This document shows, piece after piece, positions 1-64,000 of a stretch of 64,000 nt of DNA. Source of the DNA: Pedobacter steynii. GTDB lineage: Bacteria; Bacteroidota; Bacteroidia; Sphingobacteriales; Sphingobacteriaceae. The notes under the pieces are model-generated. The model was not told the origin of the DNA, did no database searches, and was given only the letters and a program-made list of their open reading frames with translations. The DNA lies in the NCBI RefSeq assembly GCF_001721645.1, contig NZ_CP017141.1:1798001-1862000 (forward strand), read 5' to 3'. The position numbers and the translations under genes are program-made. Within the stretch, counting starts at the first letter, position 1; every line of letters begins with the position of its first letter.

Positions 1-1
1 T

Positions 2-115
2 AATTTTAAGGACCTTTTTAAGCATAACAGTAAAAGCCCATTTTATGCTTTTCTGATTGCGCAACTGTTCAATGTGATCATTACTTTAATTGTAGCCTTC
101 TTTTTGTTTGGTTAA
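2..115 (+). CDS. C-terminal end of an unidentified membrane protein (partial)
   Basis: An open frame enters from the left edge and ends at a TAA at 113-115, giving the last 37 residues of a protein. The tail is hydrophobic from about its residue 16 (AFLIAQLFNVII, then a stretch of V/A/F/L) and ends FFLFG, so it looks like a final transmembrane helix. The family cannot be named from this much. It stops 28 bp before the sigma-54 promoter of the next gene, and the inverted repeat at 20-50 lies inside it. Confidence 0.55.
   Translation, partial: NFKDLFKHNSKSPFYAFLIAQLFNVIITLIVAFFLFG
20..50. promoter_or_regulatory. Inverted repeat, candidate enhancer site for the sigma-54 activator
   Basis: Perfect 8-bp arms AAGCATAA (20-27) and TTATGCTT (43-50) are separated by 15 bp. 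The centre is about 134 bp upstream of the transcription start predicted from the sigma-54 promoter at 143-158, a usual distance for NtrC-type activator sites. Its role as an enhancer is inference; the repeat lies inside the end of the upstream coding region. Confidence 0.35.
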
Positions 116-142
116 TCTATTCTTTTCCTGAAAATCAGATAA

Positions 143-158
143 TGGCAGGTTACTTGCT
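143..158 (+). promoter_or_regulatory. Sigma-54 (RpoN) promoter of the histidine kinase gene
   Basis: TGGCAGGTTACTTGCT fits the -24/-12 consensus TGGCACgnnnnTTGCW at every defined position but one (C to G at the sixth). The GG and GC dinucleotides have the required 10-bp spacing. The predicted start of transcription is near 169, twelve bases before the ATG at 181. The convergent neighbouring gene encodes a sigma-54 activator, which makes the site more credible. Confidence 0.75.
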
Positions 159-180
159 GTTCTAATTACATTATCAATTG

Positions 181-2727
181 ATGTCATCCAAAAAAATGAG
201 GAATACGCCAAAGCAGAGTTTGTTTAAAGCAATTAAAGGAAAGATTATTATTGCATTGTTATTGGCCTGTTTTGCATTGGTAATGGCCTGGGGAGTGAGT
301 AAGGTTGCCTTTAATGAGATGTTAAATACTGTAGAAAACATCTCTGCTCCGAGTGAACGTTTAAGGATGGTGAACCTGATTTCTCTTAAAATAAGCCGAT
401 TAGATCAACTGCAAAAACGACAGGCCTCCAATGACCCGAAAAACTATGGTAAGCTATTTAAAGAATCAAGACAATTGCGATTGGTTTTGGATTCTTTGTC
501 GATGTTATATCCAAAAGATTCTGTACAGCTTCACCGTATCGCAAGTATTCAAAAGCTTTTAAGTGAAAGAGATAACCAGTTTGTCAATTATCTAAAGGTC
601 AGAGAGGGCCTGGTAAATAATAAGTCATTCTCCACACAGGTGAAAAATCTAAGTGATCTGGTCAATAAAAGTGGGAACGACAGTACAATTTTAGCTTCTC
701 AACAGCAGACTTCTACCACCACGATTTATTCAACTGAAGATAAGAACAGGGGTTTTTTTGGCCGACTTTTCGGAAAGAAAAAAGAGAATAAAGAAGATAA
801 CAAATCTTATAAAATTATCAATGAGCAGAATGTAAAAGTAGATACGATTGCACTATCAAATGAAGAGAAAATTTCTAAAAGCCTTGAAGAATCCCTTAGG
901 ACAATTGAAAAAGAGCAGAGAATGAAAAGTGCGAGGTTCCTGAATAAGGAGGCCGAACTGGCGAATGCCAATAACAGGCTGATCAATCAGATGCTCGATA
1001 TCCTTAGAAAAGTAGAAAGCGAAGTGGTTACCCAAATAGAATTAAATGGTGTTCAGGCTAAGCATGTCGTTAATACCGGAATTAATACCATCAGTATCAT
1101 TATGCTGGTTTTTTTTCTACTGATGTTGTTATTACTGTATTTCATCCTGACAGACATTACGCGAAGTAACCGCTATAAAAATGAACTGGAGCTGGCAAGA
1201 GATGAAGCTGAATATCATGGTCAGGCAAAGCAACGCTTCCTTTCTAATATGAGCCATGAAATCAGGACTCCTTTACAATCAATTATCGGATATGCTGAAG
1301 TCATCCGGCAGCAGGAGCATCCGAAACCTAAAGATATAGATGCTATCTATCATTCATCTGAACATCTGTTACAGATTGTAAATGAGGTATTGGATTATAA
1401 CCGGATCATTTCAGGCAAGTTTACTTTCGCCGATAAACCTTTTGATATCACAAAGCTTTTGGAGGAGGTCGTTTCTGTAATGCGCCCACAGGCAGAAAGG
1501 AAATCATTGGATCTGTTAACAGAAGTGACACTTCATGAAACCCGATACATCACTGGAGATGCCTTCCGCTTAAAACAAATTCTTTATAACCTGTTGGGTA
1601 ATGCAATCAAATTTACTAATGAAGGGGAGGTTATACTTTCTGTGTTTTATAAAAGACAGGCTGAGAACCTTCATTTCACCTTCATGGTGAAAGATACCGG
1701 GATAGGCCTTTCGGAAGCAGCAACAAAAGTGATCTTTAATGAGTTTGAGCAGGTCAATACACCAGACAATGAAGTGCTGAATCAGGCTGGAACGGGCCTT
1801 GGTTTAACAATCATTAAATCATTGGTAGAAAATCAGGCTGGTAGGATTTATGTGAAAAGCAAGCAGGGTGAAGGAAGTGTTTTTACCGTGTATCTGACTT
1901 TCAAAGTCGCAGAAGAGCCGATTGAAGAACTTTTATTGAGTTCAAAGGAAAGGGTATCCTGGAAGCAATTCAAAGTCTGGGTCGTAGATGATGATCCCCT
2001 TATCCTTGATCTATGTGGCATTATTTTTCAAAGAAATGAAATCGAATATAAAAGTTTTCATTCTCCATCCCAATTATTGAAAGAGGAGCCAGATGATCAT
2101 TTGAAATACATTCTGGTTGACATGAGAATGCCGGAAATGAACGGGATTGACCTTTGCAGGCTTCTCAGGGAACGGATGGGTACGAAAGTGAAGATTTTTG
2201 CCATTACTGCGCAGGTCCTTCCTGATGAGCGGGAATTTCTTTTGAACAATGGCTTTGATGGCCTGGTAATGAAACCTTTCAGGGAAAACGAATTGCTGGC
2301 GGTATTTTCTGAAGAAATAAGCTTATCTGAGGATCTTGAGGAAGATAATAAGGGAACAGAACAATTCAAAGCAGAAGTAGGTATAGTGGATGAGGTTGAA
2401 TTGGATCTTGGGCCGTTACGTAAGATGACTTTTGATGATAAAGATCAATTAAAAATGATATTGGATCGTTTTACTTTTGATTCAGAAAATGATACCCAGG
2501 AGATTCAAAAAGCATTAAAGGAGGAGGATGGAGAAATACTCCGTTTAGTTACCCACCGGCTTGCAGGCCGGATTGCCCAGATTGGGTCCCGAAAACTGGC
2601 GGCTGATTTCCGGGAGATGGAAATCGCCTTGTCTGAGCATCCGGTTCCTGAAGAAGGTATCAGGAACCGCATCCTGGTTTTGTCTGAACAATTGAAAATG
2701 CTAATCAATCAGCTGAAAAAGATTTGA
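181..2727 (+). CDS. Hybrid sensor histidine kinase with receiver and HPt domains
   Basis: Inner-membrane sensor kinase of 848 residues. I chose the ATG at 181 over the TTG at 178. A first membrane helix spans about 21-41, a long mostly helical sensor region about 42-300, and a second helix about 302-325. Then come HisKA with phospho-acceptor H359 (NMSHEIRTP), HATPase_c with N box (LLGNAIKF), G1 (DTGIGLS) and G2 (GTGLGL), a receiver domain with D647 (VDMRMPEMNG) and its lysine in MKPF, and an HPt domain with H792 (THRLAG). The full His-Asp-His chain implies a phosphorelay to a separate regulator, probably the sigma-54 activator encoded convergently 2 bp away. The sensor region carries an odd lysine-rich segment (FFGRLFGKKK) at about 191-210. 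The ligand is unknown. Confidence 0.93.
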   Translation: MSSKKMRNTPKQSLFKAIKGKIIIALLLACFALVMAWGVSKVAFNEMLNTVENISAPSERLRMVNLISLKISRLDQLQKRQASNDPKNYGKLFKESRQLRLVLDSLSMLYPKDSVQLHRIASIQKLLSERDNQFVNYLKVREGLVNNKSFSTQVKNLSDLVNKSGNDSTILASQQQTSTTTIYSTEDKNRGFFGRLFGKKKENKEDNKSYKIINEQNVKVDTIALSNEEKISKSLEESLRTIEKEQRMKSARFLNKEAELANANNRLINQMLDILRKVESEVVTQIELNGVQAKHVVNTGINTISIIMLVFFLLMLLLLYFILTDITRSNRYKNELELARDEAEYHGQAKQRFLSNMSHEIRTPLQSIIGYAEVIRQQEHPKPKDIDAIYHSSEHLLQIVNEVLDYNRIISGKFTFADKPFDITKLLEEVVSVMRPQAERKSLDLLTEVTLHETRYITGDAFRLKQILYNLLGNAIKFTNEGEVILSVFYKRQAENLHFTFMVKDTGIGLSEAATKVIFNEFEQVNTPDNEVLNQAGTGLGLTIIKSLVENQAGRIYVKSKQGEGSVFTVYLTFKVAEEPIEELLLSSKERVSWKQFKVWVVDDDPLILDLCGIIFQRNEIEYKSFHSPSQLLKEEPDDHLKYILVDMRMPEMNGIDLCRLLRERMGTKVKIFAITAQVLPDEREFLLNNGFDGLVMKPFRENELLAVFSEEISLSEDLEEDNKGTEQFKAEVGIVDEVELDLGPLRKMTFDDKDQLKMILDRFTFDSENDTQEIQKALKEEDGEILRLVTHRLAGRIAQIGSRKLAADFREMEIALSEHPVPEEGIRNRILVLSEQLKMLINQLKKI

Positions 2728-2729
2728 TT

Positions 2730-4058
2730 TTATTCTATTTCATAACGCTCCATTTTACTGTATAGGGTCTTACGATCTATATTCAGTAATTTGGCAGCCT
2801 TGGATTTATTGTACTTCACCTTTACTAGAGTTTCTATAATCAGCATCTTTTCATTTACCTCATTTATGGCTTTAAGATCAGAGCCATTTGGTTTCGGAAT
2901 CTGGTTAATAGAGATGATCATTTCTTCCGGTAAAGAATCCACTTCCGCAGTTTCCGAGGGAGTCAGCAGTACCATTCTTTTGATCACATTCTTTAACTCC
3001 CTTAAATTTCCAGGCCAGTCATATTGAAGTAAAAGATCTTTCGCCTGTTGGGATAAATTTTGCACATTTCGTTGTAACTCCGTATTGGAAAGCCTGATGA
3101 AATGATTAATGAAAAGCTCGATGTCTTTACCCCTGTCCCTTAATGCGGGAAGCTGAATTTTGAATTCATTTAAACGATGGTAAAGGTCTTCCCGGAAAGA
3201 ACCATTGGCCACACTTGTTTTAAGGTCGTCATTGGTTGCGGTAATGATCCTTACATCTACTTTTATCGTTTTTGTACTACCTAGAGGCTGGATGATGCGC
3301 TCTTGTAAGGCACGTAACATCTTTACCTGAACTTCATAGCTGAGATTTCCTACTTCATCCAAAAACAAGGTGCCTCCGTTGGCCGCTTCAAACTGGCCTT
3401 TTTTATCTGTCAGGGCGCCTGTAAATGCACCTTTGGCATGTCCGAATAGCTCACTTGCTGCCAGATCTTTAGATAAGGCACCACAATCAATTGCGACGAA
3501 GGGTTTATCTTTACGCTTGCTTTGCATGTGGAGTGCTCTTGCGGCATATTCTTTACCTGTTCCGCTTTCTCCCTGAATGATCACCGACATGTCGGTTGGG
3601 GCAACCAGGTTAATGTGTTCGTATAATTTATCAGCAATACTGCTTTTTCCTTTGATAGCGTCTCCATGTTCAATAGAAGGGCCTGAACCTGGGCTTTCTT
3701 TTTTGCCCAGGGAGTTGTTGATGATCATCAGCAATTCGTCCGGATTCACGGGCTTGGTAATGTAATCGAATGCTCCTAACTGGATTGATTTTACCGCAGT
3801 TCTTACATCATTGAAACTGGTCATGATAATGACCGGCAGGTTTAGTCCTTTTCCACGTACATGAGATAATACATCCAGCCCTGTTCCGTCAGGTAAACGA
3901 TAATCTACCAATAAAAGGTCAAAACTTTGCTGTTCTATCAGTTTTAGACTTTTTTTTACATCATTCACCGGGATGGGTTCATGACCATGTTTGGTCAGAA
4001 AACCTTCCAGTAACTGCGAAAAAGTGAGGTCGTCTTCAATAATCAGTATTTTTGCCAT
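2730..4058 (-). CDS. Sigma-54-dependent response regulator (NtrC family)
   Basis: Enhancer-binding transcription activator of 442 residues. The receiver domain (1-120) has acidic pocket ED-D at 8-10, phospho-acceptor D52 (VDYRLPDG) and the lysine of TKP near 102. The central AAA+ domain (about 140-370) has Walker A GESGTGKE, the sigma-54 contact loop GAFTGA and Walker B GTLFLDE. A C-terminal Fis-type helix-turn-helix ends the protein (NKSKAAKLLNIDRKTLYSKM). I chose the ATG at 4058 because an upstream ATG at 4106 would place the -7 promoter element (4082-4089) inside the gene and would add 16 residues before the conserved receiver start. It is convergent with the kinase, with no terminator between them. 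It probably receives phosphate from that kinase's HPt domain and activates the kinase's own sigma-54 promoter; that link is inference. Confidence 0.93.
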   Translation of the reverse strand: MAKILIIEDDLTFSQLLEGFLTKHGHEPIPVNDVKKSLKLIEQQSFDLLLVDYRLPDGTGLDVLSHVRGKGLNLPVIIMTSFNDVRTAVKSIQLGAFDYITKPVNPDELLMIINNSLGKKESPGSGPSIEHGDAIKGKSSIADKLYEHINLVAPTDMSVIIQGESGTGKEYAARALHMQSKRKDKPFVAIDCGALSKDLAASELFGHAKGAFTGALTDKKGQFEAANGGTLFLDEVGNLSYEVQVKMLRALQERIIQPLGSTKTIKVDVRIITATNDDLKTSVANGSFREDLYHRLNEFKIQLPALRDRGKDIELFINHFIRLSNTELQRNVQNLSQQAKDLLLQYDWPGNLRELKNVIKRMVLLTPSETAEVDSLPEEMIISINQIPKPNGSDLKAINEVNEKMLIIETLVKVKYNKSKAAKLLNIDRKTLYSKMERYEIE

Positions 4059-4081
4059 AAGGATTTCGCTTGTAATTATAG

Positions 4082-4089
4082 CAAAAATA
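4082..4089 (-). promoter_or_regulatory. Bacteroidota -7 element of the response-regulator gene
   Basis: On the minus strand this reads TATTTTTG, an exact TAnnTTTG. It lies 24 bp upstream of the chosen ATG at 4058 and directly abuts the hairpin at 4089-4117. I see no -33 TTG at a good distance. Confidence 0.55.
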
Positions 4090-4117
4090 CAAAAGCCGGA
4101 GGACATCCGGCTTTTGT
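4089..4117 (-). terminator. Hairpin terminator after the small secreted protein gene
   Basis: A perfect 12-bp stem, ACAAAAGCCGGA and TCCGGCTTTTGT, closes a 5-base loop. In the minus direction it lies 31 bp after the stop of the 4149-4460 gene and is followed by a T-rich run (TATTTTTG) that is also the promoter -7 element of the next gene. Confidence 0.7.
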
Positions 4118-4148
4118 GAAGTATATTAATTTGATATTTATTGTGGGC

Positions 4149-4460
4149 TTACTCAATAACTGCACCTTCTTTAGATAATTTTAAAGAAGCAGTTTCTTCT
4201 CCTTTTTTGGCATCGATCTGATAGTATTCAGATTTATCTGCTTTAGTTACTAAAAATGCGGCAGTTGGAGTCCACTCTTTATATTTGTCAGATGCTAATG
4301 TTGTTTTAACTGCATCAGGAAGATCTTTCAATTCAACCGGAGCCTTTGTTACACTGTCCTGTTTTACAGTAACCATTACTGGATTTTTAACGTCACTTGC
4401 TTTTACCTGAGTTAATCCTACGAATGCTAAAATTGCTGCTGATAAGATGATCTTTTTCAT
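4149..4460 (-). CDS. Small secreted protein, possibly PepSY-like
   Basis: A 103-residue protein with a clear signal peptide (MKKIILSAAILAFVGLTQVKA); an ATG at 4580 upstream is less likely because it would precede the signal peptide by 40 residues. The mature part has the pattern LPDAVKTTL, KEWTPTAAFLV, YYQIDAKKG and a C-terminal LSKEGAVIE. This resembles the short periplasmic PepSY-like/DUF2874 proteins of Bacteroidota, but that assignment is a pattern impression. Its position beside the two-component system may mean it is a target or sensor partner; nothing in the sequence proves this. Confidence 0.75.
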   Translation of the reverse strand: MKKIILSAAILAFVGLTQVKASDVKNPVMVTVKQDSVTKAPVELKDLPDAVKTTLASDKYKEWTPTAAFLVTKADKSEYYQIDAKKGEETASLKLSKEGAVIE

Positions 4461-4740
4461 AATTCTATATTTTAAAAATTTATTATTCTGTTGTGATTGT
4501 GCTGAGATAGATTTCATAATGATGCCAGAATAGCGAAAAGTGGGCAAATGGCTTATAATCAAAGGAAAATGCGCCTTCACTGAAAAAATACTGTTGCGTT
4601 ATTCCACACTTTGTTGTGGAAAGAAACAGATGGCTCAGGCGTAGAAGAGACTTTGTTTTGGTAAGGTATAGTTGTATTATCTTACGAGTTTCGTACAAGT
4701 ATCATGCGATATCGCGCTGGGTCTTCCCTGACTCAGAGTT

Positions 4741-4789
4741 GAAGAAAATTTGAAGAAGGGTCGAAGAACACTCGGAGAAGAGTTGAATA
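4741..4789. repeat. 11-bp tandem repeat, about 4.5 units
   Basis: Units begin at 4741, 4752, 4763, 4774 and 4785 with a strict 11-bp period: GAAGAAAATTT, GAAGAAGGGTC, GAAGAACACTC, GGAGAAGAGTT, GAATAG. A degenerate further unit may precede at 4730. The period is not a multiple of three and no gene covers it, so it is not coding. It lies about 110 to 160 bp before the Rrf2 gene. Confidence 0.7.
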
Positions 4790-4888
4790 GTTTCACAAAC
4801 CAAACATAGCCATGCCCGACGGATATGGCATTCAATTCTCTAATTTATACCCATATATTAGGCTATGAGAAAGTAATGTATTTTTTCT

Positions 4889-4896
4889 TAACTTTG
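4889..4896 (+). promoter_or_regulatory. Bacteroidota -7 element of the Rrf2 gene
   Basis: TAACTTTG is an exact TAnnTTTG. It ends only 5 bp before the ATG at 4902, so the transcript would have almost no leader. Confidence 0.55.
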
Positions 4897-4901
4897 TCTT
4901 T

Positions 4902-5339
4902 ATGCTATCTAAGAAGACTAAATACGCAATAAAGGCGCTTGTTGCGCTCGGAAAAAACACTGGAAATCCTCCTATGCAAATCGTGAGATTGGCAGAACAG
5001 GAAATGATCCCCAGAAAGTTCTTAGAGCAAATCCTTTTGGACATGCGTAATGCAGGTTACCTGTACAGTAAGAAAGGTGCAGGAGGTGGTTACAGCCTGA
5101 ATAAAGAGCCTGGTGACATTTATCTGGCGGATATTCTTCGTATTACTGACGGACCAATTGCGATGGTGCCCTGCGCAAGTCTCAAATTCTACCGTAAATG
5201 CGATGAATGCCATGACGAGATAACCTGTGGCATTCGAAAAACTTTTATTGATGTTCGGGATGCGACATTAAAAGTCCTTGCTCAAACTTCTATTGCAGAC
5301 GTTATTGCGCGTGAAACGGATGAAAGTATTGTTCAGTAA
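4902..5339 (+). CDS. Rrf2 family transcriptional regulator
   Basis: A 145-residue Rrf2-type winged-helix regulator. The N-terminal pattern KTKYAIKALVAL, the recognition segment IPRKFLEQILLDMRNAGY and the wing SKKGAGGGY are typical of the family. It carries four cysteines, C91, C100, C103 and C109, in the region where IscR-like members bind an iron-sulfur cluster; four rather than three is unusual. The next gene makes the siroheme/corrin precursor, so control of sulfite or nitrite reduction (CysR/CymR-like role) is a reasonable inference. Confidence 0.9.
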   Translation: MLSKKTKYAIKALVALGKNTGNPPMQIVRLAEQEMIPRKFLEQILLDMRNAGYLYSKKGAGGGYSLNKEPGDIYLADILRITDGPIAMVPCASLKFYRKCDECHDEITCGIRKTFIDVRDATLKVLAQTSIADVIARETDESIVQ

Positions 5340-5382
5340 TATTTAATTTCAAATAAAATCTACTACTTCTATAGTCTTTTTG

Positions 5383-5390
5383 TATATTTG
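5383..5390 (+). promoter_or_regulatory. Bacteroidota -7 element of the cobA gene
   Basis: TATATTTG matches TAnnTTTG exactly and lies 41 bp before the ATG at 5432. No -33 TTG is seen at the usual distance. Confidence 0.45.
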
Positions 5391-5431
5391 TATTTCCAAG
5401 ACAAATATGTGATACCTTTAAACGTAAGGCT

Positions 5432-6223
5432 ATGATTTTAAATAAGATAGAAAGTGGTGTAAAAGAACCTAAAATTACATTGGTAGGAGCTGGTCCAGGT
5501 GATCCTGAACTGATCAGTCTGAAAGGTGTTAAAGCGATAGCCAGCGCAGATGTGGTATTGTATGACGCACAGGTGAATGAAGCACTACTTAATCACGCCC
5601 CGGAAAAAGCAATAAAAATATTTGTTGGTAGTAAATCTGATGACGAGTCATTTTCGCAGGATGCGGTAAATAAGCTGATGATCGATTACGCGCTAAACTT
5701 CGGTCACGTGGTCAGATTGAAAAGTGGTGATCCTTTTGTTTTTGCACGTGGCTTTGAAGAAGTTGACTATGCAGAATCCTATAGCATTCAGACAGAAATT
5801 ATCCCAGGAATTTCCAGCGCTTTAGGTGTTCCGGGCTTACATAAAATACCAATGACTTATCATACGCTGAGCGAAAGCTTTTGGGTGCTTAGTGGGACAA
5901 ATGCTGCGGGTGAGCTTTCTCCTGATCTGGGGGTAGCTGCCAAGTCAAAAGCTACTGTTGTTGTTCTGATGGGGATTGAGAAGATCCGCGAGATTGCGGA
6001 GATTTTTCAAAAAGAAGGTAAAAACAGACTTCCGGTGGCGGTGATTGAAAACGGATCATCGGTAAATGAACATATAAAGATAGGAGTGGTAGATACCATT
6101 GCGGAATTAATCGAAGACAATAAGATTTCTTCCCCTGCATTACTTGTTTTTGGAGATGTGGTCTCGCTTCATCCTTCCTTTGCAAGGATTAAGGACTTTT
6201 ACGAAATGTTGTCATTACAATAA
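5432..6223 (+). CDS. cobA: Uroporphyrinogen-III C-methyltransferase
   Basis: A 263-residue SUMT that transfers two methyl groups from S-adenosylmethionine to uroporphyrinogen III, giving precorrin-2 for siroheme (or B12). Family motifs are VGAGPGDPELISLKG (about 17-31), VVLYDA, VRLKSGDPFVFARG and the SAM-binding PGISSALGVPG. The usual RLKGGDPFVFGRGGEE is altered (KSGDPFVFARGFEE). It lacks the CysG dehydrogenase/ferrochelatase part. It follows the Rrf2 gene in the same direction after 92 bp with its own promoter element, so siroheme supply for sulfur or nitrogen assimilation is the likely role. No reductase genes are near. Confidence 0.92.
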   Translation: MILNKIESGVKEPKITLVGAGPGDPELISLKGVKAIASADVVLYDAQVNEALLNHAPEKAIKIFVGSKSDDESFSQDAVNKLMIDYALNFGHVVRLKSGDPFVFARGFEEVDYAESYSIQTEIIPGISSALGVPGLHKIPMTYHTLSESFWVLSGTNAAGELSPDLGVAAKSKATVVVLMGIEKIREIAEIFQKEGKNRLPVAVIENGSSVNEHIKIGVVDTIAELIEDNKISSPALLVFGDVVSLHPSFARIKDFYEMLSLQ

Positions 6224-6246
6224 TAATTATTATATTTTGTTAGAGA

Positions 6247-6272
6247 AGCCAGATATTAGTATCTGGCTTTTT
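6247..6272 (+). terminator. Rho-independent terminator after cobA
   Basis: A 9-bp perfect stem, AGCCAGATA and TATCTGGCT, closes a TTAG loop and is followed by a T run. Confidence 0.85.
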
Positions 6273-6340
6273 ACGTTTATGGGATAGAAGATTGGTGATT
6301 GTCGCATATCGGGCATAAATACCTTGCCATAATTATTAAT

Positions 6341-6348
6341 TAACTTTG
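6341..6348 (+). promoter_or_regulatory. Bacteroidota -7 element of the subtilase gene
   Basis: TAACTTTG fits TAnnTTTG and lies 16 bp before the ATG at 6365. A TTG at 6324-6326 is too close (14 bp) to be a normal -33 element. Confidence 0.5.
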
Positions 6349-6364
6349 TTTAAAATATCAACTT

Positions 6365-7960
6365 ATGAATAAAATAAAAGCAAATTTTTGCTGCCGGAGA
6401 ATCCTGGGTTTGTCTTTATTAACTGCCATTCCATTTTTGTCAATGGCACAAAAACCAAACTGGCAGAATCTGGATCTTAAAGCAGATTCTACTTTCGGTA
6501 TCAGTACAGAGAAAGCTTATAATGAATTGTTAAAAGGGAAAAAGTCCAAACCTGTAATAGTGGCTGTTTTGGATGGGGGAGTAGACAATAACCACGAAGA
6601 CCTGAAAACCATTATTTGGATAAACAAAAAAGAAAAAGCAGGAAACGGAAAAGACGATGATAAAAACGGGTATATAGATGATATCTATGGATGGAACTTT
6701 TTAGGTTCTGCAAAGGGTTCAGTGAATCATGAGACGCTGGAATTGACACGTCTGGTTCGTAGGGACAATGCTAAATTTGGTAATTCTGATGCTACATCTG
6801 TAAAAGCAAATGAACTCACGGCATTTGAGGCTTATCAGAAAAATAAAACAGAGCTGGAAAAAGAACTGGCTGAAGCGAAAGATGGATTTCAACGGGTATC
6901 TGCTTTTAAAACTGTGATCGATGAGGTGGTGAAAAAGATAGGAAAAGAAAGCCCTACCGTTGCTGATTTCCAAAGTTTCAGTCCTGCTAATGATATGGAA
7001 AAAAATATCCAGAGAATTATGATCGAGCAGCTGAAAAATGCCACTTTCAAGGAATTTTATGATGGTCAGGTTGTAGCTGGATATGATCACTTCAAAACGC
7101 AGATCGATTATAACCTGAACCTGGATTATGATCCAAGAGCTATTGTTGGTGACGATCCTGAAAACACTAAGGAACGTTTTTATGGTAATAATGATGTTGC
7201 AGGTCCGGATGCAAGTCATGGATCTCACGTTTCGGGAATTATTGCCGCTGTAAGAACCAATGACCTTGGAATAAAAGGGGTTGCAGATAATGTCGTAATC
7301 ATGGCTGTCCGCAATACTCCTAATGGGGATGAACGTGACAAAGATGTCGCAAATGCAATCCGATATGCAGCTGATAACGGAGCAAAAGTAATCAATATGA
7401 GTTTTGGCAAATCATATTCATGGAATAAAGCCATAGTTGATGATGCGGTAAAATATGCGGTTTCAAAAGATGTCTTACTGGTTCACGCGGCAGGTAATGA
7501 TAATAATGATCTGGAGGTTGAACAAAACTTCCCTAATCCGGAATATGCAGATGGTGGAGTAGCCAGTTCATGGATTACGGTAGGAGCTTCAGGTTGGTTA
7601 AATGACGGGTCAATCAAGGCAAACTTTTCAAATTACGGCAAAACTAAGGTAGATGTGTTTGCACCAGGTGTAAATATCAATTCAACTGTTCCGGGTTCTA
7701 AATATGAAAAATTTAATGGAACAAGTATGGCGGCACCTGTTGTTGCTGGTTTGGCCGGACTAATCCGTTCTTATTATCCTAAGTTGACTGCAGTGGAGGT
7801 TAAAGATATTATCCTTAAATCTGTGGTTAAAGTAGATCAGGTTGTAAAAGTGGAGCAAGGCTCTGCAATTAAGGATATTCCTTTTTCTGATCTATGCGTA
7901 ACCGGAGGTATTGTAAATGCCTATAACGCACTAAAACTTGCAGCAGAATATAAAAAATAA
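6365..7960 (+). CDS. Secreted S8 family (subtilisin-like) serine peptidase
   Basis: A 531-residue peptidase with a signal peptide ending near AMAQ-type cleavage (FLSMAQ, about residue 29). The triad is D70 (AVLDGGVD), H285 (SHGSHVSG) and S454 (NGTSMAAP), with the oxyanion asparagine in AAGND. The gap between Asp and His is 215 residues, far longer than in subtilisin, and contains a charged, helical insertion (about 110-270) including DDDKNGYIDD, which may bind calcium. It has no obvious T9SS C-terminal domain, so it may be periplasmic. The gene stands alone between two terminators. Confidence 0.93.
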   Translation: MNKIKANFCCRRILGLSLLTAIPFLSMAQKPNWQNLDLKADSTFGISTEKAYNELLKGKKSKPVIVAVLDGGVDNNHEDLKTIIWINKKEKAGNGKDDDKNGYIDDIYGWNFLGSAKGSVNHETLELTRLVRRDNAKFGNSDATSVKANELTAFEAYQKNKTELEKELAEAKDGFQRVSAFKTVIDEVVKKIGKESPTVADFQSFSPANDMEKNIQRIMIEQLKNATFKEFYDGQVVAGYDHFKTQIDYNLNLDYDPRAIVGDDPENTKERFYGNNDVAGPDASHGSHVSGIIAAVRTNDLGIKGVADNVVIMAVRNTPNGDERDKDVANAIRYAADNGAKVINMSFGKSYSWNKAIVDDAVKYAVSKDVLLVHAAGNDNNDLEVEQNFPNPEYADGGVASSWITVGASGWLNDGSIKANFSNYGKTKVDVFAPGVNINSTVPGSKYEKFNGTSMAAPVVAGLAGLIRSYYPKLTAVEVKDIILKSVVKVDQVVKVEQGSAIKDIPFSDLCVTGGIVNAYNALKLAAEYKK

Positions 7961-7980
7961 GCATTATTTTGTATTTAAAA

Positions 7981-8015
7981 AGAAAAGCCATTAATCAAAT
8001 TAATGGCTTTTCTTT
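7981..8015. terminator. Bidirectional terminator between convergent genes
   Basis: A 14-bp perfect stem (AGAAAAGCCATTAA, 7981-7994; TTAATGGCTTTTCT, 8000-8013) closes a 5-base loop. The flanking A and T runs let it serve both the subtilase and the convergent gene ending at 8016. Confidence 0.85.
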
Positions 8016-10538
8016 TTAGCATACTGTGACCAATAATTTATGAGGTATTTTTCTTTCTTCCATAAAGCATAAACGTTCGTATTTGTATTCGTTTACCTTT
8101 ACCGGGTCTTTCAGGTCTTTAAAAATGGCAATAATGACATCATACATCATAATGCAATTCAGATTGAGTTCATTTCTTTTAAAAATCTGAATGCACTCGT
8201 TTGAATACTCATAGGCAAGTACATACTCTCCTCTGTTTCTGAGTTGGTTTGCCTGCATCATCCTTAAAATAGATTCGGAATATTCAGTTAGCTTAAAGCG
8301 TGTTTTGTTATTGTGGATCTCGACCAATATATGTTCTATCTGATCGGTTTTCTTGCCCGGATTTACCTTTGAACTTGATAAGGCAAAAACGTTCATCATA
8401 AAAATAGTAAACGCTGTTCGTTTTGAGAATACACGCGGATGTAATTTGGAAATGGTCCTGATAATGTGGATTGTTCCTTCATCACTACCATAGAACGTAT
8501 TGAGGATTAGTAGTAACACATAAGCTATTCCTTGCTTGGTGTCAAGTACTGCTTTCGTTTCTAAGAAAGTATAATTGAAACTTTCCAGGTCCTGAATAAT
8601 AGGATGTGATTCAACGGTTTTGTTGCTTAGTTTAAGATAGATTAACCAGGTTAGCTCATATGGATTTATTGGCCATCCTTTAACATCTAAGGCGCTTAGT
8701 TTGTTTAATCTCATGGCTACCCGCTCCTGGTCCATACTCATGATGTCAAAAATGGCGAGGATAGATTGATAAATTAAACGATTTTCATCGGTATCAGCCA
8801 CATCTGCAAGAACAGTTACTGCCTCTTTATAACAGGAATCCACAAAATCAAAGTTAATCAGTTGTTTGATGAGGATGTCATGAAGCTTATGGTCAGTCAG
8901 CAGTTTGATGGTATCCGGACTGTAACGTGCACGGAACCTCAGATTCTCTGCAATGAAGAGAATGAGGTAATTTCGCTCAAAATAGTTCAGTTGCAGATCG
9001 AAAATATGAGAGAGGGATCTGAAATCACCAATTCGTATGATAAAGCGAATGGTCCACTGTAAAAGATGGAACCGGACATTATTGCTTTCGTAGGAACTTT
9101 GGATGAACTGAAAGAAAGTCCAGTCTACCTGCAAATGGAATTTTTCCAGCAATTCGATAAACAGGAAGTACTCAAATATATGAGGATAGATGAAACGGAC
9201 ATATTCTCTTGGTTGATAATCATCATGGCTTTTTTCTTCCATCAGGATACCCTCTGATAAAAGCTCCATGTATGCATTTTTAAATGCCGATAGTTCGCCG
9301 ATTAAAAGATCTTTTGGTACGGAATCTATTTTTTTACCATAATCGGTTAGCTGAATCACTTTTTTGAGAAAGAGAATTTTCTCGGTATAATAATTTGACC
9401 TGTAAATCTTTTCCTGGATAAACCTGGAAATCAGCTCATGAAAAGTGATGCTTGTAGAATAGTTAAAATACGGATCTTCTTCTTTTAGCTGATAGTACAG
9501 TTGTATATATAAAGGAAATTTTAATTGAGATTTAAGCTTTGGATTTAATTCATAGACATCTGAATGGTTAATTTTGCAGATAATCTGATCTACCTCTTTA
9601 CCAGTCAGAGGAGGAACATTAGACACTTCATTTTGGTTGAAGTAGTTTCCTGTAAACCATTTGGATTTTAAGAATGCAGAGTGTCTGATACAGTCGTAAA
9701 ATCTCATCCAGGTTGTAGACCGCATACTCATCACCAATTTAATGCAGTCTATATTTTCAATAGAACAAATAAAACTGATGATGCTTTCAAAAAGTTGTTT
9801 CTTTAAATCTTTTTTGATGATAAGTTCTGAAAATCCGTCCAGCATAATGATGAACTTCTTTCCGGTCATACTGTAATTCTCCTGGATATGTTCGAGTAAG
9901 CTCTCTTTGTGGTAAATGCCCAATTGCATTTTGAGCTGGTCCTCGAAATTCAGGGTAATTTGATCCGCATTAAAAAAGCTGTTTGCTGTAATAAACATTA
10001 CAGTAGATTCTTTTTGAGCAGAAGATTCGTTATTAAAGAATTTTTCTACTAAATGGCTGAGAAGAATTGTCCTTCCGTAACCGGGTTGTGAAATAAAACA
10101 GGTATAAGTATAATTGCTTTTAAAGAAGTCATCAAAATCATGTTCCGCAAATTTTCTGCTGATGGTCATTTCGTAAGGGATACCAGAACGATTTTTTATT
10201 CCTTTCAGCGTGAAGTCTGTGATTTTTCTGGCATTACGCCGGATATCAGTCCAGTTAGTAGCACTTTCCTGTACATTTAAATGTACAGGGGCAGCCCAAC
10301 TTCCAACCTGTTCCTTATTGACATATTCTGATAATGTGGTCAGGGTAAATTTTGAAAAGTTATGTTTTACCACTGCAAATCCAAACAACCTTTTGATGGT
10401 TGTCTCACTTACATTCTTATTTAGTGTTTTACTGATTTCAATGGAGATCCTTTTACAATCAGCAGGAGTGATGGTTCGAATTCCTGTTTTTAATAGGATT
10501 AGACTCTTTACTTCATTTAAGGTAGATATATCGTCCAT
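8016..10538 (-). CDS. STAND/NACHT-like regulator with altered Walker A
   Basis: An 840-residue protein without signal peptide. The N-terminal 75 residues (ITPADCKRISIEI, SETTIKRLFGFA, FTLTTLSEYV) match a helical, probably DNA-binding domain seen at the N terminus of many Sphingobacteriaceae proteins. A P-loop NTPase region follows, with Walker A-like SQPGYGRT at 150-157 and Walker B-like FIIMLDGFSE with D234; the aspartate followed by G-F-S-E is NACHT-like. The invariant lysine is arginine (R156) and the first glycine is serine. The remainder (about 330-840) is helical and looks like TPR-type repeats. It is divergent from the giant adhesin operon 304 bp away, so it may regulate it. A defence role is possible but unsupported. 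Confidence 0.7.
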   Translation of the reverse strand: MDDISTLNEVKSLILLKTGIRTITPADCKRISIEISKTLNKNVSETTIKRLFGFAVVKHNFSKFTLTTLSEYVNKEQVGSWAAPVHLNVQESATNWTDIRRNARKITDFTLKGIKNRSGIPYEMTISRKFAEHDFDDFFKSNYTYTCFISQPGYGRTILLSHLVEKFFNNESSAQKESTVMFITANSFFNADQITLNFEDQLKMQLGIYHKESLLEHIQENYSMTGKKFIIMLDGFSELIIKKDLKKQLFESIISFICSIENIDCIKLVMSMRSTTWMRFYDCIRHSAFLKSKWFTGNYFNQNEVSNVPPLTGKEVDQIICKINHSDVYELNPKLKSQLKFPLYIQLYYQLKEEDPYFNYSTSITFHELISRFIQEKIYRSNYYTEKILFLKKVIQLTDYGKKIDSVPKDLLIGELSAFKNAYMELLSEGILMEEKSHDDYQPREYVRFIYPHIFEYFLFIELLEKFHLQVDWTFFQFIQSSYESNNVRFHLLQWTIRFIIRIGDFRSLSHIFDLQLNYFERNYLILFIAENLRFRARYSPDTIKLLTDHKLHDILIKQLINFDFVDSCYKEAVTVLADVADTDENRLIYQSILAIFDIMSMDQERVAMRLNKLSALDVKGWPINPYELTWLIYLKLSNKTVESHPIIQDLESFNYTFLETKAVLDTKQGIAYVLLLILNTFYGSDEGTIHIIRTISKLHPRVFSKRTAFTIFMMNVFALSSSKVNPGKKTDQIEHILVEIHNNKTRFKLTEYSESILRMMQANQLRNRGEYVLAYEYSNECIQIFKRNELNLNCIMMYDVIIAIFKDLKDPVKVNEYKYERLCFMEERKIPHKLLVTVC

Positions 10539-10842
10539 ATACAGTACGAGTGAGCATTAATTTCTTCAACTAAACGAATATAATGCTTTCGGGACAATAA
10601 TGAACGCCCGGATATGAAGTAAAAAAATGAATGAAAACAGTTTTGTGTTGGTAATTTACTGATATGCAAATGGTTATGTGTTATTTGCTGATCCGAATTG
10701 AAAAGGGTATGATCAAAAATGAACAAAATGAATAACCGATTCATTTTGCATTCAGCAAATGAACAATTCGAACGGACGTTGCGAAGCAATCTATGATTAA
10801 AATTGCATCAAAGTAAAATTTTGACATCTCAATTCCGCTCAT
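10539..10842. other. Divergent intergenic region with a perfect inverted repeat
   Basis: These 304 bp separate the STAND regulator and the giant adhesin gene, so both promoters must lie here. No gene is seen. The notable item is an inverted repeat at 10724-10748. The sequence AAATTTTG at 10817-10824 only partly resembles the -7 motif. Confidence 0.6.
10724..10748. promoter_or_regulatory. Perfect inverted repeat, candidate operator
   Basis: Arms CAAAATGAAT (10724-10733) and ATTCATTTTG (10739-10748) are perfectly complementary with a 5-bp spacer. There is no T tract, so it is not a terminator. It lies 95 bp before the adhesin ATG. Binding by the divergent regulator is inference. Confidence 0.45.
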
Positions 10843-13800
10843 ATGAAATGCACTTCTACCTCTCAAAGACTTAAAAAATCAATTCTCGTCTTTTTAAGTA
10901 TTATAGCTATAACGCTTTTAAATTTAAATTCGTATGCACAATCTAAACAACGTGTGTATGCGAGTACCCAAGGGGATGGTACTTTTGGCATTTGCCTTCT
11001 TTGTACTATTGTAAACGGGCCTGCTGCAACAGATGGTGATATCAATACTTCATCAAAAGTAACTGCAGGTGTCAGTTTATTAGGTGGTGGAATTTATCAG
11101 GAATTGATATATCCTGCCGGAGACCTGCCCGGAGGTTCTACCGGATCTGTAGTTAAAATATCTACGGGAACGGTTCTAGAGCTTAATGTTCTTGGGGCAA
11201 TAAAAGTTCAGGCATATAATAACAATACGCCCGTGGGTGCTGCTGTAAATGCAGGAGCGGCCTTATTAAACCTATTGGCTAACGGAAACCAGGCAGAAAT
11301 CTTTCTTCCTGCGCCGGGAGCAGCTTATAATAGGGTACGTGTAATTGTTGATGGTGGAGCATTAGCGGCTTTGACTTCTATAAATGTTTATCATGCTTAT
11401 TTTTTAAAGAATACAACTAATATAAATTGCGATGCGCCAATAGATGAATTGCATGGCATATCCGGAACTGTGGGTGCGCTGGGAGGAGTTTCAAATCCAT
11501 TGAATGCAATAGATGGCGTGGAAAGTACTTATTCCACTTTAGGTTCTGCAGTAGGTTTGGTAGGCTATGCTCAGCAAACCATTGTATTTCCTGGTTTGTC
11601 TGCTGCGACAGACTCCGTTAGACTATTGGTTTCATCAGGTCCAACACTGCTTTCACTTGAGTTGCTGGGATCGGTTGCTATTGAAACTTTTAATGGTAAC
11701 GTCAGTAATGGACTCGTCCCCGGGACAGGTGGCTTGCTTAACCTCAAACTCCTGAATCCGGGAAGCAGCATTGGTGTATTAACTTTTGCTCCGGGAGTTC
11801 CTTTTGATCGCGTTCAGTTAAGAATAGGAGGGATAGCCAGTCTTTTAAATTCTATCAATCTTCATGAAGTTTCGCGTTCAATGGCTTTGCCAACAACCAT
11901 CAATATCAATAGTGCTGCTTCAGCTAGCGGAATAGCATGTGCAGGTGATGGTGTGGTGTTAAATATTAACAGTCCTGAAGCTGGTGCAACTTATACCTGG
12001 TATACTCAGGCCATTGGTGGCACAGGAACAGCAGGTGTAAGTTTTACCCCTTCAGGTTTAGTGACTGGTGTCAATAATTTTTATGTATCGGGAAAAAGAG
12101 CCGGATGTACAAATGAATCTCCACGTAAGCTGGTGAGTATAACTGTAAATAATCCAATCTTGCCCGTAGTCTCCGCAGTTACTCCGATATGTAGCGGGTC
12201 AACAGCAACTTTGCAAATTGGTACTCCGGTAGTCGGAGAAACTTACCGTTGGTATGATGCAGCTGTTGGCGGAACATTAGCATTTACAGGTGAGACTTTT
12301 GTAACTCCGGTTTTAACAGCGAACAAATCATATTATGTAGAGTCTGTGATCGGTGCTTGTGTTAGTGCACGTCAACAAGTAGATGTAATTGTCAACCCAC
12401 TGCCGGCTGATGCACAGGTTTCCTCAACAAACGTAAATATCTCTACCGGACAAACCGCAACGCTTTCAGCAACTGCGCCAACAGCCGGGAGTACCATCAA
12501 CTGGTATACTGTTGCAACAGGTGGAAGCCCGATTGCAACCGGAACCAGCTTCACTACTCCGCCACTAACTGAAAATACAACCTATTATGTAGGTACACAA
12601 AGTGCAGGTGGTTGTGTGAGTCAAAATAGAGTTGCGGTTAATGTTATCGTAACGAATGTTACACCTGGTGTAACCTGTAAATCCGCAAATGCCCAAAGTA
12701 ATGGTATCCAGGGAATCTGTATTGGCTGTGAAGTGTCGGATCCTAATTTCTCTGTAGATGCGGACCCACTGAACTTTAGTAGCATTCGTCTTGCAGTAGG
12801 GGTACTGGGGGTTGGTTATCAAAGATTGATTTTCCCTACGGAAGGTGTAGCAACAGATAGCATCCGTCTTGATTTAAGGTTACCTGGAAATATCGTTGAT
12901 CTTTCTCTTATCGGAGGAATATCAGTGTTGGTGAAAAAAGGTGATGCTACAGTTGCATCTTATGAACTGAATTCTGAGCTGATCCATCTCACTCTTTCAG
13001 GTGGAGACCGCTTTAAAGTAACTATTCCCGCTGGTGCAAATTATGATGCGGTTGAAGTCCGCTTCGGTGCTGTACTATCAGCAGTGACTGCCCTTGATAT
13101 CTTCGGTGCAGAAGTGATTTATCCAAGCCCTACAATTGCAAGTACAGGACTTGCTATCTGTTCAGGAGCATCGACCACGCTAACTGCAACACCTAATGGT
13201 GGTACAGATTTGAAATGGTATGCTGCGGCAACAGGTGGTCCGGCTCTTGCTACTGGAAATACCTTTTCCCCAACAGGACTTACTGCAACAACTACCTATT
13301 ATATAGAGGTAGGTAAAGGCACTTGTGTAAATACCCAACGCATACCTGTTACGGTGACGGTAAACCCGGCGATTGTTTTTGTAGCCGCAGCTTTAAGCAA
13401 TGCCACACTTGCTTCAACTTATTCAAAACAAATTCCTGTTGCTACCGGAGGAACGCCGGCATTTAATTATACCCTGGCCCCAGGTAGCACATTACCAGCA
13501 GGATTAACACTTTCTGCAACCGGACTGATTTCAGGGACTCCTACTGCTGCCGGACCTTATACTTTTTCAGTGCTGGCAACAGACAGTAAAGGTTGTACGG
13601 CTACTGCAGAATTTAACTTAACAGTTACCGATGCCTTATCACTTCCTTCAGCAAGCCTTCCTAACGGAACGGTAGGTGTTGTTTATCCGGTACAAACCCT
13701 TCCTGAAGCTATAGGCGGAACGGGACCTTATACTTATGTTGCAACCAACCTGCCTCCAGGCTTAGCTTTTAATCCGGCAACCCGGGAAATTACCGGAACA

Positions 13801-16800
13801 CCGACCCAGGCAGGAACTTATATTATTCCTGTAACCGTAACCGATGCAAACGGAAACACTAAAACAGAAAACTATACTATTGTTGTCAGAGATCCACTGG
13901 CTTTACCTGCAGCTACACTTGCGAATGGTACGGTAGGGATTCCTTATCCAACACAAGCTATACCTGCTGCTACAGGTGGAATAGGACCTTATACTTATAC
14001 AGCTCCTGCAGCAAGTCTTCCTCCTGGATTGAGCTTCAATCCAAATACACGTGAAATCACAGGAACACCAACGCTGGCTGGAACCTATACCATTCCTGTT
14101 ACTGTAACGGATGGTGACGGAAAAACAATTACAACAAACTATACTATTGTTGTTGGAAGTCCATTGGTTCTACCTCCGGCAACACTTGCGGATGGAAATG
14201 TGAATGTGGGGTATACCTCGCAACCTATTCCTGCTGCAACCGGGGGAACGGCACCTTATACCTATGCCGCAACAAACCTTCCTCCGGGATTGAGCTTTGA
14301 TGCGGTTACCCGTGTAATTTCCGGGACGCCTACTCAATCAGGTTTATATAGTATAACAGTAACGGTAACTGATGATGCCGGCACTACCGCGAGTAACACT
14401 TATTCTCTAAGAGTAATCGGAGCGTTATCTCTGCCTACTATGGCCTTAGCTGATGGTACGGTTGGAACTGTTTATACAGAACAAACGCTACCTGAAGTGA
14501 CAGGAGGGACAGGACCTTATACTTATACTGCTGCAAATCTTCCTCCGGGAATGAGTTTTGATCCAATCACGCGCAAACTTACCGGTACGCCAACAACAGG
14601 AGGAACATTTACTTTCTCAGTAACGGCAAAAGATGCAGCTAATAATTCAACCACGACAACTTTTACAGTTAAGGTAAAAGTTGATGCACCAGTTGTGGCA
14701 TCAGCCAGCATTTGTTCTGGAAGTACTGCAACACTTAATGTAACGAATACTCTTCCTGGAGTAACCTATAACTGGTATGCTTCAACAGGAAGTACACCTA
14801 TATTTACAGGACCTACCTATACTACTCCGACGCTAACTGCCAACACTACTTATTATGTAGAGGCAGTTTCCGGAACAGCTGTGAGTAGCCGTACGGCTGT
14901 TACCGTAACAGCACGTCCAACTCCGGCATTAGCAGTAGTTTCTGCTAATCAGTCAATCAGTGCGGGACAAACAGCAACTCTTCAAGCTTCCGCTGAGGCA
15001 GGAAATACCATTAGCTGGTTTGCTGCTGCAACTGGTGGTGCCGCATTAGGAACAGGAACGAGCTTTACCACACCGGTATTAAATACCACTACAACCTATT
15101 ATGTAGAAACTGCAAACAGCACAGGTTGTGTGAGTGCAACCAGGGTCCCGGTTACTGTGACGGTAACAAGTGGTCCGGTTAATCCTAACTGTAATGCTGC
15201 AACCAGTCAGACTACAGCTATTGAGTCTCTGCTTTGTGTAGGTTGTGGAATCACTAACCCATCAGGATCTATAGATGCCGATCCAGCAACATTTACTACC
15301 ATTAACCTTGCGGTTAACGTAGCTGGAGTAGGTTATCAGAAACTGATGTTTCCAAATCAGGGTACAGGTACTGACAGTATCCGTGTAGATATTGAAACTC
15401 CGGTTGGTCTGGCTGATATCAATTTATTGAACGGAGCTACAATTACCGTCTATAACGGTACAACTATCGTTAAAACTTATCCACTGAATTCTTCTTTATT
15501 AAACCTTGAGCTTTTAAGTGGAAACAGATTCCAGGCTACATTCCCTGCAACCGGCGCTTATAATGCTGTTGAAATCCGTTTCGGATCTGTAGTTGGTTTA
15601 TTGAGCAGTTATAGAATTTATGGAGCTTCCATAATTTATCCTAACCCAACAGTTGCAACAACCGGCCAAACGATTTGTGCAGGAAATACAACTACTTTAA
15701 GTGCCACTGCAAACGGAGGTACTACTTTAAAATGGTACGCTACTGCAAGCAGTGGAACTGCACTGGCTACAGGTGAGACCTTCACTACTCCTGTGCTTAA
15801 TGCAACTACGACTTATTATATTGAGGTAAGTAAAGCTGGTTGTGCTAATGTGGAACGCGTGCCGGTTACTGTAACCGTAACGCCTGCTCCGACAGCACCG
15901 GTACTTGCAACGGTATTGCCGATATGTCATGGCTCTACAGCCAGCCTTGCAGTAAATGCCCCGGTAACGGGAGTAAACTACAATTGGTATACTGTAGCGA
16001 CAGGAGGCACTTCAATCTTTACCGGAAGTACTTTTGTTACACCTGCGCTAACAGCTAATACAACCTATTATGTAGAAGCTGCGAATCCAGGATGCGGAGT
16101 CTCTACACGTACAGCAGTTCCGGTAACTGTGAATCCAATTGTAACATTACCACAGATTCAGGCCTCAGCAACAACAGTTGCGCCTGGTCAGACTGTGATT
16201 TTAAATGCAACTTCGCCAGATGCAGATGTGACCTTTAACTGGTTTACTTCAGCAACGGCAACAACGCCAACATATACTGGTCCGACTTATGTTACCGAAC
16301 CAATTACGGCAACCACTACTTATTATCTAGAAGCCAAATCAAATGCAACGGGTTGCGTTTCTGCAAGCCGTGTACAGGTAACTATTTCCGTAGACAATAG
16401 TCTGCCAAGTCCGGTTCCTTGTGTTGCTGCAATTACAGAAACACATAATGTGGTTGGAGTAGCATTACTTTCAGCAATCTTCAATCCGCAACTGGCCATC
16501 GATAATGACACCAGAACAGGTTCGTCACTGGTTATGCCGGTTGGACTTCTGGGTGCTTCGGTTTATCAACGCCTAGGATTCGGTTCGGTTTCCAGTCCTG
16601 GTGATACCGTTAAAGTATTGTTAAATGCGCCGGGTAAACTCCTGACTCTTGGATTATTATCCAGCATTCAGGTTGGAACTTATAACGGGGCAACCAGTAA
16701 CAATGATGCCGTTTCTTTGAATAATAATCTGATCTCTCTGGAACTGTTGAGCAACAATAGCCAGGCATTGGTTAGTTTTGTGCCAACTGCTCCCTTCGAT

Positions 16801-19800
16801 CAGGTAGAAGTACGTCTAAATTCTGGTCTTGCAGGTGTCCTTTCTACTGTTGATGTGAATTATGCACGACGCGTTTTAGTAGCACCGGAACTGGTCGTTC
16901 CTGCCCCTGCAATTTGCGCAACTCAAACTGCTACATTAACTGTTAAAAATCCAAATGCCGGTATTACTTATAAATGGTACAATTCTACCGGAGCAACGTT
17001 GTTATTTACCGGAACAACATTTACTACTCCGGCTTTAGCAGCAAATACAACATACTATGTTGAGGCAAATACTGCCTCAGGTTGTACAAGCTATAAAACC
17101 AAGGTGGTGGTAACGGTAACACCAGCACCTGCTGTCCCTGAGCTGGTAACGGCTTCTGTGAATACCTGTGTGGGAAGTACGGTTACCCTGGAGGTAAAAA
17201 ATCCACTTGCCGGAATTACTTATAAATGGTATGATGCAACAGGAACTACAGAGCTGGCAACAGGAATAACATTCATCAGTCCTGCGTTAACTGCAAATAT
17301 CAGCTACCAGGTAGCTGCAGTATCTACTGCCTGTAACGTAGCTTCTGCTGCTAAAGCAACTGCACAGATTACCGTGAATGGCTTGGATCAGCCGGTGATT
17401 ACTCCGGCTGATGCAATCGTGAGTTCTGGTTCTCCGGCAGTATTAACTGCTACGTCCAGCACCGCGGGTGTTATCTTTAAATGGTACGATGCACCAGGAT
17501 CAGTTATCCCGGTTTATACCGGAGCTAATTATGTTACTGCTCCATTAATCAATACAGGAACTACACCGATTGTATTTACTTATTATGTTTCAGCAGAAAT
17601 CGCAGGCGGATGTACTTCCACCACACGTGCCACTGTTACGGTAACCGTGTTGCCTGCTGTTGATCCTAACAATGACCTGGCTTGCGAAGTGGCAACGATC
17701 AGAAAAAGAGACGGAGTAGATGGCGTTGCCCTACTGGCAGGAGTATTTAATCCTACACTGGCTACTGACCTGAGCTCTGCCACTGCTTCTTCATTGGTAA
17801 TGTCTGTTGGTGCTCTTGGTGCTTCGACTTATCAACATGTAGGTTTTACCGGACTTTCAGTTATCGGTGACACTGTTCGTATTCGTATTACCTCTCCTGG
17901 TAAACTACTTTCATTAGCAGTTTTACCTTCTATAGAAATTACAACGTATAAAGACCTGACCAGCAACAATGATATGATGATGGTTAGTGATAGCAATCCA
18001 TTGATCAAACTGGATTTACTTAGCGATAATAGCGGAGCAACTATTTCTTTTGTTCCTCAGAAACAGTTTGACGGGGTTGAGCTCAGATTGAGATCAGGTC
18101 TGGCTTCAGTTTTATCAACACTTGATTTCAATTATGCCAGACGTATACTGGTTGCCCCAACAGTGTTAAGTGCAAATGTTTCTGCCTGTCTGGGAACTGC
18201 CGCTACTTTAAGCGTTCAGAATCCGATTGCAACAGGAACAACTTATACCTGGTATAAAGGCACTGCACCTGCTTCAGTAGGAACAGGAGCAACCTTCCTT
18301 ACAGAGACGACATTGGCTGTAGGAACCCATGATTATTTTGTAACTGCTAGCCGCAATGGTTGTGTGAGTACAAAAACTAAAGTTACGGTAACGATATTGG
18401 CTGCACCGGGTGCACCAGTAGAAGTGGCCGGTAATCCAAAATCAACTTGCTTTAATACACCAGCTACTTTGGCTGTAACTCCGGTTGCGGGAATAACTTA
18501 TAACTGGTTTGATGCGCTTACTGCAGGAAATAAACTGGCATCTAACACAAATACTTATACTACGCTTGCAACGCTTGCACCTGGAACCTATAATTTCTAT
18601 GTAGAAGCCTCAAATGCGAATTCATGTATCAGTACAGCTGCCCGTACAAAAATTACACTTGTTGTTAAACCAATAGCGACTCCGGCTGATGTGATCGTAG
18701 CAGGAGCAGCAACTCCACTATGTAAAGACAGTAAAGCAAAACTGACCGCAAGTAGTACTACGGTAACCAATCCTACTTTTGTATGGTATAGTGACGCAGC
18801 CTTAACTACAGAAGTGTTCAGAGGAGCTATCTTCGAGCCTACTGTTACGGCTAATGTGACTTATTATGTCAGTGTCTTCGGCGATAATAAATGTACAAAT
18901 GCTTCAGGTAACGGAAAAGCAGTTGCCTTGACGGTTAATCCTCCTGCAACAGCTGCAGACCTTGCTGTTACAGGAAATGGAGCTCCATTCTGTGCAGGCG
19001 CTAAAGCGACTTTAACAGCAAGCACTACAACAGTAACTAATCCTACTTTTATCTGGTACAGTGATGCCGCTTTAACTACAGAAGTATTTAGAGGATCAAT
19101 CTATGAGCCGACAGTTACTGCAACAACTACTTATTATGTAACGGTTAGCGGATCAAACAAATGCCCTAATTTACCAGCCAACGCTAAAGTAGTTGCCATA
19201 ACGGTGAACAACCCGGGATCAGCTGCAGATATTACAGTTATAGGAAACGGAACCCCATTCTGTGCAGGAACAAAAGCAAAACTAACTGCCAGTGCAACAA
19301 CGGTAACTAATCCTAAATTTATCTGGTACAGTGATGCCGCTTTAACTACGGAAGTATTTAGAGGAGCAATCTATGAACCAACAGTTACCGCAAGTACTAC
19401 TTATTATGTAAGTGTTAGCGGAGACAACAGATGTCCTAACGACCCTGCCAATGCTAAGGTGGTAACGATTACTGTGAATCCACCTGCCACAGCTGCAGAC
19501 ATTGCAGTTACCGGAAATAATGCTCCGTTCTGTGCAGGAACAAAAGCGAAATTTACCGCAAGCAGTACTACAGTAACGAGCCCGGTGTTTACCTGGTATA
19601 ACGATGCAGATCTTACAGATGTTGCCTTTACCGGACCAGTATTTGAACCGGTATTGAGTGTAAGCGCTACTTATTATGTAACGGTAAGAGGAGCAAATAA
19701 ATGTGAAAACCTAAAAGCAGGTGCTAAATTGGTAACGGTAGTCATTAACCCGCCTGCTACAGCTGCTGATATTGCGGTTGCTGGAAATAATGCACCATTC

Positions 19801-22800
19801 TGTGCAGGTTCGAAAGCGATATTAACTGCCAGCAGTATTACAGCAATCAGCCCGGTATTTACCTGGTTTAAAGATGCAGCTCTCACAGATGTAGCCTTTA
19901 CCGGTCCAGTGTTTGAACCGGTATTGACTGCGACGACTACTTACTATGTAACGGTTAGCGGATCAAATAAATGTGCAAATGCAGCTGGTGATGCTAAAAT
20001 TGTAACCCTGATTGTAAATCCTCCGGCTACTGCTTCAGATATAATTGTGACCGGAGTAAGCGGACCGGTTTGTGCGGGTGCAATCATTAAACTGACTGCC
20101 TCAAGCACTACAGTAACCAACCCGGTATTTACCTGGTATACGGATGCTGCTTTAACAAATGCAGTGTTTACAGGACCGGTGTTTGATAAAACCATTACTG
20201 CTTCTATCACTTATTATGTAACCGTAAAAGGAGCAAATAAATGTGAAAACCTGAATGGTACGGCGAAAGCAGTTGCCATTACGGTAAACCCTCCTGCAAC
20301 AGCTGCAGACGTTACAGTTACCGGAAACGGAACACCATTCTGTGCAGGAGCGAAAGCAAAACTAATTGCAAGTTCAACTACTGTGACTAACCCGGTATTT
20401 ATCTGGTACAGTAATGCGGCCTTAACAACTGAAGTGTTCAGAGGTGCAACCTATGAACCAACAGTGACTGCAAGTACTACTTACTATGTGACGGTTAGCG
20501 GAGACAATAAATGTCCTAATGATCCGGCTAATGCCAAAGTGGTAACAATTACTGTAAACCCACCTGCTACAGCGGCTGATGTTGCTATTACTGGTAACGA
20601 TGCTCCGTTCTGTGCAGGAACAAAAGCGAAGTTCACCGCGAGCAGCACCACGGTAACCAGTCCGGTATTCACCTGGTATACAGATGCTGCTTTAACAAAT
20701 GCAGTATTTACAGGACCAGTGTTTGAACCGGTACTAACTGCAAACATTACTTATTATGTAACCGTTAGAGGAACCAATAAATGCGAAAGTCTGGCTGCAG
20801 GAGCTAAAGTAGTGACGGTAGTCATTAACCCACCTGCTACATCTGCCGATATTGCGGTAACAGGAAACAGCGCTCCATTCTGTGCAGGTGCTAAAGCCAC
20901 ATTAACTGCTTCAAGCACTACAGTAACCAGCCCTGTATTTACCTGGTATAAAGATGCAGCTTTAACAGATGTAGCTTTCACCGGAGCAATATTTGAACCG
21001 GTACTAACCGCAACGACTACTTATTATGTAACCGTACGTGGTGCCAACAGGTGTGAGAATGCTGCTGCTAATGCTAAAATTATAACCCTGACTGTAAACC
21101 CTCCGGCTACTGCTTCAGATGTAATTGTGACAGGAGTAAGCGGACCTGTGTGTGCAGGTGTAACAATTAAATTAACCGCGAGCAGCACTACAGTAACCAA
21201 TCCGGTATTTACCTGGTATACGGATGCTGCTTTAACAAATGCAGTGTTTACAGGACCGGTGTTTGATAAAACCATTACCACTGCCATTACTTACTATGTA
21301 ACCGTAAAAGGAGCAAATAAATGTGAAAATCTGAATGGTACAGCGAAAGCAGTTGCCATTACGGTAAACCCTCCTGCAACAGCTGCAGACGTTACAGTTA
21401 CCGGAAACGGAACACCATTCTGTGCAGGAGCGAAAGCAAAACTAATTGCAAGTTCAACTACTGTGACTAACCCGGTATTTATCTGGTACAGTAATGCGGC
21501 CTTAACAACTGAAGTGTTCAGAGGTGCAACCTATGAACCAACAGTGACTGCAAGTACTACTTACTATGTGACGGTTAGCGGAGACAATAAATGTCCTAAT
21601 GATCCGGCTAATGCCAAAGTGGTAACAATTACTGTAAACCCACCTGCTACAGCGGCTGATGTTGCTATTACTGGTAACGATGCTCCGTTCTGTGCAGGAA
21701 CAAAAGCGAAGTTCACCGCGAGCAGCACCACGGTAACCAGTCCGGTATTCACCTGGTATACAGATGCTGCTTTAACAAATGCAGTATTTACAGGACCAGT
21801 GTTTGAACCGGTACTAACTGCAAACATTACTTATTATGTAACCGTTAGAGGAACCAATAAATGCGAAAGTCTGGCTGCAGGAGCTAAAGTAGTGACGGTA
21901 GTCATTAACCCACCTGCTACATCTGCCGATATTGCGGTAACAGGAAACAGCGCTCCATTCTGTGCAGGTGCTAAAGCCACATTAACTGCTTCAAGCACTA
22001 CAGTAACCAGCCCTGTATTTACCTGGTATAAAGATGCAGCTTTAACAGATGTAGCTTTCACCGGAGCAATATTTGAACCGGTACTAACCGCAACGACTAC
22101 TTATTATGTAACCGTACGTGGTGCCAACAGGTGTGAGAATGCTGCTGCTAATGCTAAAATTATAACCCTGACTGTAAACCCTCCGGCTACTGCTTCAGAT
22201 GTAATTGTGACAGGAGTAAGCGGACCTGTGTGTGCAGGTGTAACAATTAAATTAACCGCGAGCAGCACTACAGTAACCAATCCGGTATTTACCTGGTATA
22301 CGGATGCTGCTTTAACAAATGCAGTGTTTACAGGACCGGTGTTTGATAAAACCATTACCACTGCCATTACTTACTATGTAACCGTAAAAGGAGCAAATAA
22401 ATGTGAAAATCTGAATGGTACAGCGAAAGCAGTTGCCATTACGGTAAACCCTCCTGCAACAGCTGCAGACGTTACAGTTACCGGAAACGGAACACCATTC
22501 TGTGCAGGAGCGAAAGCAAAACTAATTGCAAGTTCAACTACTGTGACTAACCCGGTATTTATCTGGTACAGTAATGCGGCCTTAACAACTGAAGTGTTCA
22601 GAGGTGCAACCTATGAACCAACAGTGACTGCAAGTACTACTTACTATGTGACGGTTAGCGGAGACAATAAATGTCCTAATGATCCGGCTAATGCCAAAGT
22701 GGTAACAATTACTGTAAACCCACCTGCTACAGCGGCTGATGTTGCTATTACTGGTAACGATGCTCCGTTCTGTGCAGGAACAAAAGCGAAGTTCACCGCG

Positions 22801-24864
22801 AGCAGCACCACGGTAACCAGTCCGGTATTCACCTGGTATACAGATGCTGCTTTAACAAATGCAGTATTTACAGGACCAGTGTTTGAACCGGTACTAACTG
22901 CAAACATTACTTATTATGTAACCGTTAGAGGAACCAATAAATGCGAAAGTCTGGCTGCAGGAGCTAAAGTAGTGACGGTAGTCATTAATCCATCTGCTAC
23001 ATCTGCCGATATTGCGGTAACAGGAAACAGCGCTCCATTCTGTGCAGGTGCTAAAGCCACATTAACTGCTTCAAGCACTACAGTAACCAGCCCTGTATTT
23101 ACCTGGTATAAAGATGCAGCTTTAACAAATGTAGCTTTCACCGGAGCAATATTTGAACCGGTACTAACCGCAACGACTACTTATTATGTAACCGTACGTG
23201 GTGCCAACAGATGTGAGAATGCTACTGCTAATGCTAAGATTGTAACCCTGACTGTAAACCCTCCGGCCACCGCAAGCGATGTAGTGGTGTCAGGTGCAGA
23301 TTTACCTGTGTGTGCGGGTGCAACTGTTAAATTAACCGCGAGCAGCACTACAGTAACCAATCCGGTATTTACCTGGTATAGTGATGCGGCTTTAACTGAT
23401 GCCGTATTTACGGGAACAATACTTGAAAAAGTCCTTACAGAAACGACTACTTATTACGTAACTGTCAAAGGAAACAATAGATGTGAAAGCCTTCCGGGAA
23501 CGGCTAAAGTAATTACAGTAACTGTAAATCCTTTACCGAATGTACCAGTCATTGCAAATGGTGGCGGAGCAACGATATGTTCCGGAGATGGAACAACACT
23601 TAATATCCAGAATCCACAACCGGGAATTACTTTCCAATGGTACAGTGCAGCGGTGGGGGGTACGTTATTAGGTACAGGTTCAAGCCTGGCAACAGGACCA
23701 TTAACTGTGACTACCGACTACTATGTGCTTGCAACGAGTGCTTCAGGTTGTGGAAGTGCAACAGGTCGTGTTAAAGCAACAGTTACGGTTAATACTAAAC
23801 CTACTGTTCCAACGGTGGTTTCGGCAATAGCTGATGCCTGTCCCGGAAGCACAGCTGTGCTTAGCGTTTCTAATCCGTTAGCAGGTGTTACTTATAGCTG
23901 GTATGCTGATCCGACAGAAGGAACTGCTTTAGGAACAGGTGCTAACTTTACTACACCGGTAATTACTGCAAACAGAACTTTCTATGTAGGCGCATCTACT
24001 GCTACTTGTAGCAGTGTAAGTCGTACTGCGGTAAATGTAAGGGTACAGGTTTCGCCTGATGCACCGGCTTCAGTGAATGGGGCAACTGATCCTTCATGTT
24101 CCGGAAATACAATTGTACTGTCAGTAAATAATCCAAATGCGGCCTTTACCTACCATTGGTATAGCTCTGCAGCCGGAGGCACTTCATTAGCTGAAGGAAG
24201 CAGTTTTACTACACCAGCATTGACCGCTACTACTACTTACTATGTAGAGAGTGTGAACACGGCTACCGGATGTGTGAGTACTTCACGTACTGCAGCTGTC
24301 ATCACGATTCTGCCTAAACTTACTGCTCCTGTTGTTTCAGTGCAGTCGGCGACCGCAACAAGTGTGACCTTTGCATGGGCTACAGTAGCTGGTGCTACAG
24401 GATATGAAGTCTCTGTTGACGGAGGAACAACCTGGAGCGCGCCAAGTTCGGGTGCAGCAGGATTAACACATGTAATCAGCGGTCTGAAACCAGATCAGTC
24501 TGTGACCATCAGGGTGAGAGCAACAGGACAATTACCTTGTCAGCTAAGCGATGCTTCAAGCTTGAACTCGAAAAGTGAGAACCCACTCGGCAACCAGATA
24601 TTTATCCCGAATACATTCACTCCAAATAATGACGGTAAGAATGATGTGTTATACGTGTATGGAAATACGATCGCCAAAATGAAGCTTCGTGTCTATAACC
24701 AGTGGGGACAATTCATCTATGAATCTCTTAGTGTTCAGAATGGATGGGATGGTACTTATAAAGGTGACATTCAACCAAACGGAGTATATGTATACTTACT
24801 GGAAGCCGAATTTAATGATGGAACCAAAACAACGAAAAAAGGAACAATAACCCTATTGAGATAA
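10843..24864 (+). CDS. Giant T9SS type-B secreted Ig-like repeat protein
   Basis: A 4673-residue secreted surface protein, probably an adhesin. A signal peptide covers about 1-32. Six copies of an unnamed beta-rich module of about 160 residues lie near 31-190, 196-352, 606-763, 1446-1603, 1856-2016 and 2280-2443. Between them are Ig_7-like (CHU_C-associated) domains with the pattern CxG, TWY, TPxLTxxTTYYVE, GCVS. Five putative-Ig (He_PIG-like) domains with LPPGLSF and ITGTPT lie at about 846-1280. An array of 18 further Ig-like domains of exactly 90 residues follows (about 2612-4231), each with two cysteines. Then come three more Ig_7-like domains, a fibronectin type III-like domain (about 4490-4575) and a C-terminal CHU_C/gliding-motility domain from about 4586 (FIPNTFTPNNDGKND to KKGTITLLR), the type-B sorting signal of T9SS. 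The next two genes are its likely secretion and anchoring partners. The ligand is unknown. Confidence 0.95.
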   Translation: MKCTSTSQRLKKSILVFLSIIAITLLNLNSYAQSKQRVYASTQGDGTFGICLLCTIVNGPAATDGDINTSSKVTAGVSLLGGGIYQELIYPAGDLPGGSTGSVVKISTGTVLELNVLGAIKVQAYNNNTPVGAAVNAGAALLNLLANGNQAEIFLPAPGAAYNRVRVIVDGGALAALTSINVYHAYFLKNTTNINCDAPIDELHGISGTVGALGGVSNPLNAIDGVESTYSTLGSAVGLVGYAQQTIVFPGLSAATDSVRLLVSSGPTLLSLELLGSVAIETFNGNVSNGLVPGTGGLLNLKLLNPGSSIGVLTFAPGVPFDRVQLRIGGIASLLNSINLHEVSRSMALPTTININSAASASGIACAGDGVVLNINSPEAGATYTWYTQAIGGTGTAGVSFTPSGLVTGVNNFYVSGKRAGCTNESPRKLVSITVNNPILPVVSAVTPICSGSTATLQIGTPVVGETYRWYDAAVGGTLAFTGETFVTPVLTANKSYYVESVIGACVSARQQVDVIVNPLPADAQVSSTNVNISTGQTATLSATAPTAGSTINWYTVATGGSPIATGTSFTTPPLTENTTYYVGTQSAGGCVSQNRVAVNVIVTNVTPGVTCKSANAQSNGIQGICIGCEVSDPNFSVDADPLNFSSIRLAVGVLGVGYQRLIFPTEGVATDSIRLDLRLPGNIVDLSLIGGISVLVKKGDATVASYELNSELIHLTLSGGDRFKVTIPAGANYDAVEVRFGAVLSAVTALDIFGAEVIYPSPTIASTGLAICSGASTTLTATPNGGTDLKWYAAATGGPALATGNTFSPTGLTATTTYYIEVGKGTCVNTQRIPVTVTVNPAIVFVAAALSNATLASTYSKQIPVATGGTPAFNYTLAPGSTLPAGLTLSATGLISGTPTAAGPYTFSVLATDSKGCTATAEFNLTVTDALSLPSASLPNGTVGVVYPVQTLPEAIGGTGPYTYVATNLPPGLAFNPATREITGTPTQAGTYIIPVTVTDANGNTKTENYTIVVRDPLALPAATLANGTVGIPYPTQAIPAATGGIGPYTYTAPAASLPPGLSFNPNTREITGTPTLAGTYTIPVTVTDGDGKTITTNYTIVVGSPLVLPPATLADGNVNVGYTSQPIPAATGGTAPYTYAATNLPPGLSFDAVTRVISGTPTQSGLYSITVTVTDDAGTTASNTYSLRVIGALSLPTMALADGTVGTVYTEQTLPEVTGGTGPYTYTAANLPPGMSFDPITRKLTGTPTTGGTFTFSVTAKDAANNSTTTTFTVKVKVDAPVVASASICSGSTATLNVTNTLPGVTYNWYASTGSTPIFTGPTYTTPTLTANTTYYVEAVSGTAVSSRTAVTVTARPTPALAVVSANQSISAGQTATLQASAEAGNTISWFAAATGGAALGTGTSFTTPVLNTTTTYYVETANSTGCVSATRVPVTVTVTSGPVNPNCNAATSQTTAIESLLCVGCGITNPSGSIDADPATFTTINLAVNVAGVGYQKLMFPNQGTGTDSIRVDIETPVGLADINLLNGATITVYNGTTIVKTYPLNSSLLNLELLSGNRFQATFPATGAYNAVEIRFGSVVGLLSSYRIYGASIIYPNPTVATTGQTICAGNTTTLSATANGGTTLKWYATASSGTALATGETFTTPVLNATTTYYIEVSKAGCANVERVPVTVTVTPAPTAPVLATVLPICHGSTASLAVNAPVTGVNYNWYTVATGGTSIFTGSTFVTPALTANTTYYVEAANPGCGVSTRTAVPVTVNPIVTLPQIQASATTVAPGQTVILNATSPDADVTFNWFTSATATTPTYTGPTYVTEPITATTTYYLEAKSNATGCVSASRVQVTISVDNSLPSPVPCVAAITETHNVVGVALLSAIFNPQLAIDNDTRTGSSLVMPVGLLGASVYQRLGFGSVSSPGDTVKVLLNAPGKLLTLGLLSSIQVGTYNGATSNNDAVSLNNNLISLELLSNNSQALVSFVPTAPFDQVEVRLNSGLAGVLSTVDVNYARRVLVAPELVVPAPAICATQTATLTVKNPNAGITYKWYNSTGATLLFTGTTFTTPALAANTTYYVEANTASGCTSYKTKVVVTVTPAPAVPELVTASVNTCVGSTVTLEVKNPLAGITYKWYDATGTTELATGITFISPALTANISYQVAAVSTACNVASAAKATAQITVNGLDQPVITPADAIVSSGSPAVLTATSSTAGVIFKWYDAPGSVIPVYTGANYVTAPLINTGTTPIVFTYYVSAEIAGGCTSTTRATVTVTVLPAVDPNNDLACEVATIRKRDGVDGVALLAGVFNPTLATDLSSATASSLVMSVGALGASTYQHVGFTGLSVIGDTVRIRITSPGKLLSLAVLPSIEITTYKDLTSNNDMMMVSDSNPLIKLDLLSDNSGATISFVPQKQFDGVELRLRSGLASVLSTLDFNYARRILVAPTVLSANVSACLGTAATLSVQNPIATGTTYTWYKGTAPASVGTGATFLTETTLAVGTHDYFVTASRNGCVSTKTKVTVTILAAPGAPVEVAGNPKSTCFNTPATLAVTPVAGITYNWFDALTAGNKLASNTNTYTTLATLAPGTYNFYVEASNANSCISTAARTKITLVVKPIATPADVIVAGAATPLCKDSKAKLTASSTTVTNPTFVWYSDAALTTEVFRGAIFEPTVTANVTYYVSVFGDNKCTNASGNGKAVALTVNPPATAADLAVTGNGAPFCAGAKATLTASTTTVTNPTFIWYSDAALTTEVFRGSIYEPTVTATTTYYVTVSGSNKCPNLPANAKVVAITVNNPGSAADITVIGNGTPFCAGTKAKLTASATTVTNPKFIWYSDAALTTEVFRGAIYEPTVTASTTYYVSVSGDNRCPNDPANAKVVTITVNPPATAADIAVTGNNAPFCAGTKAKFTASSTTVTSPVFTWYNDADLTDVAFTGPVFEPVLSVSATYYVTVRGANKCENLKAGAKLVTVVINPPATAADIAVAGNNAPFCAGSKAILTASSITAISPVFTWFKDAALTDVAFTGPVFEPVLTATTTYYVTVSGSNKCANAAGDAKIVTLIVNPPATASDIIVTGVSGPVCAGAIIKLTASSTTVTNPVFTWYTDAALTNAVFTGPVFDKTITASITYYVTVKGANKCENLNGTAKAVAITVNPPATAADVTVTGNGTPFCAGAKAKLIASSTTVTNPVFIWYSNAALTTEVFRGATYEPTVTASTTYYVTVSGDNKCPNDPANAKVVTITVNPPATAADVAITGNDAPFCAGTKAKFTASSTTVTSPVFTWYTDAALTNAVFTGPVFEPVLTANITYYVTVRGTNKCESLAAGAKVVTVVINPPATSADIAVTGNSAPFCAGAKATLTASSTTVTSPVFTWYKDAALTDVAFTGAIFEPVLTATTTYYVTVRGANRCENAAANAKIITLTVNPPATASDVIVTGVSGPVCAGVTIKLTASSTTVTNPVFTWYTDAALTNAVFTGPVFDKTITTAITYYVTVKGANKCENLNGTAKAVAITVNPPATAADVTVTGNGTPFCAGAKAKLIASSTTVTNPVFIWYSNAALTTEVFRGATYEPTVTASTTYYVTVSGDNKCPNDPANAKVVTITVNPPATAADVAITGNDAPFCAGTKAKFTASSTTVTSPVFTWYTDAALTNAVFTGPVFEPVLTANITYYVTVRGTNKCESLAAGAKVVTVVINPPATSADIAVTGNSAPFCAGAKATLTASSTTVTSPVFTWYKDAALTDVAFTGAIFEPVLTATTTYYVTVRGANRCENAAANAKIITLTVNPPATASDVIVTGVSGPVCAGVTIKLTASSTTVTNPVFTWYTDAALTNAVFTGPVFDKTITTAITYYVTVKGANKCENLNGTAKAVAITVNPPATAADVTVTGNGTPFCAGAKAKLIASSTTVTNPVFIWYSNAALTTEVFRGATYEPTVTASTTYYVTVSGDNKCPNDPANAKVVTITVNPPATAADVAITGNDAPFCAGTKAKFTASSTTVTSPVFTWYTDAALTNAVFTGPVFEPVLTANITYYVTVRGTNKCESLAAGAKVVTVVINPSATSADIAVTGNSAPFCAGAKATLTASSTTVTSPVFTWYKDAALTNVAFTGAIFEPVLTATTTYYVTVRGANRCENATANAKIVTLTVNPPATASDVVVSGADLPVCAGATVKLTASSTTVTNPVFTWYSDAALTDAVFTGTILEKVLTETTTYYVTVKGNNRCESLPGTAKVITVTVNPLPNVPVIANGGGATICSGDGTTLNIQNPQPGITFQWYSAAVGGTLLGTGSSLATGPLTVTTDYYVLATSASGCGSATGRVKATVTVNTKPTVPTVVSAIADACPGSTAVLSVSNPLAGVTYSWYADPTEGTALGTGANFTTPVITANRTFYVGASTATCSSVSRTAVNVRVQVSPDAPASVNGATDPSCSGNTIVLSVNNPNAAFTYHWYSSAAGGTSLAEGSSFTTPALTATTTYYVESVNTATGCVSTSRTAAVITILPKLTAPVVSVQSATATSVTFAWATVAGATGYEVSVDGGTTWSAPSSGAAGLTHVISGLKPDQSVTIRVRATGQLPCQLSDASSLNSKSENPLGNQIFIPNTFTPNNDGKNDVLYVYGNTIAKMKLRVYNQWGQFIYESLSVQNGWDGTYKGDIQPNGVYVYLLEAEFNDGTKTTKKGTITLLR
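18676..23535 (+). repeat. 18 tandem 270-bp coding repeats
   Basis: The conserved tryptophan codon of each Ig-like domain recurs every 270 bp from 18784 to 23374 without a single insertion or deletion over 17 intervals. Each unit encodes 90 residues with the pattern CAGxKAxLTAS, TVTNPVFxWY, AxFEPxLTAxTTYYVTV and NKC. Domains outside the array do not keep this spacing. The register start at 18676 is a choice of mine. Confidence 0.93.
20263..22988 (+). repeat. 1080-bp higher-order tandem repeat, identical copies
   Basis: The DNA at 20263-21342 is identical, base for base by my reading, to 21343-22422, and a third copy continues identically from 22423 to about 22988. After that a few substitutions occur (for example at 22989-22993, 23128 and 23211) before the copies diverge near 23224. 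One unit is four 270-bp domains (360 residues). This indicates a recent in-frame duplication. Confidence 0.92.
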
Positions 24865-24879
24865 TAAAACACATTTGTT

Positions 24880-25872
24880 ATGAAGAACCTAGTAAAAATT
24901 ATAATAGCAGGCGCGTTTTTAAGCTTAGGAACGCAAAGGGTTATCGCACAGATTGATCCTCATTTCTCACAGTATTACGCCCATCCACTATGGTTAAACC
25001 CGGCGCTGACCGGGGTTACTGATGGTGAATACAGGGTCTCTATAAATGCTAAACAGCAGTGGGGCTCAATTTCCAATTCATATTTAACCGGGGGTGCGTC
25101 ATTTGATATGGCCCCCGTTAAAAATCTCGCTTTTGGTGCAATGGTATTGAATCAGAATGCCGGTGATATTAGTTATAACCACCTGAGTGCACTGGCCTCT
25201 GCAGCCTATAGAATTCATTTTGGCCGTAACGGACAAAATATGGTAAACTTCGGCGTTCAGGCAGGAATTCTGAATAAGAGTTTTGACGCTTCCAAGATTA
25301 CATTGGGTAGTCAGTTTAACCCGGTAACCGGCTATGATCCGAACTTTGGAATCAGCGAATCTTTTGCCTCCTCTAATACACTTGTTCCTGATGTCAATGC
25401 AGGAGTAATGTATTTTGATGGAAATCCAGATCAGCGTGTGAACGTCTTTGCAGGCGCAATGGCTGCTCATCTGACCAGACCGATCGACAAATTTCTGGGT
25501 ACCGATGTACGCATGCCGATCCGTTATGCTGTACATGGCGGAGCGAGGGTTAAAGTGACCGATATGCTGGACATTACCCCGAATGCATTGTATATGAAAC
25601 AAGGAAATGCTAAAGAAACCTCTATAGGTGCTTATGCCAAAGTAATGTTAAACCCGGAAGCTGACCTCATGTTTGGAACAAACTATCGGGTCGATGATGC
25701 TGCAATTGCCTTCTTTGGTCTTAATATTAAAAACATGGTGTTTGGTGTGAGTTATGACTTTAATACTTCCTTCAATAAATCTACCCGTAGTCAGGGCGGA
25801 TTGGAGTTGTCGATTTCATTTACCAGAAGAAGAGGAATTGTTGGCCCGAATTTCTTTTGTCCAAGATTATAA
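24880..25872 (+). CDS. PorP/SprF family type IX secretion system membrane protein
   Basis: A 330-residue outer-membrane beta-barrel of the PorP/SprF family. It has a signal peptide (about 1-23, ending VIAQ) and the family opening IDPHFSQYYAHPLWLNPALTG; the C terminus is LELSISFTRRR and following. Such proteins pair with type-B T9SS cargos that carry CHU_C domains and are thought to hold or deliver them at the surface. It begins 15 bp after the giant cargo gene, so the two are surely cotranscribed. Confidence 0.95.
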   Translation: MKNLVKIIIAGAFLSLGTQRVIAQIDPHFSQYYAHPLWLNPALTGVTDGEYRVSINAKQQWGSISNSYLTGGASFDMAPVKNLAFGAMVLNQNAGDISYNHLSALASAAYRIHFGRNGQNMVNFGVQAGILNKSFDASKITLGSQFNPVTGYDPNFGISESFASSNTLVPDVNAGVMYFDGNPDQRVNVFAGAMAAHLTRPIDKFLGTDVRMPIRYAVHGGARVKVTDMLDITPNALYMKQGNAKETSIGAYAKVMLNPEADLMFGTNYRVDDAAIAFFGLNIKNMVFGVSYDFNTSFNKSTRSQGGLELSISFTRRRGIVGPNFFCPRL

Positions 25873-25883
25873 TATAACGCGAT

Positions 25884-27884
25884 ATGAAACTTAAAATATT
25901 ACTCGTCCTCTGCCTGCTTAGCAATATTGTCAGTGCTCAGTTTGTAACCAATAGTAAAAGAGTTGCTGATGTCTATTACCTGAATAAGGAATATTATGCG
26001 GCAGCAGAATATTATAAAAAAGCGCTGCAGATCTCAGCAGATAGCTCGGGTTTCGTAGTGCCTTATGGCTTTGAAACTAAAATGAAACAGGAGAGTCCAA
26101 AGAAAGAAGACTATGAATATAGTGTCTTTCAGTTGGCAGAATCTCTCAGGCAGTATAAAAACTTTACCGATGCAGAGAAATGGTATGCCATCGCTAAAGA
26201 TTTTAACAACCCGAAATATATCCTGAGTACTTTTTGGTACGGGGTCACTTTAAGGGCTAATCAGAATTATACGGAAGCGATTCATGCTTTTGAGACTTTT
26301 CAAAAGAAGTACACTGCTCAGGATGAGTATAGTGCAAGGGCTAAAACTGAAATCGCTTCCTGCAGGTTTGCTTTATATGAGGTCAGCCATCCACGCTTGT
26401 TTAAGCTGGGGAGATTGAAGAACGATATCAATCAGGCGGGTTCTAATTATACACCGCTATTAAGAGGAAATAATTTTTATTTTACCTCTTCCAGACCAAT
26501 TGGAAGTGCGGGTAAAAACATCGTTTTATCGGACACTAAAAATAGTTCAAAAGTAACCAGAAGGCAGACGCCCTATGTAAACGCGATTTATGAAACTTCG
26601 GGTAACCCATTAACAGAAAGCATTTCTGTTAAGAAGATTCCGGCAAGTAGTAAAGATAAAGAATTGGCTACTCCGGCTTTTCTTCCAAATGGAAAAGTAA
26701 TGTTTATCACGGGATGGAGCGCGAAAGAAACCAGAAAAATTTATCAGTTGAATTCGGCTTCCGAAACAGGAAAAGACTGGTCTGAACCAGTAGAACTTGG
26801 AGGCAATATTAATGTGAAAGGGTTCAATGCCATGCAGCCTTCAGTAACAAAAAACGGTAAATACCTTATATTTTCTTCAGATCGTCCAGGTGGGCAGGGG
26901 AAATACGATTTGTGGTATTGTGCCATTCGCCCGGACGGCTCGTTGGGGCAGGCTGTAAATATGGGGAATACTGTTAATACTTCAGGAGATGAAGAAGCTC
27001 CATATTATAATGTGAAGAATAAAAAGTTGTTGTATAGCAGTAACGGCAGAGTAGGGCTCGGGGGCTTCGATTTCTATGAAAGCGATGGAGATTTTGATAG
27101 CTGGTCTGAACCGAGAAATCTGGGATATCCACTTAACTCTTCTAAGGATGACTTGTATTTTACACCTCGCGACGATTCGGATGAGGAAGGTTATATCAGT
27201 TCGGACCGGGAGTCTTTATGTTGTCTGGAAATCTTTCATGTTAAACGTGAATACCTGAGCATCAGAGGTGCAATTTTAGATTGTCTCACTGGAAAACCAT
27301 TGGAAAATGTAGTGGTAACTCTTGCCGACTCTCTGCAACAGTTTAAATTTACAACGGGAACAGATGGGAAATATAATTTTAAGGTCAACTCTAATCGTCA
27401 GCTAAAAATTACTGCAGAGAAAGAGAAGTACTTTATCAAAACCTTAAGCTATTCTTATGATCAGCTGGCGCAAAAGGATACGCTGTTCAGCGAAGAGATT
27501 TGTCTTACTCCGTATGAAAAAGATAAACCAATCGTACTTAAGGATGTATTGTATGAATTTGACAAAGCGGACCTGACCGCAGATTCTAAAGTAAAAATGG
27601 ATTATCTGTACACCATTATGGTGGACAACCCTAAAATTGAAATTGAGTTAAGTGCTCATACCGATAGCAAAGGAACACCGGCTTATAACCTCGATCTTTC
27701 AGACAGACGGGCCAAGTCCTGTGTAGATTACCTCGTTGCAAAAGGAATTTCAGAAAGCAGGATGACGAGCAAGGGGTATGGAATGACTATGCCAGTGGCT
27801 CCAAATAAGCTTTCAAATGGAAAAGACAATCCCGCAGGGAGAGCATTAAACAGACGTACAGAATTCAAGGTTACCAAAAATTAA
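25884..27884 (+). CDS. OmpA family protein with PD40 repeats (PorE-like)
   Basis: A 666-residue envelope protein. A signal peptide covers 1-18 (IVSAQ). TPR-like helices lie at about 25-165 (YYAAAEYYKKAL, DAEKWYAIAKDF), PD40/WD40-like beta-propeller strands at about 190-450 (LIFSSDRPGGQGKYDLWY, LLYSSNGRVGLGGFDFYE), a carboxypeptidase-regulatory-like domain at about 460-545 and a C-terminal OmpA peptidoglycan-binding domain at about 550-666 (LSAHTDSKG, NLDLSDRRAKSCVDYL). This architecture is found in T9SS-linked proteins such as PorE. It lies 11 bp after the PorP/SprF gene, so it probably links the cargo or its anchor to peptidoglycan. Confidence 0.93.
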   Translation: MKLKILLVLCLLSNIVSAQFVTNSKRVADVYYLNKEYYAAAEYYKKALQISADSSGFVVPYGFETKMKQESPKKEDYEYSVFQLAESLRQYKNFTDAEKWYAIAKDFNNPKYILSTFWYGVTLRANQNYTEAIHAFETFQKKYTAQDEYSARAKTEIASCRFALYEVSHPRLFKLGRLKNDINQAGSNYTPLLRGNNFYFTSSRPIGSAGKNIVLSDTKNSSKVTRRQTPYVNAIYETSGNPLTESISVKKIPASSKDKELATPAFLPNGKVMFITGWSAKETRKIYQLNSASETGKDWSEPVELGGNINVKGFNAMQPSVTKNGKYLIFSSDRPGGQGKYDLWYCAIRPDGSLGQAVNMGNTVNTSGDEEAPYYNVKNKKLLYSSNGRVGLGGFDFYESDGDFDSWSEPRNLGYPLNSSKDDLYFTPRDDSDEEGYISSDRESLCCLEIFHVKREYLSIRGAILDCLTGKPLENVVVTLADSLQQFKFTTGTDGKYNFKVNSNRQLKITAEKEKYFIKTLSYSYDQLAQKDTLFSEEICLTPYEKDKPIVLKDVLYEFDKADLTADSKVKMDYLYTIMVDNPKIEIELSAHTDSKGTPAYNLDLSDRRAKSCVDYLVAKGISESRMTSKGYGMTMPVAPNKLSNGKDNPAGRALNRRTEFKVTKN

Positions 27885-27904
27885 AAATAAGTTCTCAATC
27901 AAAG

Positions 27905-27956
27905 GCCTCGGTCTGAATATTCAAGATTAATTCTTAATATTCAGACCGGGGCTTTT
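27905..27956 (+). terminator. Rho-independent terminator of the adhesin operon
   Basis: A 17-bp stem with one G-U pair (arms 27905-27921 and 27936-27952) is followed by TTTT. The last T is the first base of the next gene's promoter -7 element. Confidence 0.85.
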
Positions 27957-27963
27957 ACCTTTG
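27956..27963 (+). promoter_or_regulatory. Bacteroidota -7 element joined to the preceding terminator
   Basis: TACCTTTG fits TAnnTTTG and lies 15 bp before the ATG at 27979. Its expected -33 region falls inside the terminator hairpin. Confidence 0.5.
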
Positions 27964-27978
27964 CATCAAAAACAGCTT

Positions 27979-28167
27979 ATGCATACTGAAGCACAGATTA
28001 AAATGATTGCAGATACCTTACTTCCTGGATTCCTGCCTAAAGATCCCAATGAAAAAATACTTGTTTTTCATTTTACCTTACCTCCGGATGCAAATTATAA
28101 AGTCAGTTATCTTAAAAGTGTTAAGAACGAATGGGAATTTAGTGGTTTCGAAAAAGTCGAGAGATAG
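27979..28167 (+). CDS. Small protein of unknown function
   Basis: A 62-residue soluble protein (MHTEAQIKMIADTLLPGF to SGFEKVER). No signal peptide, membrane helix or known motif is seen. The frame also opens with a TTG at 27961, but that lies inside the promoter element, so the ATG at 27979 is preferred. A promoter element of its own and protein-like composition support it as a real gene. Confidence 0.6.
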   Translation: MHTEAQIKMIADTLLPGFLPKDPNEKILVFHFTLPPDANYKVSYLKSVKNEWEFSGFEKVER

Positions 28168-28563
28168 CTTGCAAACTTGTTTTTTTTAAGAAAATCGATG
28201 ATTTTGTTTACTTTTAATTGATATTCAGTTCTATAGCTGATTTGGGTGTGAGGGCGCCAGGTAAAGAAATGGGATAATATATAGGGAAATATGAATATAG
28301 CGTAGTGAAATAGGCTGTTTAATCACCAAAGTGAGTAAAAATTACCCGGGTTAAATCAGCGGGAATTATTGCATATCTACTGGTTCTGATATCGGATTAT
28401 TGCGTTTTTTTGTTTTTGATTGGTAAAAAATGCGAAATCACTCGGATATGCCTTATTAACTTCTGTTTGTATTTAAGATCCAATTCATCCTGTGTGCCAA
28501 ATAGATAAGGCCTCCCAATAGGTATGGTAATTGTTAAAGTATATATGACTAGATTTTAATGAA
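28168..28563. other. Intergenic region, nothing clear
   Basis: No gene or RNA structure that I can name is seen in these 396 AT-rich bases. A 6-3-6 inverted repeat AAAATC/GATTTT occurs at 28191-28205 without a T tract. Confidence 0.5.
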
Positions 28564-29097
28564 TTGGAAAACAACATAGGAAGTACCTTGGTTCCGTCGG
28601 ATGAAGATGCCCGATTGGAAAATTTAAAAAAGTATAAAATTCTATATACTAAAACTGAGCCTATATTTGATCAGCTTGCTGCCCTTACAGCAACAATGAT
28701 GAATACACCTATTGCAATGATCAACTTTGTGGATCGGGATAAAGTATGGACGAAAGCGGATCAGAGCGGCCATGCCGGACTGGAAGTGGACCGTGAAGTC
28801 AGCCTGTGTTCATTGGCGATCTTAAATGACAGCGTGACGGTGTTTGAGGACCTGATTCAGGATCCCTGTCTGATCTCCAACCCACTGATTGTCGGAGAAT
28901 CAGGTCTGCGCTTTTACGCTGCGGCATCCATTACGACCAATGAAGGTTTTAGAGTAGGAGCAGTTTGCATCGTAGATAAGAAGCCGAGGGTGTTCAAAGA
29001 GGAAGACCGGAAGAAGCTGGAATTGATTGCGCTGATGGTGAGAAAAGAAATGAATAAAAGGATAGGAATAACAGAGCTTGAACCTCAAGCCGTGTAA
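28564..29097 (+). CDS. GAF domain protein
   Basis: A 177-residue cytoplasmic protein that is essentially one GAF domain, in the form common in Bacteroidota: ARLENLKKYKILYT, PIFDQLAALTATMMNTPIAMINFVDRDKVW, CSLAIL and FYAAASITTNEGFRVGAVCIVD. There is no output domain, so it may sense a small molecule for a partner or be a regulatory stub. The start is uncertain. An in-frame TGA lies at 28546-28548 and the only upstream start codon that keeps the domain whole is the TTG at 28564. An out-of-frame ATG lies at 28559. Confidence 0.85.
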   Translation: MENNIGSTLVPSDEDARLENLKKYKILYTKTEPIFDQLAALTATMMNTPIAMINFVDRDKVWTKADQSGHAGLEVDREVSLCSLAILNDSVTVFEDLIQDPCLISNPLIVGESGLRFYAAASITTNEGFRVGAVCIVDKKPRVFKEEDRKKLELIALMVRKEMNKRIGITELEPQAV

Positions 29098-29108
29098 TCG
29101 TACTTTTG
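29078..29108 (+). promoter_or_regulatory. Promoter of the acetyltransferase gene (TTG-N20-TACTTTTG)
   Basis: The -33 TTG (29078-29080) lies inside the end of the GAF gene and the -7 element TACTTTTG is at 29101-29108. The ATG follows 7 bp later, so the mRNA leader is very short. Confidence 0.55.
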
Positions 29109-29115
29109 CAGGCAA

Positions 29116-29559
29116 ATGAGGATTACAAAAATAGATGACCATATTCCAATGGATTTGTTTCTGCTAGCAGATCCGGCAGAGCAAAGTATCCTGGGGTACC
29201 TTCCGGATTCATTGGTTTATATTGCCAAAATTGAGGGAGAAACCGTCGGTGGTTATATCCTGTATCCCCTGGGAGATGGTAAGTACGAGCTTAAAAATAT
29301 TGCCGTCCTTTCCGGATATCAAAATAAGGGAATCGGTACTGAATTACTTCGGCACCTTTTTGAGGTGGTAAAAGAACTGAAAGGAAAAAGCGTGGAAGTT
29401 GGAACTGGTACCTTTGGCTATCAGCTGGCTTTTTATCAACGCGCCGGATTCAGAGCCGACAGAATTGATAAAGATTTCTTTTTACTGAATTATAAAGAAG
29501 CTATTTTTGAAAACGGGATTCAACATAAAGACATGCTTCGCCTGTTGATTAAACTGTAA
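29116..29559 (+). CDS. GNAT family N-acetyltransferase
   Basis: A 147-residue acetyl-CoA-dependent acetyltransferase. The core is seen as GGYILYPLGDGKYELKNIAV (strands 3-4), the acetyl-CoA loop YQNKGIGTELL and a later FYQRAGFR. The substrate cannot be told. It follows the GAF gene by 18 bp but has its own promoter, and its last 11 bases overlap the end of the convergent kinase gene. Confidence 0.9.
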   Translation: MRITKIDDHIPMDLFLLADPAEQSILGYLPDSLVYIAKIEGETVGGYILYPLGDGKYELKNIAVLSGYQNKGIGTELLRHLFEVVKELKGKSVEVGTGTFGYQLAFYQRAGFRADRIDKDFFLLNYKEAIFENGIQHKDMLRLLIKL

Positions 29560-30403
29560 TTCCTTCTTTTCTAAGGATATAGTTGTAGATTCCTTCAATA
29601 GGCTTCTGATAGATTTTGCCTACCTTCACCTGATTGTTTAAACAAACTTCTCTTAGGATATCCTGATAATAAAAAGCAATGGAGCCCACAAAATGACAGT
29701 TCAGACTTTTATAGTTTGGATAATCTTTGATGTTGCTGTCTACAAACTCCTGAAAGCCTTCGCGTAAAATATTAATAATGAAAGGGTGGTCTGTATGTTC
29801 TGCCATGAAACGGCTGATAGAAGCAAGATAGGTATTGGGAGATGGTTTTTGATAGAGATTGGTTACTACAGTCTCCTTGTCGATTTGATGGTTCTGTGCA
29901 AATTTTACGCTTAGTTCTGTCGGCATAGTCCCATAAAGATAATTGGTAATGAGCTTTCGCCCGAAGAAAGTCCCGGAACCTTCGTCTCCTAAAACATAGC
30001 CTAAACCATGAGCGCCACTATGTACATTTTTTCCATCATAATAAGAAATATTAGAGCCTGTTCCAAGAATGCAGGTTAATCCTTTCTGATCACCACAGGT
30101 AGCGTAGGCAGAGCCAATTAAATCATGTTCCACCGAAACATAAGCCTGAGTGAAAAAAGAAGAAATACCATTGGAGATCACCTCGACTTTATCCGGGGAA
30201 GAACAACCCGCTCCAAAGAAGTATATTTCCTTTACTTTTTCTGCATAAGATGCGATTTCCTTCTTCTTTGAAAACAGCTTGAAAATATCATGCGCGTTCA
30301 AAAAATAAGGATTAATACCCTGTGTACTAAAACTGATCGTCTCTTCCGGGCTATAACCCATCCAATCAGTTTTAGAGGAGCCGCTGTCTGCTACTAGAAT
30401 CAT
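29549..30403 (-). CDS. BadF/BadG-type ATPase, N-acetylglucosamine kinase-like
   Basis: A 284-residue member of the ASKHA fold. The phosphate-1 loop is VADSGSSKTDW at the N terminus, the phosphate-2 segment is CILGTGSNISY and the conserved block HGLGYVLGDEGSGTFFGRKL follows. In this family such single-domain proteins are usually N-acetylglucosamine or N-acetylmuramic acid kinases used in cell-wall sugar recycling. It starts 18 bp after the TolC-like gene in the same direction, so it is probably cotranscribed with the efflux operon; no functional tie is obvious. Confidence 0.88.
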   Translation of the reverse strand: MILVADSGSSKTDWMGYSPEETISFSTQGINPYFLNAHDIFKLFSKKKEIASYAEKVKEIYFFGAGCSSPDKVEVISNGISSFFTQAYVSVEHDLIGSAYATCGDQKGLTCILGTGSNISYYDGKNVHSGAHGLGYVLGDEGSGTFFGRKLITNYLYGTMPTELSVKFAQNHQIDKETVVTNLYQKPSPNTYLASISRFMAEHTDHPFIINILREGFQEFVDSNIKDYPNYKSLNCHFVGSIAFYYQDILREVCLNNQVKVGKIYQKPIEGIYNYILRKEGITV

Positions 30404-30421
30404 TTGCTAAAAATAACAATC

Positions 30422-31735
30422 TTATTGAATATTTAGAGTGCCACTGATTTCTTTTAAGCTGATTTCAGTAAGTTTCGCCTGATATTGTGCATCCAGATAT
30501 CGGGTAATGGCTGTAATGGAGTTTCTTTGGGCCTCTCTTAGCTCCAATGGAGAGATACTTCCCAACCTGTATTTTTCAAGCGTGATGTCCAGGTTTTGTT
30601 TCGCGATATCCACATTGTTCTTCTCTATTTTCAGCAGGTCAAGATTGGTCAGGTAATTCTGATAAGCAGAAAGGAGTTGCGCGTTGATATCTTGTCTTGC
30701 TTTTTCCAGATTCAGTTCTGTGGTGTTGATTTCTACTTTTGCATTACGCTCGTTTTGGCGCTGCAGGAAGCCGTTAAACAAGTTTAGGCTGGCTGTAACG
30801 CCATAAGTGAAACCCCTTGCCCTGAATTGTGTATTAAAGCCTGTAGGGCTGGTGCTGTTAGAGAATTCGTAGCCGCTGTTCAGACCCACTGTAGGATAGC
30901 GCTGCCCTTTTACTTGTTTCAGGTTAAGTTCTGCAATTTTTTTATTGATAAATGCGGATTGTAGAGCAGGATTGAGTTGCTGAGCCAGACCAGACAACTC
31001 TGTATAATTTAAATCCCTTTCTATTTTCATATTTTGATCTACCTCGAAAACCAGATTCAGGTCTCTGGCCATAACCTGGTTTAAGGTCACCATATTTGTT
31101 CTGAGCACATTTTTCTGTTGCAAATAAAGTGAGGTATCTGCATTATAATCTACAGTAGCGGAAAGTACATCCAGTTTAGAGCCTCTTCCAATCTCCAGCT
31201 TGTTTTTAGCTATGGTTAAACGCATCCTTGAAATGTCGAGTGCCGTGTCTGTAGCCATGACCAGTTGCTGTTGTCTGACTAAAGCATAATAGCCGTTGAT
31301 TACATCGGCAACTGTGGCAATGACTGTTCCTTTTGCATTCACTTCTCCCAATTTTTGCAATTCTTTAAGCCGGTCGTAATTGGCAAACATCTGGAAACCA
31401 TCAAATATAGTCCATCCTAAAGCTGCCCCATAGCTTTGATTGGTGCTTCTCGCCCCGTCTGTTCTCCGTTCTGTTCCTGTAGCTTGGGTCTGTACCGTAT
31501 TCTGATTGCTGCCTCCTCTGCTGTAATCGGCCGTAAGTTTAGGAAGCATTCCTGCATTGCCGGGGTTGATATTATTTTTTGCAATCTGGATTTCATTATT
31601 AACCAGCCGGATGTCATAATTGTTTTTTAAGGCAGTACTGATGGCTTCTTCCAAACTCAGTTTTTGTTGTGCAAAGCCCGCATGGCCACTTCCGAGCAGC
31701 ACCACCAGGGCAAATAGAAGTTTCCGGGTTTTCAT
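30422..31735 (-). CDS. TolC family outer membrane efflux protein
   Basis: A 437-residue outer-membrane channel with signal peptide (MKTRKLLFALVVLLG to GFAQQ). I chose the ATG at 31735 because it starts the signal peptide; an ATG at 31762 adds nine unlikely residues. The two internal repeats of the family are seen: LSLEEAISTALKNNYDIRL near the start and a second half with LNLFNGFLQRQNERNAKVEI and SPLELREAQRNSI. It completes the tripartite pump encoded upstream, 30 bp after the pump gene. Confidence 0.95.
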   Translation of the reverse strand: MKTRKLLFALVVLLGSGHAGFAQQKLSLEEAISTALKNNYDIRLVNNEIQIAKNNINPGNAGMLPKLTADYSRGGSNQNTVQTQATGTERRTDGARSTNQSYGAALGWTIFDGFQMFANYDRLKELQKLGEVNAKGTVIATVADVINGYYALVRQQQLVMATDTALDISRMRLTIAKNKLEIGRGSKLDVLSATVDYNADTSLYLQQKNVLRTNMVTLNQVMARDLNLVFEVDQNMKIERDLNYTELSGLAQQLNPALQSAFINKKIAELNLKQVKGQRYPTVGLNSGYEFSNSTSPTGFNTQFRARGFTYGVTASLNLFNGFLQRQNERNAKVEINTTELNLEKARQDINAQLLSAYQNYLTNLDLLKIEKNNVDIAKQNLDITLEKYRLGSISPLELREAQRNSITAITRYLDAQYQAKLTEISLKEISGTLNIQ

Positions 31736-31765
31736 TGTGATATGGAGTTGAAACTGGATCATGAA

Positions 31766-34700
31766 TTAATGTGCTGTTTTTTCTGAACTCTCTTCAGCTA
31801 AAGCCGCCTTTAATGAAAGTTCTAATTCTGTATTTGCTTTGTGCTCTTTAGACCAGTAGGAGTAAATAGCCGGAATTACAAACAGGGTTAATATCAGGGC
31901 GAACAAAGTTCCGCCAACGATCACAATTCCCATTCCCATCCTGCTTTTTGCTGCGGCTCCTAAAGCCATGGCAATTGGAAGTGCTCCAATAGCAATGGCC
32001 AGACTGGTCATTAGGATTGGCCTGAGTCTGGAAACTGAAGCCTCTCTGATCGCGTCATGAACACTTTTTCCTGTTTCTTTTAGCTGATTGGCGAATTCTA
32101 CAATTAAGATTCCATTTTTAGTTACCAGTCCGATCAGCATGATCGTCCCGATCTGGCTGAAGATATTCCAGCTTTGACCAAATAGCCAGAGTGATAAAAA
32201 GGCCCCGGCAACGGCCATTGGCACAGTGAGAATGATAATCACAGGATCTACAAAACTCTCAAATTGTGCAGAAAGGATCAGGTATACCAGCAATAAGGCA
32301 AGTCCAAAGGCGAATAGTGTATTGGAAGAACTTTCCTGGAAATCCCTGGATTCACCGCCAAGATCTGTAGAAAATGATTCATCCAGTATCTTAGCTGAAA
32401 TCCTGTCCATGGCTTCAATTCCTTCACCGATGCTTTTGCCTGGTGCCAATCCGGCGGAAACTGTAGCCGAGATAAAACGGTTATTTCTGTATAACTGTGG
32501 CGGACTACTTTTTTCTCTTGCCGTCACCATATTGTCTACCTGAATCAATTCATTTTTGTTATTTCTTACATAAACAGAGCTCAGGTCTAAAGGATCTTTA
32601 CGGTCGTTCATCTCAAATTGCCCGATTACTTGATATTGTTTGCCATTCATAAAGAAATAAGAGAAACGCTGACCACTTAAGCCCAGCTGAAGTGCCATTC
32701 CTATATCTGATACTGATACTCCGAGATTTTTCGCTTTATCTCTGTCGATGGTTAAATCGATTTCCGGTTTATTGAATTTAAGGTCCACATCAGAAGTGGT
32801 GAAAGTAGGATCTTTGGCTACTTCATCCATAAACAAAGGAACTTTATCCCTGAGTTTCTCAAAGTTTTGAGCCTGGATGATGTAATTAACCGGTAACCCG
32901 CCCCTTCGGCCTACAGAAATCGTAGGTTGCTGGGTAACGACAACTTTTCCTTCGGTATATCTTCTGGTAATCCTCGTTAGCTTGGCAGCAATTTGATCCT
33001 GAGTAAGACCACGGTCGCCGGGATCGGATAACCCCATCCGGATAAACCCACTATTTGTAGATCCTGATCCACCAAATCCCGGGGAAGTAATGGTGATATT
33101 GACTTTTGTATCCGGAATAGAATCGCTGATCATCTGCTGAATTTTCATCATGAAGCGATCTGTATAGGCAAAAGAAGAGCCTTCCGGTGTGGTTACACGC
33201 ATATTGATCGCACTACGGTCATCATAAGGAGCTGTTTCTTTCGGTAAAATTTTCCAGAATAATGCGATCATGGCCACACAGACCAGAATAATGGGGATAG
33301 ATAGCCATTTTTTATTGAGGAACTTATTCAGGTTATCCGCATAACTGTCGTTCAATTTAACAAAATAGGGTTCTGTAAGGTTATAAAACTTAGACTTTTC
33401 ATGCCCTGTTTTTTTCATCAGGTAAGCATTTAGCATTGGGGTCAGGGTGAGGGATACAAAGGCCGAAATGAGCACGGCGGCGCCAATTACAATCCCGAAC
33501 TCCCGAAAGAGCCGCCCGACGAATCCCTCCAGAAAGATCACTGGTAAAAATACTGCTGCCAGCGTTACGGAGATGGAGATCACTGCGAAAAATATCTCAT
33601 TAGATCCTTTGATCGCTGCTTCAAATGGGGAGTAGCCTTCTTCCACCTTTTTAAAAATGTTTTCGGTCACTACAATCCCATCATCCACCACCAATCCGGT
33701 GGCCAGAACGATGGCCAGTAAAGACAAAACATTGATGGAGAATCCAAAAATGTACATGATAAAGAAGGTGAAAATCAATGATACAGGGATATCCAATAAA
33801 GGTCTGATGGCAATTGCCCAATCCCTGAAAAACAAATAAATAATCAGGATCACCAGGATCAGGGAAAGAATAATGGTTTCCGCAACTTCCGTTACAGACA
33901 TTTTAATGAACTTAGTGGTATCTAAAGAGATGTTTAGCTTAATGTCTTTAGGGACATCTTTCTGTAATTGTTCAAATCTCTTGTCAAACTCTTTTGAGAT
34001 GTCCAGGTAATTTGCCCCCGGTTGAGGAACAAGTCCTACCGCCACCATGGGTTTACCTGATTCTCTTAATATGGTTTCCTCGTTTTCTGAACCGAGCACT
34101 GCATAACCGACATCCTTTAAACGAACCACATTATCGGTGTCATTTTTCAGAATAAGGTTGTTAAACTCTTCTTCATTGGTCAGTTTTCCAAGGGTCTTTA
34201 CGATCAGCTCTGTATTTGCCCCTGTAATTTTTCCGGATGGAAGTTCCACATTTTCATTGTTAAGTGCGGTAACGATATCCTGTGAGGTTAGCCCATAAGC
34301 AGCCAGCTTATCCGGTGAAATCCGGATTCTCATTGCATATTTCCGCTGACCCTGGATCTGTACAGTACTAACACCTGTGATGGTCTGCAGGCGGTCTGCA
34401 ATAACATTTTCTGCATAATCACTGAGCTCCATCACATTGCGTTTATCACTTTGAATGGTCATGGTGATTACCGCATCCGAGTTGGCATCTGCTTTACTCA
34501 CCACCGGATTTCCGTCAATATCTTTGGGAAGGCTTCTTGCGGCTTGTGATACTTTATCACGTACATCATTTGCTGCGTCATCGATGTCCTTATTCAGGTT
34601 AAATTCTATGGTGATGTTACTGCTTCCCTGATTGCTGGAAGAGGAAATATTCCTGATCCCATCAATACCATTAATGGATTTCTCCAGGGGTTCTGTAATC

Positions 34701-34885
34701 TGGGATTCAATGATGTCTGAGTTTGCGCCCGGATAAGATGTCCTTACGGAAACGACCGTAGGGTCAATATTCGGATACTCCCTAACGCCCAGGAAATTAT
34801 AACCAATGACGCCAAAAAGGAGGATCATCAGGTTCATTACGATGGCCAGAACTGGCCTTTTTATACTGGTGGTTGAAATACTCAT
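31766..34885 (-). CDS. RND multidrug efflux transporter (AcrB/MexF type)
   Basis: A 1039-residue inner-membrane proton/drug antiporter. It begins MSISTTSIKRPVLAIVMNLM and shows the family features: proton-relay aspartates in GLVVDDGIVVTENI, EFGIVIGAAVLISAFVSLTLTPML, and the second-half helix block GLVTKNGILIVEFANQL with LRPILMTSLA. There are twelve expected membrane helices and two large periplasmic loops. It belongs to the hydrophobe/amphiphile exporter class; the substrate is unknown. It lies 9 bp after the membrane fusion gene. Confidence 0.96.
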   Translation of the reverse strand: MSISTTSIKRPVLAIVMNLMILLFGVIGYNFLGVREYPNIDPTVVSVRTSYPGANSDIIESQITEPLEKSINGIDGIRNISSSSNQGSSNITIEFNLNKDIDDAANDVRDKVSQAARSLPKDIDGNPVVSKADANSDAVITMTIQSDKRNVMELSDYAENVIADRLQTITGVSTVQIQGQRKYAMRIRISPDKLAAYGLTSQDIVTALNNENVELPSGKITGANTELIVKTLGKLTNEEEFNNLILKNDTDNVVRLKDVGYAVLGSENEETILRESGKPMVAVGLVPQPGANYLDISKEFDKRFEQLQKDVPKDIKLNISLDTTKFIKMSVTEVAETIILSLILVILIIYLFFRDWAIAIRPLLDIPVSLIFTFFIMYIFGFSINVLSLLAIVLATGLVVDDGIVVTENIFKKVEEGYSPFEAAIKGSNEIFFAVISISVTLAAVFLPVIFLEGFVGRLFREFGIVIGAAVLISAFVSLTLTPMLNAYLMKKTGHEKSKFYNLTEPYFVKLNDSYADNLNKFLNKKWLSIPIILVCVAMIALFWKILPKETAPYDDRSAINMRVTTPEGSSFAYTDRFMMKIQQMISDSIPDTKVNITITSPGFGGSGSTNSGFIRMGLSDPGDRGLTQDQIAAKLTRITRRYTEGKVVVTQQPTISVGRRGGLPVNYIIQAQNFEKLRDKVPLFMDEVAKDPTFTTSDVDLKFNKPEIDLTIDRDKAKNLGVSVSDIGMALQLGLSGQRFSYFFMNGKQYQVIGQFEMNDRKDPLDLSSVYVRNNKNELIQVDNMVTAREKSSPPQLYRNNRFISATVSAGLAPGKSIGEGIEAMDRISAKILDESFSTDLGGESRDFQESSSNTLFAFGLALLLVYLILSAQFESFVDPVIIILTVPMAVAGAFLSLWLFGQSWNIFSQIGTIMLIGLVTKNGILIVEFANQLKETGKSVHDAIREASVSRLRPILMTSLAIAIGALPIAMALGAAAKSRMGMGIVIVGGTLFALILTLFVIPAIYSYWSKEHKANTELELSLKAALAEESSEKTAH

Positions 34886-34894
34886 AAAGGAAAC

Positions 34895-35971
34895 TTAATT
34901 TTTAACCACAGTTACTTTTACAGGGGCATCCTGTTTTAAGGCCATTGCACCAGTCGTCAGCACAGTATCACCTACTTTCAATCCCGAAGTAATGACAATA
35001 TTTTCAGCAGTCCGCGTTCCCGCTTCTACTTCAACTTGCTGGGCCTTGCCATTTTTACTGATGAAGACTATTTTTCCCTTTAATACCGGAATAACGGCCT
35101 CATTGGGAATCATGATCGCATCTTTCGTTGTGGTAAGGGCAAGTTTGATCTTTGCGAAAGATCCTGGAAAGAGTTCATTGTTGGGGTTAGGCACAAGGGC
35201 TTTGATCTGCAAAGTCCGGGTTTGGGTATTGATTCCAGGTTCTATCGCAAAAACTTTTCCGGTAAATGTCTTTGTATACCCATCTGTTGTGAAAGATACC
35301 TCCGATCCGTTTTTAATTTGTCCGATGTACTTTTCCGGAACAGAGAAGCTGATTTTTAAAGGGTTTATACTGGATAGATTGGCAATCACTGCTGCTGGGG
35401 TTAGGTATACCCCCTCTGATATAGACCGTAGTCCTATTTTTCCACTAAAAGGAGCGAAAATTGAGGTCTTTGCCAGTTGGGCACGGATCAGTTGTGCCTG
35501 TGCTTTCAGGGATTGAAGATTGGCGAGAGAAGTATCATATTCTTCCTGACTGATTGCTCCTTTTTCTAATAATTGTCTGGAACGATTTTCATTAGTTGCC
35601 GAGAGTTTTTGTTTCGTTAAAGCATCTTGTAATTGTGCCTGAATATCGCGGTCGTTAATTTTAACGAGCAAACTGCCTTTAGTCACATTGGACCCTTCTT
35701 TAAAATTGATGCTGGTCACCAGACCGGAAACTTCACTGTGCAACTCTACTGATTCATTGGCTTCCAATGTTCCGGTTACTTCCAGGTCATTGCTGAAATC
35801 ACCTGTTTTAACAACAATCCCATTCACCTGTAAACCCTTTCCAGGACCACCTTTTCCTTTCCCCATTCCAGCACCCTCATCTGCAATCTTTTTATTGGCA
35901 GAGATCCGGTAATAGACTAAATAGGCAATGCCCAGACCGATCAGGGTATAGATGATGTATCTTAGTTTCAT
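34895..35971 (-). CDS. RND efflux periplasmic adaptor (membrane fusion protein)
   Basis: A 358-residue HlyD/AcrA-type adaptor that joins the RND pump to the TolC channel. It has an N-terminal membrane anchor (about 2-19), a lipoyl-like half (VTGTLEANESVELHSEVSGLV, SLLVKINDRDIQAQL), a coiled-coil hairpin at about 100-150, the second lipoyl half (IFAPFSGKIGLRSISEG) and beta-barrel and proximal domains. A glycine/lysine-rich linker (GMGKGKGGPGKG) follows the anchor. The ATG at 35971 is chosen over that at 36001 because the promoter -7 element (35999-36006) overlaps the latter. It is the first gene of the efflux operon. Confidence 0.95.
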   Translation of the reverse strand: MKLRYIIYTLIGLGIAYLVYYRISANKKIADEGAGMGKGKGGPGKGLQVNGIVVKTGDFSNDLEVTGTLEANESVELHSEVSGLVTSINFKEGSNVTKGSLLVKINDRDIQAQLQDALTKQKLSATNENRSRQLLEKGAISQEEYDTSLANLQSLKAQAQLIRAQLAKTSIFAPFSGKIGLRSISEGVYLTPAAVIANLSSINPLKISFSVPEKYIGQIKNGSEVSFTTDGYTKTFTGKVFAIEPGINTQTRTLQIKALVPNPNNELFPGSFAKIKLALTTTKDAIMIPNEAVIPVLKGKIVFISKNGKAQQVEVEAGTRTAENIVITSGLKVGDTVLTTGAMALKQDAPVKVTVVKN

Positions 35972-35998
35972 ATGTGGTGAATAGGATAAGTTAACGTG

Positions 35999-36006
35999 CA
36001 AAAATA
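35999..36006 (-). promoter_or_regulatory. Bacteroidota -7 element of the efflux operon
   Basis: On the minus strand this reads TATTTTTG (TAnnTTTG). It lies 27 bp before the chosen ATG at 35971. No clear -33 TTG. Confidence 0.55.
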
Positions 36007-36090
36007 TTTAAATATACGGCCTGTAGTAGCTTGTATTAAGTATGTTACAGCTTAATATTCTTTTTAAGGATGATGAAAAGAGATAAATTA

Positions 36091-36098
36091 TACATTTG
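36091..36098 (+). promoter_or_regulatory. Possible -7 element upstream of the M61 peptidase gene
   Basis: TACATTTG fits TAnnTTTG but lies 181 bp before the M61 ATG and has no -33 partner. If real, the transcript carries a long leader that includes the 24-codon frame at 36196-36270. Confidence 0.3.
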
Positions 36099-36195
36099 TT
36101 TATCGCCCGTAAAAAGTAAATTAGCGCCTTCTTTAAGCTATGACTTAAAAGAAAGAGAAAAGTTTAGCCTGGTTTAATTAGTTAATATAACAATT

Positions 36196-36270
36196 ATGAT
36201 ACTAAAAAAACAGAACTCGATCCGGAAAAGGCTTGATTGGAAGAGAACATCGGGTAAAATAAAACAATAA
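36196..36270 (+). CDS. Possible 24-residue basic leader peptide
   Basis: A short frame ATG to TAA encodes MILKKQNSIRKRLDWKRTSG and four more residues (KIKQ). It is strongly basic (Lys/Arg about 10 of 24) and ends 9 bp before the M61 gene, so translational coupling is possible. It could equally be chance. Confidence 0.25.
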   Translation: MILKKQNSIRKRLDWKRTSGKIKQ

Positions 36271-36279
36271 TATTAAGGA

Positions 36280-38064
36280 ATGAAAAAATCAATTGCAGGA
36301 TTAGTAATATTACTATCAGTAGGTATGACAGCCAGATCGCAGGTAAAAGTAGGATTCGAGGTAAGCTTTAAAGAACCTCAAGCACATTATGTGGAAATGG
36401 AAATGAATATTTCCGGATTGGTTAAGGATTATGTGGATGTGAAAATGCCGGTATGGGCACCGGGGTCCTACCTGGTTCGTGAGTTTGCAAAGAGCGTGGA
36501 AGATTTTAGCGCCACTGCGGGTGGGAAACCCGTGAAATTTGAAAAAGTGAAGAAAAATGCATGGAGAGTCTACTCCGCTAAATCCAATGCCATAAAGATT
36601 AAATACAGGGTATATGGTTTTGAAGTTTCCGTACGCACCCCCTTCATTGATGAATCGCATGCTTTCCTATCGAGTACAGGAATATTCATGTATCCCGATG
36701 GATTATTGAAATTGCCAAGCACAGTAAAAGTGATCCCTTTTAAAGGATGGAGCAAAGTGTCTACCGGACTGGAACCTGTAGCTGGACAACCTTTTACTTA
36801 TACAGCTTCAGATTTTGACGTCTTGTTTGACAGCCCTATCGAAGTAGGAAATCAGGATGTGTTTGACTTTATGGCCTCAGGTGTGAAACATGAGGTGGCG
36901 ATGTACGGCGGTAACTATGATAAAGAGCGGTTAAAAGTTGATATGGCTAAAATTGTAGAACAGGCGACGGCTATTTATGGGGAAAATCCTAATAAACACT
37001 ATACTTTTATTGTTCATCATTTTGAAAGAGGTGGAGGTGGTTTAGAGCATTTGAACTCTACCGTTTTAGGGGCCTCCCGAAACGCCTATCAGACAGAGGA
37101 AGGTTATCTTGGGTTTTTAAATCTGGTTGCGCATGAGTATTTTCATTTGTGGAATGTGAAAAGAATGCGTCCGATTGCTTTAGGTCCATTTGATTATGAC
37201 AATGAGAACTATACTACTAATTTATGGGTTGCAGAAGGGTTTACTTCTTATTACGAGAATAAATTGGTGTTACGTGCAGGTTTTGTAGACCAAAAGGCTT
37301 TTGTTGATGGCCTCGTTACTGCTGTTGCCAATGTCTCTAATACTCCGGGGGCTAAAGTGCAGTCGGCGGCAGAATCAAGTTATGATGCCTGGATTAAAGG
37401 TTACAGACCAAATGAAAATTCTAATAATACCGGAGTTTCTTATTACAGCAAAGGAGAGGTGGTAGGACTATTGATGGACCTGGAGATTGCAAATGCAACT
37501 AAAGGAGTAAAAAGTCTGGATGATGTGATGAAAGCGATGTACCTGCAGGGTAAAACTTTAAAGAGAGGGTATACTGATGCAGAATTTAAAGCCATGGTAG
37601 AGAAGATTAGCGGTAAGAGTTTTACTGATTTCTGGGCAAAATATGTTAACGGGACCCATCCTGTAGAATATGATAAGTATTTTGGATATGCCGGAATCAA
37701 CATTAAAAATCAAAACGAAGGAAACAATATTCCGTATATCGGTGTGGCTTCTAAAAAAACCGAAGGCAGGATTATCATTTCTGCCGTATCAAGAAATTCT
37801 GCGGCTTGGGTTGATGGTTTGAATGTCAATGATGAAGTGATCAGTGTAGATGGAGTTGGTGTTGAGGCTGCGCTGGAGCGCATGCCGGTAATTACAAGTA
37901 AAAAACCTGGTGATATGGTAACAGTGAAAGTGAAAAGAGATGGAATTGAGAAAGATATTAAACTGACCTTGAAAGCGAGCCCCAATATCAAGCTGGTGGC
38001 CGAAATTGAAGGCAATGCCACTGAATCGCAGGTGTTGGTACGAAAACGTTGGATGGGACTATAG
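36280..38064 (+). CDS. M61 family glycyl-aminopeptidase-like metallopeptidase with PDZ domain
   Basis: A 594-residue secreted zinc peptidase. A signal peptide covers about 1-20 (MTARSQ). An N-terminal beta domain is followed by the thermolysin-like catalytic part with H285-E286 and H289 (VAHEYFHLWNVKRMRP) and the third ligand E319 (WVAEGFTSYYE). The C-terminal PDZ domain lies at about 480-575 (YIGVASKKTEGR, SAAWVDGLNVNDEVISVDGV). M61 enzymes cleave N-terminal glycine or alanine. Active-site residues are all present. Confidence 0.94.
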   Translation: MKKSIAGLVILLSVGMTARSQVKVGFEVSFKEPQAHYVEMEMNISGLVKDYVDVKMPVWAPGSYLVREFAKSVEDFSATAGGKPVKFEKVKKNAWRVYSAKSNAIKIKYRVYGFEVSVRTPFIDESHAFLSSTGIFMYPDGLLKLPSTVKVIPFKGWSKVSTGLEPVAGQPFTYTASDFDVLFDSPIEVGNQDVFDFMASGVKHEVAMYGGNYDKERLKVDMAKIVEQATAIYGENPNKHYTFIVHHFERGGGGLEHLNSTVLGASRNAYQTEEGYLGFLNLVAHEYFHLWNVKRMRPIALGPFDYDNENYTTNLWVAEGFTSYYENKLVLRAGFVDQKAFVDGLVTAVANVSNTPGAKVQSAAESSYDAWIKGYRPNENSNNTGVSYYSKGEVVGLLMDLEIANATKGVKSLDDVMKAMYLQGKTLKRGYTDAEFKAMVEKISGKSFTDFWAKYVNGTHPVEYDKYFGYAGINIKNQNEGNNIPYIGVASKKTEGRIIISAVSRNSAAWVDGLNVNDEVISVDGVGVEAALERMPVITSKKPGDMVTVKVKRDGIEKDIKLTLKASPNIKLVAEIEGNATESQVLVRKRWMGL

Positions 38065-38078
38065 GTCTGGCGAAACAT

Positions 38079-38122
38079 AAAAAAGCGGGGTCAGGAAATT
38101 GTTTTCCTGACCCCGCTTTTTT
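38079..38122. terminator. Bidirectional terminator
   Basis: A 20-bp perfect stem (38079-38098 with 38103-38122, core GCGGGGTCAGGAAA) closes a 4-base loop. The A/T flanks serve both the M61 gene and the convergent gene ending at 38138. Confidence 0.9.
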
Positions 38123-38137
38123 ATAAGTTTTTCTGAT

Positions 38138-38617
38138 TTAGAAAGTATAACGTAAAGACAGACCAACACCTGAAGCGTCAAAATCTGTATCCGGAACAAG
38201 TCCGATGGTTGGTTTCCAGTCTAATGAAATATTGATCGGTGCATCTGCAAATTTATAATCCAGACCTAAAACACCGTCAACACCTAGATAAAGGTCACTT
38301 TGATCTTTTGGTTTGTATTTAACCGTTCCTACCGTACCACCAACACCATAATACCAGTTTAATCCGGCTGCATTGCTGATTGGGTTATAGATTTCATATA
38401 AACCGGTTACGCGGAAATAGTTATAGTTACTGTTCGATCTAAAATTGGCAATGATATCTACCATCTTGTTTCCACCAAGTGTTGTTTTGAAAGTAACCCC
38501 ATTTGCAGCGCCAAAACGACCACCAATAGCGTTATCGTAACCCTGCGCATTTGACTTTAAATTGAAAGCAAAAGTTGCAATCACGGCTAAACAAATAATA
38601 GTAAGTAATTTTTTCAT
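38138..38617 (-). CDS. Small outer-membrane beta-barrel protein, unknown function
   Basis: A 159-residue protein with a signal peptide (MKKLLTIICLAVIATFAFNL to SNAQ). The mature part has alternating aromatic/polar strands (GVTFKTTLGG, YNYFRVTGLYEIY, LNWYYGVGGTVG, LGLDYKFADAPINISLDWKP) and ends in LSLRYTF, a C-terminal phenylalanine typical of outer-membrane barrels. About eight strands fit the length. No enzymatic motif is seen. It stands alone. Confidence 0.85.
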   Translation of the reverse strand: MKKLLTIICLAVIATFAFNLKSNAQGYDNAIGGRFGAANGVTFKTTLGGNKMVDIIANFRSNSNYNYFRVTGLYEIYNPISNAAGLNWYYGVGGTVGTVKYKPKDQSDLYLGVDGVLGLDYKFADAPINISLDWKPTIGLVPDTDFDASGVGLSLRYTF

Positions 38618-38803
38618 AATCTGTGTTTTATTAAATTTTTAATGATGATTCCTAGCTTAACAACTATTGTGCCGATAAATTGAAGAGGAAATTTACACTC
38701 TTTTATCTGAGTCATTTATGTCGGGTTTTTACCCACTGAGTTGTAGTTGGCGTCTCCCAATTAATTATTACAGAAAGAAAACATACCAATATTTAAATTG
38801 GTT

Positions 38804-38832
38804 TTGATAGAGAATTTAATTTATTAGATTTG
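38804..38832 (+). promoter_or_regulatory. Promoter of the acyl-CoA ligase gene (TTG-N18-TAGATTTG)
   Basis: The -33 TTG is at 38804-38806 and the -7 TAGATTTG at 38825-38832, 34 bp before the ATG at 38867. Confidence 0.6.
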
Positions 38833-38866
38833 GGAAACACCAGGTACAAATTATAAAATCACGGTT

Positions 38867-40639
38867 ATGGCTGTAACGATTACACGAGTATTTGATTTAC
38901 TTCAATACAATTTAGAGAATTTTCCGAAAGAGGAGTTTATAAGTGGTAAGATTAAAGGAGAATGGAAAAAGTATAGCACCAAAGATCTTATCGAGGCTGT
39001 TGATGCCTTGAGCAGGGGGTTGGTTGGTATTGGTGTAGGGAAAGGTTCGAGGGTTGCTGTGATGTCCCATAACCGGCCGGAATGGAATATTTCTGATTTT
39101 GCTATTGTGCAGTTAGGAGCCTATCAGGTTCCTTTATATCCGACACTTGCAGAACATGATATAAAATTTATCATGGAGAATGCCGAAATTACGGTGGTTT
39201 TTGTTGCAGATGAAGAGATTTATAAAAAGGTAAAGCCGGTTTGTGACGAATTAAATACAGCTGTGAAGATTTACTCATTTAATCCGATAGCCGGAGTTTC
39301 TTCCTGGGAAGAATTGGTTGAAGCAGGGAAAGAAAATACTTATATTGACCTGGAGGCCTATCGAAAAGAAGTGACACCGGATGATATTTTAACATTGATC
39401 TATACCTCTGGAACAACTGGTACACCTAAAGGTGTAATGTTGACGCACAATAACCTGGTGAAAAATTTTGAGTACTCTTCTGTACTGGTTCCTCCTGGAT
39501 TACACAAAGCATTGAGTTTTCTTCCGCTATCCCATATTTTTGAAAGGATGATCGTATACCTCCATATGTATAAGGGAGCATCTGTTTATTATGCAGAAAG
39601 TACGGAGACAATCGTTGCCGATATTCAGTTTGTGAAGCCTAATGGCTTTTCTACTGTTCCCCGTCTGCTCGAAAAAGTATACGATAAAATCATAGAAAAA
39701 GGAAAGGCATTGACCGGGGTAAAAAAGGGAATCTTTTTCTGGGCTCTTTCTTTAGCCGAGAAATTCGATTTTAATAATGGTGCCTTTTATAACTTTAAAC
39801 TAGGGATTGCCCGAAAATTGGTGTTTTCAAAATGGCAGGCAGCAATGGGTGGAGAGATCGTAGTTATTGTCTCAGGTGGGGCGGCTTTAAATCCCCGTCT
39901 GGCTAAGATTTTCTATGCTGCAGGAATGCCGGTCATGGAAGGCTATGGTTTAACAGAAACTTCGCCGGTAATTACTGTAAACTATTTTGGACAGACCAGA
40001 TTTGGAACGGTAGGTCCGGCTATTGAAGGTGTAGAAATTAAAATCGGACCAGACGGCGAAGTGCTAACCCGTGGACACAATGTGATGAAGGGTTATTATA
40101 ATCGGCCAGACCTGACAGCAGAAGCAATTGATGCTGATGGTTGGTTTCATACCGGTGATATCGGTGAACTTGTGGAAGGACGGTTTTTAAAAATTACGGA
40201 TAGAAAAAAAGAAATATTTAAAACTGCTGGTGGAAAATATGTTGCTCCACAAATGTTGGAAAATAAACTAAAAGAATCTCCATTGGTAGAGCAGGTGATG
40301 GTGCTTGGTGAAAACAGGAAATTTCCTGCTGCATTAATCGTTCCTACCTTTGAAGCGTTGAAGGGTTGGTGCGGAAAGAAAGGTATTCCATATACTACCA
40401 ATGAACTGATTATCAAAAATCCTTTGGTCATAAAAAAATATGAAGAAATTGTCGCCTACAGCGTTAAAGATTTCGGGAAATGGGAGCAGGTTAAACGTAT
40501 GGCACTATTGTCAAAAGAATGGAGTATCAATGATGGGGAGCTGACTCCAAAACTGAGTTTAAAAAGAAAAGTGATCCTGGAGAAGAATGCAGGCGTTATT
40601 GAGAAAATTTATGCAGATGCAGAAGGATATAAAGGATAA
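38867..40639 (+). CDS. Long-chain fatty acid-CoA ligase (AMP-binding)
   Basis: A 590-residue adenylate-forming enzyme that activates fatty acids with ATP and CoA. The AMP-binding signature is YTSGTTGTPKGVMLTHNN (about 183-200), followed by GYGLTETSPV, GWFHTGDIGEL and KITDRKKEIFKTAGGKYVAPQ, and the C-terminal catalytic loop. Length and motifs match the eukaryote-like long-chain group (FAA1-like) common in Bacteroidota. It could feed the beta-oxidation genes at 44358-49766 or lipid synthesis. Its end overlaps the start of the next gene. Confidence 0.95.
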   Translation: MAVTITRVFDLLQYNLENFPKEEFISGKIKGEWKKYSTKDLIEAVDALSRGLVGIGVGKGSRVAVMSHNRPEWNISDFAIVQLGAYQVPLYPTLAEHDIKFIMENAEITVVFVADEEIYKKVKPVCDELNTAVKIYSFNPIAGVSSWEELVEAGKENTYIDLEAYRKEVTPDDILTLIYTSGTTGTPKGVMLTHNNLVKNFEYSSVLVPPGLHKALSFLPLSHIFERMIVYLHMYKGASVYYAESTETIVADIQFVKPNGFSTVPRLLEKVYDKIIEKGKALTGVKKGIFFWALSLAEKFDFNNGAFYNFKLGIARKLVFSKWQAAMGGEIVVIVSGGAALNPRLAKIFYAAGMPVMEGYGLTETSPVITVNYFGQTRFGTVGPAIEGVEIKIGPDGEVLTRGHNVMKGYYNRPDLTAEAIDADGWFHTGDIGELVEGRFLKITDRKKEIFKTAGGKYVAPQMLENKLKESPLVEQVMVLGENRKFPAALIVPTFEALKGWCGKKGIPYTTNELIIKNPLVIKKYEEIVAYSVKDFGKWEQVKRMALLSKEWSINDGELTPKLSLKRKVILEKNAGVIEKIYADAEGYKG

Positions 40640-42335
40640 ATTCATTCCCTTGATAATGGGTTTTGTTCTGGTTTCGGCTATCTGGATTTCAGGGTGTGCA
40701 GGTGGGCAATTGGGGAAACAGAATAGTGAGGAATACCGTAACGGAATGGTTGTATCTGCAAGTCCTGATGCGTCAAAAGTAGGGCTGGATATTTTAAAAA
40801 AAGGAGGAAACGCTGTTGATGCAGCCGTTGCCGTTCAGTTTGCTTTGGCGGTAGTTTATCCCAATGCAGGAAATATTGGTGGTGGAGGTTTTCTGGTTTA
40901 CCGCTCAGCAGAAGGAGAGACCAATACGCTTGACTTTCGGGAAAAGGCTGGAGCGGCTGCTTCACGAAATATGTATCTTGATTCGACAGGACAGCCGATA
41001 GTAGACAAGAGTTTATATGGACAATTGGCTGCAGGTGTTCCAGGCTCTGTTGCCGGAATGATCACTGCACATGAAAAGTATGGAAAACTGAAATGGGCCG
41101 ATTTACTGGAGCCGGCAGTTCAGCTGGCCAGAAAGGGATTTGCTATTACAGCACGGCAGGCAGCAGAATTGAATGATTTACGTGATAAGTTTGTTCAGTT
41201 TAACCCATTTGGAACTGCCCTGATTAAAGAGGGGCAATGGGCTAAGGGTGATTTGCTGACACAAAGTGAACTGGCAAATACCCTGGAGCAAATCCGCGAT
41301 AAAGGTCGCGCTGGTTTTTATGAAGGAGCAGTGGCGGATAGCCTGTTACTGGAAATGAAACGTGGTGGTGGTATCCTCACAAAGGAAGATTTAAAGAATT
41401 ATCAGGCCGTTTGGCGAAATGCAGTTACGGGAACGTATAAAGGTTATAGGATCATTACTATGCCGCCACCTTCCAGCGGAGGTATAGCCTTAATTCAATT
41501 GCTCAAATCAGTAGCTCCATATCCTTTAAGAAAATGGGGGAATCATGCCGATTCTACAGTGCAGGTGATGGTGGAAGCAGAACGGAGGGTATATGCTGAC
41601 CGTGCAACTCATCTAGGTGACCCTGATTTTTATGCGGTTCCCGGAAAGGAGTTGATGGAGGACGATTACATTAGGAGCCGAATGAAGACTTTTAGCTGGT
41701 CAAAGGCAACTGCCAGTGCAGTTGTCAAAGCAGGGGGCATCAAAGGAAAAGAACATGAGGAAACCACACATTTTTCTATTGTAGATAAAGCGGGAAATGC
41801 CGTTTCTGTTACGACAACGCTAAATGGTTCGTATGGAGCTGCGGTTGTGGTAAAAGGAGCTGGATTTTTGTTGAATAACGAAATGGATGATTTTTCTGTA
41901 AAACCCGGTTCGCCTAACATGTATGGACTTGTGGGCGGGGAAGCAAATGCGATTGCACCTGGAAAAAGAATGTTGAGCTCTATGACACCTACTATTATTG
42001 AAAAAGATCGTAAATTGTTTATGGTGGTAGGTACCCCTGGAGGCTCTACCATAATAACGTCTGTTTTTCAGACCATTTTAAATGTGATTGAATTTGATCA
42101 GAACATGCAGCAGGCGGTAACGTCAAAACGCTTCCATCATCAATGGTTGCCAGATGAGGTTTATATCGAAGAAGGGGCTTTGGATAGTCTGAATCAGTCC
42201 AGATTGAAGTCCAGGGGCTATATTCTTACACCAAGAGGTCCCATTGGACGAGTGGATGCGATCCTTAAAACGAAATGGGGTTATTACCAGGGAGGTGCTG
42301 ATCCTCGTGGAGACGATCTGTCACTCGGTTGGTAG
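40617..42335 (+). CDS. ggt: Gamma-glutamyltransferase, lipoprotein form
   Basis: About 572 residues with a lipoprotein signal (VSAIWISGC), so it is anchored to an envelope membrane. It cleaves gamma-glutamyl bonds of glutathione and related peptides. The self-cleavage site and catalytic threonine lie in EETTHFSIVD (T383, start of the small subunit). Other family blocks are GGNAVDAAVAVQFALAVVYP, GNIGGGGF, MPPPSSGGIALIQ, DDFSVKPG and GTPGGSTIITSVFQ. The ATG at 40617 is one of several near-equivalent starts (40587, 40611); all overlap the end of the acyl-CoA ligase gene, so the two are probably coupled. Confidence 0.93.
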   Translation: MQKDIKDKFIPLIMGFVLVSAIWISGCAGGQLGKQNSEEYRNGMVVSASPDASKVGLDILKKGGNAVDAAVAVQFALAVVYPNAGNIGGGGFLVYRSAEGETNTLDFREKAGAAASRNMYLDSTGQPIVDKSLYGQLAAGVPGSVAGMITAHEKYGKLKWADLLEPAVQLARKGFAITARQAAELNDLRDKFVQFNPFGTALIKEGQWAKGDLLTQSELANTLEQIRDKGRAGFYEGAVADSLLLEMKRGGGILTKEDLKNYQAVWRNAVTGTYKGYRIITMPPPSSGGIALIQLLKSVAPYPLRKWGNHADSTVQVMVEAERRVYADRATHLGDPDFYAVPGKELMEDDYIRSRMKTFSWSKATASAVVKAGGIKGKEHEETTHFSIVDKAGNAVSVTTTLNGSYGAAVVVKGAGFLLNNEMDDFSVKPGSPNMYGLVGGEANAIAPGKRMLSSMTPTIIEKDRKLFMVVGTPGGSTIITSVFQTILNVIEFDQNMQQAVTSKRFHHQWLPDEVYIEEGALDSLNQSRLKSRGYILTPRGPIGRVDAILKTKWGYYQGGADPRGDDLSLGW

Positions 42336-42459
42336 CCTGTATAGAATTCTGCACACTTAATCTCAAATAACAGTCGTTTAAAGCAGTTTTAAATATTGGC
42401 CTAAGTATTGAAATGAATTATATGATTAAACATTGTAACAATTATTTAATACTTATTTT

Positions 42460-43788
42460 ATGAAACAAAATTTATTTAAAACCCTGCCTGTAGCTTTCGC
42501 TGCGCTCCTTATAGGAGGTTCCGTTCAGGCTCAGGATCAAGCAGGTACAAATTCAAATCAGCTGACTTCATGGTCAATTGGTGTTAATGCTGGGGTTTTA
42601 ACTCCTACGTCTCCTCTTGGTGGTAAAAACGATTTCTCTAACAATAAATCAAGCTTAGGGTATGGTCTTTACATCAAAAAACAATTTACACCATATTTCT
42701 CTCTACGTTTAGACGGAGTACGAGGTAAATTAAAAGGTGATAACACTGAAAAATGGAAAAGCGGTTTACCGAATGTAAGCCCTGTAAGTGCTTTCGAAAC
42801 TGATCTTAGTTATTCAGGAAGTTTAAATGCAGTTGTGAATTTATTTAACATTGATATGTTCAATAAAAATAGTGCTTTGCAATTATATGCTTCTGGTGGT
42901 GCTGGTTTAGCTGGTTATAAAGTTAAAACTGCAGTTGGCGGTGCGGGATTAAAAGATTATGCTGGCGATAAGACAATCAGTGAATTAATTATTCCTGTAG
43001 GTTTAGGTGCTAAAGTTAAATTGTCAGAAAAGATCAATTTAGATTTAGGATGGACTGTAAACTTTGTTGATGGTGATAATCTTGATGGTTTCTACCGTGG
43101 ACAAAACGATAAATATTCATACGCTTATGGAGGTTTAGAGTTTGCTTTAGGAAAAGGAAAACAATTAGCATGGCATAATCCTGTTGCTTTAACTTATGAT
43201 GAGGCATTACAGGCTAAACAAACAGCTAATGCTTTAAAAGGTGATTTGGATGCCCAGAAAGCTGAAAATGCAAGACTGAGATCTGAAATGAATGACTTGC
43301 TAAAAGATACAGATGGTGATGGTGTTGCAGACAAATTGGATAAATGTCCAGGTACTCCTTCAGGAACAGTAGTTGACGGTTCAGGTTGTCCTCTAAAAAC
43401 TCCTGCACCAGTTGTTCAGGAAAAGGTGATCATTACCGAAGCTGACCGTAAGGTAGTGGATGAAGCGATCAGAAACTTAGAATTTGATTTAGGTAAAGCA
43501 ACCATCCGCTCTAAATCTTATGCTACTTTAAATAGAGTTGCTGCTTTATTAGTAGAGAAAAACTTTAGCTTGAAATTAGCTGGTCATACAGATAATACAG
43601 GTTCAATGGCTTTAAACTTACGTTTATCGAAAGCAAGAGCAGAATCGGTTAAGGCTTATTTAGTTTCACAAGGTGCAAATGCTTCACGTATTGAAGCTAC
43701 AGGTTATGGTCCAAACCAGCCTATTGCTACTAATAAAACGGCTGCTGGTCGTCAGAAAAACAGAAGAGTAGAATTCACTCTTTACTAG
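42460..43788 (+). CDS. OmpA family outer-membrane porin with TSP3 repeat
   Basis: A 442-residue envelope protein. A signal peptide covers about 1-24 (SVQAQ). An N-terminal beta-barrel lies at about 35-235, a short coiled coil at about 255-285 (AKQTANALKGDLDAQKAENARL), a thrombospondin type-3-like calcium motif at about 286-312 (DTDGDGVADKLDKCPGTP) and an OmpA peptidoglycan-binding domain at about 330-442 (LAGHTDNTGS, LSKARAESVKAYL, GRQKNRRVEFTLY). It is likely an abundant structural porin tying the outer membrane to the wall. It has its own terminator. Confidence 0.95.
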   Translation: MKQNLFKTLPVAFAALLIGGSVQAQDQAGTNSNQLTSWSIGVNAGVLTPTSPLGGKNDFSNNKSSLGYGLYIKKQFTPYFSLRLDGVRGKLKGDNTEKWKSGLPNVSPVSAFETDLSYSGSLNAVVNLFNIDMFNKNSALQLYASGGAGLAGYKVKTAVGGAGLKDYAGDKTISELIIPVGLGAKVKLSEKINLDLGWTVNFVDGDNLDGFYRGQNDKYSYAYGGLEFALGKGKQLAWHNPVALTYDEALQAKQTANALKGDLDAQKAENARLRSEMNDLLKDTDGDGVADKLDKCPGTPSGTVVDGSGCPLKTPAPVVQEKVIITEADRKVVDEAIRNLEFDLGKATIRSKSYATLNRVAALLVEKNFSLKLAGHTDNTGSMALNLRLSKARAESVKAYLVSQGANASRIEATGYGPNQPIATNKTAAGRQKNRRVEFTLY

Positions 43789-43811
43789 TCTGAAATAGTA
43801 TTTAGTTTAAC

Positions 43812-43843
43812 AGCCGCCTTACCTGTGTAAGGCGGCTTTTTTT
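43812..43843 (+). terminator. Rho-independent terminator after the porin gene
   Basis: An 11-bp GC-rich stem (AGCCGCCTTAC and GTAAGGCGGCT) closes a CTGT loop and is followed by six or more Ts. Confidence 0.92.
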
Positions 43844-43867
43844 GTGATATAATTTTTTTTATTGCGC

Positions 43868-43898
43868 TTGCATATAAGGTTTTAATTCTATAGCTTTG
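43868..43898 (+). promoter_or_regulatory. Promoter of the marR-fad operon (TTG-N20-TAGCTTTG)
   Basis: The -33 TTG is at 43868-43870 and the -7 TAGCTTTG at 43891-43898. The start codon is 20 bp downstream. It would drive the whole operon to 49766, since no other promoter is seen between the genes. Confidence 0.6.
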
Positions 43899-43918
43899 TT
43901 ATGCAAGCATAGTAATTC

Positions 43919-44377
43919 ATGAAACAACAAGAGACAGTAGATTATTTTTTGAAAGTGGTTTGGCAGAATGTTTCCAACACTTATAATCAGATCGCATCCG
44001 GCTTCGGGATCACACAGGCTATTGGTTACGTGTTGATTAATATTGAAAAGGAAGGGACAGCTGTTTCTAAGCTGGCCGGCTTACTTGGAGTCAAAGCAAC
44101 GAGCCTTTCAAGAATGCTAAACAATATGGAAGAAATGGGGTTAATATACCGGGAGACTTCCATGGGAGATAAGCGTTCAGTTAAGGTTTATCTTACCGAT
44201 CTGGGGCGCGAAAAAAGGCAGCTTGCAAAAGGCGTAGTGATCTCTTTTAATGAGTATCTGAATGTACATCTCAGCGCACAGGAGAAAAACAACCTGATTT
44301 CAACGCTGCAAAAATTGAACAAACTTACATTGGCATATAAAATTCCTACAGAACATTATGAACAAGAAGATAAATAG
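43919..44377 (+). CDS. MarR family transcriptional regulator
   Basis: A 152-residue winged-helix regulator. The DNA-binding part is AVSKLAGLLGVKATSLSRMLNNMEEMGLIYR with the wing DKRSVKVYLTDLG. It is the first gene of a beta-oxidation operon and overlaps the next start by 20 bp, so it is probably an autorepressor that responds to fatty acids or acyl-CoA (a FadR-like role by inference). Confidence 0.93.
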   Translation: MKQQETVDYFLKVVWQNVSNTYNQIASGFGITQAIGYVLINIEKEGTAVSKLAGLLGVKATSLSRMLNNMEEMGLIYRETSMGDKRSVKVYLTDLGREKRQLAKGVVISFNEYLNVHLSAQEKNNLISTLQKLNKLTLAYKIPTEHYEQEDK

Positions 44378-46763
44378 AGTAGCAGTATTGGGCTCAGGTA
44401 TTATGGGTTCACGTATTGCTTGCCACTTTGCGAACATTGGAGTTGAAGTGCTTTTGCTTGATATCGCTCCGAAAGAATTGAGCGAGGAAGAACAAGCAAA
44501 AGGACTGGCACTGGACCATCCGGCAGTTAAAAATAGAATTGTAAATGCCGCTTTACAAAATACAGTAAAGACTAATCCTTCCCCTGTTTATACCAAAACT
44601 GTCCTGAATAAAATTACTACGGGCAATTTTGGCGATGATATGGCTAAGATTGCAAATTACGACTGGATCATTGAGGTTGTGGTAGAAAATCTGGACATCA
44701 AGAAGAAAGTGTTTGACCAGGTGGAGCAATTCCGTAAACCGGGTACATTGGTTACTTCTAATACTTCCGGAATTCCTATCCATATGATGGCAGAAGGAAG
44801 AACCGCGGATTTTAAAGCAAATTTCTGTGGAACACACTTTTTCAATCCCCCACGTTATTTACGCCTGCTGGAAATTATCCCTACCCTGGAGACCGATCCG
44901 AAGCTGGTGGATTTTTTAATGCATTACGGAGATAAATTTTTAGGTAAAACTACGGTGCTTTGCAAGGATACGCCTGCATTTATTGCAAACCGTGTAGGTG
45001 TTTATTCCATCATGTCTTTATTGCACCTGGTGGAAAAAATGGACCTGACGGTGGAAGAAGTAGACAAGTTTACCGGACCTGCTCTGGGGAGACCTAAATC
45101 TGCTACTTTCCGTACCACAGACGTGGTTGGTCTGGATACGATGATTAAAGTTTCCAAGGGCTTATATGATAACTGTCCTCAGGACAAAGCCCATGACCTT
45201 TTCAAGCTTCCGGCTTACGTAGAGAAAATGGAAGCTAACAACTGGCTTGGTGATAAAACTCAACAGGGTTTCTATAAAAAAACAAAAACTGCTGATGGTA
45301 AGACTGAAATCCTGGCATTAGATTTAAAAACACTGGAGTATCGCCCTCAGCAAAAAGTGAAATCGGCAACACTGGATCTCACTAAGCCAATTGAGAATGT
45401 AAAAGACAGAATGAAAGTCTTTGCTTCCGGAAAAGATAAGGCTGCGGAATTGTTCCGGGCTTCTTTTTTCGGATTGTTTGAATATGTATCTGACCGCATT
45501 CCTGAAATCTCTGATGAACTTTACCGAATCGACGATGCGATGAGGGCAGGCTTCGCCTGGGATTTAGGCCCCTTCGAAGTTTGGGACGCTGTTGGAATCG
45601 CAGATGCAGTAGAGGGAATGAAAAAATATGGCCACGAGGCTGCTGCATGGGTGCATGAATTCCTTGGAGCCGGGCATACTACTTTTTATAAGGTAGAAGA
45701 GGGTATAAAAAAATACTACGATATCCCTTCTAAAAGCTATAAGGCTGTTCCTGGTACGGAGGCTTTTGTTGTACTGGATAACTTAAGAGGAAATAGAACG
45801 ATCTGGAAGAATTCAGGCGCCTCTATTATAGATCTGGGAGATGGAATCCTGAACGTTGAATTCCATTCAAAGATGAATACGATCGGAGGAGATACCTTAC
45901 AGGCAATTAATAAGGCCATTGACCTGGCAGAAAAAGAATACAGAGGGGTAGTTATCGGTAACGACGGTGCCAATTTTTCTGCAGGGGCTAATGTAGGAAT
46001 GATCTTCATGATGGCTGTAGAACAGGAATGGGATGAGTTGAATCTGGCTATAAGAATGTTCCAGAATACCTCTATGCGTATCCGGTATTCTTCTATTCCG
46101 GTGGTGGTCGCTCCTCATAATCTGACTCTGGGCGGAGGTTGTGAATTTAGTTTACATGCTGATCATGTTCAGTTGAATGCAGAGACGTATATGGGATTGG
46201 TTGAGTTTGGTGTAGGTGTGATTCCTGGTGGTGGTGGTACAAAAGAATTCGCCCTGCGTGCTTCTGATGAGTATAAGGACGATCAGATTGTTCAGAATGC
46301 CTTGAAAGACCGGTTCCTGACCATAGGTATGGCGAAGGTTTCAACTTCAGCAGTAGAAGCATTTGAACTGGGCTATCTGCAAAAAGATAAGTATTCGATT
46401 TCTATGAACAGGAGCAGGTTAATTGCAGATGCTAAAGCTAAAGCAATAGAACTGGCTGATGCGGGATATACCAAACCGGTTCAGCGTAAGGATATTAAAG
46501 TATTGGGTAAACAAGGTTTAGGAATTGTGTATGCCGGTGCCAATACGATGTATTCCGGTCATTATATCTCTGAACATGATAAGAAGATTTCAGAAAAACT
46601 GGGTTGGGTAATGTGTGGTGGAGATTTATCCTCGCCAACGGAAGTGACCGAACAATACCTGCTTGACCTGGAAAGAGAAGCGTTTTTGTCACTTTGCGGT
46701 GAGCGTAAAACGCTGGAGCGGATTCAAAGTATTGTAACCAAAGGAAAACCTTTAAGAAACTAA
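44358..46763 (+). CDS. fadN: 3-hydroxyacyl-CoA dehydrogenase / enoyl-CoA hydratase (FadN type)
   Basis: An 801-residue bifunctional beta-oxidation enzyme. The dehydrogenase is N-terminal (NAD-binding VAVLGSGIMGSRIACHFANIG at about 8-28, then GTHFFNPPRYL with the catalytic histidine, and KDTPAFIANRVG). The crotonase domain is C-terminal (about 490-700; FSAGANVGMIF and LGGGCEFSLHADHVQ). This order is opposite to E. coli FadB and equals Bacillus FadN. It is followed by the thiolase and acyl-CoA dehydrogenase in the order fadN-fadA-fadE known from Bacillus subtilis. Confidence 0.95.
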   Translation: MNKKINRVAVLGSGIMGSRIACHFANIGVEVLLLDIAPKELSEEEQAKGLALDHPAVKNRIVNAALQNTVKTNPSPVYTKTVLNKITTGNFGDDMAKIANYDWIIEVVVENLDIKKKVFDQVEQFRKPGTLVTSNTSGIPIHMMAEGRTADFKANFCGTHFFNPPRYLRLLEIIPTLETDPKLVDFLMHYGDKFLGKTTVLCKDTPAFIANRVGVYSIMSLLHLVEKMDLTVEEVDKFTGPALGRPKSATFRTTDVVGLDTMIKVSKGLYDNCPQDKAHDLFKLPAYVEKMEANNWLGDKTQQGFYKKTKTADGKTEILALDLKTLEYRPQQKVKSATLDLTKPIENVKDRMKVFASGKDKAAELFRASFFGLFEYVSDRIPEISDELYRIDDAMRAGFAWDLGPFEVWDAVGIADAVEGMKKYGHEAAAWVHEFLGAGHTTFYKVEEGIKKYYDIPSKSYKAVPGTEAFVVLDNLRGNRTIWKNSGASIIDLGDGILNVEFHSKMNTIGGDTLQAINKAIDLAEKEYRGVVIGNDGANFSAGANVGMIFMMAVEQEWDELNLAIRMFQNTSMRIRYSSIPVVVAPHNLTLGGGCEFSLHADHVQLNAETYMGLVEFGVGVIPGGGGTKEFALRASDEYKDDQIVQNALKDRFLTIGMAKVSTSAVEAFELGYLQKDKYSISMNRSRLIADAKAKAIELADAGYTKPVQRKDIKVLGKQGLGIVYAGANTMYSGHYISEHDKKISEKLGWVMCGGDLSSPTEVTEQYLLDLEREAFLSLCGERKTLERIQSIVTKGKPLRN

Positions 46764-46787
46764 TTTAGGCTAATAAAAGATACTGAC

Positions 46788-47966
46788 ATGCAAGAAGCAT
46801 ATATTATAGCAGGATATCGTACAGCAGTGGGCAAGGCCCCTCGTGGTGTATTTCGTTTTACAAGAGCCGATGATCTGGCTGCAGAAGTCATCAAACAGTT
46901 GGTGGCCTCGGTGCCAAATCTGGATAAAACACAGATTGATGATGTGATCGTAGGAAATGCAACTCCGGAAGCGGAACAAGGTCTGAATATAGGGCGTATG
47001 GTTTCATTGATGGGATTGGATACGGATAAAGTTCCGGGCGTAACAATCAACAGATATTGTGCTTCCGGATTGGAAACCATTGCTACAGCGGTGGCGAAGA
47101 TCAGAAGTGGAATGGCAGATTGCATTATTGCCGGTGGAGTGGAAGTGATGTCTGGAATGCCTTTTGGCGGATGGAAAGTTGTTCCGAACGCAGATGTGGC
47201 AATGAAAAACCCAGATTGGTATTGGGGAATGGGCCTGACTGCTGAAGCAGTAGCGAATGAGTATAAAGTAAGTAGGGAGGATCAGGATGCTTTCGCTTAC
47301 CAGTCGAACATGAAGGCCGTGGAGGCGATTAAGAACGGACACCTGAACGATGGCATTGCACCTATCACGGTAGTGGAAAACTATCTGGATGGCAATATGA
47401 AAAAGAAAACGCGGAGTTATGTAGTGGATACGGATGAAGGTCCGAGAGCGGATACTTCATTAGATAAATTAGCCAAACTAAAACCTGTTTTCGCTGCCGA
47501 TGGGAGTGTAACAGCTGGTAACTCCTCACAGACTTCTGATGGTGCTGCATTTGTATTGGTGGTGTCTGAAACTAAAATGAAAGAACTGGGGGTAGATCCG
47601 ATTGCTCGCCTAGTGAGTTATGGTATAGCGGGAGTTCCACCAAGAATTATGGGGATAGGCCCGATTGAGGCTATTCCTAAAGCATTGAAAATGGCAGGAA
47701 TGAAATTGGAAGAACTGGATCTTATCGAACTGAATGAGGCCTTCGCTTCCCAATCGCTTGCCGTAATCAAAACTTTGGGAATCGATGCTGCAAAAGTGAA
47801 TGTTAATGGTGGTGCGATTGCACTTGGACATCCACTGGGTTGTACCGGAGCTAAGCTTTCCGTACAACTATTTAATGAATTGAAACGAAGAGATCAGAAA
47901 TATGGTATGGTGACCATGTGCGTAGGTAGCGGGCAGGGTGCAGCCGGAATTTTTGAAATGCTTTAA
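46788..47966 (+). CDS. fadA: Acetyl-CoA acyltransferase (thiolase)
   Basis: A 392-residue thiolase that splits 3-ketoacyl-CoA with CoA. The active residues are the nucleophilic cysteine in NRYCASGLETIA (about residue 90), the histidine in ALGHPLGCTGA and the second cysteine in TMCVGSGQGAAGIFE. It lies 24 bp after the FadN-type gene and 9 bp before the acyl-CoA dehydrogenase. Operon context points to a degradative thiolase. Confidence 0.95.
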   Translation: MQEAYIIAGYRTAVGKAPRGVFRFTRADDLAAEVIKQLVASVPNLDKTQIDDVIVGNATPEAEQGLNIGRMVSLMGLDTDKVPGVTINRYCASGLETIATAVAKIRSGMADCIIAGGVEVMSGMPFGGWKVVPNADVAMKNPDWYWGMGLTAEAVANEYKVSREDQDAFAYQSNMKAVEAIKNGHLNDGIAPITVVENYLDGNMKKKTRSYVVDTDEGPRADTSLDKLAKLKPVFAADGSVTAGNSSQTSDGAAFVLVVSETKMKELGVDPIARLVSYGIAGVPPRIMGIGPIEAIPKALKMAGMKLEELDLIELNEAFASQSLAVIKTLGIDAAKVNVNGGAIALGHPLGCTGAKLSVQLFNELKRRDQKYGMVTMCVGSGQGAAGIFEML

Positions 47967-47975
47967 TAAGATATT

Positions 47976-49766
47976 ATGGAAACTACAGACAAAAAAACAA
48001 TTAAAGGTGGAGAGTTTTTGATAACAGAAACCAATTACCAGGATGTATTTATTCCTGAAGAATTTGATGAAGAGCAACAAATGATTGCGCAGACCTGCCG
48101 TGATTTTCTAGTGGCAGAGGTTTATCCTAACCTGGATCGCATTGATACACAGGAAGAAGGTTTAATGCCGTCATTGATGGATAAAGCTGGGGCACTGGGA
48201 ATTCTGGGGGTATCTATCCCTGAAGAATTTGGAGGATTTGGTAAGAATTTCAATACTTCAATGCTGGTAGCGGATGTAGTTGGTGCCGGACATTCTTTTG
48301 CCGTGGCACTTTCTGCACATACCGGAATAGGAACATTACCGATCTTATACTATGGTAATGATGCACAAAAAGCGAAATACATTCCTAAACTGGGGACTGG
48401 TGAATGGAAAGCTGCCTATTGTTTGACAGAACCAAACTCAGGTTCTGACGCGAACTCGGGAAAAACAAAAGCGAAATTATCAGAAGATGGGAAGCATTAT
48501 GTGATTAATGGTCAGAAGATGTGGATCACGAACGGTGGATTTGCAGATATCTTTATTGTATTTGCTAAAATTGATGATGATGCCAACTTGACCGCTTTCA
48601 TCGTAGAGCGTGAGTTTGGAGGAATCACAATGAATCCTGAAGAACATAAAATGGGAATCAAAGGGTCTTCAACCAGGCAGGTGTTTTTTAACGATTGTAA
48701 GGTGCCGGTAGAGAATATGCTTTCTGATCGTCAGAACGGATTTAAAATAGCAGTTAACATCCTGAATATTGGTCGGATCAAACTGGCTGCTGCGGCAATA
48801 GGTGCATCTAAAGCAGTGATTGATACGGCAGTGAATTATTCTAACGAAAGGATTCAGTTTGATCGTCCAATCTCAAAATATGGGGCAATCAGGTTTAAGC
48901 TGGCAGAAATGGCTGCTAAAGTTTATGCTGTAGAATCGGCGAATTATCGTGCAGGTCAGAATATTGATGATGCATACGACACCTTGGTTGCTGGTGGAAT
49001 GGATGCAAGTAAGGCAAAGCTAAAGTCTACAGAACAATTTGCCGTAGAGTGTGCAATACTGAAAGTCTGGGGTTCCGAAGTACTGGATTATGTGGTGGAT
49101 GAAGGCGTACAGATTTATGGCGGAATGGGCTTCTCTGCGGAGGCACCTATGGACAGAGCTTATCGTGATGCAAGGATTAACCGGATTTTTGAAGGGACGA
49201 ATGAGATCAACAGATTGCTGACTGTGGATATGATGTTGAAACGTGCGATGAAGGGAGAACTTGACCTGATGACTCCGGCTACTGCGGTAGCTGCGGAACT
49301 GATGTCTATCCCTGAATTCGGAGACGAAGATGATACCCTATTTGCTGCAGAAAAGAAAATCATTAAAAACCTTAAGAAGGCAACATTAATGGTGGCGGGT
49401 GCGGCAGTACAAAAGCTGATGATGAGTTTGTCTAAAGAACAGGAGATTTTAATGAACATCGCAGATATGGCGAGCTACGTATATGTGGCAGAGTCAACAT
49501 TGCTGAGAACAGAGAAGTTAGTGAACCTTCGTGGGGAAGAGGCTTGTGCTGGTCAGCTGGATATGATGCGCATTTATTTTGTAGAGGCTGTTGATGGACT
49601 TCAGAAAGCAGGTAAAGAAGCATTATGGGCTTTCGCAGAAGGTGACGAACAAAGAATGATGATGGTTGGTTTACGCCGGTTTACCAAAATGGAGGCTTTT
49701 AATGTAAAAGAGACCCGTCAGAAAGTAGCACAACAACTGATCGCTGCTAATAAATATTGTTATTAA
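47976..49766 (+). CDS. fadE: Acyl-CoA dehydrogenase, FadE-type with C-terminal extension
   Basis: A 596-residue FAD-dependent dehydrogenase for the first step of beta-oxidation. The acyl-CoA dehydrogenase signatures are CLTEPNSGSDANS (about 145-157), KMWITNGGFADIFIVFAK and QIYGGMGFSAEAPMDRAYRDARINRIFEGTNEI (in part). It is about 200 residues longer than short- and medium-chain enzymes; the extra helical domain matches the very-long-chain/Bacillus FadE group. It is the last gene of the operon and has a terminator. Confidence 0.95.
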   Translation: METTDKKTIKGGEFLITETNYQDVFIPEEFDEEQQMIAQTCRDFLVAEVYPNLDRIDTQEEGLMPSLMDKAGALGILGVSIPEEFGGFGKNFNTSMLVADVVGAGHSFAVALSAHTGIGTLPILYYGNDAQKAKYIPKLGTGEWKAAYCLTEPNSGSDANSGKTKAKLSEDGKHYVINGQKMWITNGGFADIFIVFAKIDDDANLTAFIVEREFGGITMNPEEHKMGIKGSSTRQVFFNDCKVPVENMLSDRQNGFKIAVNILNIGRIKLAAAAIGASKAVIDTAVNYSNERIQFDRPISKYGAIRFKLAEMAAKVYAVESANYRAGQNIDDAYDTLVAGGMDASKAKLKSTEQFAVECAILKVWGSEVLDYVVDEGVQIYGGMGFSAEAPMDRAYRDARINRIFEGTNEINRLLTVDMMLKRAMKGELDLMTPATAVAAELMSIPEFGDEDDTLFAAEKKIIKNLKKATLMVAGAAVQKLMMSLSKEQEILMNIADMASYVYVAESTLLRTEKLVNLRGEEACAGQLDMMRIYFVEAVDGLQKAGKEALWAFAEGDEQRMMMVGLRRFTKMEAFNVKETRQKVAQQLIAANKYCY

Positions 49767-49790
49767 GATAACGATTCATAATTAAACTGG

Positions 49791-49819
49791 ACGCCCTTAA
49801 TTTATTAAGGGCGTTTTTT
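49791..49819 (+). terminator. Rho-independent terminator of the fad operon
   Basis: A 10-bp perfect stem ACGCCCTTAA/TTAAGGGCGT with loop TTTA is followed by TTTTT. Confidence 0.92.
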
Positions 49820-49856
49820 ATGCAGCCTCTTTGTAATTGTTAAAATTGGTTAAAAA

Positions 49857-49887
49857 TTGTTCCATCAGTTAGAAAAGACTATTTTTG
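49857..49887 (+). promoter_or_regulatory. Promoter of the FKBP lipoprotein pair (TTG-N20-TATTTTTG)
   Basis: The -33 TTG is at 49857-49859 and the -7 TATTTTTG at 49880-49887. Only 6 bp separate it from the ATG at 49894, so the mRNA may be leaderless. Confidence 0.6.
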
Positions 49888-49893
49888 TCTATT

Positions 49894-50394
49894 ATGTTAA
49901 AAAACAAGATTTTCCTGGGTTTTCTTCTCTTATGCGGGCTGTTTGCTGCATGTGAGAAAAAGAAAGATTTCGATCCGGATGCTCAATTGGAAATCGATAA
50001 AGCAGTTATTAAAAAATATCTGGATGCTTTACCTGCTGGTACAGTTGACATGACAGCCGATCCTTCAGGCCTGAGTTATCAGATTCTATCTTCTGGTACA
50101 ACGCCATTTCCTAAGCTAACAGATAGTATTCAGGTCTCTTATAAAGGAAGAGTTTTAGGTGCTAATAATACATTTGAAGACATTCCTTTAGATAAACCGA
50201 TTTCTTTAAAGCTGGATGCATTAATGCCGGGTTGGCAGATTGCACTTCCGAAAATTGCCAAAGGAGGGCAGATCAGGATGATTATTCCCTCAACTTTAGC
50301 TTATAAAAATTTTAGCCAGGGGACCTCAATTCCTCCTTATTCAATATTAGACTACACCGTTACCCTAGTAGATATAAATAAAAAAACCAAATGA
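49894..50394 (+). CDS. FKBP-type peptidyl-prolyl isomerase lipoprotein
   Basis: A 166-residue lipoprotein. The lipobox is LFAAC with the acylated cysteine near residue 19. The C-terminal FKBP domain (about 55-165) shows LSYQILSSGT, DSIQVSYKGRVL, LMPGWQIALPKIAKGGQIRM and IPPYSILDYTVTLVDI. It speeds proline isomerisation in envelope proteins. I start at the ATG 49894, since a TTG at 49885 lies inside the promoter. The stop overlaps the next ATG by 4 bp (ATGA). Confidence 0.92.
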   Translation: MLKNKIFLGFLLLCGLFAACEKKKDFDPDAQLEIDKAVIKKYLDALPAGTVDMTADPSGLSYQILSSGTTPFPKLTDSIQVSYKGRVLGANNTFEDIPLDKPISLKLDALMPGWQIALPKIAKGGQIRMIIPSTLAYKNFSQGTSIPPYSILDYTVTLVDINKKTK

Positions 50395-51287
50395 TTAAAA
50401 AGTTATCACTTTATACCTTTGCCTTATTAGGGGCAGTCGTTCTTTTTAGTTCCTGCAAAAAGGAATATGAATCCATTCAGACCCTGGATGATACTAAAAT
50501 AGCCGATTACCTGGCTGCAAATAATATTAATGCTATTGCGGATCCTGGGAAAACAGGATATTTTTATGTACTTACTCAGCCGGCGGATAATGGAACACCC
50601 GTGGCAGAGTATAAGGATCCGGATTCTGTACGCTTTAATCTTGAGGGAAAATCAATGCTGAACGGAACTGTATATGGAAGTTCTCCGTTAATACGGAATC
50701 TAGGTATGCCGGTAGGTTATACAGGGGGCTTCATTAACATATTTATTCCCGCTGTTTCTGAGGTGATCAAGAAGTTGAAGCCGGGAGGTAGTGCGAGGAT
50801 TTTCCTGCCTTCTTATCTTGCTTTTGGAAAAAATGGAAATCCTTCTGCAAAGATTCCTTCAAATGAAATTATTGAGCTGAATATCAGTACCTATGCGGAA
50901 AGTCAGACCGTATTGGATCAACAACATATTCAGTCATTTTTAACTGCTAATTCTTTAACACCGATAAAAGATGTTTCTGGTGTTCATTATATTGTGACAG
51001 ACCAGGGAACAGGAACAGATGTCATTAATTACAACACCAATGTGGAGATGAAATACACGCTGAGAATGTTGGACGGAACAGTGGCAGATTCTGGTCAGAG
51101 CACCTTTGTGCCGAAAAGCGTAGTGCAGGGGATGGGCAAGATGTTGGTTAAATTTAAGAAAGGAGCAAAATTCAGAGCATTTATTCCTTCGGTACTGGGT
51201 TATGGAAGTGTATCCAGCTCCACAGGATCAATACCTGCGAATTCCTGTTTAGATTTTGATGTCGAAATCGTTAATGTAACCAATTAA
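50391..51287 (+). CDS. FKBP-like lipoprotein with two domains
   Basis: A 298-residue lipoprotein (lipobox LFSSC, cysteine near residue 22). Two FKBP-like parts are seen: a degenerate one at about 45-155 (VIKKLKPGGSARIFLPSYLAFG, IPSNEIIELNI) and a second at about 160-298 (VHYIVTDQGTG, VEMKYTLRMLDGTV, KFKKGAKFRAFIPSVLGYGS, IPANSCLDFDVEIV). It is translationally coupled to the preceding FKBP gene and ends the two-gene operon. The first domain lacks several aromatic pocket residues, so it may not be catalytic. Confidence 0.88.
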   Translation: MIKKLSLYTFALLGAVVLFSSCKKEYESIQTLDDTKIADYLAANNINAIADPGKTGYFYVLTQPADNGTPVAEYKDPDSVRFNLEGKSMLNGTVYGSSPLIRNLGMPVGYTGGFINIFIPAVSEVIKKLKPGGSARIFLPSYLAFGKNGNPSAKIPSNEIIELNISTYAESQTVLDQQHIQSFLTANSLTPIKDVSGVHYIVTDQGTGTDVINYNTNVEMKYTLRMLDGTVADSGQSTFVPKSVVQGMGKMLVKFKKGAKFRAFIPSVLGYGSVSSSTGSIPANSCLDFDVEIVNVTN

Positions 51288-51304
51288 ATCATTGCCATTA
51301 AGCA

Positions 51305-52609
51305 TTATTCATTTAATGCCTCTTTAAATACTTTTAAGACTCTATCTCTGGCGAAAGCATGTTCAACTATAGGCTGAACATGCTTTCCTTGTTTATAAGC
51401 AGGAAGCCAGCGATCTATATATTTGAGTTCCGGATCAAATTTTTTGGTTTGAAGTTCCGGGTTAAAAATTCTGAAGTAAGGGGCTGCATCGTTACCCGAA
51501 CCACATGCCCATTGCCACCCACCCACATTACTGGCCATTTCATAATCTAATAATTTTTCAGCAAAATAGGCTTCACCCCATTTCCAGTCTATTAAAAGGT
51601 GCTTGGTCAAAAAACTGGCCACGATCATCCTGACGCGGTTGTGCAGGTATCCTGTCTGATTAAGTTGCCTCATTCCGGCATCTACTATCGGATAGCCTGT
51701 TCTTCCCTGACACCAGGCTTCAAATTCGGATTCTTCATTTCTCCATTTTATGAGGTCATAAGCTGGCTTGAATGATTTATTGACTGTGTGTGGAAAATGC
51801 CATAAGATCATCATGTAGAAATCTCTCCAGGCAAGTTCCGAGAGCCACTTTTCTGCCCCTTGAGCAATGGCTTCCCGGGCAGCTGACCTGATGCTCACTG
51901 TACCAAAACGAAGATGAATGCCAAGATGTGAAGTCGCGTCTTCAGCAGGGAAATCTCTTTTTTGCTCATAAGCTTCAAGTTTACTGCTGAAATCCTTTGA
52001 TGGAAAATGTAGGGTGGAGGTTTCAAAGCCCATTGCAGAGAGCGAAGGAAGTTCCTGAGCGGTCAGCGGTAAGAAATTATGACTGTATTTATTTAATGGA
52101 TATGCACGGAGATAGAATTTATTAAGTTTTTGCTGCCACTGACGAAAGTAAGGGGTAAATACAGTGTATGGTTTTCCATCAGCTTTTATGATTTCATTCT
52201 TTTCAAAAACCACCTGATCTTTGAAAGTATGAAAGTCTATTTGTTCAGACCTGAGATATTCAGCAAGAGCATCGTCCCTTTCTCTGCCATAAGGCTCATA
52301 GTCATGGTTGACGTATACTGCTTTAACATCATGCTCATCTAAGATTTCTGACCATATCTCTTCAGGTTTTCCGAAACGGGTTAAAATGGTACTTCCCAGC
52401 ATTTGCAGGTCAATGTTGAGTTTAGTTATCGTCCGATGAATAAAAGTCACTCTCGCATCCTTTTTATCAGCGAGTTTGCTAAGGATATTTTTATCGAATA
52501 TGAAGAGTAATAATACAGGGAAAGGACCTTTTAGGGCTTCGTACAGAGCCGCATTATCTTCCAGTCTCAGGTCTCTTCGTAACCAGCAGATGCTAACTTC
52601 TGATCTCAT
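51305..52609 (-). CDS. phrB: Deoxyribodipyrimidine photolyase (CPD class I type)
   Basis: A 434-residue flavoprotein that repairs cyclobutane pyrimidine dimers with blue light. An N-terminal antenna domain (ICWLRRDLRLEDNAALYEAL) is followed by the FAD-binding domain: LAWRDFYMMILWHFP, GYPIVDAGMRQLNQTGYLHNRVRMIVASFLTK, DWKWGEAYFAEKLLDYEMA and GGWQWACGSGNDAAPYFRIFNP. This last block is typical of class I CPD photolyases. It follows the epimerase gene by 26 bp, so the two form an operon divergent from the Cry-DASH gene. Confidence 0.94.
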   Translation of the reverse strand: MRSEVSICWLRRDLRLEDNAALYEALKGPFPVLLLFIFDKNILSKLADKKDARVTFIHRTITKLNIDLQMLGSTILTRFGKPEEIWSEILDEHDVKAVYVNHDYEPYGRERDDALAEYLRSEQIDFHTFKDQVVFEKNEIIKADGKPYTVFTPYFRQWQQKLNKFYLRAYPLNKYSHNFLPLTAQELPSLSAMGFETSTLHFPSKDFSSKLEAYEQKRDFPAEDATSHLGIHLRFGTVSIRSAAREAIAQGAEKWLSELAWRDFYMMILWHFPHTVNKSFKPAYDLIKWRNEESEFEAWCQGRTGYPIVDAGMRQLNQTGYLHNRVRMIVASFLTKHLLIDWKWGEAYFAEKLLDYEMASNVGGWQWACGSGNDAAPYFRIFNPELQTKKFDPELKYIDRWLPAYKQGKHVQPIVEHAFARDRVLKVFKEALNE

Positions 52610-52635
52610 TTTTCGGGATTGTGGGTTTATGTAAT

Positions 52636-53544
52636 TTAAGGATGGTAAATATCGGTTAAAGCATCTTCAAGTTGGAGATATTTAAATGAAAATCCAGTGT
52701 CCAGAATTTTCTGGGCAGAAGTATTATTACTGATCAGTGCAACGCTGCTCATTTCTCCTAATAGGAGCTTTAAAAAACTTTTTGGTGCATTTATTGGCCA
52801 TACAGGCCTGTTTAGTTGCTTAGCGATGGCTTTTGCGAGGCTAAGATTGCTGACCGGAAAAGGAGCGCAGAGATTATAAGGGCCTTTTAACAAGTCGTTT
52901 TCTACGGCACTGACAAATGCGGCTACAAGGTCATCAATATGTATCCAGGGTACCCATTGTTTCCCGCTTCCCAGCCCTGACCCCGCAAAAAAACGGATCG
53001 GCTTATCAAGTTCTGAAAGCGCACCTTCATTCCTGGCAAGCACAAAGCCTATCCTGCATTTCACAACCCTCAGGTTTAACGTGATTCCTTCATCTACTGC
53101 CTGTTCCCATTTGATACAACATTCGGCAAGAAAACCGGTGCCGCCGGGGCTTTCTTCCGTCAGGATTTCATCTCCTCCATCTCCGTAATAACCCACTGCT
53201 GAAGCTGAGATAAAAGTCTGAACACTTGTAGGTTGCGATTTTATTAACTTATAAAGTAATTGAGTAGATAAAACTCTGCTGTCGATCAACTCTTTCTTCC
53301 GCTCATTTGTCCACTGCTTTCCGGCAACGTTTTCTCCTGCAAGGTGAATAATGGTGTCAATACCCGTAAGGCAATCAACATCTATTTCCTGTTTGTAAAC
53401 GTCCCATAAATAAACCTTAACGTTTTCTATAGCCCTGGCTTTTCTGGAAAGTACAGAAACCCGATGGCCTTTTTCTTGTAAAGAACGGACCAGTCTTTTA
53501 CCTATTACTCCGGTGGCCCCGGTTATCAGAATATGCTTATTCAT
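52636..53544 (-). CDS. TIGR01777 family epimerase (SDR, YfcH-like)
   Basis: A 302-residue short-chain dehydrogenase-like protein. The NADP-binding loop is ITGATGVIGKRLVRSL (5-20), followed by IDTIIHLAGENV, ISASAVGYYGDGG and a C-terminal DUF1731-like end (LLLGEMSSVALISNNTSAQKIL). The substrate of this family is unknown. The same family is often found beside photolyase genes, and here it lies first in an operon with one. Confidence 0.92.
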   Translation of the reverse strand: MNKHILITGATGVIGKRLVRSLQEKGHRVSVLSRKARAIENVKVYLWDVYKQEIDVDCLTGIDTIIHLAGENVAGKQWTNERKKELIDSRVLSTQLLYKLIKSQPTSVQTFISASAVGYYGDGGDEILTEESPGGTGFLAECCIKWEQAVDEGITLNLRVVKCRIGFVLARNEGALSELDKPIRFFAGSGLGSGKQWVPWIHIDDLVAAFVSAVENDLLKGPYNLCAPFPVSNLSLAKAIAKQLNRPVWPINAPKSFLKLLLGEMSSVALISNNTSAQKILDTGFSFKYLQLEDALTDIYHP

Positions 53545-53660
53545 ACTTGGTATAACGACTTAGCAGTGTTTTAGTTTGGATTTAAGTCTTTTTCTTGTAA
53601 ATGTTTGTTGCGCTTATGTAAATATTGCTTTATGCATTCGTACTAACATAAAAATTCGTA

Positions 53661-53668
53661 TATTTTTG
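53661..53668 (+). promoter_or_regulatory. Bacteroidota -7 element of the Cry-DASH gene
   Basis: TATTTTTG fits TAnnTTTG and ends 14 bp before the ATG at 53683. It overlaps an in-frame GTG at 53668, which is therefore unlikely to be the start. Confidence 0.5.
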
Positions 53669-53682
53669 TGAATTATTACTTT

Positions 53683-54987
53683 ATGTCCTCCTCATTAATG
53701 AAATCTAAAAGAATATTAGTTTGGTTTAGAAATGATCTTCGATTACATGACAATGAAATGTTGGTTGAAGCGATTGCTAAATCTGACAGTATTTTGCCGG
53801 TTTATTTTTTTGATCCACATTATTTTCAGCCTACCAAATTTGAAACTGCAAGAACCGGAGTGAACAGGGCAAAATTCTTATTGGAAAGTGTTGCTGCTTT
53901 AAGACTGGCTTTTCAAAAACTTGGTGGAGATATTTTGTTGGTAATGGGGAGTCCGGAAGAGTCAATGGCCAAATTAGTAGAAGATTTTGAGATCTCCGAA
54001 GTGTACCACCATCGTGAAGTAGCCCCGGAAGAAACATTGATCTCTACAAAAGTAGAGGATCTGCTGTGGAAGCTTAAAATTAACTTGAAACACTTTATAG
54101 GTCATACCCTATATAATAAAGAAGATCTTCCATTTCCGATTAAGGATATTCCTGATGTATTTGCTCAGTTTAAGAAAAAAACCGAACGTGATGCCATTGT
54201 TAAGTCCTGTTTTCTATCTCCTGAAGAAATTGTTTTCGTAGAGAATGAAGAGTGGGGAGCATTCCCATCTATGGAAGATTTGGGCTTTGATCCCATTGAT
54301 CATCCTATTTCTGACCAGTCTTTTTCCGGTGGAGAGGATGCCGGGCTGCAACACCTGAAAGAACTGCTGAAAGAAGGCTCCGATATTTATTTGAAGCCGA
54401 TAAAACAAAGCCCCGAAAAACAGGGGTTTTCGTCGCGGTTGTCAGGATGGCTGTCTCTGGGGTGTTTATCTCCAAGAAAAGTTTACTGGCTGGTAAAGGA
54501 AGCAGAAAATGTATTTGGAGGAAATGCCAATTTCAATCAGATTCTTTTGGGCTTATTATGGAGAGATTATTTCAGATTCATGTTTAAAAAACATGGTATT
54601 GAGTTTTTTCAGGAACCAGACTTTGAAAAGGAATTATTTTTTGTGCCCGACAATGAGAATCCCGCACTGCAAAAATGGAAAGCCGGAAATACCGGACATG
54701 CTGTTATCGATAAGTACATGCAGGAATTGAATGAACATGGTTTTATCCCACATATAGGGCGTCTGCTGGTGGCTACTTTTCTGGTCCATATTTTAAAAGT
54801 TCATTGGACTAACGGAGCGGTGTATTTTGAAGATAAGCTTATTGATTATGCGCCGGCGAGCAATTGGGGGAACTGGGCGAATGTAGCAGGGGTAGGAAAG
54901 GACGCTAAATCTAAAAATGCCTTTGACCTGGACAAGCAAATCAAAATATTGGAAACCGCAGTTTCCGACGCGACTTCAATGGCTTAA
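53683..54987 (+). CDS. DASH family cryptochrome
   Basis: A 434-residue flavoprotein of the photolyase/cryptochrome superfamily. N-terminal ILVWFRNDLRLHDNEML and FFDPHYF mark the antenna domain. The DASH-type FAD domain shows GFSSRLSGWLSLGCLSPRKVYW, LLWRDYFRFMFKKHG and NWGNWANVAGVGKDAKSKN. Cry-DASH proteins repair dimers in single-stranded DNA and may also signal light. I start at the ATG 53683; 53698 is also possible. It is divergent from the epimerase-photolyase operon and precedes the B12-MerR regulator. Confidence 0.94.
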   Translation: MSSSLMKSKRILVWFRNDLRLHDNEMLVEAIAKSDSILPVYFFDPHYFQPTKFETARTGVNRAKFLLESVAALRLAFQKLGGDILLVMGSPEESMAKLVEDFEISEVYHHREVAPEETLISTKVEDLLWKLKINLKHFIGHTLYNKEDLPFPIKDIPDVFAQFKKKTERDAIVKSCFLSPEEIVFVENEEWGAFPSMEDLGFDPIDHPISDQSFSGGEDAGLQHLKELLKEGSDIYLKPIKQSPEKQGFSSRLSGWLSLGCLSPRKVYWLVKEAENVFGGNANFNQILLGLLWRDYFRFMFKKHGIEFFQEPDFEKELFFVPDNENPALQKWKAGNTGHAVIDKYMQELNEHGFIPHIGRLLVATFLVHILKVHWTNGAVYFEDKLIDYAPASNWGNWANVAGVGKDAKSKNAFDLDKQIKILETAVSDATSMA

Positions 54988-55041
54988 ATCATTTCCAAAC
55001 GACTTGAAAAGCCTTTTTAATGTTTATTTTATATAAAAATT

Positions 55042-55091
55042 AAACAAAAATTGTTTTTTAAACAAAGTTGTTTAACATTTGTTGTAAACAA
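55042..55091. promoter_or_regulatory. Cluster of three AACAA/TTGTT inverted repeats
   Basis: Three short inverted repeats stand side by side: AAACAA-N3-TTGTTT (55042-55056), AAACAA-N2-TTGTTT (55060-55073) and TTGTT-N3-AACAA (55079-55091). The last ends 4 bp before the GTG start of the MerR-type regulator. TAACATTTG at 55073-55081 is one base longer than the TAnnTTTG promoter motif, so the sites may overlap the promoter. Autoregulation by the MerR protein is inference. Confidence 0.5.
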
Positions 55092-55095
55092 TAAC

Positions 55096-55974
55096 GTGAG
55101 GAAATTTTCAATAAGTGATATAGAGGGGCTGATTGGGATTAAAGCACATACGATCAGAGCCTGGGAAGTTAGGTACAATCTGGTGCCACCCAAGAGAACG
55201 CCCACGAACATTCGTTTCTACGATGAGGACGATTTAAAAATGCTACTTAATATTGTGGCCCTGAACGAGAATGGCTATAAAATCAGCCGGATCGCAAAGA
55301 TGAGTCAGAAACAGATTTCAGATCTGGTTACCCAGTTAAAGTCCGATTGGAGTAATGATTCCGTACAAATGCTGAGCCTTTCTAATGCGACAATTGCCTA
55401 TGACGAAATTGAATTTTCGGAGGTGTTGGGGAAATGTATAGATGAAATGGGTCTGGTCAAAACGATGGATGTGGTTCTTTTTCCTTTTATGAAGCGGGTA
55501 GGGATGCTTTGGCAAACCGGCACGATTGATCCTTCTCACGAGCATTTTGCTTCCAACCTGATCCGCGATCGCATCATTGTGGAAATCGATAAAGTGGACA
55601 AACCTGAAAAGACGGAAGTAAAAAGGTTTTTGCTGTTTCTTCCCGAAGCCGAAATGCATGAAACTGGCCTGCTTTTTGCCAGATACTTGTTGAAAAGGTG
55701 TGGACATGATACCCTGTATCTTGGATCGGAAATACCTTATGCAGATCTTAAAAAAGTAGTGGATTCCTATCAACCGGATTTCGCATTTATTGTTTTAACT
55801 TCTTTAAATCTGGGGAAAGACATTAATAAAATTATAGGTAAGGTCATGGACAATCTGAATGTTCCGTTGTTAGTTGCAGGTAGTTTAATCTCTGAATTCG
55901 ATATCCTTGTGAAGGATCAGCTGACCCCGTTAAAGAATGTCTGTGATATGACCGATTTTTTGGAAGATTTATAA
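55096..55974 (+). CDS. CarH/LitR-like MerR regulator with B12-binding domain
   Basis: A 292-residue regulator. I start at the GTG at 55096 because family members begin just before KFSISDIE; the frame is open from a TTG at 55051, but that would put the inverted repeats inside the gene. The MerR-type helix-turn-helix is at about 2-70 (GIKAHTIRAWEVRYNLVPPKRT, IRFYDEDDL). The helical cap has W139 and E149-H150, exactly the W-x9-EH motif of CarH-type photoreceptors. The cobalamin-binding part has E186-x-H188-x-x-G191, where H188 would be the lower cobalt ligand, then YLGSEIPYADL. Dark repression with adenosylcobalamin and release by light is the family's known mode. The residue after W139 is Gln where Thermus CarH has the photo-adduct His132. 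Neighbouring photolyase genes are likely targets. Confidence 0.85.
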   Translation: MRKFSISDIEGLIGIKAHTIRAWEVRYNLVPPKRTPTNIRFYDEDDLKMLLNIVALNENGYKISRIAKMSQKQISDLVTQLKSDWSNDSVQMLSLSNATIAYDEIEFSEVLGKCIDEMGLVKTMDVVLFPFMKRVGMLWQTGTIDPSHEHFASNLIRDRIIVEIDKVDKPEKTEVKRFLLFLPEAEMHETGLLFARYLLKRCGHDTLYLGSEIPYADLKKVVDSYQPDFAFIVLTSLNLGKDINKIIGKVMDNLNVPLLVAGSLISEFDILVKDQLTPLKNVCDMTDFLEDL

Positions 55975-55980
55975 AGAAAA

Positions 55981-56013
55981 TTGCCTGACTTAATAGGTAA
56001 AATCCTAATTTTG
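55981..56013 (+). promoter_or_regulatory. Promoter of sucAB (TTG-N22-TAATTTTG)
   Basis: The -33 TTG is at 55981-55983 and the -7 TAATTTTG at 56006-56013. The ATG lies 26 bp further. The spacer is slightly long. Confidence 0.5.
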
Positions 56014-56039
56014 CATCACTTATAGCATATTCACACATA

Positions 56040-58835
56040 ATGGATAATTTATCTTATCTCAACGGCGCAAATGCCGAATACATAGAGTCCCTTTATCAAG
56101 CTTTTAAAGAAGATCCCAATTCGGTTGAATTTGGTTGGCAGAAATTTTTTGAAGGCTTCGACTTCGGTAGAGGCTCATCTCCGGAATCAGTAGGAGAAGA
56201 AACCCCTGAACATTTTCTAAAAGAGGTTAGTGTTTTAAACATGATCAATGGTTACCGTCAGCGTGGCCACTTGTTTACCCACACCAACCCGGTAAGAGAA
56301 AGACGTCAGCACCTGCCAACACTGGACCTGGAAAATTTTAACCTGTCTTCCGCTGATCTTGACACTGTTTTTAATTCAGGAGTTGAGTTGGGTATCGGAG
56401 CGGCGAAGCTAAGTGATATTGTAGCCTTCCTGAAGCAGACCTACTGTCGCTCAATTGGCGCTGAATATAAATATGTCCGTACTCCGGAAGTATTGTCGTG
56501 GATAGAGCACAAAATGGAAAGCGTGCGTAACACCCCGAACTTTTCTATTGAGGAGAAACGCCGAATCTTAAAAAAACTGAACGAAGCTGTAAGTTTCGAG
56601 AATTTCCTTGGAACAAAGTTTCTTGGTCAGAAGAGATTTTCTCTGGAAGGTGCAGAAGCTTTAATTCCTGCGCTGGACTCTGTTATTGAAAAAGGTGCAG
56701 AACTTGGAATTGAGGAATTTGTAATCGGAATGGCGCATCGTGGAAGGCTAAATGTTTTGGCTAACATTATGCAAAAAACCTATAAGGATATCTTTGCTGA
56801 GTTTGAAGGTAAAGGATATAGTGCTGCATCGCCTTTTGGTGGTGACGTAAAATACCATTTGGGTTACTCAACTGATGTGACCACTAACAACGGAAATAGT
56901 GTTCACCTGAGTCTATGTCCGAACCCTTCACATCTGGAAACAGTAAATGGAGTGGTTGAAGGAATGACCAGGTCTAAAATAGATTTTAAATATGGAGGTG
57001 ATGATGCACGCATCGCACCAATTCTGATTCATGGTGATGCATCTGTAGCAGGTCAGGGAATTGTATATGAAGTAATTCAGATGGCAGGCCTTGATGGTTA
57101 TAAAACCGGAGGCACCATTCACCTGATTATCAATAACCAGATTGGTTTTACCACAAACTTCAAAGACGCGCGTTCCAGCACTTATTGTACAGATATTGCA
57201 AAAGTAACTTTGTCTCCTGTTTTCCATGTAAATGGAGATGATGTGGAGGCTTTGGTTTATGCAATTAACCTGGCAATGGAATATCGTCAGAAATATAAAA
57301 ATGATGTGTTCATTGACATTTTATGCTATCGCAGGTTCGGGCATAATGAGGCTGATGAACCAAAATTCACACAGCCACTATTGTATAAAGCGATAGAGCA
57401 ACATGCCAATCCGCGTGATATCTATGTGCAGCAACTCATTAGTGAAGGTAAGCTTGAGGCAAGCATGGCAAAAGAAATGGAAAAAGAATTCCGTGGTATT
57501 TTGCAGGAACGTTTGAATGAAGCAAAAGAAATTACTTCTACTTATCAGGATGTTAAATTTGGTGGTGCCTGGGCAGATATGCGTCTGGCAACGGTACAGG
57601 ATTTCGAAACTTCTCCAAATACAGCTGTTAAGAAAACAACTTTACTCGAAGTAGCAAAAAGAATCAGTACTTTACCTTCAGATAAAAAGTTCTTTAAGAA
57701 AATTGAAAAGCTTTTTGATGAACGTAGTAAAATGGCGAATACAACTCATGTATTTGACTGGGCTATGGGTGAACAACTGGCTTACGGTACTTTGCTGACA
57801 GAAGGTAAACGTGTTCGTTTAAGTGGTCAGGATGTGGAAAGGGGTACTTTTTCTCACCGTCATGCGGTATTAACCCTGGAGGATTCTGAAGAAGAATACA
57901 TCCCATTAGCAAACATTTCTGAGCAACAGGCTCCTTTCGATATTTATAATTCACATTTATCGGAGTATGGAGTGTTAGGGTTTGAATATGGTTACGCGAT
58001 GGCTAATCCGAATGCATTAACCATCTGGGAAGCGCAATTTGGAGATTTCTTTAATGGGGCACAGATTGTTGTGGATCAGTATATTGCAAGTGCTGAGACA
58101 AAATGGCAACGTGAAAATGGTTTGGTGATGTTATTGCCTCATGGTTATGAAGGACAAGGACCAGAGCATTCATCTGCACGTATTGAGCGTTTTATGGAAC
58201 TTTGTGCTGATTACAATATGCAGGTAACCAATTGTACAACTCCTGCGAATTTCTTCCATGCAATCCGCAGGCAATTTAAACGCGATTTCAGAAAGCCGTT
58301 AGTGGTATTTACCCCGAAAAGTCTTTTACGTCATCCGCTTTGCGTTTCTAAACTTGAAGAATTTACCGATGGTAAATTCCAGGAGGTAATTGAAGATACC
58401 AATGTAAAAGCAGCAGCAGTAAACAGAGTATTATTCTGTAGTGGTAAAATTTACTACGAATTGCTGGAGAAACAACAAAAAGATCAGATTAAAGATGTAG
58501 CGATTGTCAGGGTGGAGCAGTTGTATCCAACTCCGTTAGCACAAATGGAAGCTGTATATAAAAAATATAAAAATGCTAAAGAAGCCGTTTGGGTTCAGGA
58601 AGAGCCTGAAAACATGGGCGCATGGCCATATTTGCTACGCAGATTAAGAAAAACTATCTTTAATGATATTGAAGTTATATCAAGAAAAGAAAGCAGCAGT
58701 ACTGCATCGGGTTTTGCAAAACAACATGCAGATCAGCAAGCGTATATTTTGGCTAAATCTTTTGAAATGCCGGTGACGGAAACAGAGAAAGAGATTGCTA
58801 AGAAGTCTGTGAGTAAAGTTTATAATGTAGATTAG
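56040..58835 (+). CDS. sucA: 2-oxoglutarate dehydrogenase E1 component
   Basis: A 931-residue thiamine-diphosphate enzyme that decarboxylates 2-oxoglutarate in the TCA cycle. The N-terminal E2-docking part is [24 protein letters not shown] in pieces (1-30). The catalytic core shows [42 protein letters not shown], the ThDP/Mg motif ending NNQIGFTT and [13 protein letters not shown]. The C-terminal part has [20 protein letters not shown]. Length is normal for the family. It is 19 bp upstream of sucB. Confidence 0.97.
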
Positions 58836-58854
58836 AAAATATAATACATCAGTT

Positions 58855-60087
58855 ATGAGTATAGAAATAAAAGTTCCGCCAGTAGGCGAGTCGATCACCG
58901 AAGTTGTTTTATCACGATGGGTAAAAAATGACGGGGATGCAGTAGAAATGGATGAGGTAATTGCTGAACTGGAATCAGATAAAGCAACTTTTGAATTAAC
59001 TGCAGAACAGGCCGGAACTTTAAAGACAGTGGCTAGTGAAGGAGATACATTAGCTATAGGTGCAGTAGTTTGTAAAATTGAAGACGGCGGCGCTGCTCCT
59101 AAATCTAAAGAAGAACCTGCGGCACCTGCAGCTGAAAAGGCTGTTGTTGCAGAAGATAAAAAAACAGCTCCTGTGGCTGAAAAATCTGGAGATAGCTATG
59201 CAACAGGCACTCCATCTCCATCAGCAGGAAAAATTCTTGCGGAGAAAGGTGTAGATACCGGATCTGTAAAAGGAACAGGTGTTAATGGAAGGATAACTAA
59301 AGAAGATGCATTAAATGCCGAAAAAGCACAGCCTAAGGCTGCTGCTCCTGTAGCTTCGGCTTCGGTTGCTGCTCCCGTTTCTGGTTCAAGAAATGAGCGT
59401 AGACAAAAAATGTCTCCATTGCGTAAAACAGTTGCAAAACGTTTGGTTGCGGTGAAAAACGAAACGGCAATGTTGACTACCTTTAATGAGGTTAACATGA
59501 AGCCAATCATGGATCTTCGCGGGAAATATAAAGATCAGTTTAAAGAAAAATACGGTGTTGGTTTAGGATTCATGAGTTTCTTTACTAAAGCTGTTTGTGA
59601 AGCAATGAAAGACTTTCCTGCAGTTAATGCAAGGATTGATGGGGAAGAATTGGTTTATAATGATTTCGTAGACATTTCAATCGCTGTTTCTGCACCTAAA
59701 GGATTGGTTGTTCCGATCATCCGAAATGCAGAAAGCCTAAGCCTTGCACAGATTGAGAAATCGGTAATAGAGCTGGCAACTAAAGCACGCGATAGCAAAT
59801 TGACAATTGATGAAATGACAGGTGGAACATTTACAATCACCAATGGCGGTGTATTTGGTTCAATGATGTCTACACCAATCATCAATGCACCACAATCTGC
59901 CATTTTAGGAATGCACAATATCATTGAGCGTCCGATTGCGGAAAAAGGTGAAGTTGTGATTCGTCCGATGATGTATTTGGCCTTATCTTACGATCACCGT
60001 ATCATTGATGGAAGAGAATCTGTTGGTTTCTTAGTAAGGGTAAAACAGTTATTGGAAGATCCTGCAAGATTACTGCTGGGTGTATAG
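58855..60087 (+). CDS. sucB: Dihydrolipoyllysine-residue succinyltransferase (E2)
   Basis: A 410-residue E2 core of 2-oxoglutarate dehydrogenase. It has a single lipoyl domain (1-75) with the lipoylated lysine in ESDKATFEL, an Ala/Pro/Glu-rich linker (about 80-120), a peripheral subunit-binding domain (about 122-158; [25 protein letters not shown]) and the acyltransferase domain (about 180-410) with the catalytic [13 protein letters not shown]. It is cotranscribed with sucA. The E3 gene is not in the window. Confidence 0.97.
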
Positions 60088-60104
60088 CCAAAAATCTTAA
60101 TGAT

Positions 60105-60144
60105 AAAAAAAATCCCCGCTCATTTTTGAGCGGGGATTTTTTTT
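60105..60144. terminator. Bidirectional terminator after sucB
   Basis: A stem with core ATCCCCGCTCA/TGAGCGGGGAT, extended by A/T pairs, closes a TTTT loop. It serves sucB and the convergent gene ending at 60159. Confidence 0.92.
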
Positions 60145-60158
60145 ATGGTTTTATTTAG

Positions 60159-60890
60159 TTATCCCGCTTTTCTTACTTTTCCCGAGCCACCTATCGCTTT
60201 TGTCACTGTTGGATTTCCGGTATAATTTACATTCCCTGATCCTCCGATAGCAGCATTAATGGTTTTCTCCGCATTGATGTAGATATTTCCCGAACCGCTG
60301 ATATGTGCATTCACGTCATCTGAGGAGAGGCTTTTTCCGGAAAAACTTCCTGAACCGCTAATGGCTACATCTGCTTTTTTTGCTTTACCTGAGAAGGTCA
60401 GGTTTCCTGATCCACTGATGGCAGCTTCCAGGCTCTGTGCGTTCACAGTTGCTTTGATGTTTCCTGAACCGCTTATTGCAGCGTTGAATTCATTTGCGTT
60501 CACCGTATTCTCTACTTCGATACTGCCGGAACCAGACATTGCTAAAGAGGTTAATTTCTTAACGGTAATGTAAGCCGTAATTTTGGAATTGCTGGATTTA
60601 CCGAACCAGTTGCTCCGCGATTTTTTCGGTTTAATGGAAAGTACACCATTCTTTACTTCAGTAATTAGTTCAGATATAGCTTCCTGATCTCCCTCCAGTC
60701 GTAGGCTCTCGGTATTCCCGATCTTGACATAAGCTTTAATGGAACCGGAGATTCCGATCCCTGTGAAATTACTTACTTTTCTTTCTTCGTCAAGCAGACT
60801 GGAAGAGCTGATTCTGATTGGTTTTTCAGCTTTGCTGATGACAACAAGGCTGAAAAATGCAAATGTTAATATTAAGCTTAATTTTTTCAT
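60159..60890 (-). CDS. Secreted DUF2807 (head-GIN) protein
   Basis: A 243-residue protein with a signal peptide (about 1-21, VVISKA). The opening VSNFTGIGISGSIKAYVKIG is typical of DUF2807. The second half consists of repeated strands with GSG turns (SGSGSIEVE, ISGSGNIKAT, ISGSGNLTFSG, ISGSGSFSG, ISGSGNIYIN, IGGSGNVNYTG, IGGSGKVRKAG), spaced 17 to 22 residues apart, which suggests a right-handed beta-solenoid. Function is unknown in this family; envelope adhesion or binding has been proposed for such folds. It stands alone. Confidence 0.92.
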   Translation of the reverse strand: MKKLSLILTFAFFSLVVISKAEKPIRISSSSLLDEERKVSNFTGIGISGSIKAYVKIGNTESLRLEGDQEAISELITEVKNGVLSIKPKKSRSNWFGKSSNSKITAYITVKKLTSLAMSGSGSIEVENTVNANEFNAAISGSGNIKATVNAQSLEAAISGSGNLTFSGKAKKADVAISGSGSFSGKSLSSDDVNAHISGSGNIYINAEKTINAAIGGSGNVNYTGNPTVTKAIGGSGKVRKAG

Positions 60891-60955
60891 GTGGTTTAAG
60901 GTTTTCTATAAGACGCAAACCATATCCTGATTGTTGCAGGATTTATAAATAATTA

Positions 60956-62611
60956 TTAAACTTTTTTTGTTTTAACATAAAAATTAGGATCTGCCTTGAA
61001 ATTATCTTTATTGATTTGGCCATCTAATCCTATAGTTTTCCACTGTGTGGTAGGGTATATGGTGGAATAACCTTTGTCATTAAGCGTTACTTTTAAAGGC
61101 ATATCGAAACCCTTTACGCAGGAAGTCCATCTATAGGAAAGTTTACCAGCCTCAGTTTTGTACTCCAGAACCGGAACCATAGTTGTTCTTAAGTATTGAT
61201 CAAAAATCTTGTTTAACTTTAAGCCGCTTTGTTTCGTTATATAGTTCTCAATTTGCTGAGTAGTGACTGTCTGGTGATAGAAGGTTTTGTTCATACCTCT
61301 CAGAATTCCCCTAAATTTTTCGTCGTTATTGATGAGCTGTCTGATCAGGTGAACCAGATTTGCTCCTTTGGGATACATGTCTCCGGAACCTTCACGATTA
61401 ACTCCATATTGGCCAATTACCGGAATGTCATTTGCAATACTTCTCCTGACGCCGATTACATACGCTGAACCGGCTTCTTTGCCCTGGTTAGATTCCGTAA
61501 ATAAGGCCTCAGAGTAATTGGTGAACCCTTCATGAACCCACATGTCAGCAATATCTTTTGTGGTGATATTATTGCCGAACCATTCGTGCCCGCTTTCGTG
61601 AATGGTAATGAAATCAAATTTCATTCCCAACCCGGTTCCGGAAAGATCCCTGCCGAGATAGCCCTTTTTAAAGAGGTTTCCGTACGCTACGGCACTTTGG
61701 TGTTCCATGCCGAGGTGAGGGGCCTGAACGAGCTTATAGCCATCTTTATAAAAAGGATAGGGGCCGAACCAGTACTCAAATGATTTGAGCATAGGCTTAA
61801 CATCGGCATCCCAGTGTGGGCGTGCTTTGGTGCTGTCCTCTTTTAATGACCAGTAATCTATAGAAAGTTTTCCGTTTTCTCCCTCATACTGGTCTGTCCA
61901 GTGTGCATACTTACCAATATAGAAACTTACGTTATAATTGTTGATCGGGTTTCCTACAAACCAATTGTACTTTGTATACCCGTCCTGTTGTTCTTCTGCA
62001 CCTCTAAAGCGGCCATTGGAAATCTCCTGAAGCCCCTTAGGGACACTAACGCTAATCAGGATGCTATCTACCTCATCGCTTTGATGGTCTTTGTTTGGCC
62101 ACCAGCTACTGGCCCCCAGACCCTGACAGGCTACAGATACCCAGGGGTTGCCGGATTTATCTTTGCTGAAAATAAACCCTCCGTCCCATGGCGGGGTTTT
62201 AGCAATGATCGGATTTCCGGAGTAAAACACGGTAAAGCTTTCTTTACTGCCTTTGTTAATATTTTGTTGGAAGTCAACAAAAACCGCATTGTGCTCCCTT
62301 TTAAAGGGTACATTTTTATTTTTATAAACAACTTTTTCTACTCTTAGATTCTCAAACAGGTCAAATTGTAATTTACTGAGATCACGGGTAGCTGTAAACC
62401 TGAATTCATTGCTCCCGGTAATGGATTTCTGGTCTATATCTATTTTTACGTCTAAGTGATAGTAATTGATATCGTAGCAGCTACGCAAAGGGCTGAGCGT
62501 TCCTCTCAGGCTATCAGCGCGGCTGGTTATGTTCTTTTCAGACATCAGCTGAGCGCTGCTAAACTGATTGAAGCTCAATAAGGCGAGGGTCAGATATAAA
62601 ATCTTTTTCAT
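60956..62611 (-). CDS. M1 family metallopeptidase
   Basis: A 551-residue secreted zinc aminopeptidase. A signal peptide covers about 1-20 (QFSSAQ). The M1 N-terminal beta domain (YDINYYHLDVKIDI, ITGSNEFRF) is followed by the zinc site H338-E339, H342 (TIHESGHEWFGNN) and third ligand E361 (WVHEGFTNYSEAL), the exact HExxH-x18-E spacing. The substrate-binding GxMEN motif appears as LGMEHQSAVAYG. It lacks the long C-terminal helical domain of larger M1 enzymes. It begins 8 bp after the CocE-type hydrolase gene, so both are cotranscribed. Confidence 0.95.
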   Translation of the reverse strand: MKKILYLTLALLSFNQFSSAQLMSEKNITSRADSLRGTLSPLRSCYDINYYHLDVKIDIDQKSITGSNEFRFTATRDLSKLQFDLFENLRVEKVVYKNKNVPFKREHNAVFVDFQQNINKGSKESFTVFYSGNPIIAKTPPWDGGFIFSKDKSGNPWVSVACQGLGASSWWPNKDHQSDEVDSILISVSVPKGLQEISNGRFRGAEEQQDGYTKYNWFVGNPINNYNVSFYIGKYAHWTDQYEGENGKLSIDYWSLKEDSTKARPHWDADVKPMLKSFEYWFGPYPFYKDGYKLVQAPHLGMEHQSAVAYGNLFKKGYLGRDLSGTGLGMKFDFITIHESGHEWFGNNITTKDIADMWVHEGFTNYSEALFTESNQGKEAGSAYVIGVRRSIANDIPVIGQYGVNREGSGDMYPKGANLVHLIRQLINNDEKFRGILRGMNKTFYHQTVTTQQIENYITKQSGLKLNKIFDQYLRTTMVPVLEYKTEAGKLSYRWTSCVKGFDMPLKVTLNDKGYSTIYPTTQWKTIGLDGQINKDNFKADPNFYVKTKKV

Positions 62612-62619
62612 GGTTCAGA

Positions 62620-64000
62620 TTAGGGTTTTAATACGGTCAGGGATACGGAGGAAGGATTTAGTTCATCATGATAAATGCGGTGAACTGCCTTTTGAAAATC
62701 ATCGTCTGATGCATGATAGATGTCTGTAAACTTTTGTGGGTTACGGTCTACCAGAGGGAACCAGGAATTTTGAACCTGAATCATAATCCTATGTCCTTTC
62801 TTGAAGGTGTGTGCGACATCAGGGATGCTATAATTGACCTTTGTGACTTTTCCCGGCACAAATGGCTCAGGCTTTTCAAAACTATTTCTGAACTTTCCAC
62901 GCATGACCTCTCCACGTACCAGCATCTGATATCCACCCATAATGATGTTTTTGGGATTAGGTTCCATTGGAAGTGCATCTTCCGGATAAACATCGATTAG
63001 TTTAACTACATAATCTGCGTCTGTTCCTGAGGTAGAAACGACAAGATTAGCTGTAATTGGCCCTGTTAATGTAAAATCCTCGTCAAGCACTTCTGTTTGG
63101 AAAACTTGTACATCAGGTCTCCGTGCTGCAAAACGCTGATCGTCGATCATGTATTCTCTTGTTCTTCTGGCCTGTACACCATCCTGATAAGGGACCGGGT
63201 TGGCCGGATTACTTTCGTATTGGTTATAGCTGTTGGATACGTTAGGCTTCAGGAAGCTAAGCTTGCCTTCGGGCTGAAAGTAAAGTGTTTTGTTTTCCGT
63301 GTTCTTTGGTGGCCAGGTTTCAAAACCTTTCCATTCGTTACTTCCGGTAATGAAAATATTGGCTTCAGCAATTTTAGCGTCAGGGGCATCTTTCAGGTAG
63401 TGCATAAAAAATGGAAATTCCAGGTTCTTCTGATACCAGGTACTGGTTGGCTGTCCAAAGCTGATGTCTCCAAAACTCTCACCGGTTCCTCTGGCCCAGC
63501 CTCCATGGAACCATGGCCCCATTACAAGATTGTTTTTTGTAGTTGGGTTTTGTTTCTCTATTGCCTGGTAGGTATGTAATGCACCATAAGCATCTTCTGC
63601 ATCAAAGAATCCCCCTACTACAAGTACAGCTGGTTTTATTCCAGTTAAATGTGGTCGGATGTTCATCGCCTTCCAGAAGGCATCATAATTGCCATGTGTC
63701 ATGAGGTCATCCCAGAATTTGATGCTGTCGCCAAAATATTTTTGCTTTACATTTTTTAATGCACCAACATTCAGGTAAAAACGATAGTTATCGGTGATGG
63801 GATATTTAAAAGGTTTAGGACCTTTATCCGGAGTAATTGGTTTTGGCCTCGGAACACCGAACGAAGAGTAGAAGCTGAAAGCATCTGCCAGCATAAACGC
63901 GCCGTTATGATGAAAATCATCACCCATAAACCAATCGGTAACGGGGGCTTGTGGAGATACGGCTTTTAAGCCCTTATGTGCGCCGGGAAGAGCTGCAGTG
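62620..64000 (-). CDS. CocE/NonD family hydrolase (X-Pro dipeptidyl-peptidase type), partial
   Basis: The C-terminal 460 residues of a protein whose start lies beyond the right edge. The frame is open through an internal ATG at 63927; the codons before it read PGAHKGLKAVSPQAPVTDWF, the conserved approach of this family, so 63927 is not the true start. Later blocks are VLVVGGFFDAEDAYGAL (triad aspartate region), VMGPWFHGGWARGTGESFGD, and the C-terminal jelly-roll domain with FKKGHRIMIQVQNSWFPLVDRNP. The catalytic serine would lie outside the window. Such enzymes act as Xaa-Pro peptidases, glutaryl-7-ACA acylases or cocaine esterase-like hydrolases; pairing with an M1 peptidase suggests peptide use. 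Confidence 0.93.
   Translation of the reverse strand, partial: TAALPGAHKGLKAVSPQAPVTDWFMGDDFHHNGAFMLADAFSFYSSFGVPRPKPITPDKGPKPFKYPITDNYRFYLNVGALKNVKQKYFGDSIKFWDDLMTHGNYDAFWKAMNIRPHLTGIKPAVLVVGGFFDAEDAYGALHTYQAIEKQNPTTKNNLVMGPWFHGGWARGTGESFGDISFGQPTSTWYQKNLEFPFFMHYLKDAPDAKIAEANIFITGSNEWKGFETWPPKNTENKTLYFQPEGKLSFLKPNVSNSYNQYESNPANPVPYQDGVQARRTREYMIDDQRFAARRPDVQVFQTEVLDEDFTLTGPITANLVVSTSGTDADYVVKLIDVYPEDALPMEPNPKNIIMGGYQMLVRGEVMRGKFRNSFEKPEPFVPGKVTKVNYSIPDVAHTFKKGHRIMIQVQNSWFPLVDRNPQKFTDIYHASDDDFQKAVHRIYHDELNPSSVSLTVLKP

Follow-up and report, generated by a model that had tools for sequence, protein, structure and literature searches.

In Escherichia coli, ZraR peaks lie upstream of both zraP and zraSR, as given in the accessible part of PMC7657598. 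The locus analyzed here, from the soil bacterium Pedobacter steynii, is like ZraPSR (HydHG) in that a sensor kinase is combined with an NtrC-type activator and a small periplasmic protein is predicted to be under sigma-54 control, as suggested by a dyad plus TGGCAY module before the gene for a small secreted protein (sml). It differs in several respects. The kinase is a hybrid with a receiver and a probable Hpt domain, and its gene is convergent with that of the activator; a TAnnTTTG box precedes the activator gene, and the kinase gene shows no activator site that we could recognize; the small protein belongs to a multigene family and is PepSY/BLIP-like. With 375.7 bits against the ZraR model, whose cut-off is 760, the activator does not qualify as a ZraR equivalog. 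The locus would thus work in a manner resembling ZraPSR, and membership in that system is not supported. Our main reading, to which we assign a probability of about 0.65, is a ZraPSR-like phosphorelay acting via a sigma-54 activator on secreted proteins, the kinase promoter being probably RpoN-driven and its activator not settled. The window, i.e., the whole stretch of 64,000 nucleotides that was analyzed, corresponds to positions 1798001-1862000 of a single-contig 6.58-Mb genome.

The hybrid sensor kinase gene (196-2727, + strand) encodes HisKA, HATPase and receiver domains recognized by Pfam, followed by a weak C-terminal Hpt match (20.7 bits, cut-off 24.6). Two membrane helices with a helical region between them were distinguished by eye, and the sensor region was modelled as helical with modest confidence (mean pLDDT 66). 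The initial annotation had the gene start at ATG 181, 12 bp behind the predicted transcription start. Comparison with relatives did not bear this out: ATG 196 was taken instead, since in five of six close relatives an in-frame stop lies within 30 bases upstream, the sixth having no ATG at the place of 181. Counted from the predicted +1 at 169, the leader thus measures 27 nt. Upstream, positions 1-115 (+) hold the 3' end of a YeiH-type putative transporter gene (PF03601, assigned on L040:8796-10115), which scored 92.7 bits against the NCBIfam YeiH model, below the cut-off of 232.6; the gene at this place differs in other clades (by eye). In one genome, the kinase orthologue (G149:C1:770942-771938) is broken by several stops.

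The neighboring gene (2730-4058, - strand) encodes an NtrC-type sigma-54 activator with a receiver, an AAA+ domain with GAFTGA, and a Fis-type HTH. The matches to PF00158 (228.7 bits) and HTH_8 (44.9 bits) together with GAFTGA at residue 210 identify it as a bacterial enhancer-binding protein. As the initial annotation had stated, it lies convergently 2 bp past the kinase gene, the stop codons occupying 2725-2727 and 2732-2730. Kinase and convergent activator occurred together in all 30 further loci of the genus that were retrieved (the activator gene of L083 is cut off by the contig end, and in L096 the two are about 1.4 kb apart), and the pair was also present in one other genus (L101). The ordinary promoter claimed for the activator gene was found as well: the housekeeping -7 box TATTTTTG is located at 4089-4082 (- strand), and TAnnTTTG lay no more than 100 bp from the activator start in 28 of the 29 orthologues read. 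This box agrees with the proposal that sigma-54 control would be limited to the kinase arm of the pair. A terminator-like hairpin with a T-run (4090-4116, -) separates sml from the activator gene, and a similar hairpin was seen by eye in most of the activator-locus orthologues inspected. The genome encodes eight full-length sigma-54 activator domains and one copy of rpoN, whose product contains the RpoN box ARRTVAKYREQMNIPV; RpoN was found in 58 of the 59 genomes searched, so its presence does not discriminate. Elsewhere in the window, an 840-aa open reading frame (8016-10538, -) contains, as judged by eye, a stretch resembling a P-loop.

Directly upstream of the activator gene lies sml (4149-4460, -), encoding a 103-aa secreted PepSY-like/BLIP-like protein that is a likely activator target, judging by its conserved position, its paralogues and its fold. 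A protein search revealed three paralogues elsewhere in the genome. No Pfam match was obtained for sml, and PepSY-like is a name that we presume to suit the family. The structural model (pLDDT 85-91 over residues 41-100) matched 3u1w with an E-value of 2.5e-4, the sole entry below 0.001, and further 4k61, 4hbr and 4fr9 (E 0.006-0.025, TM 0.58-0.61 by query length). All of these are Bacteroidota periplasmic DUF2874/BLIP-like structures, among which the fold match to 3u1w places sml. All 32 genomes in which the kinase matched strongly (E below 1e-50) also had sml, compared with one of the 27 others. Genome G006, whose assembly is 84% complete, carries sml with a one-mismatch dyad and TGGCAY and has no kinase match.

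In the window, sml is preceded by the -24-like element TGGCATCATTATGAA (4513-4527, -), with the -12 GC off canonical spacing, and by the degenerate dyad TGTGGAATAACGCAACA (4592-4608, -), a likely activator enhancer with two mismatches to TGTRGA-N5-TCYACA. Exact dyads of this sequence precede all three sml paralogues. The strict dyad occurred at five places in the genome (of 16 by a looser pattern), two of them within genes and three intergenic, and these three lie 145-146 bp upstream of the three paralogues. The genome thus holds a four-member family (the window copy, L153, L154 and L157), each with a dyad and GGCAY at fixed spacing. Among 79 distinct sml upstream regions, 54 had both the dyad and the TGGCAY element, spaced by 81, 82 or 83 bp (20, 25 and 9 cases, respectively); TGGCAY alone was found in two, the dyad alone in two, and neither in 21, all of which belong to later copies in tandem arrays. 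In many relatives, sml genes form such arrays with the dyad module before the first gene alone. Whereas the dyad spacing is constant, TGGCAY lies anywhere between 56 and 121 bp from the sml start codon. The 54 members were selected by pattern, which inflates conservation at the pattern positions; that pattern did not include the narrow spacing or the CA preceding the dyad, and where two dyads were present the one nearest to 82 bp was taken. Taken together, these data make the dyad TGTRGA-N5-TCYACA before sml genes the likely DNA site of the activator. In the neighborhoods of the other activators of the same genome, an sml-type element was encountered merely as a two-mismatch match across one activator start.

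The -12 half of the sml elements is not canonical. In the 54 pattern-selected members, G stood at position 13 in 83% and at position 14 never, so that the GC expected there is lacking. It is consequently the -24 half, together with the dyad and its spacing, that speaks for a sigma-54 nature of these elements. The usual G follows GG by nine bases, and by apparently ten in the L238 and L101 copies (by eye). An inverted GTGCCA 14 bp before NGGCAY was also noticed by eye at the three paralogues L153, L154 and L157 and at two copies in G002 (L220, L221).

Promoters of an HlyD/ABC export operon, beside which a second activator of the genome sits (L246-L262), served as a positive control and provide a set against which sigma-54 motifs of the genus can be calibrated. 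This operon shares with the locus analyzed here an activator alongside, a -24/-12 element and dyads about 80 bp upstream, and differs in having the canonical GG-N10-GC/GT and another dyad (TGTYCG...). All 17 sequences read from the genus, that of the genome itself among them, keep GG-N10-G(C/T), the base after G being C in ten and T in seven. All seven T belong to clade F, where GT replaces GC in seven of eight sequences, so the GT of the clade-F kinase elements is also seen where the promoter architecture is fully sigma-54-like. A fixed RpoN difference behind the clade-F GT was looked for (12 versus 15 genomes) and none was found; the idea is also weakened by the occurrence of kinase GT in other clades and by the HlyD GC kept in G002. 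For 16 of 17 sequences, a script put the TGT start of the nearer HlyD/ABC dyad 78-80 bp ahead of TGG; in the seventeenth, where the script took a second TTGGCATA, correction of the anchor by eye gave 79 bp. In L244:7123-12033, kinase and activator genes are divergent from the HlyD/ABC operon and two TGTYCG-type dyads are present.

The near-perfect sigma-54 promoter that the initial annotation had proposed in front of the kinase gene is present at 143-158 (+ strand) with correct spacing, and it is conserved in the closest relatives. Its sequence, TGGCAGGTTACTTGCT, matches TGGCA-N6-TTGCW exactly, with GG and GC ten bases apart, and differs from the consensus TGGCACG-N4-TTGCW at one of 12 positions. 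By convention, transcription from sigma-54 promoters starts about 12 bp past the -12 GC. The element is thus probably an RpoN promoter of the kinase gene, with a start predicted near 169. It shares with canonical sigma-54 promoters the -24 TGGCA, the -12 TTGCT and their spacing, and it deviates from them in having G for C at position 6 and no enhancer that we could find; the consensus appears as TGGCACN5-7TTGCT in the portion of PMC12316311 available. A housekeeping promoter for the kinase gene was rejected, TAnnTTTG being found in just five of 36 kinase upstream regions and not conserved. The suggested genome-wide search for the same promoter returned 23 exact matches on both strands (nine with the pattern written backwards). 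Four matches, as judged with mechanical open reading frames, were intergenic and pointing at a gene, namely L019 (the 143-158 element itself), L020, L022 and L027. With one mismatch allowed, the pattern was not enriched in the window (13 found, 11.1 expected). By count alone, the exact match is only mildly unusual, barely above chance.

Conservation makes the case that the element is more than a chance match. The closest named relatives by kinase were Pedobacter caeni, P. steynii and others. The block GATMATGGCAGGYTMCTTGCTGKTCWA was kept in the window and in six named Pedobacter genomes (7/7, own included), and across these seven 14 of the 16 motif columns were invariant, including all ten consensus columns. 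This exceeds the flanking intergenic columns, of which 9/27 and 10/37 were invariant, and the third codon positions of the upstream gene (18/119). An impression from a first scan of 29 orthologues that the motif was private to its own genome was overturned by the six closest named genomes, and the wider genus search bore out its presence beyond them. The kinase turned up there in 135 of 145 genomes; 92 upstream regions, own included, were read, and the exact pattern was detected in 11, own included, six of which resemble the upstream regions of the six named genomes, probably coming from the same species. Genome G111 keeps the block despite a different upstream neighbor (by eye).

Other clades carry TGGTAYRTTATTTGT, TAGCAYRCTTTTTGY or TGGAAYAATACTTGT upstream of the kinase gene. 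A score of at least 10 out of 12 against the canonical consensus was reached by 30 of the 92 regions (Markov expectation 0.4%, reversed pattern 2/92, antisense 0/92), one of them, G148, outside any clade block. A score of at least 9 was reached by 45 (Markov 5.9%, reversed 6/92, antisense 1/92) and was absent from the other 47. As controls, rrf2 attained 10 in one of 11 upstream regions and the activator gene 9 in two of 29. A loose block, T(G/A)G-N-A-N6-TTG(C/T), chosen after the clades had been seen, was present in 57 of 92 regions (antisense 0/92, backwards 1/92); among the 81 regions without the exact motif, 46 thus carry a diverged -24/-12-like block. Even the loose block was missing from 35 of 92, and the clade of G013, G018, G019, G023 and G024 had neither it nor a score of at least 9. 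The 92 regions are related rather than independent, their effective number being a handful of clades.

The initial annotation had further proposed that the kinase phosphorylates the neighboring activator and that the activator in turn acts through RpoN at 143-158 to turn on the kinase gene, a self-amplifying loop in which kinase level could switch sharply. The conserved sigma-54-type element and the conserved convergent pair speak for such a loop, as do the ChIP-exo peaks of ZraR upstream of its own zraSR (PMC7657598, accessible part). The expected enhancer is lacking. A weight matrix was built from the 54 sml dyads, which themselves score 19-35; a dyad scoring at least 12 was absent over 500 bp from 35 of 36 kinase upstream regions, including that of the window, whose best score was -5.0 (median of the 36, -4.7). 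The exception was L048 (G014), with a dyad scoring 19.1 that lies within the upstream gene, at another distance; in the sister of this genome, L047 (G029), the score was below -0.4. Dyads scored upstream of rrf2 in four of 11 cases were put down to an intergenic region shared with sml. Nor did any run of conserved columns stand out over the 260 bp preceding the block in 33 of 34 anchorable clade-F sequences, the anchor pattern itself fixing the block. Action of the adjacent activator on the kinase gene is thus not supported, its dyad standing at the sml genes and not at the kinase, and this weakens the sigma-54 reading of the kinase element without excluding it. Some sigma-54 promoters work without an upstream activator site, and sigma-54 activators can function even where they have no specific site. 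We regard the loop as possible, though rather doubtful. The kinase promoter may instead be RpoN-dependent and fired by one of the seven other activators, a different signal then setting the kinase level. The eight sigma-54 activators of the genome and the absence of the cognate site at the kinase despite the conserved -24/-12 would fit this suggestion; against it, no site of another activator was found at the kinase, and HlyD-type TGTYCG dyads were not conserved there (by eye). It is, like the loop, a tentative proposal.

Two further readings do without RpoN. The block could be an unrecognized type of promoter, an operator, or the start of a leader peptide beginning with ATGGCAGGT. The missing enhancer, the many orthologues with a diverged block or none, and the ATG at the beginning of the block, which opens a frame of 7-14 codons (translated by eye), are compatible with this. 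None of the ten consensus columns varies, as against two of the six spacer columns, and TTG is kept at the -12 place in other clades, which argues against another element; a leader peptide is disfavored by the codon pattern, with a second-position change and most third positions kept (by eye). Such an element is, in our judgment, unlikely. Least credible is a match by chance without function. The 19 of 23 exact genome matches outside a promoter position and the lack of enrichment with one mismatch are what chance would produce; conservation in 11 of 92 orthologous upstream regions, own included, among them one where the gene upstream is a different one, makes this explanation very improbable.

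In the preferred reading of a ZraPSR-like phosphorelay, a signal would reach the helical membrane sensor of the hybrid kinase, and phosphate would pass from the kinase His to Asp, to the probable C-terminal Hpt and on to the convergently encoded activator. The activator would then bind the dyads and turn on the secreted PepSY-like proteins, presumably through RpoN. These may have a periplasmic role, perhaps with feedback on the sensor; ZraP feeds back on ZraS. The kinase gene itself would be RpoN-driven from 143-158 with a start near 169, fired either by the cognate activator without a recognized site or by another of the eight. A bolder version, which we consider improbable as a whole, joins these elements differently: in much of Pedobacter, the sensor gene would be RpoN-driven from an enhancerless -24/-12 element, its own activator would run the PepSY-like family through an enhancer module of rigid geometry, from promoters with sigma-54 spacing one base short, and kinase supply would be set by another activator.

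Sigma-54 regulons in Bacteroidota seem little studied. On their sigma-54 promoters, the literature offered a cross-phylum survey (PMC12316311), in the available main text of which the word Pedobacter does not occur. A literature search largely without subscription papers found no paper combining Pedobacter, sigma-54 and a response regulator, and a Porphyromonas two-component paper (PMC3764172), in whose accessible text DUF2874 is mentioned, was consulted with regard to sigma-54 but not drawn on. The locus offers a concrete, testable regulon of one activator, one dyad and one gene family, plus a probable sigma-54 promoter of the kinase gene. If true, control of the kinase by another activator would link two circuits.
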